DNA from: a virus
DNA: 31,111 nucleotides
Direction: 5' to 3' (one strand)
IMG/VR virus record: IMGVR_UViG_3300047157_000007
Location: 1-31,111 of that record
A model generated the notes under the pieces. That model did not search any database. It had not been told where the DNA came from and saw only the letters and a program-made list of their open reading frames with translations. Position 1 is the first letter of the stretch. Every line of letters begins with the position of its first letter. The translations under genes were made by a program, and so were the position numbers. Shown here one piece after another: positions 1 to 31,111 of this stretch.

Positions 1-1
1 C

Positions 2-3000
2 CTCGGTATATCTGATCGAAAGTGGAAAGATTTGCATATTGGTGGCACCGCCAACATCGGCGGGAACGCTGTTATTACTGGCGACCTAACCGTCAACGGC
101 ACTACGACCACTACGCTCAACACGGCCACGCTGGACGTTGAAGACAAGAACATTACTGTGAATGCAGGCGGCACTCATGCGTCATCTGACGGCGCTGGTC
201 TGACGATAGAGAAGGGCGAAAGTGATAGCGTAGACGCGACCATCTTGTGGGACGAATCAAGCACGACGTTCGATTTCAGCCATGCGATAAATGTCCCTAG
301 TTTAACCACTACAGGCAACGTGTCATTTGGCGACAACGACAAGGCAGTCTTCGGTGCTGGCTCTGACCTACAGATTTACCATGATGGGGCTAATAGCTAC
401 ATATCAGATGCAGGAACAGGATTGTTTCAGCTTCGCACCAACGGCACTAGAATTGAAATGGTTGGTCAAAGTGGGTCTGAATACATGGCACGTTTTGAAC
501 AAGATGGTGCTGTAAAACTTTACTACGACAACAGCCTAAAACTAGCCACAACCTCCACAGGCATCAACGTAACTGGCTCAGTGACTGCTGATGACCTGAC
601 TATCGACGGCGCTATAGTTGTTAACAGTGACACTACAACAGCCATCACAGCTACTCAAAACGCTAACACTGATGTTAACGGGTTAATGGGTATTCGCATC
701 AATAACTCTACAGGCACAACTTATGCCGCTTTTGGTAACTCAGGAGCAGATAGTGTAGCCATTACAGCAGGAGATGCTGGAGGCACAGGAAATACTTCAC
801 TTACGTTTAAAACAGCGGCTTCTGGTTCAGAAAAATCAAGATTAAGCATTGGCTCAGGCGGCGACATTAGCTTCTACGAAGACACTGGCACGACTGCAAA
901 GTTGTTCTGGGATAGTAGTGCTGAAACTTTAGCTATAGGTCATTTAAATCCTTCTAGTACTTATAGGCTTGATGTTAATGGTGCTGTTAGGTCGTTTGGT
1001 AATGCACCTAGTTACACACTAAGAGAGGATGATGCCTCTAATCAAACGTGGTTAATGGCATCGTATGGCGGCACTTTTGCAATAAGAGACACAACTGTAT
1101 CTGGGACAAGCTATCCTTTTCAGATTCAAGCGGCTACGCCAAGCAACACCTTATTACTAAACTCATCAGGCTACGCGGGTCTGGGTACAAACGCACCAGC
1201 GGCCAAGCTGGATATCGTCGATACCTCTGCTGACGTACAGATGCGCGTCTATAAGAACGACGGCACCAAGAACACACGGATTACGCTAACGGCTGACGAC
1301 AGCGGCGCTAAGATCCACTACCGAGATGCAGACAACGCAGGCGCACTAAGGTTTAACAACAACCTTGGCGAGGTCATGCGGATTCCTGCTGATACTACGC
1401 GGCTAGGAATTGGGACTAGCAGTCCGTCAGCTAGGTTAGATGTACAACAGGCAACGGCTGGAAACATAGTTTCAGCAGAGTTTGATAACACTGACTACAC
1501 GGCAAACAATCGTAATGCTATAAAAATTAGACAGCAGGTTAGTTCAAGCGGTAGCTACTCAGCATATGTAGGCTCTGATAAAAACACAGGTAACCTTTTC
1601 TTAGCTAATGACTCTATTACCGCAAACCATTTAGTTATTAACCCCTCTGGCAACGTAGGTATCAATAGTAGCATTCCAGCCGCTATGCTCGATGTAGTAA
1701 AAACTGGAGCAGGCATCCAAGACACTTTGCAACTTAGAAACGCGCAGACTTTAGCCGCAGGTGTTGGTTCATCTTTAGGCTTTGGTGATAGCGGCGGCGC
1801 TAGATTAGCTTATATCGCTGGTGCGGCAACAGGTGCTAACAATGACAACGGGTACTTGTCTTTCTACACAAGAGCTTCTGATTCTTTAGCAGAACGCATG
1901 CGCATAACAGCATCAGGTGATGTAGAAGTTAAAGGCGGTAATGAGTTAAAAGTCTATCGTGGAGACAACGCCACATACGGCTCAATGAAGTATCTCACTG
2001 GCTCTGGTGGTTTGCAGTTTAATGACCAAAACTCCGATGGCATTTCATTTGTCAGGGGAGGTTCTACTGAGAGCATGCGCCTAGATTCGAGCGGTCAGCT
2101 GTTGCTTGGTCGAGGTGCTAATGTCGCATCAGGCGCTGAAGCTACACGTATTCAGTTCTACAACACAAACAGCACTTATGACATAGCATCTATTAGAAGT
2201 TTGGTTGGTGCAGGGCAAGTAAACAGAGGCGAGCTATCTTTTGCTGTAAACAACGGTGCAGGCCAGCAGGAGAGAATAAGGCTAGATTATTCTGGCAACT
2301 TGATGGTTGGTAAGACTGACACTAGTATTGCAACGCAAGGTGTATTCTTCGGCCCTAATTATTCACACATTACATCAACCAATGATACTCCCTTAGCTTT
2401 GTCTCGTAAAAGCAGCGACGGCACTGTCTTGGATATACGCAAAGACGGCGCAAACGTAGGAAGCGTTGGCACCAAGCTATCTGATGGCGGCACAAGTGAT
2501 GGTGAGCTGTTTATAACTAGCGGAAACACTGGATTATTTTTCGATGACATTGGAAGTTATATTCGACCCTGTAATGGCTCTGCCGCTTTGCGTGACAACA
2601 CCGTTGACTTGGGCAAGTCAGATTCGCGCTTCAAAGACCTTTACCTGTCAGGCACTGCTTACGTCGCAACGTCGATAGGTATCGGCACTGCTTCTCCAGT
2701 GTATCCACTCGATCTTAGAAATCCTTCGGATTCAAACCAAGTACTTAGAGTTTTGTTCCCAGATGCTGCAACTGTACAAATTGGAACAAGTAGAATGGCA
2801 TCTGGTGCAACCCAAGGTCTTTTTGTAGAAGGCCAAACAGGTGTTAGATTTGGGGTAAGTGGTACTGAATATGGCCGTTTTCATTCAAACGGTAATTTTG
2901 GTCTTGGAACCAGCAGTCCAAGCAATAAATTATCCATTAAAGGCACTGTAGGATTTGAAGCAACTAACAGTACAAATAAATGGCTGGCCTATACCTACAC

Positions 3001-4282
3001 CGACAATACATTACGACTAAATTACAATGGTTCTGGTGCGGACGAGATAACCATCGACTCTATTGGCAATCTTCTGGTTGGTCAGACTAGCAACTCAGAA
3101 ACAGGCACAGGTATTGGTTTAGTTCCTGACGGCACTAGCCACATGTACTCGGGCAGTACTGACACCTTAATGCTTGGTCGTGGTGGCACAGACGGTGAGA
3201 TCTTAAGTTTCAATAAGTCAGGCACCACCGTGGGAAGTATTGGTAGTGATTCAGGTGTAACCATTTACATGGATGGTGGCGGTGCCAGAGCAGGTATTTA
3301 TATGTCTGGCTCTGGTGTTTTGCCACGTTACAATGGAGCATTAGCAGATAATGCTACTGACTTGGGAGCAAGCAATCGTCGCTTCAAAAACCTTTACCTG
3401 TCAGGCGGAATTAAATTAAACACCGCTAGTACAGCCGACACTATAGCAATGACTCGTGGCACTAACGGCCAAAACAATATGTTGAAGTTTGTCACGGGTA
3501 GCACCGATGACTGGATTGTAGGTCAGAGAAACGACGGTACTAGTGACTTCCGCTTTTACTCTTACGGAACATCTAGCGATGCAGTGTCTATAACTCGAAC
3601 TGGCAACTTAGGTATTGGCACTAGTTCGCCTAGTGATAAGCTAACACTAGATAGTGGGCAAATGCGTTTGTCTGACAACTACGGTATTCGTTGGGGCAGT
3701 GCTTCTACCGCAATATATGGCTCTGGCGGTGCAGGTACGCTTCAAATGTATACCAATAGCGCAGAACGCACGCGCATCGACGCATCGGGAAACCAGTTAT
3801 GGGGCAAGACCTCTGCTAACAACACGACGCAGGGCATACGCTTCTTAGGCTCATCGGGCTTTATGTCGATTGTGCGGTCTAATGCTACTGCGATAATCGT
3901 TAACCGTATTGACGGCGATGGCACTCTCATGGAGTTCCGAACCAGCGGGACGACTCGCGGCTCGATCTCTATTTCTGGCTCAACTACCTCGTACAACACC
4001 ACATCGGATCAGCGGGCTAAAGAAAACATTGTAGATGCGCCCTCTGCCTCTGATGACATTGACGCTATCAAGGTACGGTCGTTTGACTTCAAGGCTGACG
4101 GGTCACACCAGAAGTACGGCATGGTCGCGCAGGAACTAAGCACTGTCGCACCTGAAGCGGTAAGCGTCCCAGATGACGCAGAAGAGATGCAGAGTGTAGA
4201 CTACTCCAAACTTGTACCGATGATGTTGAAAGAGATTCAAACACTACGTGCGCGAGTCGCACAACTTGAAGGAGAAAACTAA
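2..4282 (+). CDS. Tail/side fibre protein with C-terminal S74 chaperone domain, 5' partial
   Basis: This is the 3' part of a long fibre gene; the reading frame is open to the left edge (LGISDRKWKDLHIGG precedes the first internal Met at 32), so the true start lies outside. The body is built of repeated beta-rich modules with recurring phrases such as LGIGTSSPS, RLDSSGQLLLG and LG-S-D-R-F-K-DLYLSG. The C-terminus carries an intramolecular chaperone/auto-peptidase domain (Peptidase_S74): TTSDQRAKENI has the Ser and Lys of the expected catalytic pair (Ser1325, Lys1330 counted from Met 32), followed by FDFKADGSHQKYGMVAQEL and a terminal coiled coil LKEIQTLRARVAQLEGEN. In this family the domain trimerises the fibre and then cleaves itself off. 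The stop overlaps the next start by one base. It probably binds the host surface. Identification of the domain is strong; receptor is unknown. Confidence 0.9.
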   Translation, partial: LGISDRKWKDLHIGGTANIGGNAVITGDLTVNGTTTTTLNTATLDVEDKNITVNAGGTHASSDGAGLTIEKGESDSVDATILWDESSTTFDFSHAINVPSLTTTGNVSFGDNDKAVFGAGSDLQIYHDGANSYISDAGTGLFQLRTNGTRIEMVGQSGSEYMARFEQDGAVKLYYDNSLKLATTSTGINVTGSVTADDLTIDGAIVVNSDTTTAITATQNANTDVNGLMGIRINNSTGTTYAAFGNSGADSVAITAGDAGGTGNTSLTFKTAASGSEKSRLSIGSGGDISFYEDTGTTAKLFWDSSAETLAIGHLNPSSTYRLDVNGAVRSFGNAPSYTLREDDASNQTWLMASYGGTFAIRDTTVSGTSYPFQIQAATPSNTLLLNSSGYAGLGTNAPAAKLDIVDTSADVQMRVYKNDGTKNTRITLTADDSGAKIHYRDADNAGALRFNNNLGEVMRIPADTTRLGIGTSSPSARLDVQQATAGNIVSAEFDNTDYTANNRNAIKIRQQVSSSGSYSAYVGSDKNTGNLFLANDSITANHLVINPSGNVGINSSIPAAMLDVVKTGAGIQDTLQLRNAQTLAAGVGSSLGFGDSGGARLAYIAGAATGANNDNGYLSFYTRASDSLAERMRITASGDVEVKGGNELKVYRGDNATYGSMKYLTGSGGLQFNDQNSDGISFVRGGSTESMRLDSSGQLLLGRGANVASGAEATRIQFYNTNSTYDIASIRSLVGAGQVNRGELSFAVNNGAGQQERIRLDYSGNLMVGKTDTSIATQGVFFGPNYSHITSTNDTPLALSRKSSDGTVLDIRKDGANVGSVGTKLSDGGTSDGELFITSGNTGLFFDDIGSYIRPCNGSAALRDNTVDLGKSDSRFKDLYLSGTAYVATSIGIGTASPVYPLDLRNPSDSNQVLRVLFPDAATVQIGTSRMASGATQGLFVEGQTGVRFGVSGTEYGRFHSNGNFGLGTSSPSNKLSIKGTVGFEATNSTNKWLAYTYTDNTLRLNYNGSGADEITIDSIGNLLVGQTSNSETGTGIGLVPDGTSHMYSGSTDTLMLGRGGTDGEILSFNKSGTTVGSIGSDSGVTIYMDGGGARAGIYMSGSGVLPRYNGALADNATDLGASNRRFKNLYLSGGIKLNTASTADTIAMTRGTNGQNNMLKFVTGSTDDWIVGQRNDGTSDFRFYSYGTSSDAVSITRTGNLGIGTSSPSDKLTLDSGQMRLSDNYGIRWGSASTAIYGSGGAGTLQMYTNSAERTRIDASGNQLWGKTSANNTTQGIRFLGSSGFMSIVRSNATAIIVNRIDGDGTLMEFRTSGTTRGSISISGSTTSYNTTSDQRAKENIVDAPSASDDIDAIKVRSFDFKADGSHQKYGMVAQELSTVAPEAVSVPDDAEEMQSVDYSKLVPMMLKEIQTLRARVAQLEGEN

Positions 4283-4590
4283 TGGCTACATGGTCAATAG
4301 CAAACTTAGAGCGTCAAGCCGACGGCGGGGTCATCGTGGCTCACTGGCGTTGTGACGATTCCGAAACAGTAGGTGACGACACATTCACAGCGTCATCTTA
4401 TGGCACTTGTTCATTCACACCTGATGCTGACGCAGATGATTTCGTTGCCTATGACGATCTCACTGAGGCGACTGTCATTGAGTGGGTAAAAGCAGAAGTT
4501 GATGGTGATGCGGTTGAAACTGCGTTAACTGATAATATATCTAGTCAGAAGACACCAACAACCTTTGACGGAGTACCGTGGAATGACTGA
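4282..4590 (+). CDS. Small conserved phage protein downstream of the fibre gene
   Basis: A 102-residue acidic protein whose ATG overlaps the fibre stop (TAATG), so it is likely translated by re-initiation. It begins MATWSIANLERQADGGVIVAHWRC and is rich in Asp, Thr and Ala with predicted beta strands, and has no signal peptide or membrane segment. Proteins starting with this MATW-x-I-xx-LER-xxxGG-V-xxAHWR pattern recur directly after fibre genes in marine phages as far as I recall, but no function is established. The position suggests a fibre-associated or virion role, which is inference. Confidence 0.7.
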   Translation: MATWSIANLERQADGGVIVAHWRCDDSETVGDDTFTASSYGTCSFTPDADADDFVAYDDLTEATVIEWVKAEVDGDAVETALTDNISSQKTPTTFDGVPWND

Positions 4591-4828
4591 AGAAAGCCCA
4601 AAAATCGTATTGAATGATGTAGAGCATGACGTTGCTGATCTAAGTGATGAACAGCGCGTGATGGTCGCACATATCTCAAACCTAGACGCAAAGCTGGCTG
4701 ACGCACGTTTTAGCGTAGACCAGTTGACCGTAGCGCGCCAGGCGTTTGTCGACATGCTTATGAAGGCTTTAAACGATCAGGAAGTAACCGATGCGGATTA
4801 CGCTGACGTGCCTGATTCTGCTGAGTAG
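4583..4828 (+). CDS. Small helical phage protein of unknown function
   Basis: An 81-residue acidic, largely helical protein (MTEESPKIVLNDVEHDVADL...). I chose the ATG at 4583 rather than the TTG at 4565 because GGAG lies nine bases upstream of it. It overlaps the preceding stop by eight bases. The central part, DEQRVMVAHISNLDAKLADARFSVDQLTVARQAFVDML, reads as a helical hairpin or short coiled coil. The pattern (short beta start, then two helices with LxxAR) resembles small phage proteins of the DUF6447 type, but that match is from memory and not tested. Confidence 0.7.
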   Translation: MTEESPKIVLNDVEHDVADLSDEQRVMVAHISNLDAKLADARFSVDQLTVARQAFVDMLMKALNDQEVTDADYADVPDSAE

Positions 4829-5453
4829 CATCGCCCCTGCCTTCGGGCAGGACATCACGCCACAGCCTGACCTTGACCCAGTACCTACCCGAGACGAACC
4901 TGACAATATCCGCAACGAGGGCGATCTGAACACTAATCAGATTGGGTCGAACAACAACAACCGAACCACTAATAACACAGGGCCGAATGCTGGCGCACAG
5001 ATGCCAGCTAATACAGCGGTCAGCCCGTCGCTTATGTCCAGCGGTACAGAGTCATGCCTGCAATCTATATCAGGTGGCTTACAGCTTGTCGGCATCGGTG
5101 TGTCAACGGGCAAGTACATCCAAGACGAAGAGTGCAACCGCAGGCGTAACGCGATCACCCTGTCGAATATGGGCATGAAAATTGCAGCGGTCTCCCTAAT
5201 GTGTCAAAACGCCGACGTGTGGCGCGCCATGTTGCTCGCGGCTACACCCTGTCCAGTGGTAAAATACGGGAAGATAATTGTTGGCAAGCGGGCAATGCTG
5301 GAAATTAAACAGCGGCCCGAGTTGTTGATTCCTGACTACGAAGACAGCAAAGACTTTTACGACGCAATCTTAGGCATGGGGGTAGAGACAGATGAGGCAG
5401 ATGTACCTAGTGCTAGCTTGTCTGAGCGTTACCGCACAAGCGAGCGAGATTGA
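4791..5453 (+). CDS. Exported protein with signal peptide, unknown function
   Basis: A 220-residue protein with a clear Sec signal peptide: MR, then the hydrophobic run ITLTCLILLSSIAPAFG, with probable cleavage before Gln. The mature part begins with a low-complexity Asp/Pro/Asn segment (about residues 21-75, including NQIGSNNNNRTTNN), followed by a compact region with four Cys (TESCLQS, EECNRRR, LMCQN, TPCPV) that could form disulfides in the periplasm. AGGAAG precedes the ATG. It overlaps the gene before it by 38 bases and the one after by 62. I do not recognise the family. Placement between fibre and lysis genes fits either a virion part or a periplasmic effector. Confidence 0.75.
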   Translation: MRITLTCLILLSSIAPAFGQDITPQPDLDPVPTRDEPDNIRNEGDLNTNQIGSNNNNRTTNNTGPNAGAQMPANTAVSPSLMSSGTESCLQSISGGLQLVGIGVSTGKYIQDEECNRRRNAITLSNMGMKIAAVSLMCQNADVWRAMLLAATPCPVVKYGKIIVGKRAMLEIKQRPELLIPDYEDSKDFYDAILGMGVETDEADVPSASLSERYRTSERD

Positions 5454-6222
5454 TAACCTCATTGATGCCTCACAGAATATCCGCGACGTGTTTAAGTATG
5501 GCATCCAAACCATAGCAGGAGCGGAGTCTTACGCTTCACAGGGACAAATAGCTCCCGGGGGTATAGTCGACCAAGGGTTACTCGACAAAGCCAAGCAAGA
5601 CGCCTACAACGCCGCAGTCTTAGCCGTTCAGCAACAGACCTACACATACGACCCAAACGCCTCACAGTATTTTGCTGACGAGGCTAGCAGTGCTATGGAC
5701 GTTGTCAGCGAGGCAATTGACATCTACGTCGATGCCGCGCAGGTTTTGATTGAGGTTGCCACTGTTAACGAGATGGCGCAGGACGCGGCGAACGCAAACG
5801 ACGACAGACAGGCAATGGCCCTGCAAGAATATATCGGCGCTAATGACGTAACCCTTGAAGATGCTGAGGTTGATGCTTACAACGATGCCTACACAGCCGT
5901 ACACGAGGCCACAGCGGTAGCGGCGGCATACATGGCGGTTGCTAATGACGAGACATTGTTAGAGCAGGCTGACGAGATGGCCTATGACCTGCGCGTTACC
6001 TATCAAGAAGCGGCTAGCGTTTTCTTTGACCAAGCAACTCAGTCGGTATGGATATCGTTCGATGGCGGTCAGACTATCCAGGGACTAAACCTCGGCAACT
6101 ACTATGTCAGTGTTGAGGAAGTTTTGATCGAGTCGGCCGAACAGCCATTTTTCTACACTTCACCCGAAGGCGGATGTTGGTTCGCCGCAGACCCGGAGGC
6201 TTGCTACGCTGATGGCGATTGA
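5392..6222 (+). CDS. Exported Ala/Asp-rich helical protein, unknown function
   Basis: A 276-residue protein with an N-terminal signal peptide (MRQMYLVLACLSVTAQA, likely cut before SEIDN). The mature part is mostly helical and very rich in Ala, Asp, Tyr and Gln, with phrases such as YNAAVLAVQQQTYTYDP and TAVHEATAVAAAYMAVAN; the end (from about residue 220) turns beta-like and carries two Cys (GGCWFAADPEACYADGD). A Cys in the signal region (VLAC) could be read as a weak lipobox, but the hydrophobic part before it is too short. A GGGGGT motif precedes the ATG; a second ATG nine bases on is possible. It overlaps both neighbours. Confidence 0.72.
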   Translation: MRQMYLVLACLSVTAQASEIDNLIDASQNIRDVFKYGIQTIAGAESYASQGQIAPGGIVDQGLLDKAKQDAYNAAVLAVQQQTYTYDPNASQYFADEASSAMDVVSEAIDIYVDAAQVLIEVATVNEMAQDAANANDDRQAMALQEYIGANDVTLEDAEVDAYNDAYTAVHEATAVAAAYMAVANDETLLEQADEMAYDLRVTYQEAASVFFDQATQSVWISFDGGQTIQGLNLGNYYVSVEEVLIESAEQPFFYTSPEGGCWFAADPEACYADGD

Positions 6223-6745
6223 GGACTTAGAGTTAAATGTCGGAGGGACGCAGATCAAGGGCGTTTGGATCGCTATTGTTTTGTCATTTGCCTCAACAAT
6301 TGGCGGCGGTATCTGGGCAGCCTCCGAATTCTTCAGTCGGTTGGAGGCGCTAGAAGGCGCTGTAAGCGATGCCACAGCAGACACTGCCGTTGTACAGGGT
6401 AGGTTCGACGACTTGCGTGCAGGGCAATCTGAGACCTTGCAGGGGTATCAAGTCACTATTGCCAACATGCAACAGCAACTAGACGACAACAACGTCGGCG
6501 AACTACAGGGCAAGCTGGCAGAGTTATCGACTAACTTATCGCAGATTATGGAGCTACAGCGCGACCTCTTACCACTACGGGATAGGGTGGCGGCAGTAGA
6601 AAAGTCTAATAGCGAGACTGTCCTAACAGTCAATGCTAAAATAGAGGCATTAGGTAACGTATCCGACAAGATGTCGCGACACTCGCGTGAGATAGACGAC
6701 ATTTGGACTGCGATGGATGAACTAGCTAACCCACTTGGGCGATGA
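6212..6745 (+). CDS. Membrane-anchored coiled-coil protein
   Basis: A 177-residue protein with one transmembrane helix near the N-terminus (about residues 17-38, VWIAIVLSFASTIGGGIWAA) and a long heptad-rich region behind it (ALEGAVSDATADTAVVQGRFDDLRAG... to the end). The start overlaps the stop of the exported gene upstream by 11 bases. The architecture and the location just before holin and endolysin genes suggest a part in lysis, such as an inner-membrane spanin-like or holin-accessory protein, but there is no diagnostic motif and a virion role is also possible. Confidence 0.72.
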   Translation: MAIEDLELNVGGTQIKGVWIAIVLSFASTIGGGIWAASEFFSRLEALEGAVSDATADTAVVQGRFDDLRAGQSETLQGYQVTIANMQQQLDDNNVGELQGKLAELSTNLSQIMELQRDLLPLRDRVAAVEKSNSETVLTVNAKIEALGNVSDKMSRHSREIDDIWTAMDELANPLGR

Positions 6746-6746
6746 C

Positions 6747-6974
6747 ATGGAAATTAATGAAGCATTAATCAAACTAGAGGCGCACGAAAAAGAGTGTTCA
6801 GTTCGCTATCAAAATATACAAGATACGCTGAACAAGCATCATGACCGATTCGATAAGCTAGAAGAAAAAGCGCAGCACGGATTTGACAAGATAGAGAGAT
6901 ACATTATTCGCGGTATTGGCTTCCTGTCTTTCCTAATGACCGCCATTCTCGGCTTTGCAGAGTACCTACGCTAA
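6747..6974 (+). CDS. Small coiled-coil protein with C-terminal membrane helix (XhlA-like)
   Basis: A 75-residue protein: charged helical N-terminus (MEINEALIKLEAHEKECSVRYQNIQDTLNKHHDRFDKLEEKAQHGFDKIER) followed by one C-terminal membrane helix (GIGFLSFLMTAILGFAEYL). This is the layout of XhlA-type haemolysin/lysis accessory proteins. I prefer ATG 6747 over the upstream TTG at 6735 because it is the standard start and follows the previous stop by one base. Its stop shares a base with the next ATG. Function in lysis is inferred from architecture and neighbours. Confidence 0.7.
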   Translation: MEINEALIKLEAHEKECSVRYQNIQDTLNKHHDRFDKLEEKAQHGFDKIERYIIRGIGFLSFLMTAILGFAEYLR

Positions 6975-7696
6975 TGTATCAATTCCATAACGAGCGCCCG
7001 ACCTCTAATTTTTTGTTTGACGTTGTACGCGGCGCAATCCCTAATGCGTTCGCTATTCATAAGTTCGGCGCTAACTTTGACATCGACCAAGCTGACGACC
7101 CCGAAAGCGTATGGACAGGCGGCGGACTCTATCCCTGGGCGTCACTTTCTAGCGCCCAAACTATCTACTGTATTAGTACCAGCGCAAGCGACACCGCCAC
7201 GCTAAGTATTGAGGGGCTAGACGCAAACTATGATGAGCAAACAGAGATCGTTACGCTCACAGGTGCGACGGCAGTGGCGACTACAAACACATTTATTCGC
7301 GTATTTCGCATGACCTACGACGCAGAGAACGTAGGCGACATAACAGCTCGCGTCACAAGTGGCACAGGAACCGTTGTAGCGCAGATCGACGCGGGGTATT
7401 CACAGACACTGATGGCGGTCTACACGATCCCTGCGGGCTTTACAGGCTACCTCACAACCCTTGATGCAACTATCGACGGCACCAAAACCTGTCAGGTGCT
7501 TATGTATCATCGACTGACTGGCAAGCCGTTTCGCATTGCGCACGTCGCAGAGTCAGATGGTCATTACCGCTATGACTTCAATGCGCCGCTAAAGTTGCCT
7601 GCGAAGACAGACGTAGACATTCGCGTTGACCAGGTAAGCGGCAACGACGCACGGGTCACCGCTAACTTTGATATCGTTCTAATCAAGGATTATTGA
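6974..7696 (+). CDS. Probable virion structural protein
   Basis: A 240-residue beta-rich protein: RGAIPNAFAIHKFGANFDID..., then ESVWTGGGLYPW, IEGLDANYDEQTEIVTLTG, FIRVFRMTYDAENVGDI, and LMAVYTIPAGFTGYLT. This arrangement (a 'RGAIP...HKFG...VWxxGG...GLDxxYxExxExVxLxG' series) is one I know from uncharacterised virion proteins of marine podo- and siphoviruses, often found between tail and lysis genes. No enzymatic motif is seen. The ATG overlaps the preceding stop by one base. A decoration or fibre-attachment role would be consistent but is not shown. Confidence 0.65.
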   Translation: MYQFHNERPTSNFLFDVVRGAIPNAFAIHKFGANFDIDQADDPESVWTGGGLYPWASLSSAQTIYCISTSASDTATLSIEGLDANYDEQTEIVTLTGATAVATTNTFIRVFRMTYDAENVGDITARVTSGTGTVVAQIDAGYSQTLMAVYTIPAGFTGYLTTLDATIDGTKTCQVLMYHRLTGKPFRIAHVAESDGHYRYDFNAPLKLPAKTDVDIRVDQVSGNDARVTANFDIVLIKDY

Positions 7697-7697
7697 T

Positions 7698-8072
7698 ATG
7701 TGGCAGGCGTTGATCGGGCCAGTGACCGAGTTAGTCGGCGGTCACTTCAAGCGTAAGGCGCAAGAAAAGCAGGCGACACACGAGCGCAAGTTGCAAGTTA
7801 TCCAGAACGACGCGGCTTGGGAAAACAAGATGGCAGACGCCACATCCAACAGTTGGAAGGATGAGTTTTGGACTCTAGTGTTGGCGGCTCCTGTTTTTAT
7901 GATTGGCTACGCGATAGCAATGAACGACGTTGCTGTGATTGAGCGAGTCGATATGGCATTCGCCGCACTCGATACCCTGCCCGAGTGGTATCAATACCTT
8001 TTATTTTTAGCAGTATCTGCCAGCTTTGGCATACGTGGTGCTGACAAGCTAATGCAGTTGAGGAAAAAATGA
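7698..8072 (+). CDS. Holin, three-helix gene-transfer-agent type
   Basis: A 124-residue protein beginning MWQALIGPVTELVGGHFKRKAQEKQATHERKLQVIQ, a charged amphipathic stretch, then WKDEFWTLVLAAPVFMIGYAIAM and WYQYLLFLAVSASFGIRGADKLMQLRKK as membrane helices. The order (start, charged helix, W-K-DE-xWT, two further helices, G-x-R at the end) matches the family named 'holin of 3TMs, for gene-transfer release'. Holins permeabilise the inner membrane so that the endolysin can reach the cell wall. The endolysin gene overlaps its end by four bases, which supports the role. Confidence 0.82.
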   Translation: MWQALIGPVTELVGGHFKRKAQEKQATHERKLQVIQNDAAWENKMADATSNSWKDEFWTLVLAAPVFMIGYAIAMNDVAVIERVDMAFAALDTLPEWYQYLLFLAVSASFGIRGADKLMQLRKK

Positions 8073-8419
8073 CCTATCGCCACTTTTCTACATCCGAGTT
8101 CCGCTGTCGAGAATCTGGAGAGAACTCCATGGATGAGTCGTTTTTGTTCATGCTCGACGAGTTGCGGGAGCGTTGTGGCTTTCCGTTTACAATTACCAGC
8201 GGCTATCGCTCAGTGCATCACACCGCAGAGCGTAACAAGCAGAAAGGCGGCACTCATACGCAAGGCATTGCCGCAGACATCGCAGTGTCTAACGGCGTTG
8301 AACGCATGAAGATCGTAAAGGAAGCCTTAGACATGGGCTTCGGTGGTATCGGGGTAGCTCGCGGCTTCGTACACGTCGACATGCGCACCACTACCCCAGT
8401 TATGTGGACTTACGGCTAA
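8069..8419 (+). CDS. Endolysin, M15 family zinc peptidase
   Basis: A 116-residue single-domain enzyme of the Peptidase_M15 type, expected to cleave peptide cross-links in peptidoglycan. Visible family features are TSGYRS (residues 43-48), the zinc-binding stretch GGTHTQGIAADI with His63 and Asp70, and FVHVD with His102 and Asp104. The length is normal for minimal phage M15 endolysins. There is no signal peptide, so release depends on the holin encoded immediately upstream (ATGA overlap). It ends the rightward unit that starts in the fibre region; I see no terminator hairpin behind it. Confidence 0.88.
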   Translation: MTYRHFSTSEFRCRESGENSMDESFLFMLDELRERCGFPFTITSGYRSVHHTAERNKQKGGTHTQGIAADIAVSNGVERMKIVKEALDMGFGGIGVARGFVHVDMRTTTPVMWTYG

Positions 8420-8451
8420 ACCTCTACAGATAAATAAATAACAAAAAAAGC

Positions 8452-8479
8452 TACACAATTATCCTCAATGGTGTATTCT
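8452..8479 (+). promoter_or_regulatory. Possible weak promoter for the early genes
   Basis: The 97-base gap between the endolysin and the next gene is AT-rich. A possible -35 (TACACA, 8452-8457) and -10 (TATTCT, 8474-8479) are separated by 16 bases. Both boxes deviate from consensus, so this is a weak call; the change from lysis to early genes is the main reason to expect a promoter here. Confidence 0.3.
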
Positions 8480-8484
8480 GACAT

Positions 8485-8500
8485 TGTTCCATGTAGAACA
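8485..8500. promoter_or_regulatory. Palindromic operator-like site
   Basis: TGTTCCATGTAGAACA is an inverted repeat with TGTTC and GAACA arms around a six-base centre. It lies just downstream of the possible -10 and 17 bases before the start at 8517, where a bound repressor would block transcription. The XRE-type protein encoded at 9897 is one candidate binder; a host LexA-like protein is another, although the arm spacing does not match the usual GTTC-N7-GTTC or GAAC-N4-GTTC boxes. Confidence 0.4.
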
Positions 8501-8516
8501 GTGAAGGGAGAAAACC

Positions 8517-8708
8517 ATGCAATTAGACGATCAAATCGTGCAGTACAACGAGGTACTCGACAAGCTCGACGAGGCTTTAGCAGAGCTTAACAAGGCTGAT
8601 CGTGATTTTGACCTGACCGACGTACAGGGTCAGTGCGTCATTCAGTTAAAGCAAATTTACGACACCATGATCGGCGACTTGCTCGATCTCGAACGCGAAT
8701 CATTTTGA
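8517..8708 (+). CDS. Small acidic helical early protein
   Basis: A 63-residue acidic protein (MQLDDQIVQYNEVLDKLDEALAELNKADRDFDLT...), almost wholly helical with Leu/Ile spacing suggesting a helical hairpin. GAAGGGAG sits seven bases before the ATG. First gene of the early unit after the intergenic operator region. No family recognised. Confidence 0.7.
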   Translation: MQLDDQIVQYNEVLDKLDEALAELNKADRDFDLTDVQGQCVIQLKQIYDTMIGDLLDLERESF

Positions 8709-8719
8709 GGAGGATAAAA

Positions 8720-9010
8720 ATGACCAAGCAATTTATAGAGCCACAGCTTATCAAGGGAGAGCTAATAGAGGAGCTTGATTCGCTAGTAGGCCAGCTAAAA
8801 AACCTGTCTGTCTACAAGCCCAAGCCGTTTCAGATTATTGAAGCGGCAATGGATGCACGCTTGGCGGATTTCCTAGAGCTTGCAGAGCAAGACTATATCA
8901 AGGGGTGGACTGACCAAGAGGAAGGCATCAGACACCGCGAAGGTATGCCAGAAGCGTACAACGCTGGCTACGCCGATTCTTACGACTACGAAAACCAAGG
9001 AGGCATCTGA
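8720..9010 (+). CDS. Small early protein of unknown function
   Basis: A 96-residue protein starting MTKQFIEPQLIKGELIEELDSLVGQL. The ATG at 8720 is chosen over the upstream in-frame ATG at 8633, since an excellent ribosome site (AGGAGGA) lies before it and the upstream part is a shadow of the preceding gene. It is helical, acidic, and ends in a Tyr/Gly-rich stretch (EAYNAGYADSYDYENQGGI). It shares one base with the following gene (TGATG), pointing to translational coupling with the recombination gene. Confidence 0.7.
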   Translation: MTKQFIEPQLIKGELIEELDSLVGQLKNLSVYKPKPFQIIEAAMDARLADFLELAEQDYIKGWTDQEEGIRHREGMPEAYNAGYADSYDYENQGGI

Positions 9011-9666
9011 TGAGTGATATTCCACAGCCCGTCATTGACGTACTGAAAGAGATTGGCGAAACGGCCAAGACCTCAACATGGGACTGCCACGGCACCCGTG
9101 TAATTCTTCACAAGGCTTTAGAAAAGATTGCGGCAAACAAAGGCATTACATTTGATGCGCCTGTTCACTTAGTCACTGACCCAGCTAATAAGCAGGTAGC
9201 CATTCAAGTTACTGGTCGCTTGATTGCAGACTTTGGGTCGATAGAGGCGTGGTCAATCGGTGAAGTCTCACCTGCCAACTGCAAGAACGCATACCCGTTT
9301 GCGATGGCTGAGAAGCGCGCCAAAGATCGCGTGATCCTAAAGCTGGCTGGCTTGCATGGTTACGTGTACTCAGAGGATGAGGCTGAAGAGTTTAAAGATT
9401 CTAAGCCTAGCGAGAATGATGGTTTGCTTGAATACAACGCCGCCGTCCGAGAGAACTGGGACTGGGTTAACGGCGCAAAGGAAGCAATTGCCAATCAGGA
9501 TTGGTATTCACTGGCTGGAATGTGGGGCGACATTGACCACGAGACTATGGCGACTTTGTTTAGAGCGCCGACAAAGGGTGGCATTTTTACCACAGAAGAA
9601 CGTGCGGCGTGCAAAGGTAACGACGCATTTAATCAAGCAAGGAAGGAGTTAGCTAATGGAGTATGA
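9010..9666 (+). CDS. Probable single-strand annealing recombination protein
   Basis: A 218-residue protein. The first 120 residues have a beta-beta-beta-alpha pattern: VHLVTDPANKQVAIQVTGRLI, then SIEAWSIGEVSPANCKN, then AYPFAMAEKRAKDRVILKLAGLHGYVYSEDEA. A beta sheet followed by an A-x-x-x-A-x-K-R-A helix and an acidic segment is how Rad52/ERF-type phage annealing proteins are arranged, and the gene directly after encodes an SSB-like protein, the usual partner. The C-terminal 80 residues (ENWDWVNGAKEAIANQDW... TKGGIFTTEERAACKG) look like a separate helical domain. The assignment rests on pattern and neighbours rather than on a diagnostic motif. Confidence 0.55.
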   Translation: MSDIPQPVIDVLKEIGETAKTSTWDCHGTRVILHKALEKIAANKGITFDAPVHLVTDPANKQVAIQVTGRLIADFGSIEAWSIGEVSPANCKNAYPFAMAEKRAKDRVILKLAGLHGYVYSEDEAEEFKDSKPSENDGLLEYNAAVRENWDWVNGAKEAIANQDWYSLAGMWGDIDHETMATLFRAPTKGGIFTTEERAACKGNDAFNQARKELANGV

Positions 9667-9916
9667 CAACAGCAACCGGGGCGTTTTGTTTAAGAACGAC
9701 CGCAAGGAAAAGGAAACGCACCCGGACTACAAGGGTAGCTATACCGATGGCAATGGCACCGAGTTTTGGCTGTCAGCGTGGCTAAAGAAGGACAAGAACG
9801 GTAATACCTTTATGTCTCTCAGCACGACGGCTAAGGAGCAAGTTCATAGTCAGGGTATGCAACAGGCGCGTCAGTCACTACAGACTAAGGAGCTAGATGA
9901 TGACCTGCCTTTCTAG
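9656..9916 (+). CDS. Short single-stranded-DNA-binding-like protein with SSB C-terminal tip
   Basis: An 86-residue protein: MEYDNSNRGVLFKNDRKEKETHPDYKGSYTD, then GTEFWLSAWLKKDKNGNTFMSLSTTAKEQ, then a flexible Gln-rich part and the acidic tip ELDDDLPF. Strands with aromatic residues (FWLSAW, NTFMSLS) fit a minimal OB-like or DUF736-like fold, and DDDLPF is the hallmark tail by which bacterial SSBs recruit replication and repair proteins. It overlaps the putative annealing gene by 11 bases. GGAGTT precedes the ATG. It is about half the size of a usual SSB. Confidence 0.68.
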   Translation: MEYDNSNRGVLFKNDRKEKETHPDYKGSYTDGNGTEFWLSAWLKKDKNGNTFMSLSTTAKEQVHSQGMQQARQSLQTKELDDDLPF

Positions 9917-10109
9917 TACAGGCCGCGCACTCAAGAAGGCGCAAGCACTTGCAGGCGTGAGTAATGAGGAGCTGGCAAAGGAGTTTGGTGTCGGGAATGT
10001 CGCTGTCTGTAGATGGCGGCATAAAGATGACATGAAATTCTCGCTCGTCGTTCAGTTAGCCAACAGACTTAACTTGTCCCTGGATGAGTTTGAGCAATTA
10101 GGGAGGTAG
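9897..10109 (+). CDS. XRE/Cro-type helix-turn-helix regulator
   Basis: A 70-residue protein that is essentially one HTH domain: RALKKAQALAGVSNEELAKEFGVGNVAVCRWRHKDDMKFSLVVQLANRLNLSLDEFEQL. The segment NEELAKEFGVGNVAVCRWR is the two-helix DNA-reading motif, followed by the usual two C-terminal helices. Two adjacent ATGs (9897, 9900) are possible; the second has better spacing from AAGGAG. Overlaps the SSB-like gene by 20 bases. It has no dimerisation or cleavage domain, so it is Cro-like rather than a CI repressor. Palindromes at 8485, 10573 and 15191 are candidate targets. Confidence 0.75.
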   Translation: MMTCLSSTGRALKKAQALAGVSNEELAKEFGVGNVAVCRWRHKDDMKFSLVVQLANRLNLSLDEFEQLGR

Positions 10110-10111
10110 TT

Positions 10112-10201
10112 ATGCAGTGTTCTTGTGGTGGTTCAACCACAACATCGGGCAACATCCGTAAGTGCGAAGCGTGTGGTCGTGTTTACAAGCCCAAGTCATA
10201 G
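10112..10201 (+). CDS. 29-residue zinc-ribbon micro-protein
   Basis: A 29-codon gene: ATG, then CSCGG near the start and CEACGRVYKP near the end, giving a CxC...CxxC pattern able to hold one zinc ion. A strong ribosome site (GGGAGG) lies five bases before the ATG, and the gene starts two bases after the HTH stop. Cys-pair knuckles of this form occur in small phage proteins that touch nucleic acids or host RNA polymerase. The function is unknown. Confidence 0.6.
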   Translation: MQCSCGGSTTTSGNIRKCEACGRVYKPKS

Positions 10202-10203
10202 GC

Positions 10204-10232
10204 AAAAAAAAGCCCCGTCTAGGAAACGGGGC
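10204..10232 (-). terminator. Leftward intrinsic terminator
   Basis: On the minus strand GCCCCGT (10232-10226), a seven-base loop and ACGGGGC (10218-10212) form a perfect GC-rich hairpin followed directly by eight T (the A run at 10204-10211). On the plus strand the hairpin is preceded by A and followed by CAACCAC, so it cannot end rightward transcription efficiently. No protein gene on the minus strand ends here, so it must serve a noncoding or antisense transcript. Confidence 0.75.
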
Positions 10233-10342
10233 CAACCACTTGCGGAAGGGTTTACGCTTGTGGCATCCTTGGTTTGCGTGCAAAGGATAGGGAAAATTAT
10301 ACAGCAATCTAGCTGTCTGTATACCTATCACCCCTATTCCTT
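10204..10342 (-). ncRNA. Candidate minus-strand structured small RNA
   Basis: Between a minus-strand promoter and the leftward terminator lie about 135 bases with three consecutive hairpins. First: GGATAGGG (10285-10292) with CCCTATtCC (10332-10340), enclosing TATACAG (10298-10304) with CTGTATA (10317-10323). Second: CCACTTGCG (10236-10244) with CGCTTGTGG (10255-10263), paired except for a central two-base internal loop. Third: the terminator. The size, the absence of an open frame with a ribosome site, and the terminator form the standard picture of a small regulatory RNA. An alternative pairing of ATCCTT (10265-10270) with AAGGAT (10283-10288) would compete with the first hairpin. Target unknown; antisense action on the tiny zinc-ribbon gene's neighbourhood is possible. 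Confidence 0.5.
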
Positions 10343-10371
10343 TCTAAACACGCCTAGTCGAGCCTAGTCAA
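10343..10371 (-). promoter_or_regulatory. Leftward promoter for the candidate small RNA
   Basis: On the minus strand TTGACT (10371-10366) is a near-consensus -35, separated by exactly 17 bases from TTTAGA (10348-10343) as a weak -10. A start near 10336 would put the first hairpin at the very 5' end. A second minus-strand TATAAT (10301-10296) inside the first hairpin is an alternative -10 without a good -35. Confidence 0.45.
10352..10369. repeat. Tandem 8-base direct repeat, 10-base period
   Basis: GCCTAGTC occurs at 10352-10359 and again at 10362-10369, one helical turn apart. The pair fills the -35 edge and spacer of the leftward promoter, where an activator or repressor could bind both copies on the same face of the DNA. 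Confidence 0.6.
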
Positions 10372-10425
10372 ATAGTGCTGTCTCAGGTGCAGTCGCTCAA
10401 GAAAGCCGATTCATTCCTACGACCT

Positions 10426-10562
10426 TTAGAGGCGGGGACGAACAGTGGTTATGTTGCCAAGTAGTAAGGGCGCGGTCTGGCAGAGCCGTTAATTTTCTGC
10501 ACTGATACTGTATGGATGATGGACTAGCTAGGATACTTGTATAGGGCAACAACCGCCTCTAA
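10426..10562 (+). other. Long-range inverted repeat in the leader of the replication genes
   Basis: TTAGAGGCGG (10426-10435) and CCGCCTCTAA (10553-10562) are perfectly complementary over 10 bases; nested inside, GTTGCC (10453-10458) pairs with GGCAAC (10545-10550), and the interior holds further short stems such as GCAGA/TCTGC. The region is noncoding and ends 35 bases before the start at 10598. It could be a structured RNA leader, part of a replication origin, or the upstream portion of a larger RNA that includes the leftward unit. Confidence 0.45.
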
Positions 10563-10572
10563 TGATCCCTAT

Positions 10573-10585
10573 TGTTTAAAAAACA
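10573..10585. promoter_or_regulatory. Small palindrome before the replication genes
   Basis: TGTTT and AAACA flank three A, forming a palindrome directly upstream of the ribosome site (AGGAGAAGGG) of the gene at 10598. Its TGTT/AACA ends recall the palindrome at 8485-8500, so both might be bound by the same regulator, though the spacing differs. Confidence 0.3.
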
Positions 10586-10597
10586 GGAGAAGGGAAA

Positions 10598-10906
10598 ATG
10601 AAAGACGCAACATTATTTTACGATTTGAAGTTAGGGTTCCGCTGTAAGGTTTACGATACTGACTATGGAGGTTTCAAGCGAAAAATTTCGTTTGTCACTA
10701 ACGATCAGTATCTCGACGCAGGCCAAGAAGAGGCGCAAAGTTTCGCTAAAGAGGCTACTCGACTTCTGTTTTTGAGTCTTACTGAAGAATCACAGAAAGA
10801 ATTGTGTAGTGATTTAAATGATCGTCTAAGCAGTGAGTTTGGCCTTTTTAGCGGTGATGACTACGAAGAGGGGGCCGAGATAAATGAAGACGAACAGCGG
10901 CACTGA
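10598..10906 (+). CDS. Small acidic protein opening the replication module
   Basis: A 102-residue acidic protein (MKDATLFYDLKLGFRCKVYDTDYGG...) with a beta-rich first half and an acidic helical second half ending DDYEEGAEINEDEQRH. A very good ribosome site (AGGAGAAGGG) precedes the ATG. Its end overlaps the next gene by 23 bases. No family recognised. It follows the structured noncoding stretch, so its leader may be regulated. Confidence 0.68.
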   Translation: MKDATLFYDLKLGFRCKVYDTDYGGFKRKISFVTNDQYLDAGQEEAQSFAKEATRLLFLSLTEESQKELCSDLNDRLSSEFGLFSGDDYEEGAEINEDEQRH

Positions 10907-11258
10907 TTGGCAACCAACAGACGAGCAACTGCTAGGCTGGCAACATGCTTACCCAGAAGTTGACGTATTCGCAGAGCTTAACGTCATGGCTGTGTGGTTA
11001 GACTCTAACGAACCTAAGCGTAAGACTGAGCGGGGAATGCCTCGCTTTGTTAACTCTTGGTTATCACGCGCAAACCAAAAAGGCGGAAGCCCCTTTGCAC
11101 AGCAGGAGCAACAGGCTACAGGCAAGAAACCCCTTAAGACTTGGAGTAATTTAGACGATTTGACTCACGATTTTTGTAAGAGCGAAGCGTTTAGGCAGTC
11201 ATGCCTTGAGAAATACGGGCAGTACGTTACGTTTGAAGGGGAGAGGGTAATCAGATGA
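10884..11258 (+). CDS. Replisome-organiser-like protein
   Basis: A 124-residue protein. The first 60 residues (W-x-P-T-DEQLLGWQHAYPEVDVFAELNVMAVWLDSNEPKRKTERGMPRFVNSWLSRANQK) match the C-terminal module seen in many phage replication-initiation and DnaT-like proteins, in which 'W-L-x-x-N-P-x-R-x-K-T-x-x-G-x-x-R-F-V-N-x-W-L' is characteristic. Here the module stands alone, without the DNA-binding winged helix usual at the N-terminus. The remaining part is polar. A role in loading host replication proteins is inferred from that similarity. Confidence 0.55.
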   Translation: MKTNSGTDWQPTDEQLLGWQHAYPEVDVFAELNVMAVWLDSNEPKRKTERGMPRFVNSWLSRANQKGGSPFAQQEQQATGKKPLKTWSNLDDLTHDFCKSEAFRQSCLEKYGQYVTFEGERVIR

Positions 11259-11605
11259 AAACAAGACTTGAAGAAATGCGTGAGCAGTGTGTTGCGTTCC
11301 ATCACAAGCATCCCGAGGTTTGGGATTTGTTTAAACAATTCAGCTTCGCAATGATAAACAGGGGCTTTCAAAACTATAGCGCCAAAGCAATTTTTGAACG
11401 CATTCGCTGGGAAAAAGACGCGGGTGGTGATGGCATAACTAGCTTCAAGGTTGGCAACAATCACCCTGCTTTTTACGCTCGTGCATTTATGCGCAAGTAT
11501 CCACAGCATGAGGGGTTTTTTAGACTGCGAGAGCAAAAGTCGGCAAAAGACCCTGCGACTAATAAGCCTGAACCGACTCCGCAGGATTACGAATATGTTC
11601 GGTGA
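11255..11605 (+). CDS. Conserved phage protein of the replication/recombination module
   Basis: A 116-residue basic protein with the recognisable series HPEVWDLFKQFSFAMINRGFQNYSAKAIFERIRWE, followed by FKVGNNHPAFYARAFMRKYPQHEGFFRLREQ. This arrangement is common in phages next to ninB-type and endonuclease genes and is usually left without a function. ATGA overlap with the preceding gene. The aromatic and basic content fits nucleic acid binding, which is inference. Confidence 0.7.
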   Translation: MKTRLEEMREQCVAFHHKHPEVWDLFKQFSFAMINRGFQNYSAKAIFERIRWEKDAGGDGITSFKVGNNHPAFYARAFMRKYPQHEGFFRLREQKSAKDPATNKPEPTPQDYEYVR

Positions 11606-12035
11606 GTTCTGGCTGATAAAAGATCCAATCGAAATCAAAGACCGCATGGAAGCCTTCAAGAAATTTCTTGAAACGGAATGGTGCTGGGAAAAACCTGTAG
11701 CGTGGCAGGTAAAGGAGTACAAGCCACGTCGCTCGCTTAGTCAAAACGACCTTTTCCATGTGTGGGTAAGGGACATGACTCGGCACTTTAAAAAGCGAGG
11801 CGGGTTTACGGGTACAGAAGACGATCTAAAGCTCATGCTGAAGTATAAGTTTCTTGGAACCGAAGACGTTGAGGTGGGCAAAACAACTATACCCGCACAG
11901 GTACGCGGCACTTCGACGCTAGACAGGGGAGAAATGCTATACTTTATGACACAAGTGGAGGCTTGGGCCATTGACTTAGGGGTCAAACTCACAAAGCCTC
12001 AAAATTCGGAGTATGCAAAAAACTGGGGGGGGTAG
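11595..12035 (+). CDS. NinB-like recombination protein
   Basis: A 146-residue protein starting MFGEFWLIKDPIEIKDRMEAFKKFLET. The start at 11595 is chosen because the longer frame upstream to 11451 only shadows the previous gene. PRRSLSQNDLFHVWVRDMTRHF and STLDRGEMLYFMTQVEAWAIDLGVKL follow the NinB/Orf pattern (Q-N-x-x-x-H or -x-W near the middle, S/T-T-x-L-x-x-x-E-M near the end). Lambda Orf binds single-stranded DNA and SSB and helps load recombinases, which would fit the annealing protein and SSB-like protein encoded upstream. Confidence 0.65.
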   Translation: MFGEFWLIKDPIEIKDRMEAFKKFLETEWCWEKPVAWQVKEYKPRRSLSQNDLFHVWVRDMTRHFKKRGGFTGTEDDLKLMLKYKFLGTEDVEVGKTTIPAQVRGTSTLDRGEMLYFMTQVEAWAIDLGVKLTKPQNSEYAKNWGG

Positions 12036-12037
12036 GC

Positions 12038-13198
12038 ATGAGCCTATTGCAGTTTTGCAAAACCGAAAGGCAGAGAGAAGTTGTCGGCCGAGTAGAAGAA
12101 GGCCAGAGCCAGCGAGATATAGCTAGAGAGATGGGCTTAGGTCGCGGCACTGTAAGAGGGCACCTTGAAGCGGTTAGGGCAGTAGCCGCGAAACAAGGAT
12201 ACAGCCCCGAGCATGACTACACGCACCCCGTCCCTTCTGGGTACACGGTTAAGGGTGTCTCAAGTCTATACAACGACGAAGGGAAACTTGTCTCACAGTG
12301 GGTCAAGAGTCAGTCGGACGCAGAGCATGCACTACAAGTTGCACTTGACCACTTTAAAGCTGGGCTTAAAGACGAGTTGCAGGGACTTGCAAAGCCTGTA
12401 AAGAAAAGCAAAGCCAAGAAGCAGAAAGACCGCATGGCCGTCACCATCGTTGGAGACCATCACCTTGGGATGCTGGCATGGTCACCCGAAACAGGTAGCG
12501 ACCCTTGGGATTTGCAGATAGCGCAAGACACACTCATTAAGGGCGTCGATAAGCTCATGGAGAGCACAGGCGATTGCTCTGTAGGCGTTTTGCTAAATGT
12601 CGGCGACATGATTCACGCTAATAACTTAAAAGGCGAGACGGGCGCAGGAACAGCCTTGGACGTAGACGGCAGAGCAGGCAAGACGATACGCGCCGCAGGC
12701 AACCTATTCCAGATTATCGTGACCCGTATGCTTCAGCAGTATGATGAGGTATGGCTAATCAACGCTCGCGGTAACCACGACCCTGACGCCTCTCTGTGGC
12801 TAAACGAAATGCTCCGCATGTACTATGAGAAAGACAAGCGCGTGAAGGTGTTCGACAACTTCAGCAAGTTCATCCACTTTGAATGGGGCAATAACTTTGT
12901 GATTACGCATCACGGCGACAAGATACGCACTCGCCAACTGTATGAGGCAATCACACGCGACTATGCGCAGGAGTGGGGGCGCACAAAGTATCGCTTTGCA
13001 TGGACAGGTCATATCCACCATAAGCAATCAGAAGAGCTAGGCGGGCTTACGTGGGAGAGCTGGTCCGTACTCCCGCCTCCAGATTCTTGGCACTCAGGTG
13101 CTGGCTATGGCTCACAGCGGTCGATTAGTTGTGTAGTATTAGACAAAGAGCACGGCGAGTTCAGCCGATTCAAGGTCGGTATCGAGGCACTACAGTGA
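12038..13198 (+). CDS. HTH-metallophosphoesterase fusion (calcineurin-like)
   Basis: A 386-residue protein in two parts. Residues 1-50 carry a helix-turn-helix (GQSQRDIAREMGLGRGTVRGHLEAVR), like the DNA-reading part of resolvases and response regulators. After a Lys-rich linker (about 117-132), residues 133-386 form a metallophosphoesterase with all five motif blocks: GDHH (139-142), GDMIH (189-193), GNHD (245-248), HHGD (291-294), GHIHH (324-328). These hold two metal ions, as in Mre11/SbcD nucleases and DNA phosphatases. A run of G precedes the ATG. The DNA-binding part suggests a nuclease acting on phage or host DNA; its true substrate is unknown. Confidence 0.85.
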   Translation: MSLLQFCKTERQREVVGRVEEGQSQRDIAREMGLGRGTVRGHLEAVRAVAAKQGYSPEHDYTHPVPSGYTVKGVSSLYNDEGKLVSQWVKSQSDAEHALQVALDHFKAGLKDELQGLAKPVKKSKAKKQKDRMAVTIVGDHHLGMLAWSPETGSDPWDLQIAQDTLIKGVDKLMESTGDCSVGVLLNVGDMIHANNLKGETGAGTALDVDGRAGKTIRAAGNLFQIIVTRMLQQYDEVWLINARGNHDPDASLWLNEMLRMYYEKDKRVKVFDNFSKFIHFEWGNNFVITHHGDKIRTRQLYEAITRDYAQEWGRTKYRFAWTGHIHHKQSEELGGLTWESWSVLPPPDSWHSGAGYGSQRSISCVVLDKEHGEFSRFKVGIEALQ

Positions 13199-13440
13199 TA
13201 GAAAAAATGCCGATCCTCTCTATGCCACTACCTGACGGCGGGCAAGTGGTTTGCAGGGTGGATGCGATAACAGCGGCGACAACTAACATGCGAAACGAAG
13301 ACATGACCGACGTTTACATTGAGGTCGCTTGTCCCGAGGGGATTACTATTGATGTCGATATCGACTCTTTTACAACGTCATGGCTCACGGCGCTTCTCAC
13401 TACTATTGACGACTGGACAACACCCCGTGAAATGCACTGA
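13195..13440 (+). CDS. Small acidic protein of unknown function
   Basis: An 81-residue protein: IEKMPILSMPLPDGGQVVCRVDAITAATTNMRNEDMTDVYIEVACPEGITIDVDIDSF..., all-beta in character at first. I chose GTG 13195, which overlaps the preceding stop (GTGATAG) and has GAGG seven bases upstream; ATG 13207 lacks a ribosome site. No family recognised. Confidence 0.6.
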   Translation: MIEKMPILSMPLPDGGQVVCRVDAITAATTNMRNEDMTDVYIEVACPEGITIDVDIDSFTTSWLTALLTTIDDWTTPREMH

Positions 13441-13591
13441 TTGCGGTAAGGGTATGAATCCTCAATTTACTGGCGACAATGGCAAACTACGAGGATGGTT
13501 TTGCGAGTGTGGCAACTGGGAAAAGGCCATACTGCGTGAGCGTCAATTTACTAAAGAGACCTACTATGGCAATCAAGCGCACAAACGCTGA
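13427..13591 (+). CDS. 54-residue zinc-ribbon protein
   Basis: A short protein with CTDCGKG at the start and FCECGNW about 25 residues later, giving two Cys pairs for one zinc ion. The start is a GTG at 13427, 14 bases before the end of the preceding gene. No strong ribosome site is visible, so translation is probably coupled. The fold suggests nucleic-acid or protein contact. It leads into the HNH gene, overlapping by 26 bases. Confidence 0.6.
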   Translation: MKCTDCGKGMNPQFTGDNGKLRGWFCECGNWEKAILRERQFTKETYYGNQAHKR

Positions 13592-13949
13592 CATCTGGTT
13601 TAGCAAGGCAGTAAGAGCTAGGGATGGCGCGTGCCTGGTATGTGGCACCGACCAGTCACTCGAGTGCGCACATATCTACGGCAGGCGGCGTAAGATTGTA
13701 AGATATTCCATGGACAACGCAGTCACGCTTTGCCACCACCATCACCGCGTAATGACCGAGAACCCTTTGAGCTTCAGCGGCTTTCTGGAGGTAGAGCTAG
13801 GCGCAGGTCACCTCGAGATACTGACCGAGAAGTGCAGGGGCATCCTGAAAGAGAACAAAGCCGTGCGCGATGAGATAGCCAAGCACTACCGCGAAGAAGT
13901 ACGCAAGAAAGAGCAGAACCCCGAGTACGTCATAGTTTCGTATAACTGA
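13566..13949 (+). CDS. HNH-family nuclease
   Basis: A 127-residue protein: NADIWFSKAVRARDGACLVCGTDQSLECAHIYGRRRKIVRYSMDNAVTLCHHHHRVMTENPLSF. The CxxC ... AH ... N-A-V-T-L-C-x-x-H-H-x pattern is the beta-beta-alpha metal site, with a structural zinc held by Cys pairs. The domain is typical of phage recombination (NinG-like) or packaging HNH nucleases. I chose ATG 13566, as the longer frame shadows the gene before. It lies between recombination genes and, 1.7 kb on, the terminase, so either role is open. Confidence 0.82.
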   Translation: MAIKRTNADIWFSKAVRARDGACLVCGTDQSLECAHIYGRRRKIVRYSMDNAVTLCHHHHRVMTENPLSFSGFLEVELGAGHLEILTEKCRGILKENKAVRDEIAKHYREEVRKKEQNPEYVIVSYN

Positions 13950-13958
13950 TTGCCTCTA

Positions 13959-13967
13959 TGCTATAAT
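13959..13967 (+). promoter_or_regulatory. Extended -10 promoter
   Basis: TGCTATAAT is a perfect extended -10 (TGn plus TATAAT) directly after the HNH stop. No good -35 is present, as is usual for this class. A start near 13974 would give a very short leader with the hairpin described next. Confidence 0.75.
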
Positions 13968-13972
13968 TACAG

Positions 13973-13992
13973 GGCAACAGAGGAGTGTTGTC
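13973..13992 (+). promoter_or_regulatory. Hairpin presenting the ribosome site of the gene at 13993
   Basis: GGCAACA (13973-13979) pairs with TGTTGTC (13986-13992), with one G-U pair, leaving GAGGAG as a six-base loop. The loop is exactly the ribosome-binding site, and the stem ends directly against the ATG. Such a hairpin can tune translation or be a protein target. Confidence 0.55.
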
Positions 13993-14181
13993 ATGTGTGT
14001 ACAGAGCCAACGGCAGTATTTTGCAGAGCGGCACCACATCGTCGTTACTGACAAAACCGCAGAGCTACTTGCTCGACTAGGCAGAGAGAAAGGCGTTAAT
14101 GAGGAAACCTACCTCAAGCGCCTCTCACGCCATCCTAACGAAGACCAATTCGTCGCAGAGATTGCCCGCTACTACGGGTGA
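13993..14181 (+). CDS. Small basic protein, unknown
   Basis: A 62-residue protein (MCVQSQRQYFAERHHIVVTDKTAELLARLGREKGVNEETYLKRLSRHP...). The second half is helical with a DNA-binding-like rhythm (AELLARLGREKGVNEETYLKRL), reminiscent of ribbon-helix-helix or short HTH proteins, but not conclusive. It has its own extended -10 promoter and a leader hairpin around its ribosome site, suggesting tightly set expression. Confidence 0.65.
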   Translation: MCVQSQRQYFAERHHIVVTDKTAELLARLGREKGVNEETYLKRLSRHPNEDQFVAEIARYYG

Positions 14182-14250
14182 GTGAAATGTCACGATTGTC
14201 GCATTGCACCCCTTCCCCCTTATTATTTGCCCAACAAGATAAAAAAGTGC

Positions 14251-14279
14251 TTGCAAGGGATAAAAGTAGCTAGTAGATT
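14251..14279 (+). promoter_or_regulatory. Sigma-70-type promoter
   Basis: TTGCAA (14251-14256) and TAGATT (14274-14279) are separated by exactly 17 bases, in a 143-base gap between genes. The leader holds a five-base hairpin (GGCTG/CAGCC, 14289-14304) ahead of the ribosome site of the next gene. Confidence 0.6.
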
Positions 14280-14324
14280 ACTTACATCGGCTGGGGAAAC
14301 AGCCACTAACGAAGGGACAGGGAC

Positions 14325-14579
14325 ATGAATAATTTTTTTACGCGGGAACAAGTAGCTCAGTTTGGCGCTGTAGTTTGGGATGAGTCACTTACGCAGTGGA
14401 ACCCAAAGAAAACTGACGTTTATCATCACGTTGTTGCGGTTATGAAGGCGGAAGGCGATAACACCTACAGGGCGATGAAGCGGCATTCAAACGGTCAATT
14501 TGAGCTTGTCAGTGGCGAGCGTACTTTTGACGATGCCGTCAATGTTCTAATGAAAATGTTTAGTGATAGAGCCGCATAA
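14325..14579 (+). CDS. Small protein, unknown
   Basis: An 84-residue protein (MNNFFTREQVAQFGAVVWDESLTQWNPKKTDVYHHVVAVMKAEGDNTYRAMKRHSNGQFELVSGERTFDDAVNVLMKMF). Mixed alpha/beta, no recognised motif. It has its own promoter upstream and a terminator that begins inside its last codons, so it may be a single-gene unit. Such short monocistronic early genes in phages often encode host-takeover factors, but nothing here proves that. Confidence 0.68.
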   Translation: MNNFFTREQVAQFGAVVWDESLTQWNPKKTDVYHHVVAVMKAEGDNTYRAMKRHSNGQFELVSGERTFDDAVNVLMKMFSDRAA

Positions 14580-14590
14580 GCGGCCTTTTT
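14571..14590 (+). terminator. Rightward intrinsic terminator overlapping a stop codon
   Basis: GCCGC (14571-14575), loop ATAA and GCGGC (14580-14584) are followed by CTTTTT. The stop codon TAA forms part of the loop, so the gene end and the terminator are fused. Confidence 0.7.
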
Positions 14591-14602
14591 GCTGGGGGGC
14601 AA

Positions 14603-14827
14603 ATGAGCAGTAAGTTTTCAGAGCAAATGACACTGACAGAGGTAGCCGCAGTCATGGGCATATCACGTCAGCGTGTAAAGCAGATCGAAACCGTAGCCTT
14701 AGAGAAGCTACGCAAGAATCCAAAGGTGAGGGGTTTGTATGAAGGAATTATCGACGGACGCTTATGCAGTAATTCTAGTGGGCATGATTTTATTGGTGTT
14801 CATTCTGGGGATAGTAGGGCGCAGTGA
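14603..14827 (+). CDS. Sigma region 4-like DNA-binding protein
   Basis: A 74-residue protein whose first 40 residues, MTLTEVAAVMGISRQRVKQIETVALEKLRKNPKVRGL, copy the region 4 helix-turn-helix of sigma-70 factors (L-T-L-x-E-V-x-x-x-x-G-x-S/T-R-x-R-x-x-Q-I-E-x-x-A-L-x-K-L-R). Region 4 binds the -35 box and the RNA polymerase flap. Regions 2 and 3 are absent, so it is not a working sigma factor, but could act as an anti-sigma-like or DNA-binding modulator. The last 30 residues have the look of an unselected frame and overlap the next gene by 89 bases, so the functional protein may end earlier in relatives. Confidence 0.7.
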   Translation: MSSKFSEQMTLTEVAAVMGISRQRVKQIETVALEKLRKNPKVRGLYEGIIDGRLCSNSSGHDFIGVHSGDSRAQ

Positions 14828-14966
14828 TTACGACGATGCGGTAGCGCAACAGGACATTTACTGCGAATTTGTAGACTTATGGGGGCAAACAAATGGTAGA
14901 GACGGTCATCCTGACTTTAGAGGGATTTACGAAACGGCTTGCACAGATGGACAGCGACGAGATTGA
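14739..14966 (+). CDS. Small membrane protein with conserved soluble tail
   Basis: A 75-residue protein with one N-terminal membrane helix (AYAVILVGMILLVFILGIVG) and a soluble tail (DDAVAQQDIYCEFVDLWGQTNGRDGHPDFRGIYETAC). A tail with the pattern 'Y-C-x-x-V-x-L-W-x-x-x-x-G-x-x-G-x-P-D-x-R-G' is one I know from uncharacterised small phage membrane proteins. GTGAGGGG precedes the ATG. It overlaps the sigma-like gene by 89 bases and the next by 74, so three reading frames are used closely in this stretch. Confidence 0.65.
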   Translation: MKELSTDAYAVILVGMILLVFILGIVGRSDYDDAVAQQDIYCEFVDLWGQTNGRDGHPDFRGIYETACTDGQRRD

Positions 14967-15114
14967 GGACACGATCATCGCAGTCAAAGCCGCACACGCT
15001 ATGGCTAACAGACACAAGGAGGACATGGCGATATTATCTGACTACAGCATAGTGGCACTTAAGGACAACGACGAGCCACCACTAGAAATAGTCAGGTACA
15101 AATTTCCAGCGTAG
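14893..15114 (+). CDS. Small helical protein, unknown
   Basis: A 73-residue protein (MVETVILTLEGFTKRLAQMDSDEIEDTIIAVKAAHAMANRHKEDMAILSDYSIVALKDNDEPPLEIVRYKFPA). Helical first two thirds and a beta-like end. GGGGG lies eight bases before the ATG. Last gene before the terminator at 15124. No family recognised. Confidence 0.6.
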   Translation: MVETVILTLEGFTKRLAQMDSDEIEDTIIAVKAAHAMANRHKEDMAILSDYSIVALKDNDEPPLEIVRYKFPA

Positions 15115-15123
15115 AGACGCATT

Positions 15124-15148
15124 GCCCGCACCTAGCGGGCTTTTTTTT
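15124..15148 (+). terminator. Strong rightward intrinsic terminator
   Basis: GCCCGC (15124-15129), loop ACCTA, GCGGGC (15135-15140), then eight T. It closes the unit of short genes before the packaging genes. Confidence 0.88.
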
Positions 15149-15190
15149 ACCCCAAATAAATGGGCGTTATTTATTGTCCGCACGCTAATC

Positions 15191-15211
15191 GCATATATTG
15201 GTATAATATGC
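15191..15211 (+). promoter_or_regulatory. Extended -10 promoter inside a palindrome
   Basis: TGGTATAAT (15199-15207) is a perfect extended -10. It sits inside an inverted repeat with arms GCATAT (15191-15196) and ATATGC (15206-15211), so a bound dimer would cover the -10 box. This is the promoter for the packaging genes and looks operator-controlled. Confidence 0.7.
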
Positions 15212-15226
15212 CCGGGGGAACACTAT

Positions 15227-15442
15227 ATGTTGCAAACGGTAACTATAGATTGGCGGCCCGTAGTACAGGGCAGTATGCCAAGGAATGAAGGCACTTACCT
15301 CGTCGCATTTGACGACGGGGCAGTGGAGACATACCCCATGTCAGACCAAGACATCAAACGCGGAGAAGTAAGAGACGGGCAAACACATGGCCTCTATTGG
15401 GCCGAAGGCTTACCGTCACCTTTAGACTATGGCGAAGACTAG
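15227..15442 (+). CDS. Small protein preceding the terminase genes
   Basis: A 71-residue protein: MLQTVTIDWRPVVQGSMPRNEGTYLVAFDDGAVETYPMSDQDIKRGEV...YWAEGLPSPLDYGED. The start at 15227 is chosen since it lies just after the promoter with GGGGGAA before it; the longer frame would start upstream of the terminator. The pattern W-x-P-V-xx-G-xx-P-xx-EG-T-Y-L-V is like short beta-barrel DUF551-type proteins (domain found in many phages, function unknown); this is a tentative match. Confidence 0.65.
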   Translation: MLQTVTIDWRPVVQGSMPRNEGTYLVAFDDGAVETYPMSDQDIKRGEVRDGQTHGLYWAEGLPSPLDYGED

Positions 15443-15728
15443 AGCGCAGAAAGTTAGGGCAGTTAACCAGGATGAGCTTCGGGTATTTCTTGCAGAGAAA
15501 AATACCGTCGAGCAAATCATTGATAACATTGAACAAATTGAGAAGCTGAACCCCTCTCAAAATGAGAACTTTGTCAAAGAGCTAAACAAGTACAAGACGG
15601 CAAACGAGCAACGTATCCGATTGCTCAACAAGTACCTGCCTGACCTCAAAGAAGATCTAACAGACCACACTGACTTGCCGCCTATCATCATTAAGCTAGC
15701 AGATGGAACTGACGCGTCCACAATCTGA
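15429..15728 (+). CDS. Candidate small terminase subunit
   Basis: A 99-residue protein that is mostly helical (AKTRAQKVRAVNQDELRVFLAEKNTVEQIIDNIEQIEKLNP... YKTANEQRIRLLNKYLPDLKEDLTDHTD) and ends in a beta-like tail PPIIIKLADGTDAST. Its place directly before TerL, with a 26-base overlap, and the phrase NEQRIRLLNKYLPDLK, which recurs in small terminase and TerS-like proteins, support the call. A DNA-binding HTH at the N-terminus is not obvious, so certainty is moderate. Confidence 0.5.
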   Translation: MAKTRAQKVRAVNQDELRVFLAEKNTVEQIIDNIEQIEKLNPSQNENFVKELNKYKTANEQRIRLLNKYLPDLKEDLTDHTDLPPIIIKLADGTDASTI

Positions 15729-16914
15729 CATCTTCGTATCGCCTGAACGGTTCCGTGTTGTCGTAGCTGGCAGGCGTTTCGGTAAGACATTCCTAAGCAC
15801 CGCAGAGCTACTACATAGGGCATTGCGCAAGCCAGATCAGAACGTGTGGTATGTCGCCCCCACTCACCGCGCGGCTCGTGACATATGTTGGGACATGCTG
15901 ACTCAACAGATACCGCCTGAGTATATTGCTAAGACCAATGAGACGATGCTGAGCATCAACATCAAAAACGGCAGTACAATTTCACTGAAGGGCGCGGAGA
16001 AGCACGACAACCTACGGGGCCGCTCACTAGACTTTGTTGTCCTCGATGAGTTTGCCGACATGCGACCAGAAGCATGGTTTGAGGTCATACGTCCTAGCCT
16101 GTCTGACCGACAAGGTGGTGCGTTATTCATTGGCACACCGAAAGGGCGCAATCACTTTTACGATTTATATGGAAAGGGAGTAGATAGAGATGACGGGTGG
16201 CGTTCATATCAATACACCACGATTGAAGGCGGAAATGTTGCACCGTCAGAAATTGAGTCAGCTAAAGCGGACTTGGACGAACGAACCTTCACGCAAGAAT
16301 ACGAAGCCGCCTTCGTGTCATATGCAGGAATTATTTACTACGGATTCAAGCGAGAAGAATCAGTTGCAAGACATACCGACGATATCGGTGTCATACACGT
16401 AGGCATGGACTTCAACCTCGACCCGATGAGCGCCGTGCTAATGACACGCAAGGGCGACACGCTCCATGTATTCGATGAGATAGTCATGTTTGGTAGCAAC
16501 ACCGATGAGATGGTTGCAGAGCTTCGCGAACGCTACGGAAATGGTACAATAGTGATATACCCTGACCCTGCTTCTCGTCAACGTAAGACAAGCGCAGGTG
16601 GAAGGACAGACTTGTCTATATTGCAAAACGCGGGTTTCGAGGTACGCGTCCGAAACTCACATGCGGCAGTACGGGACAGGATTAACGCGGTAAATAGTCG
16701 GCTACTGTCTAACGATGGCGTCCGACGTTTATACGTTGACCCTAAGTGCAAGAAGGTGATCGAGTCATTGGAACGCCACACCTACAAAGATGGAACGAGC
16801 CAGCCTGAGAAAGACGGCTTTGACCACATGAATGATGCACTTGGCTATGCGGTGGAGTATCTATTCCCAATTAGAAAGGCGAACGCGCCGCAATCCCCGC
16901 AGAGGTGGACGTAA
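15703..16914 (+). CDS. terL: Terminase large subunit
   Basis: A 403-residue packaging motor ATPase and nuclease. Walker A is VVAGRRFGKTF (20-30), Walker B is FVVLDEFAD (111-119) with the catalytic Glu, and a coupling motif GTPKG follows (144-148). The C-terminal RNase H-like nuclease shows GMDFNLDP (234-241), a second acidic site near IYPDP, and DHMNDALGY near the end, giving the metal-binding acids. Length is slightly short but complete for siphoviral TerL. The ATG lies within the end of the gene before. It docks on the portal encoded next. Confidence 0.95.
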   Translation: MELTRPQSDIFVSPERFRVVVAGRRFGKTFLSTAELLHRALRKPDQNVWYVAPTHRAARDICWDMLTQQIPPEYIAKTNETMLSINIKNGSTISLKGAEKHDNLRGRSLDFVVLDEFADMRPEAWFEVIRPSLSDRQGGALFIGTPKGRNHFYDLYGKGVDRDDGWRSYQYTTIEGGNVAPSEIESAKADLDERTFTQEYEAAFVSYAGIIYYGFKREESVARHTDDIGVIHVGMDFNLDPMSAVLMTRKGDTLHVFDEIVMFGSNTDEMVAELRERYGNGTIVIYPDPASRQRKTSAGGRTDLSILQNAGFEVRVRNSHAAVRDRINAVNSRLLSNDGVRRLYVDPKCKKVIESLERHTYKDGTSQPEKDGFDHMNDALGYAVEYLFPIRKANAPQSPQRWT

Positions 16915-18423
16915 ATGTATTACGAAGATATCGAGTACCAGCATCCCGATTATGAAAACAACGTAGACCGATGGGAGTTCTATCTGCGTAGTTACATGGG
17001 TGGGCAAGACTATCGCGATGGCTCGTATCTGACCAGCTACCTCAACGAAGACAAGAACGCCTACAGCCGACGCCTGGCACTGACACCACTAGACAACCAT
17101 TGTCGAAACGTCGTTCACGTCTACAGCTCGTTTTTGTGGCGTGTACCGCCTACGCGTAACTATCAGCAGATGGAAGGCAGTGCCGACCTTAATGCGTTTT
17201 TAAAGGACTCTAACCTCGACGGGCAGAGCTTCAACAGCTTTATGCGTGAGGCGCAGATATGGTCTAGTGTGTACGGCCACGTCTGGATCATGTTAGACAA
17301 GCCACAGTCGACAGCAGGCACACGGGCAGAGGAACTGGCGCAAGAGATACGCCCCTATGTCACGCTGATCACGCCCGAGAATGTCTACGACTGGAAGTAC
17401 GAGCGAATGCCTAGCGGTCGCCATGAGCTGACCTACATGAAGGTGCGCGAGTCAGTAAACCGTATCGACGGTACAACGACCGAGACGTATTTCCGTATCT
17501 GGACCCGGGAAACGATACAGCTTGTTCGCTATCACGGTGACGAGGCACAGGTGGTCGAGACTATCGACAACCCTATCGGCAAGATTCCCGCAGTACACTT
17601 ACCGTCTAACCGATCAGTGGTACGTGGCATTGGCATCAGTGACATTAGCGACGTGGCCTACATGCAACAGGCTATTTATCAAGAGCTGTCTGAGATTGAG
17701 CAACTTATCCGTATCTCTAACCACCCAACACTGGTTAAGACCTACGACACCGATGCGAGCGCAGGCGCAGGCGCTGTAATCAATATCAGTGACGATATGG
17801 ACGGCGCACTCAAGCCGTACCAGATGCAACCGTCAGGCGCTAACCTCGATGCTATCCGTGCCTCGATTACTGACAAAATAGACGCTATTAACCGCATGTC
17901 GCACATGGGCGCAGTACGTGGCACAGAGGCTATCACTCAGTCAGGCGTGGCAATGCAAACAGAGTTCCAGATGCTCAACGCCAAGCTTTCTGAGAAGGCT
18001 GACATCTTAGAGCTAGCCGAAGAACAGTTGTGGCAATTGTGGTGTACGTGGCAGGGGCATCCGTTGCATGAGGTAGAGATCAGCTACCCTGACAGCTTCG
18101 ACATCCGTGACTACGAATCTGAGCTAAACTTCCTACAGAAGACACGCGCCAGTGGCGTTAAGTCGGTCACGTTGTTGCGTGAGATTGACAAGCAGATCGC
18201 CGACCTTGTGCTCGACGACCAAGTGCTTGCACAGGCGCATGAGGAAATCGAGACGGCTACAACAGCGGTCGGTGACTTCACTAAAGAGACGCAGATTTAC
18301 AAGTACCACATCGACAGCGGCTTGGTGACACCTAACGAGGTGCGCGAGAAGATTGGCCTTGATGAGATTGCTGGCGGTGACGTATTGGTCGAGCCAGTGC
18401 AAACAGTAACTGATGGACAGTGA
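16915..18423 (+). CDS. Portal protein
   Basis: A 502-residue protein directly behind TerL, sharing no base (TAA then ATG). It starts MYYEDIEYQHPDYENNVDRWEFYLRSYMGGQDYRDGSYL and contains NVVHVYSSFLWRVPP, WIMLDKPQSTAGTRAEELAQEIRPYVTLITPENVYDWKYE, and AIYQELSEIEQLIRISNHPTLV, followed by a long helical crown region. This is the fold order of DUF4055/SPP1-type portals, twelve of which form the DNA gate at the capsid vertex. Length is normal. Confidence 0.9.
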   Translation: MYYEDIEYQHPDYENNVDRWEFYLRSYMGGQDYRDGSYLTSYLNEDKNAYSRRLALTPLDNHCRNVVHVYSSFLWRVPPTRNYQQMEGSADLNAFLKDSNLDGQSFNSFMREAQIWSSVYGHVWIMLDKPQSTAGTRAEELAQEIRPYVTLITPENVYDWKYERMPSGRHELTYMKVRESVNRIDGTTTETYFRIWTRETIQLVRYHGDEAQVVETIDNPIGKIPAVHLPSNRSVVRGIGISDISDVAYMQQAIYQELSEIEQLIRISNHPTLVKTYDTDASAGAGAVINISDDMDGALKPYQMQPSGANLDAIRASITDKIDAINRMSHMGAVRGTEAITQSGVAMQTEFQMLNAKLSEKADILELAEEQLWQLWCTWQGHPLHEVEISYPDSFDIRDYESELNFLQKTRASGVKSVTLLREIDKQIADLVLDDQVLAQAHEEIETATTAVGDFTKETQIYKYHIDSGLVTPNEVREKIGLDEIAGGDVLVEPVQTVTDGQ

Positions 18424-19153
18424 GGAACTCACACGCGCATTAGAAAGGGCGACCTCTGCACATGAGCGTCGTCTTTTGCGTGCTATGGAGTCATTGCGCT
18501 TAAGGCTTACAGACGCGCTTGCTGGCCTTCCTCTACGTGATGGTGTGTTGTTTGACCTAGATGCCGCACTCGCCCTTAGAGCGCAAATAGACGGCCTTGT
18601 ACGTGATGAGTACCTGACGGTCATTGACGACATTATTCGCGAGTATCCCGACGCCGTAGCACTGACGCAAGAGTTCATGGAGCAGTTCGCCGACTTCCGT
18701 GTACCGCAGTCAGTCATTGGACAGCTTCAGCAGTTTAGCTTTACGGGTCATGAGGCACTGGCTGACGAGTTCGCAGAGGCGCTATATCAGCAGGTGTACA
18801 ACAATACGCTGTCGGGCACGCCATTCTCTGCGAGCTTGTCTGAGCTTAACAACCTGCTAGACGCTGACCTGCAACGATACTCAAAGACCATGCTACATGA
18901 CTCGCTTTTTGAGTTCAGCTCGTCCATACAGCAGGCGGCGGCGGCAGAGGCAGGTATCACTAAGTTTCGATACGAAGGTGATACTATTGAGACGACACGG
19001 CCTTTCTGTCAGAAGCACGTAGGCAAGGAATACACGACAGACGAGATTTATGAGATATGGGATGATAGCTGGGCAGGTAAACGCTCTGGCGATCCGTTCC
19101 GTGTGAGAGGTGGTTACAACTGTCGGCACTGGTGGGTGCCTGTACCTGAATAG
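18413..19153 (+). CDS. Minor head protein, Mu-F/SPP1 gp7-like
   Basis: A 246-residue protein overlapping the portal end by 11 bases. The N-terminal two thirds are helical; the C-terminal part (KFRYEGDTIETTRPFCQKHVGKEYTTDEIYEIWDD...SGDPFRVRGGYNCRHWWVPV) has the Cys/His signature of Phage_Mu_F head morphogenesis proteins: T-R-P-F-C ... H-x-x-x ... GGY-N-C-R-H-x-W. In SPP1 the homologue binds the portal and affects DNA exit. Location fits exactly. Confidence 0.85.
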   Translation: MDSEELTRALERATSAHERRLLRAMESLRLRLTDALAGLPLRDGVLFDLDAALALRAQIDGLVRDEYLTVIDDIIREYPDAVALTQEFMEQFADFRVPQSVIGQLQQFSFTGHEALADEFAEALYQQVYNNTLSGTPFSASLSELNNLLDADLQRYSKTMLHDSLFEFSSSIQQAAAAEAGITKFRYEGDTIETTRPFCQKHVGKEYTTDEIYEIWDDSWAGKRSGDPFRVRGGYNCRHWWVPVPE

Positions 19154-19162
19154 GAGATAGCT

Positions 19163-19213
19163 ATGCCGTACCACAAGAAAGACAAACGCAAGAAAAAGCG
19201 CAAATCACGCTAG
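19163..19213 (+). CDS. 16-residue Lys/Arg-rich micro-protein
   Basis: MPYHKKDKRKKKRKSR, 16 residues of which eleven are Lys or Arg. AGGAG lies seven bases before the ATG, in a gap of 98 bases between head genes, and the extended -10 promoter follows it. Because it is so short, coding is not certain, but the strong ribosome site and the non-random composition argue for it. It could neutralise DNA in the head or bind RNA. Confidence 0.5.
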   Translation: MPYHKKDKRKKKRKSR

Positions 19214-19215
19214 TT

Positions 19216-19224
19216 TGATATAAT
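19216..19224 (+). promoter_or_regulatory. Extended -10 promoter for scaffold and capsid genes
   Basis: TGATATAAT is a perfect extended -10, 28 bases ahead of the scaffold start. It gives the scaffold-capsid pair, the most needed head proteins, a separate promoter. Confidence 0.75.
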
Positions 19225-19251
19225 TAACCCACTCGAAAGAGGATTCGTAAC

Positions 19252-19920
19252 ATGAGCGATGAAATCATGGCAGACGCGGTAACTGAAGCCGCAGTGGAAA
19301 CACCAGAAATTCAGGAAAGTAAGACGTTCACACAAGAGGAACTCGACCGAATAGTGGCCGACCGTGTTGCCCGTACCAAACGGCAATATGACAAGCGACT
19401 AGATGGTATCGACCTTGACGAAGCCCGACAGCTTTTACAACGTCAGCAAGAAGCTGAAATTGAGAAGCAGAAGGAACGCGGAGAGTTCGAGTCGATTCTG
19501 AAGCAGACCGTCGAAAAGAAAGATCAGGAAATTAAGACGTACAAGCAACGTCTCGAAAGCCAGTTAGTCGATGGCGCTTTGCTATCGGCGGCGAGTAGAA
19601 ACAACGCAGTATCGGCAGAGCAAGTTGTGCAGTTAGTACGTGGTGCGGTTCGGCTGTCTGAAGACGGCACAGCAGAGGTTGTAGACTCGAACGGTACACC
19701 ACGATACAACGACAAAGGCGACCCCGTAAGCGTTGATGAGCTTGTTGGTGATTTCTTGACTACAAACCCGCACTTCGTAAAAGCGTCAGTTGGTGGCGCT
19801 GGCTCGCAGGGAGCGGTAGGTGGTTCCACGTCGAAACCTATGTCGGCGGCTGAAATGGAAGCTAACTGGGAAAACGGAGGCAGAGAAGCCTACCGTGCCA
19901 TGATGTTAGCAAATAAATAA
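19252..19920 (+). CDS. Capsid scaffolding protein
   Basis: A 222-residue protein between the promoter and the major capsid gene. It is acidic and helical: TFTQEELDRIVADRVARTKRQYDKRLDGIDLDEARQLLQRQQEAEIEKQKERGEFESILKQTVEKKDQEIKTYKQRLESQLV, followed by a Gly/Ser-rich C-terminus (VGGAGSQGAVGGSTSKPMSAAEMEANWENGG). The 'F-T-Q-E-E-L-D-x-I-V-A-x-R-V-A-R' start is typical for siphoviral scaffolds. It guides capsid assembly and then leaves. Confidence 0.85.
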   Translation: MSDEIMADAVTEAAVETPEIQESKTFTQEELDRIVADRVARTKRQYDKRLDGIDLDEARQLLQRQQEAEIEKQKERGEFESILKQTVEKKDQEIKTYKQRLESQLVDGALLSAASRNNAVSAEQVVQLVRGAVRLSEDGTAEVVDSNGTPRYNDKGDPVSVDELVGDFLTTNPHFVKASVGGAGSQGAVGGSTSKPMSAAEMEANWENGGREAYRAMMLANK

Positions 19921-19945
19921 CCGCTTACTTTAGGAGATTTCACTT

Positions 19946-20779
19946 ATGGCGGCTTCAACTAGTTCAACACTCGACGACCTGTTTGCAAATATCATCATGC
20001 AGGCTCGTTTCACTGCCGAAGAGCAATCGCTCATGGCTGGCCTTATCACTCGTTACGACATCGGCAATGTTGCTGGTACAACTATCCAGGTACCTAAGTA
20101 CCCATCAGTAGCGGCGGCTAACCTGACTGAAGGCACTGATATGTCTTCAAGCACTGTCAGCACTTCTGGCGTCACTGTTACTGTCGGCGAAGTTGGTGCG
20201 CAAGTCGTATTGACTGACGTTGCGGCAATGGGCGCTGGTAACCCTGCACAGGAGCTAGGCACTGTATTGGGTAACGCAATCGCTACTAAGATGGATCAGG
20301 ACATCATCGCTTTGTTTGATGGTCTTTCTGCCTCCTTGGGAGCGGCTGCACAAGAGATCACTGCGGCTGACGTATTCAAGGCTGCGGCTACTCTACGCAA
20401 TGCTAAGGCACCTGGTCAGTACGTAGCGGTATTGCACCCCTACCACGCTTACCAGTTGGCGGCTAACCTGACAAACACATTCGCTAACCCTAACGGTGGC
20501 GACATCCAGAACGAAGCAATGCGCTCTGGCTTTGTTGGCTCATTGGCAGGTATCGACGTATACCAGTCAGCAAACATTACTGTTGACGGTAATGGCGACG
20601 CTAAGGGTGCGGTCTTTGCTCCAGAAGCAATGTGTATTGCTATGAAGCGTGACTTTAACCTTGAGACTCAGCGCGACGCATCACTCCGTGCCTTCGAGCT
20701 TAACGCTACTGCCGTATACGGTGTTGGTGAGCTTGATGACAGCTATGGTGTTGAAATGTTCTTCGACGCTACTCTCTAA
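19946..20779 (+). CDS. Major capsid protein
   Basis: A 277-residue protein of the HK97-like capsid group: MAASTSSTLDDLFANIIMQARFTAEEQSLMAGLITRYDIGNVAGTTIQVPKYP, then VTVTVGEVGAQVVLTDVAAMGAGNPAQELGTVLGNAIATKMDQDI (the long spine helix and P-domain area), and VYQSANITVDGNGDAKGAVFAPEAMCIAMKRDFNLETQRDASLRAFEL near the end. AGGAG precedes the ATG. There is no separate protease gene, so the head probably matures without cleavage. Codons are regular, in line with high expression. Confidence 0.9.
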   Translation: MAASTSSTLDDLFANIIMQARFTAEEQSLMAGLITRYDIGNVAGTTIQVPKYPSVAAANLTEGTDMSSSTVSTSGVTVTVGEVGAQVVLTDVAAMGAGNPAQELGTVLGNAIATKMDQDIIALFDGLSASLGAAAQEITAADVFKAAATLRNAKAPGQYVAVLHPYHAYQLAANLTNTFANPNGGDIQNEAMRSGFVGSLAGIDVYQSANITVDGNGDAKGAVFAPEAMCIAMKRDFNLETQRDASLRAFELNATAVYGVGELDDSYGVEMFFDATL

Positions 20780-20786
20780 GACGTAC

Positions 20787-20807
20787 ACGCCCCTCCGGGG
20801 GCGTTTT
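20787..20807 (+). terminator. Rightward intrinsic terminator after the capsid gene
   Basis: ACGCCCC (20787-20793), loop TCCG, GGGGCGT (20798-20804), then a short T run (TTTT in all). The short T run suggests partial termination that reduces tail gene expression relative to capsid. Confidence 0.75.
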
Positions 20808-20821
20808 ACTCTGAGGATTTT

Positions 20822-21100
20822 ATGGCAGTCAATTATCGTGGTGAAAGGTTTGAAGACTACAACGTGGCAAAGCGTACGCCACGGCATCCGTCTAAGTCTC
20901 ACGCGGTTCTGGCTCGCTACAAAGGTGCAATCAAGCTAGTTAGGTTCGGCGCTCAAGGCGCGAAGACTTACCCACCCAAGGATGGGGAGTCTGCACGCGA
21001 CAAGGCTATGCGATCGGCTTGGTACGCACGACACGAAAAGAATCTACGTAACGCGACGCCATTAGATGCAGTCTATTGGTCCGCCAGAATTAAGTGGTGA
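20822..21100 (+). CDS. Small basic conserved phage protein
   Basis: A 92-residue basic protein: YNVAKRTPRHPSKSHAVLARYKGAIKLVRFGAQGAKTYPPKDGESARDKAMRSAWYARHEKNLRN...DAVYWSARIKW. The pattern 'R-T-P-x-H-P-x-K-S-H-A-V ... K-L-V-R-F-G-x-Q-G ... R-x-x-F/W-x-A-R-H ... YW-x-x-x-x-K-W' is widespread in phages (found near head and packaging genes) and no function is established. It follows the capsid terminator and begins the connector unit. Confidence 0.75.
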   Translation: MAVNYRGERFEDYNVAKRTPRHPSKSHAVLARYKGAIKLVRFGAQGAKTYPPKDGESARDKAMRSAWYARHEKNLRNATPLDAVYWSARIKW

Positions 21101-21104
21101 TTAC

Positions 21105-21518
21105 ATGGCGTTTAGCACTGACAGCAATCTAACCGAATTAGTCCCTGACATCTTAGACTTTGGCATTACTGCGTTCACCGATGAACACGCACGAGCACAG
21201 GCAGATGTTGAGCGTGAGATACGCAATCGCTGGTGGCACCGTAAGGGCATCGCTGGCGAAATGGATGCTAGCTACCTAACAGAGTCACAGTGGACACGCG
21301 CCACTTCTTACCTTGTACTCTGGAAGTACGCATTGCCACAGCTTACCAATTGGGTAGACGACGACCGATTCTTGCAGATGATCGACTTTTATAAGGCGCG
21401 TTATGGTGAGGAACTAGACGCAGTATTCCAGGATGGTGTTGAGTACGACGCAGACGATGACGGCACTGTCACTGACAAGGAAAAGGAAAGCATTCCGCTT
21501 AACCGCCTAGACCGATGA
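21105..21518 (+). CDS. Head-tail connector/adaptor protein
   Basis: A 137-residue acidic helical protein: MAFSTDSNLTELVPDILDFGITAFTDEHARAQADVEREIRNRWWHR..., then TESQWTRATSYLVLWKYALPQLTNWVDDDRFLQMIDFYKARYGEELDAVF. A bundle of helices with W-x-x-A-x-x-Y-xx-L-xx-x-Y-xx-P in the middle is usual for adaptor proteins. The start at 21105 is preferred, since the longer frame from 21066 shadows the gene before. Its stop overlaps the next ATG (ATGA). Confidence 0.72.
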   Translation: MAFSTDSNLTELVPDILDFGITAFTDEHARAQADVEREIRNRWWHRKGIAGEMDASYLTESQWTRATSYLVLWKYALPQLTNWVDDDRFLQMIDFYKARYGEELDAVFQDGVEYDADDDGTVTDKEKESIPLNRLDR

Positions 21519-21946
21519 TTACCATAAACATAGACACAAAGCCCCGTGACCTCCGCAAGATGGTGGAGAAGCTAGGCCGCACGTTTACGAAGAACCATAA
21601 GCGAGCAATGCGCAGAGCGGCGGCTGAAGGCGTCAACAGGATCAACAAGCGCACAAGCCTCGGCCTTGATGTTAAAGAGCAACCGTTTCGCCCCTACTCA
21701 GACGCGTACAAAGGGTTTCGCGCGAAAAAGGGTAGACCAGTAGATAAGGTTCGATTAATTTTTACAGGGCGTATGCGGGGGGCTATGACCTCGGGGCTAC
21801 AAGGGCAAGACGGTTTGATATTTTTCAGTAGCAGAGCGGAGTCTAAGAAGGCGGCGCAGAACAACCGAACGCGTGAGTTCTTTGGACTTAACAAGTCAGA
21901 TCGCCGCGCTATACGTGACGTTTATTTTAAGGGGCTTAAGATATGA
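21515..21946 (+). CDS. Neck/tail completion protein, HK97 gp10-like
   Basis: A 143-residue very basic protein: KNHKRAMRRAAAEGVNRINKRTSLGLDVKEQPFRPYSDAYKGFRAKKGR, then VRLIFTGRMRGAMTSGLQGQDGLIFFSSRAESKKAAQNNRTREFFGLNKSDRRAIRDV. The order (helical basic start, L-x-x-T-G-x-M-xx-A-M, then a beta strand and R-x-F-F-G-L-xx-x-D) is the HK97 gp10/Mu G tail completion pattern. It joins tail tube and connector. ATGA overlaps both ends. Confidence 0.78.
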   Translation: MITINIDTKPRDLRKMVEKLGRTFTKNHKRAMRRAAAEGVNRINKRTSLGLDVKEQPFRPYSDAYKGFRAKKGRPVDKVRLIFTGRMRGAMTSGLQGQDGLIFFSSRAESKKAAQNNRTREFFGLNKSDRRAIRDVYFKGLKI

Positions 21947-22374
21947 GCGTTAGAGAAAACATCGCCGCCAATATTGTGACGGCACTGACTGCTATCTCGA
22001 CCCCTAACGTCAAAAAAGTGACACGCGAGCCTTTTGATTTTAACAAGCTATCGAACGCACAGTTCCCAGCGATATTAGTACGCACAGCAAACGAGACGCG
22101 TGAAGATGCCAGCATGGGCGGCAGTTCAACGAGTAGGCACGGCACGATTGACTATGAGCTGGTTTGCTTTGTTAAGCACAAGAACATCGACACAGCCCGC
22201 AACCAGATTGCAGAGGCTATCGACGAAAAACTTGATGAAGATAGGACGCGTGGCGGTTACGCGGTAGACACGCAGGTTATCAGCGTCGAGGTGGATGATG
22301 GTACAATAGACCCTATTGGCGGCGTCATTGTCACCGTACAGATTCTTTATTCATATACACGCGGCGACGCGTAA
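21943..22374 (+). CDS. Tail terminator protein
   Basis: A 143-residue protein: MSVRENIAANIVTALTAI..., VKKVTREPFDFNKLSNAQFPAILVRTANETRED, then GTIDYELVCFVKHKN-IDTARNQIAEAIDEKLDEDRTRGG and VQILYSYTRGDA. This helix-strand-strand-helix-strand layout is that of lambda U-type terminator proteins that cap the tail tube. Position between completion protein and tube protein fits exactly. Confidence 0.75.
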   Translation: MSVRENIAANIVTALTAISTPNVKKVTREPFDFNKLSNAQFPAILVRTANETREDASMGGSSTSRHGTIDYELVCFVKHKNIDTARNQIAEAIDEKLDEDRTRGGYAVDTQVISVEVDDGTIDPIGGVIVTVQILYSYTRGDA

Positions 22375-22386
22375 GGGAGAAAATTC

Positions 22387-22788
22387 ATGGCTACACATAA
22401 AGGCTCAAGCGGTGTCGTAAAGGTTGCCGCTAGTGGTGGTTCAGAAGCGGCAGTTGGCGAGGTTCGCTCGTACTCTATTGATGAGACAGCAGACACTATT
22501 GAGGACACCGTAATGGGTGACTCAGTTAAGTCATACCTATCTAGCCTTAAAGACGCCACACTCACAATCGACGCATTGTGGGACGACGCAGACGCACAGC
22601 ACTTGGTGCTTGATTCTGGCGCGGCTATCGACTGGGAAATCCACCCAACAGGAACAGGCACAGGCGAGAAGTATTACGCAGGCGCAGGAATCGTGACTGC
22701 TAAAACTATCTCAGCGTCATACGATGGTCTTGTTGAGGCGTCCTTCTCTGTGCAAGTATCAGGCGCAGTTACAGAAGCGGCTAACTAA
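22387..22788 (+). CDS. Major tail tube protein
   Basis: A 133-residue beta-rich protein: HKGSSGVVKVAASGGSEAAVGEVRSYSIDETADTIEDTVMGDSVKSYLSSLKDATLTIDALWDDADAQHLVLDSGAAIDWEIHPTG..., the typical tube fold in which 'V-G-E-V-xx-Y-S-I-xx-T-ADTIEDT-xMGD' is a familiar signature. GGGAG precedes the ATG. It forms stacked hexameric rings around the tape measure. The stop overlaps the next start by one base. Confidence 0.87.
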   Translation: MATHKGSSGVVKVAASGGSEAAVGEVRSYSIDETADTIEDTVMGDSVKSYLSSLKDATLTIDALWDDADAQHLVLDSGAAIDWEIHPTGTGTGEKYYAGAGIVTAKTISASYDGLVEASFSVQVSGAVTEAAN

Positions 22789-23135
22789 TGGGTCTCGCTA
22801 AAGAATTGCGGGCGCGTCGTAAAGGCTCGCGCCGCAAAATTAGCGTTGCAGAATGGGGGGACGGTGACGGCGATTTCGTTTTGTTCTGTCGCCCCCTTAC
22901 CTGCTATGACCTTAATGAGTTGCAGAAGCGCCACCCTCAAGTAATGCAAAACCCTAGCATTGCCGCAATGGTTGACCTGATCCTTATGAAAGCTGAGAGC
23001 AAGGATGGTGAAAAGCTGTTTACCTCGGCTGAAGATCGCATGGACTTAATGGGGGAGGAGACAACCGTTGTCTCTCATATTGCCAACGAGATGTTTGGCA
23101 CTATCGAGGGGTTTGAGGATGTCGAAAAAAACTAA
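22788..23135 (+). CDS. Tail assembly chaperone, short (G-like) form
   Basis: A 115-residue protein between tube and tape measure genes: MGLAKELRARRKGSRRKISVAEWGDGDGDFVLFCRPLTCYDLNELQKRHPQVMQNPSIAAMVDLILMKAESKDGEKLFTSAEDRMDLMGEETTVVSHIANEMFG. The phrases D-F-V-L-F-C-R-P-L-T-xx-D and D-xx-G-E-KLF-T-xx-D are characteristic of such chaperones. It ends in a slippery sequence (see next). In lambda the short form coats the tape measure while the long form recruits tube protein. Confidence 0.85.
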   Translation: MGLAKELRARRKGSRRKISVAEWGDGDGDFVLFCRPLTCYDLNELQKRHPQVMQNPSIAAMVDLILMKAESKDGEKLFTSAEDRMDLMGEETTVVSHIANEMFGTIEGFEDVEKN

Positions 23136-23281
23136 AGTCCGATCAGTCTCGGATGAACTTAATTGCCTTGGCTGATCGGTTACACAAGACCATTGAAGAA
23201 GTAGAGCAGATTTCGGTTACTGAGTTCCATGAGTGGCTCGCTTACTTCAAGATCATGAGCGAGTCGAAAGATGGCAACTGA
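22788..23281 (+). CDS. Tail assembly chaperone, frameshifted (G-T-like) form
   Basis: A -1 frameshift in A AAA AAC (23126-23132) joins the 115-residue short form to 49 more codons (23132-23281), giving about 164 residues. The added part reads LKSDQSRMNLIALADRLHKT, then IEEVEQISVTEFHEWLAYFK and IMSESKDGN. 'I-S-x-x-E-F-x-E-W-x-A-Y-F' is the usual T-domain end. The extension ends 11 bases inside the tape measure gene, exactly as in lambda-like phages. The bases between 23136 and 23270 would otherwise be an unexplained gap in a tightly packed operon. Confidence 0.82.
23126..23179 (+). promoter_or_regulatory. -1 ribosomal frameshift signal
   Basis: The slippery heptamer A AAA AAC (23126-23132) stands directly before the zero-frame TAA. 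After a six-base spacer, CCGATCAG (23139-23146) pairs perfectly with CTGATCGG (23172-23179), closing a 25-base loop that could also form a pseudoknot. The arrangement is the textbook slippery site plus downstream stimulator. Confidence 0.82.
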
Positions 23282-25139
23282 AACCGTAAGCATCGTCATT
23301 AAGGCGTTTGACCAAACGCAAAAAGCCTTGCGTGGTATCAAGGCCGCATTTGGCAAGCTCTCTAAGGTATTCTTTAGCTTTAAGACCGCGCTAGTTGCCG
23401 CAGTAGGCGCTGGCGGTCTTGGTCTGCTCATCAGTCAGTCTCTTAAGTCGATTGACGCTCTAGCCAAAACGTCTAGCAGGATAGGTACGACTACCGACGC
23501 CTTATCCAAACTGCAATATGCTGGGTCACTTGCGGGCATTGAAACAAACACGCTCAACATGGCTATGCAACGCTTTGTTCGCCGTACTGCGGAAGCGGCA
23601 AACGGCACAGGCGAGGCAGTTAGCGCCTTCAGAAGGCTACGATTAGACGCAGAAAAACTACAGCAAGTGCCTCTTGATGAGCGCATGAAGTTGCTGGCAG
23701 AGTCATTTAAAAACCTAAAAAGTGAAGAAGAAAAGCTGGCAGTTGCGTTTAAGCTTTTTGACTCTGAAGGTACTGCTGTCATTAACATGCTTAAGCAGAC
23801 TGGCGATGAGATGGATGCTGTCTTTAAAGAGGCAGAACAGCTTGGGTTGGTCTTATCAGAAGACACAGCGCAGGGCGTTGAGGACGCAAATGACGCCTTC
23901 ACTAGACTCAGAGGTTTGTTCCGTGGGACGGTTCTACAAATTACGGGTGCGGTTGCGCCTGCTTTAGAGGCTCTATTTACACACCTTAAGAACGTAAAGC
24001 TTGAAGCTTTGGAAGGCACTGGCGGAGTCGAAGGCTTTGCAAAAGCCATAGTCGAAAAGTTCCTGTCTGCTGTGCGCTCAATGATTGTTGGCATATCACA
24101 AATACACACTGCCTTTAACAATTTGTTATTTGACCTCAATGTAGCCATTTTCGATTTCCGCCGCATATTCGGTCTTGACGGGTTAGATGAGTCAGAGCAA
24201 AAAATCAAAGAAAAAATAATAGCTATAAATAACTCGCTTATGGCTATAGAAAAGTTTGGTGAGAAAAAAGCAGGCCGAGCTGTTGATACGCTTAGAGCGT
24301 TAGGTCTTCCGACCGTTGAAGAAGCAAAGGCTGAACTGCTTCGGCTTGTTGCAGAAAACGAAGCTGTCATGGCAAGGCTACAGCGGCCTATAAGACCTGA
24401 TCCGCCAGATTATTCTGAGTGGCTTGCCACGTTTGACCGCCTCATTGCTGGCATTGAAGAAAAAACCGATTCAGTGAAAAGCGCAATGGAAGAGGTTACT
24501 GTCACTGCGCAAAAGCCTTGGTATATGCCATTCATCAATGGCGTAAAAATGTTTGGCAACTCACTCGATGAGCTGGTCAATGAAAAGCTACCTGACCTAA
24601 AGCAGATGGTAGATAGTTTCGCCCTGCAAACAATGAACAACTTTACACAGGCATTTGTCGACGGTGTGACGGGTGCTAAGTCATTTGGTGAGGCAATCAG
24701 AAACTTAGCTAAAAGCGTTGTTGATTCCCTAATTAAGATGCTCGTTCAGTATTACATTACTAAGCCTCTGTTTGACGCAATTAGCGGCGGCATTTCAAGT
24801 GCGTTTCCTACGGCCAGTGGTGGTGGCGGTGGTGGTGGCATGGGCATGCAAGGATTAGCCCGTGGCGGTGTTGCGACAGGTGGCGCGCCTTATCTGGTTG
24901 GCGAGAAAGGGCCAGAAATATTCGTGCCAAGTACGACAGGACGCGTTGTGCCTAATGACCAGCTTGGCGGTAGCGGTGTCACCGTCGTTCAAAACATCAA
25001 CGTAACTACAGGCGTACAGCAAACCGTACGTGCTGAGATCGCTAACTTACTGCCACAGATTAGTAATGCCGCGAAGTCAGCGGTCGCAGATGCTAGAATG
25101 AGAGGCGGTGGCTTCAGTAAGGCAATGGTGGGTGCATAA
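23271..25139 (+). CDS. Tape measure protein
   Basis: A 622-residue protein that sets tail length. The N-terminus is helical with a hydrophobic stretch (KTALVAAVGAGGLGLLIS), followed by TSSRIGTTTDALSKLQYAGSLAGIETNTLNMAMQRFVRR, a hallmark of lambda/HK97-type tape measures. The C-terminal part has the Gly-rich linker SGGGGGGGMGMQGLARGGVATGGAPYLVGEKGPEIFVPS, also typical. Assuming 0.15 nm per residue, the tail would be roughly 90 nm. The ATG overlaps the chaperone extension stop by 11 bases (ATGGCAACTGA). Confidence 0.9.
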   Translation: MATETVSIVIKAFDQTQKALRGIKAAFGKLSKVFFSFKTALVAAVGAGGLGLLISQSLKSIDALAKTSSRIGTTTDALSKLQYAGSLAGIETNTLNMAMQRFVRRTAEAANGTGEAVSAFRRLRLDAEKLQQVPLDERMKLLAESFKNLKSEEEKLAVAFKLFDSEGTAVINMLKQTGDEMDAVFKEAEQLGLVLSEDTAQGVEDANDAFTRLRGLFRGTVLQITGAVAPALEALFTHLKNVKLEALEGTGGVEGFAKAIVEKFLSAVRSMIVGISQIHTAFNNLLFDLNVAIFDFRRIFGLDGLDESEQKIKEKIIAINNSLMAIEKFGEKKAGRAVDTLRALGLPTVEEAKAELLRLVAENEAVMARLQRPIRPDPPDYSEWLATFDRLIAGIEEKTDSVKSAMEEVTVTAQKPWYMPFINGVKMFGNSLDELVNEKLPDLKQMVDSFALQTMNNFTQAFVDGVTGAKSFGEAIRNLAKSVVDSLIKMLVQYYITKPLFDAISGGISSAFPTASGGGGGGGMGMQGLARGGVATGGAPYLVGEKGPEIFVPSTTGRVVPNDQLGGSGVTVVQNINVTTGVQQTVRAEIANLLPQISNAAKSAVADARMRGGGFSKAMVGA

Positions 25140-25675
25140 TGGCGGCGTTTCCAAATATAGGCTTTACCTCAATGACCATGCGGTTGCGCTCTGCAACGGC
25201 TATCAGCCAGTCACCGTTTACCTATGACCAGCAGGTTTATCAGCATCAGGGTGTAAGGTGGGAAGCAGAGGTTGAATTGCCACCATTGAAGCGGTCAGAA
25301 GCCAAGCAGGTAGAGGCGTTCTTTGCCTCTCTACGGGGCCAAGCTAACACCTTTACCCTTGGCAACCCCTTGCACGATACAACGGCTACAGGGACAGGCA
25401 CAGGCGCTATAAACGCGACCACACTGACAGGCACGTTTGCGGGTGTAGTTGCTGGCGACTATTTTCAGATTGGCACTGCGCTGTATATTGTGACAGAGGC
25501 AACAAGCGGCACATCTATCAACATTATGCCACCGCTCAGAAGTGCGGCGTCTAGTGCTTCTCTCGACTTTACTTTGCCCAAAGGCACTTGGCGGTTAGCT
25601 ACTAACGAGATTGGTTGGAGCATTAATCAGGCTAGTTTGTACGGTTTCACTTTTGCTTGTGTTGAGGCTATATGA
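25139..25675 (+). CDS. Distal tail protein
   Basis: A 178-residue beta-rich protein overlapping the tape measure stop by one base: FTSMTMRLRSATAISQSPFTYDQQVYQHQGVRWEAEVELPPLKRSEAKQVEAFFASLRGQANTFTLGNP..., and PKGTWRLATNEIGWSINQASLYGFTFACVEAI. The pattern S-P-F-T-xx-Q-Q-x-Y-xx-x-G-xx-W-xx-x-x-xLPP is common in tail tip proteins placed directly after the tape measure. It likely forms the ring at the tail end that carries the central tip. Confidence 0.72.
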   Translation: MAAFPNIGFTSMTMRLRSATAISQSPFTYDQQVYQHQGVRWEAEVELPPLKRSEAKQVEAFFASLRGQANTFTLGNPLHDTTATGTGTGAINATTLTGTFAGVVAGDYFQIGTALYIVTEATSGTSINIMPPLRSAASSASLDFTLPKGTWRLATNEIGWSINQASLYGFTFACVEAI

Positions 25676-26301
25676 GCAGGGTGCTATCGAGTGGGATGGA
25701 GTCGGCTGTCGAAGCCGATTTGGTGCGCCCGGTTGTATTGGTTACTTGCGCCTTTGATTCTGGTGACCTAAATCTGTGGAATGGTATCGGCACGCTTACG
25801 GTCAGCAGTGTTGACTATGTCGGCGCAGGCACCTTGCTTAATATTGGTGAGATCGCGGAGTCGTCAGAGCTACAGGCTAACGGCATCACTGTCACCTTGT
25901 CAGGCATCACCGACCCACTGCTGGCTAAGGCGCGTGACGAGGATTACCAAGGCCGTGAGCTAACTGTAAAGTTGGGAGCTATGGACGCGGCAAACGCCGT
26001 TATAACTAGCCCTGTTACCGTGTTCAGTGGCTTTATGGACACAATGGTTATTAATGACTCGTCAGAAACGGCGACCATTCAGGTCAATGTTGAGAATCGG
26101 CTGATTGAGTTTGAGCGCACACGCATCAGACGCTACACAGCCGAAGACCAGAAGATTGACTACCCCAATGACAAGGGGCTGGAATTCGTTGCGGAGATGG
26201 CAGAGAAGGAAATCGTGTGGGGCCGTAGCTTTGAGGGAGGCTCGGGAAGCAATGGCGTTAGAAATGATGGCGGCAGAGAAGACCCAGGAGACTTACCGTA
26301 A
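25672..26301 (+). CDS. Tail tip/hub protein (DUF2163-like)
   Basis: A 209-residue beta-rich protein: MSRVLSSGMESAVEADLVRPVVLVTCAFDSGDLNLWNGIGTLTVSSVDYVGAGTLLNIGEIAESSELQANGITVTLSGI... and ATIQVNVENRLIEFERTRIRRYTAEDQKIDYPNDKGLEFVAEMAEKEIVWGR. The 'E-S-S-E-x-x-A-x-G-xxxx-L-S-G-I' and 'F-E-R-xx-x-R-R-Y-T-xx-DQ' phrases are usual for hub proteins of gene-transfer-agent-like tails. It ends in a Gly/Ser-rich tail. ATGA overlap with the gene before. Confidence 0.75.
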   Translation: MSRVLSSGMESAVEADLVRPVVLVTCAFDSGDLNLWNGIGTLTVSSVDYVGAGTLLNIGEIAESSELQANGITVTLSGITDPLLAKARDEDYQGRELTVKLGAMDAANAVITSPVTVFSGFMDTMVINDSSETATIQVNVENRLIEFERTRIRRYTAEDQKIDYPNDKGLEFVAEMAEKEIVWGRSFEGGSGSNGVRNDGGREDPGDLP

Positions 26302-26750
26302 TGAAATTTGCAATCGAAAACTTAGCAAAAGTTAGGCGTGAAATTGAGCCTTTACTAAAGCAGCACTATGATGAGATCGCGCTCAACAAAGACATCATCA
26401 AAATGAATCCTGACTGGGAAGCGTATGCGCGGCTCGACGCCGTCAATGCGTTACGAATTTACACAGCTAGAAAAGACGATCAGTTGATGGGCTACTTTGT
26501 GGTCATCGTTAGCAAGTCGCTTCATTATCGCGACCACTTGTTTGCTAACAACGACGTTATTTTTCTGACTAAGCCTGCGCGTAAGGGGCTTACAGGCGTG
26601 AAGCTAATCAAGTACGCCATAGACTCACTAGCGGCAGAAGGCATAACCAAGCTACACGTCAACACAAAGGCGCATCAGCCATTCGACGCAATCCTTGAGC
26701 GATTGAACTTTGAAGAAATTGAGCGCGTTTACTCTTTAGTTCTGAGGTAA
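26301..26750 (+). CDS. GNAT-type acetyltransferase
   Basis: A 149-residue protein located between two tail tip genes. FVVIVSKSLHYRDHLFANNDVIFLTKPARKGLTGVKLIKYAIDSLAAEGITKLHVNTKAH and FDAILERLNFEEIERVYSLVLR show the N-acetyltransferase fold: the central strand, then 'P-xx-R-x-G-x-x-G-xx-L' as a relaxed acetyl-CoA-binding loop (R-K-G-L-T-G), then the later strand and FDAILERLNFEE, which matches the usual end 'A-x-x-L-xx-x-G-F-xx'. Such enzymes recur inside phage tail modules; substrate unknown. Confidence 0.82.
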   Translation: MKFAIENLAKVRREIEPLLKQHYDEIALNKDIIKMNPDWEAYARLDAVNALRIYTARKDDQLMGYFVVIVSKSLHYRDHLFANNDVIFLTKPARKGLTGVKLIKYAIDSLAAEGITKLHVNTKAHQPFDAILERLNFEEIERVYSLVLR

Positions 26751-26754
26751 CGAC

Positions 26755-29700
26755 ATGGCTATTTCGGCAATTGCGGGGTTAGCGTCTATAGGTTCGGCGA
26801 TGATTGCCGCAGGGGCGTTTTCAATTGGCTGGGCCGCCGCCGCAGGTGCTTTTGCGTTAGGCGCTGGCCTGTCGATGGTATCTCGTGCGCTGGCACCTAA
26901 GCCCAACATTGGCGCTCAGATGCGAGGTATTACACAAACAAGCCGTGAGCCTGCAAGCAGTCGCAAAACTATTTACGGCAGAATGCGCGTCGGTGGTCAG
27001 GTCGTATTTATTTCGCACTCAGGCGATGACAACAAGTTTCTGAACATGGCTATTGTGTTTGCGACGCATGAGATACAAGCCTACGACGAGATATGGTTTA
27101 ACGACAATAAAGTCTGGGACACTACAAACGGCTTTATTGATGATTGGGGTACGTATGTCACTATCGACCGCAAGTTCGGTACATCAGGGCAGGCGGCCTC
27201 AACACAGCTTACGGGTGCCAACGTGCTTTGGACAGCTAATCACAAGCTGTCGGGCATTGCCTACATAGCCTTTAAATTAGAGTGGAACGCTAACAAGTTT
27301 CCTCAGGGCGTCCCGAACATCACCGCAGTCATACGCGGCAAAAAGGTATACGACCCTCGTGACCAGTCTATCGGCTACAGCCAAAACCCTGCACTTTGTT
27401 TGCGTGACTACATGCTTGACCAAAGCTATGGCCTTGGTGAGGTAGCGGCAAACATAAACAATCAATCAGTCATAGACGCGGCTAACCTATGTGATGAGCA
27501 AGTCACCTTGGACGCTGGCGGCGCACAAGACCGATATCAGTGCAATGGCGTCATTGATACTGCCAATCAAATCAAAGCCAACATTGAGCAATTGCTAGCC
27601 TCTATGGGCGGGCGACTGACTTACTCAGGCGGTGAGTATTTTGTAGATGGTGCTGAGTACAAGACGCCAACGCTTACGTTTACCGAAAGCGATATTGTCA
27701 GCGATATACAGACGCAGACTAAGCAGTCGCGCAGAGGGATTTATAACGGCGTTAAGGGCATCTTCGTATCTGAGGAAAAGAACTTCAAGGTTCTCGATTA
27801 CCCTGCTCAGATTAGCTCGACGTATGAAACAGAGGACGGCGATCCTATTTACTTGGATATGGCTTTGCCTTGTGTCACTAACAACACGCAGGCACAAAGA
27901 CTAGCCAAAATCGCTCTGCTGAAGTCGCGACAGCAAGTTGTTATGACAATGACGACAAACCTTAAAGGTCTGAGAGTCAAAGTCGGCGACACAATACAAG
28001 TCACTAATAACCGACTTAACTATAGCTCTAAGGTGTTTGAGGTCATTGACTATTCGCTTGCGATCACTGACGGCGCACTAGGTGTAAACCTTAGTTGTAT
28101 TGAAACGGCATCCGCTATTTACGACTGGACAACTAGCGACGAAGAGGACTTTTTAAGCGGTGGAGAGCTGACGCTGTATGACGGTCGCACAGTTAATAAC
28201 GTCACGTCAGTCGGTCACACGCCTATCGGCTTGAAAGGGCCAGATGGCAAGTTAATTACTTCGGTAGACCTTACGTGGACAGCGCCAACTGACGCGTTCA
28301 TTGAGTTCTATATTGTCACTGTAGAGAAAGACAGTGACGGCAACGTCTTTGAGTATCAGACACGAGAGCCACGTCTGCGCGTCCCTGAGCTAACTATCGG
28401 TTCAGCATACGAGTTTATCGTTAAAGCCGAAAACCTCGTCGGAGTACGAAGCACAGGCACGACCTTGAATGTCGCAAGCCTTGCAGGTGATACGACTGCG
28501 CCTTCAGCGCCGACAAGCACAAGCGCGACAGGTGGCGTTAGGCAGATAACCGCAGAGTGGACAAACCCAACAGACGATGATTTTAAGCACGTTGAGGTTT
28601 ACATTGCCGACAGTAATAGCATCCCTGGATCGCCTCACGGTGTCGTTAATGGCGAGGAGTTTGTCTATACGCTCGCAAGCAATGAGACCAGCGCGACGAC
28701 TAAATACTTTTGGCTCAAGTCTGTTGATTACACGGGCAACAAGTCAGCTGCCACAAGCAGCTTTAACGCTACCTCAGTCGTTGCTAATACAACTGACGTA
28801 ACCGACGACATCACCGATAAAGTCGATGAGATTATTTCGACACTTGACGACGATGCGGCAGGTGACGGTACAACAGACGACACTACAGCACTACAAGCGG
28901 CGTTCAACTCTGTATCGACATCGGGCCGCGTACTAGATGGCGGCAACAAGACTTATCTAATCACCACGACGATTAACGTCACGGGCGCGTTCTTCCGCAT
29001 CAAAAACTTCAAGTTTAAGCTAGGTACGTCCTACACCGACCAAGGGCGTATTAACTGCGATGCTGGCTCTGGCACTACCAAGATGACCATTGAGCTGGAT
29101 AACATTGTTATTGACGGTGGGCGCGGTGATTACAAGGTAGGTCGTGAGCCGTGGACTGTCGCCGTTTCTAACTTCTTTGGCTACAACAGCATACAGCCAG
29201 ATCTAAGTGCGATAATTAAGGTCAATGCCTTCAACGAAAACACAGACGTGCGCGTCACTAACTGCCGCTTTGAGAACATTCACGCATTAGCGGCGGTACG
29301 CGTTAACTCTTATGGCACTACAATCATCCAAGATTGTGTGTTTAAAAATAACTCGTTTCAAAGCTTTGCTATTTTTCAGTCGGCAGATAGTGGTACGACG
29401 CAAGGCGGTCGCACACTAGTTTCAGATGTTTACGCAGAGGACATCGGTTTATTGCCTGACACATACGACGTTGATGGAGTACAAAAAACCTTTAGTGACA
29501 ACTCAAGCACACAGACAGAAAGCCCGCAGGGGTCATTTAATTATGTTTGCTCCTTTGGCGAGTACAACATCACAAACGCCAGCGTTAAGAATTACGGCTC
29601 TTGTGGTGTCACTGCTGATCGCAACCTCATATTTAACGCCAGCAATATCACGATCACAAATGACTCAACACGCTCATTCAGCAACAACCCATCGGGCGCG

Positions 29701-30711
29701 TTCTGGTTAGAGGATTGTGAGATTGCCAACGTCACTAACCTGCACATTGACGTTAGCGCACGAGCTGGCATTGATACGACGGCACTCGATAACTCGCTGT
29801 TACAGATTTACCTCACCGATAATACTAAGTGCTTTTTCAACAACGTCTTTATTCAGACATCGGCAACGACGGCGTACTTTAACAAGCTCATACGCGGGTC
29901 AGCTAAAGACACGACGCACTGCAATATCGAAAACTTCTACGTCTCGGGTATCTGCCGCAACCTGGACGATGGGGTTAGTTTCTTGCTATTGCCTAACTCA
30001 GCTATCGAGCATGACGTTCGGTTAGCGCACGGCTATATTAAGCACGGCGACATTAAGATTGAAGTGCCTTACAACGCCACTGTGCAGGACGTTTACCTTG
30101 AGGGGGCATCAGGTAACGGTGACGTTTTATTTCCGCCTGCGGGCAACCCAGGCGTCACAGGAAGCGTTGGCGATGCCACTGTCACTGGATGCTATATCGA
30201 CGGCACTGTCAGCAACACGACAGCGTTTACAGGTAGCCTGAACATTATCGGCAACAAGTACATCGGCGCGGTTACATCGTCAGGATCGGGCAACACGGGC
30301 AAGTTTGTCGTTAGTGATAACTCTCGCATCGCTGGTGGCCTTGCGGTGACATGCTCGGGGCCGACAGGTAATTCAGCGGTAGAGATACGCGGCAACGCTT
30401 TGATTGAGGGCGTTACCCGGGTCGACGGTGCAAACAACGCCATAATTAGCGACAACAACACAGAGCGGCGGATTACAATAGAGGACGTACAGCACTTCCA
30501 GGTTGTCGGTAACACAGCGAAGACAGACAACGCAGAGTCGTGCATTTTTGTTAACCCAACAACCGCAAGCAACATTTTGGCGGGTATCATTAGCGGCAAT
30601 AACTGCCTGATAAAGACAGGCACAAGTGGTGCGGGTTACATCACTCTTGCTAGTAGCGTCACTAACGTAATGGAAGGCTTGAACAACAAGCTGATAGTCA
30701 ACTGGTCATAA
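26755..30711 (+). CDS. Central tail tip protein (J-like) fused to a beta-helix
   Basis: A 1318-residue multi-domain protein. The first 50 residues are hydrophobic and Gly/Ala-rich (AIAGLASIGSAMIAAGAFSIGWAAAAGAFALGAGL). Residues about 55-480 form the J-type hub (REPASSRKTIYGRMRVGGQVVFISHSGDDNKFLNMAIVFA, LCLRDYMLDQSYGLG, VDAANLCDEQV-like). Two fibronectin type III domains follow at about 500-575 and 582-672. From about 697, GDGTTDDTTALQAAFNSVSTSGRVLDGG opens a right-handed beta-helix of the pectate-lyase-3 type that runs to the end. This last part usually binds or cuts host polysaccharide. A good ribosome site (GAGGTAACG) precedes the ATG. Confidence 0.88.
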   Translation: MAISAIAGLASIGSAMIAAGAFSIGWAAAAGAFALGAGLSMVSRALAPKPNIGAQMRGITQTSREPASSRKTIYGRMRVGGQVVFISHSGDDNKFLNMAIVFATHEIQAYDEIWFNDNKVWDTTNGFIDDWGTYVTIDRKFGTSGQAASTQLTGANVLWTANHKLSGIAYIAFKLEWNANKFPQGVPNITAVIRGKKVYDPRDQSIGYSQNPALCLRDYMLDQSYGLGEVAANINNQSVIDAANLCDEQVTLDAGGAQDRYQCNGVIDTANQIKANIEQLLASMGGRLTYSGGEYFVDGAEYKTPTLTFTESDIVSDIQTQTKQSRRGIYNGVKGIFVSEEKNFKVLDYPAQISSTYETEDGDPIYLDMALPCVTNNTQAQRLAKIALLKSRQQVVMTMTTNLKGLRVKVGDTIQVTNNRLNYSSKVFEVIDYSLAITDGALGVNLSCIETASAIYDWTTSDEEDFLSGGELTLYDGRTVNNVTSVGHTPIGLKGPDGKLITSVDLTWTAPTDAFIEFYIVTVEKDSDGNVFEYQTREPRLRVPELTIGSAYEFIVKAENLVGVRSTGTTLNVASLAGDTTAPSAPTSTSATGGVRQITAEWTNPTDDDFKHVEVYIADSNSIPGSPHGVVNGEEFVYTLASNETSATTKYFWLKSVDYTGNKSAATSSFNATSVVANTTDVTDDITDKVDEIISTLDDDAAGDGTTDDTTALQAAFNSVSTSGRVLDGGNKTYLITTTINVTGAFFRIKNFKFKLGTSYTDQGRINCDAGSGTTKMTIELDNIVIDGGRGDYKVGREPWTVAVSNFFGYNSIQPDLSAIIKVNAFNENTDVRVTNCRFENIHALAAVRVNSYGTTIIQDCVFKNNSFQSFAIFQSADSGTTQGGRTLVSDVYAEDIGLLPDTYDVDGVQKTFSDNSSTQTESPQGSFNYVCSFGEYNITNASVKNYGSCGVTADRNLIFNASNITITNDSTRSFSNNPSGAFWLEDCEIANVTNLHIDVSARAGIDTTALDNSLLQIYLTDNTKCFFNNVFIQTSATTAYFNKLIRGSAKDTTHCNIENFYVSGICRNLDDGVSFLLLPNSAIEHDVRLAHGYIKHGDIKIEVPYNATVQDVYLEGASGNGDVLFPPAGNPGVTGSVGDATVTGCYIDGTVSNTTAFTGSLNIIGNKYIGAVTSSGSGNTGKFVVSDNSRIAGGLAVTCSGPTGNSAVEIRGNALIEGVTRVDGANNAIISDNNTERRITIEDVQHFQVVGNTAKTDNAESCIFVNPTTASNILAGIISGNNCLIKTGTSGAGYITLASSVTNVMEGLNNKLIVNWS

Positions 30712-30720
30712 GGTAACGAC

Positions 30721-31111
30721 ATGGATTTCATCGACCACAGAAGCACGGCAAAGTTTATATTCAAGACTTCATCGACCGATGAGAAGGCGCGCATTGATGA
30801 CTCAGGCAACATCCTCACGGGCAAGACCTCTAGTAATTTCAGCACCGCAGGCGCAGAGGTTCGCAATGTAGGGAATATATGGGCGACACGAGACGGCGGC
30901 ACACCCTTAGCGTTGAACCGCCTTTCTAGTGAAGGGACGATCGCACAGTTTTATAAGGATGGCAGTTCGTTAGGCGTCATTGCGTCTGTTAGCAGTGACT
31001 TTGTTATTTACTCAACAATATCAGGCCACACTGGCTTGCGTTTTGGTGACGGCTGGATTGGTTCGACTAACAACGCAGGCACCTTACAAAACGGCACTGT
31101 CAGCCTTGGAA
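30721..31111 (+). CDS. Fibre protein, 3' partial
   Basis: The first 130 codons of a fibre gene cut by the right edge: MDFIDHRSTAKFIFKTSSTDEKARIDDSGNILTGKTSSN..., GGTPLALNRLSSEGTIAQFYKDGSSLGVIAS, HTGLRFGDGWIGSTNNAGTLQNGTVSLG. The modules are the same as those inside the fibre at the left edge (compare TPLALSRKSSDGTVLDIRKDGANVGSVG at about 2383-2470). It is therefore probably the N-terminal part of that same gene, if the genome is circular. The ribosome site and start (AGGTAACGACATGG) are identical in 14 bases to those of the J-like gene. Confidence 0.85.
   Translation, partial: MDFIDHRSTAKFIFKTSSTDEKARIDDSGNILTGKTSSNFSTAGAEVRNVGNIWATRDGGTPLALNRLSSEGTIAQFYKDGSSLGVIASVSSDFVIYSTISGHTGLRFGDGWIGSTNNAGTLQNGTVSLG

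Follow-up and report, generated by a model that had tools for sequence, protein, structure and literature searches.

We report that the putative tail assembly chaperone gene of a siphovirus-like marine phage very probably undergoes programmed -1 ribosomal frameshifting of the lambda G/GT type, a reading to which we assign a probability of about 96%. The gene lies in a virus record of 31,111 bases, which is called the window here. Comparison with relatives makes a -1 frameshift, at an A AAA AAC heptamer, nearly certain; slippage itself and its efficiency in this phage we infer. An earlier, sequence-only reading had interpreted the locus as a tail assembly chaperone frameshift. This interpretation is supported by the conservation of heptamer and extension, by the predicted fold of the chaperone (G) and by a match of the extension (T) to a family of tail proteins.

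The right part of the record encodes terminase, portal, scaffold, major head protein, tail terminator, major tail protein, G and the tape measure protein. All features of the frameshift locus are on the plus strand. The major tail (tube) protein (22387–22788) was assigned by phrog_1407 and PF06199 and is the expected partner of the T domain. The open reading frame of G, whose 0-frame product has 115 residues, extends from 22788 to 23135 and ends with the stop codon TAA (23133–23135). The tape measure protein (23271–25139, starting with ATG at 23271) matches phrog_9483 (E = 2.8e-51) and Tape_meas_lam_C. The genes of the tube protein and the tape measure protein flank two adjacent open reading frames, G and T, as in the lambda-type arrangement. 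From the letters alone it had been proposed that A AAA AAC stands right before the stop codon of G, that the -1 frame stays open over 49 codons before it ends inside the tape measure gene, and that annotation leaves an apparent gap of 135 nt. All of this can be read directly from the window: the heptamer occupies 23126–23132, the -1 reading from 23132 comprises 49 sense codons followed by TGA (23279–23281), this stop lies 11 nt into the tape measure frame, and the stretch without open reading frame coverage is 23136–23270. The translated T extension (23132–23281, stop included) would give a GT fusion of approximately 164 residues. Two further observations concern the tail genes of the window. 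The gene at 32–4282 encodes a tail fibre-like protein of 1416 residues that carries an S74 chaperone peptidase domain at its C-terminus, and an acetyltransferase-like gene (phrog_1249) is found amid the tail genes at 26301–26750.

G of the window has no significant match among curated families; the Pfam search with G gave nothing significant, a PDB sequence search with the G profile gave no match, and no clear sequence similarity to lambda G was found. Relatives of G match the tail assembly chaperone families phrog_344 and phrog_16513, albeit weakly. The best PDB match of an AlphaFold model of G (pLDDT 81) was the HK97 tail assembly chaperone 2ob9 in two chains, with an E-value of 1.2e-3, a probability of 1.00 and TM-scores of 0.53–0.60. 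Sequence identity to this protein is just 16–19%, although the modeled fold is common to both. Matches in a viral structure library include several named tail assembly chaperones. Based on this model, G is predicted to carry the tail assembly chaperone fold.

The heptamer is in frame with G and adjoins the stop codon directly. Since the open reading frame 22788–23135 ends GAA AAA AAC TAA, it is in X XXY YYZ register. The number of heptamers as such is unremarkable (7 in the window vs. 5.7 expected), unlike the combination with an open frame and a stem described below. Among G homologues on viral contigs, a heptamer flush with the stop and followed by a T-like extension was present in 66 out of 66 distinct contexts. 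The flush heptamer was also found in all 157 further locus records, some of which lie on the same contigs (82 with AAAAAAC, 75 with GGGAAAC). GGGAAAC, also a valid heptamer, replaces AAAAAAC in one sister clade and occurs on a MAG contig labelled Pseudomonadales as well. A swap between valid types is a requirement of frameshifting, whereas plain coding constraint would not predict it. Of the 51 conserved codons compared in 61 unique genes, just K114 and N115 lacked any synonymous change; the other lysine codons of G prefer AAG two to one. Heptamer, flush stop and extension are retained over at least three clades, down to approximately 35% identity of G, and the stop codon itself varies among relatives (TAA, TGA or TAG). 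In phi3LM21, which falls outside these clades, the distance between heptamer and stop is 3 nt. Published sets have average slip-to-stop distances of 26 and 36 nt (PMC10885494). The zero distance and the heptamer swap between clades are mildly unusual. The heptamer had also been called canonical, which is correct in the sense of a valid site and does not extend to strength in E. coli, where A AAA AAC is a weaker slippage site than A AAA AAG (PMC5009743).

A second in-register A AAA AAC (12017), together with a run of seven G (12026), was considered and rejected. It would fuse a NinB/Orf-like open reading frame (11451–12035) to an exonuclease open reading frame (12038–13198), into which the -1 frame is open. 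The G run varies among relatives, and A AAA AAC was found in just 1 of the 17 examined. For the latter reason this heptamer is probably a chance occurrence and serves as a negative control.

A further conserved element, GAGG, is located at 23115–23118, 7 nt upstream of the heptamer and 11 nt from the AAC codon. Of 188 distinct 3' ends of G, 95% have it at this fixed place. In the same set, the glutamate six codons before the stop is encoded with a GAG:GAA ratio of 182:6 compared to 980:1023 elsewhere in G, a bias that carries no formal probability because the sequences are related. GAGG is possibly a Shine-Dalgarno-like stimulator of slippage, a role for which it makes a good candidate. Its spacing of 7 nt falls short of the range of 9–14 nt published for -1 sites (PMC5009743). 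An exact parallel to the spacing in E. coli dnaX was considered and dropped, as the dnaX sequence has 10 nt at this position. We also considered a termination-coupled variant of the G/GT system, in which the flush stop is itself part of the signal, competition with termination sets the level of slippage and the fixed GAGG tunes it. We regard this variant as rather doubtful.

The T extension shows the signature of a protein-coding sequence. Stop codons in the -1 frame of relatives had been named as an observation that would speak against the frameshift. None occurs in any of 51 unique sequences, and both other frames contain stops in every one of them. In this set the extension has a pN/pS ratio of 0.23; the ratios of the other two frames are 1.2 and 2.1. 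An alignment of T spans phages of Roseobacter, Pelagibacter, Moraxella and Sinorhizobium as well as lake phages and has a near-invariant core of A, L, W and AY. T of the window matches phrog_337, annotated as tail protein, weakly (E = 1.7e-4); the same family is matched by 19 of the 23 aligned T sequences. A PDB sequence search with the T profile returned just designed repeat proteins and other uninformative matches. Compared to CRP phages, the extension is 48–62% identical and G 34–37%. Predicted tryptic peptides within the extension of this phage are MNLIALADR and TIEEVEQISVTEFHEWLAYFK.

An ATG at 23153, 17 nt past the stop codon of G, opens a frame of 42 residues (MNLIAL...) in the register of T, which could then be a separate gene, started at this codon or by reinitiation after the stop of G. 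The ATG is kept in 52 of 66 contexts. In the other 14, however, the codon differs (TTA in seven, CTG in three, and ATT, TTG, TTT and ATA in one each), and the residues L-x-x-D-Q-S-R ahead of it are conserved as protein. Moreover, an internal start leaves the invariant codons of the heptamer unexplained. We consider a separate T gene very improbable.

Downstream of the heptamer the arms CCGATCAG (23139–23146) and CTGATCGG (23172–23179) form a stem, which was assigned from the fold and from compensatory changes. The earlier description of this element, with a spacer of 6 nt (23133–23138), perfect pairing over 8 bp and a loop of 25 nt, is accurate in every part. The fold of 60 nt has a z-score of -3.6 with respect to shuffled sequences. 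Dinucleotide shuffling of the downstream region (n = 2000) produced a suitable perfect 8-bp stem three times, an open frame of 49 codons 105 times and both together in no case. Compensatory exchanges were observed at three of the eight stem pairs (34 cells, 39 distinct sequences), and one pair occurs as A-U, G-C and C-G. The covariation score of the stem was matched by none of 500 shuffles and dropped steeply when the arms were slid. The arms are also protein-coding, so that part of this constraint is shared. Seven or eight pairs are retained in 71 of the 75 sequences of an enlarged set. The compensatory changes are seen in the window's own clade and in the sister clade, and in both the position of the conserved stem agrees with the 5–9 nt downstream that is expected for a structured stimulator. 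In the CRP roseophage clade, by contrast, the stem is not retained. Several sequences of that clade fold otherwise, and because just 1–5 of the eight pairs are kept there, the stem of the window is clade-specific. No frameshift element of Rfam was matched, and at the DNA level the region found no counterpart in the phage collection. The sequence-only reading had called the cassette complete. The elements it named are present; it had missed the conserved GAGG, and its stem belongs to only part of the group.

The heptamer overlaps a run of seven consecutive A (23125–23131) followed by C, and a G-T fusion might also originate from slippage of RNA polymerase on this run instead of slippage of the ribosome. 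Seven A are short for bacterial transcriptional slippage, though, and the sister clade with GGGAAAC has no such run. Covariation of the downstream RNA stem is a further argument against this explanation, which we rate slightly below the separate gene.

Ribosomal frameshifting is also favored by the recurrence of the arrangement in cultured phages. Isolated phages of Roseobacter and Pelagibacter share this layout, as do Mcat9, DSL-LC06 and phi3LM21. CRP-822-type roseophages and HTVC pelagiphages (PV211008–PV211014, MN698240, MN698248, MN698245, MN698246) have a homologous G (30–38% identity) or T and share the flush heptamer and the -1 T extension, which is unannotated; their downstream stem is different or weak. 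The heptamer of HTVC111P and HTVC112P is AAAAAAG. Single-base frame differences can be errors, but the notion that a single ancestral gene was split into G and T by a frameshift mutation or a sequencing error, with no joined product, is hardly credible: hundreds of independent contigs, and sequenced isolates too, show the identical architecture, and selection acts on both frames.

The deposited records of the CRP phages, HTVC026P/202P and DSL-LC06 stop the chaperone at the 0-frame stop, and the joined G-T product is absent from the deposited relatives examined. The roseophage paper describing the CRP relatives (PMC12629253) does not mention frameshifting. Gene calls over the extension differ between records. 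Those of HTVC111P and HTVC112P have a minus-strand gene call at this position; in the pelagiphage records MN698245.1 (1556–1708) and MN698246.1 (1550–1696) the minus-strand call over T is a hypothetical gene. The records of phi3LM21 and Mcat9 list the extension as a gene of its own with an internal start (MF614628.1, 1528–1638; KR093633.1, 1516–1845). With 114 residues, the extension of Mcat9 is far longer than the others.

The locus resembles lambda gpG/gpGT in the position of the chaperone gene between tube and tape measure, in an X XXY YYZ heptamer at the 3' end of this gene and in the short -1 extension that ends at the start of the tape measure gene. The lambda heptamer is GGGAAAG and lies some codons before the stop. 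Unlike lambda, the window phage has A AAA AAC directly before the stop codon and a strong, conserved downstream stem. The -1 frameshift mechanism and the binding of T to the tube are established for lambda (PMC5009743, and Levin 1993 and Xu 2004, 2013 and 2014 as cited there). For an HK97-like tail assembly chaperone cluster, a published test reported 7% frameshifting (PMC3711429). The combination of an upstream Shine-Dalgarno-like element, in the window phage a possible one, an A AAA AAx heptamer and a stem about 6 nt downstream is similar to that of E. coli dnaX, which has AGGGAG 10 nt upstream of AAAAAAG, whereas the window phage has GAGG 7 nt upstream of AAAAAAC. The dnaX shift truncates its product; the shift in the window phage would extend it.

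Based on these comparisons we propose the following mechanism. The majority of ribosomes would terminate at the TAA at 23133 and release the chaperone G. A minority would slip back by one base on A AAA AAC, with help from the stem that follows 6 nt later and perhaps from GAGG on the upstream side, and continue in the -1 frame for 49 further codons to yield G-T. By analogy with lambda, G would coat the tape measure protein, and G-T, the rarer product, would recruit the tail tube protein through its T domain.

This kind of recoding has already been described for phage lambda and its relatives; what is new is the phage lineage. For an abundant group of marine phages, the analysis confirms a recoding signal that is missing from the deposited records examined for related isolates. 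The flush stop, the heptamer swap and the clade-specific stem constitute a compact natural series for measuring the contribution of each element.
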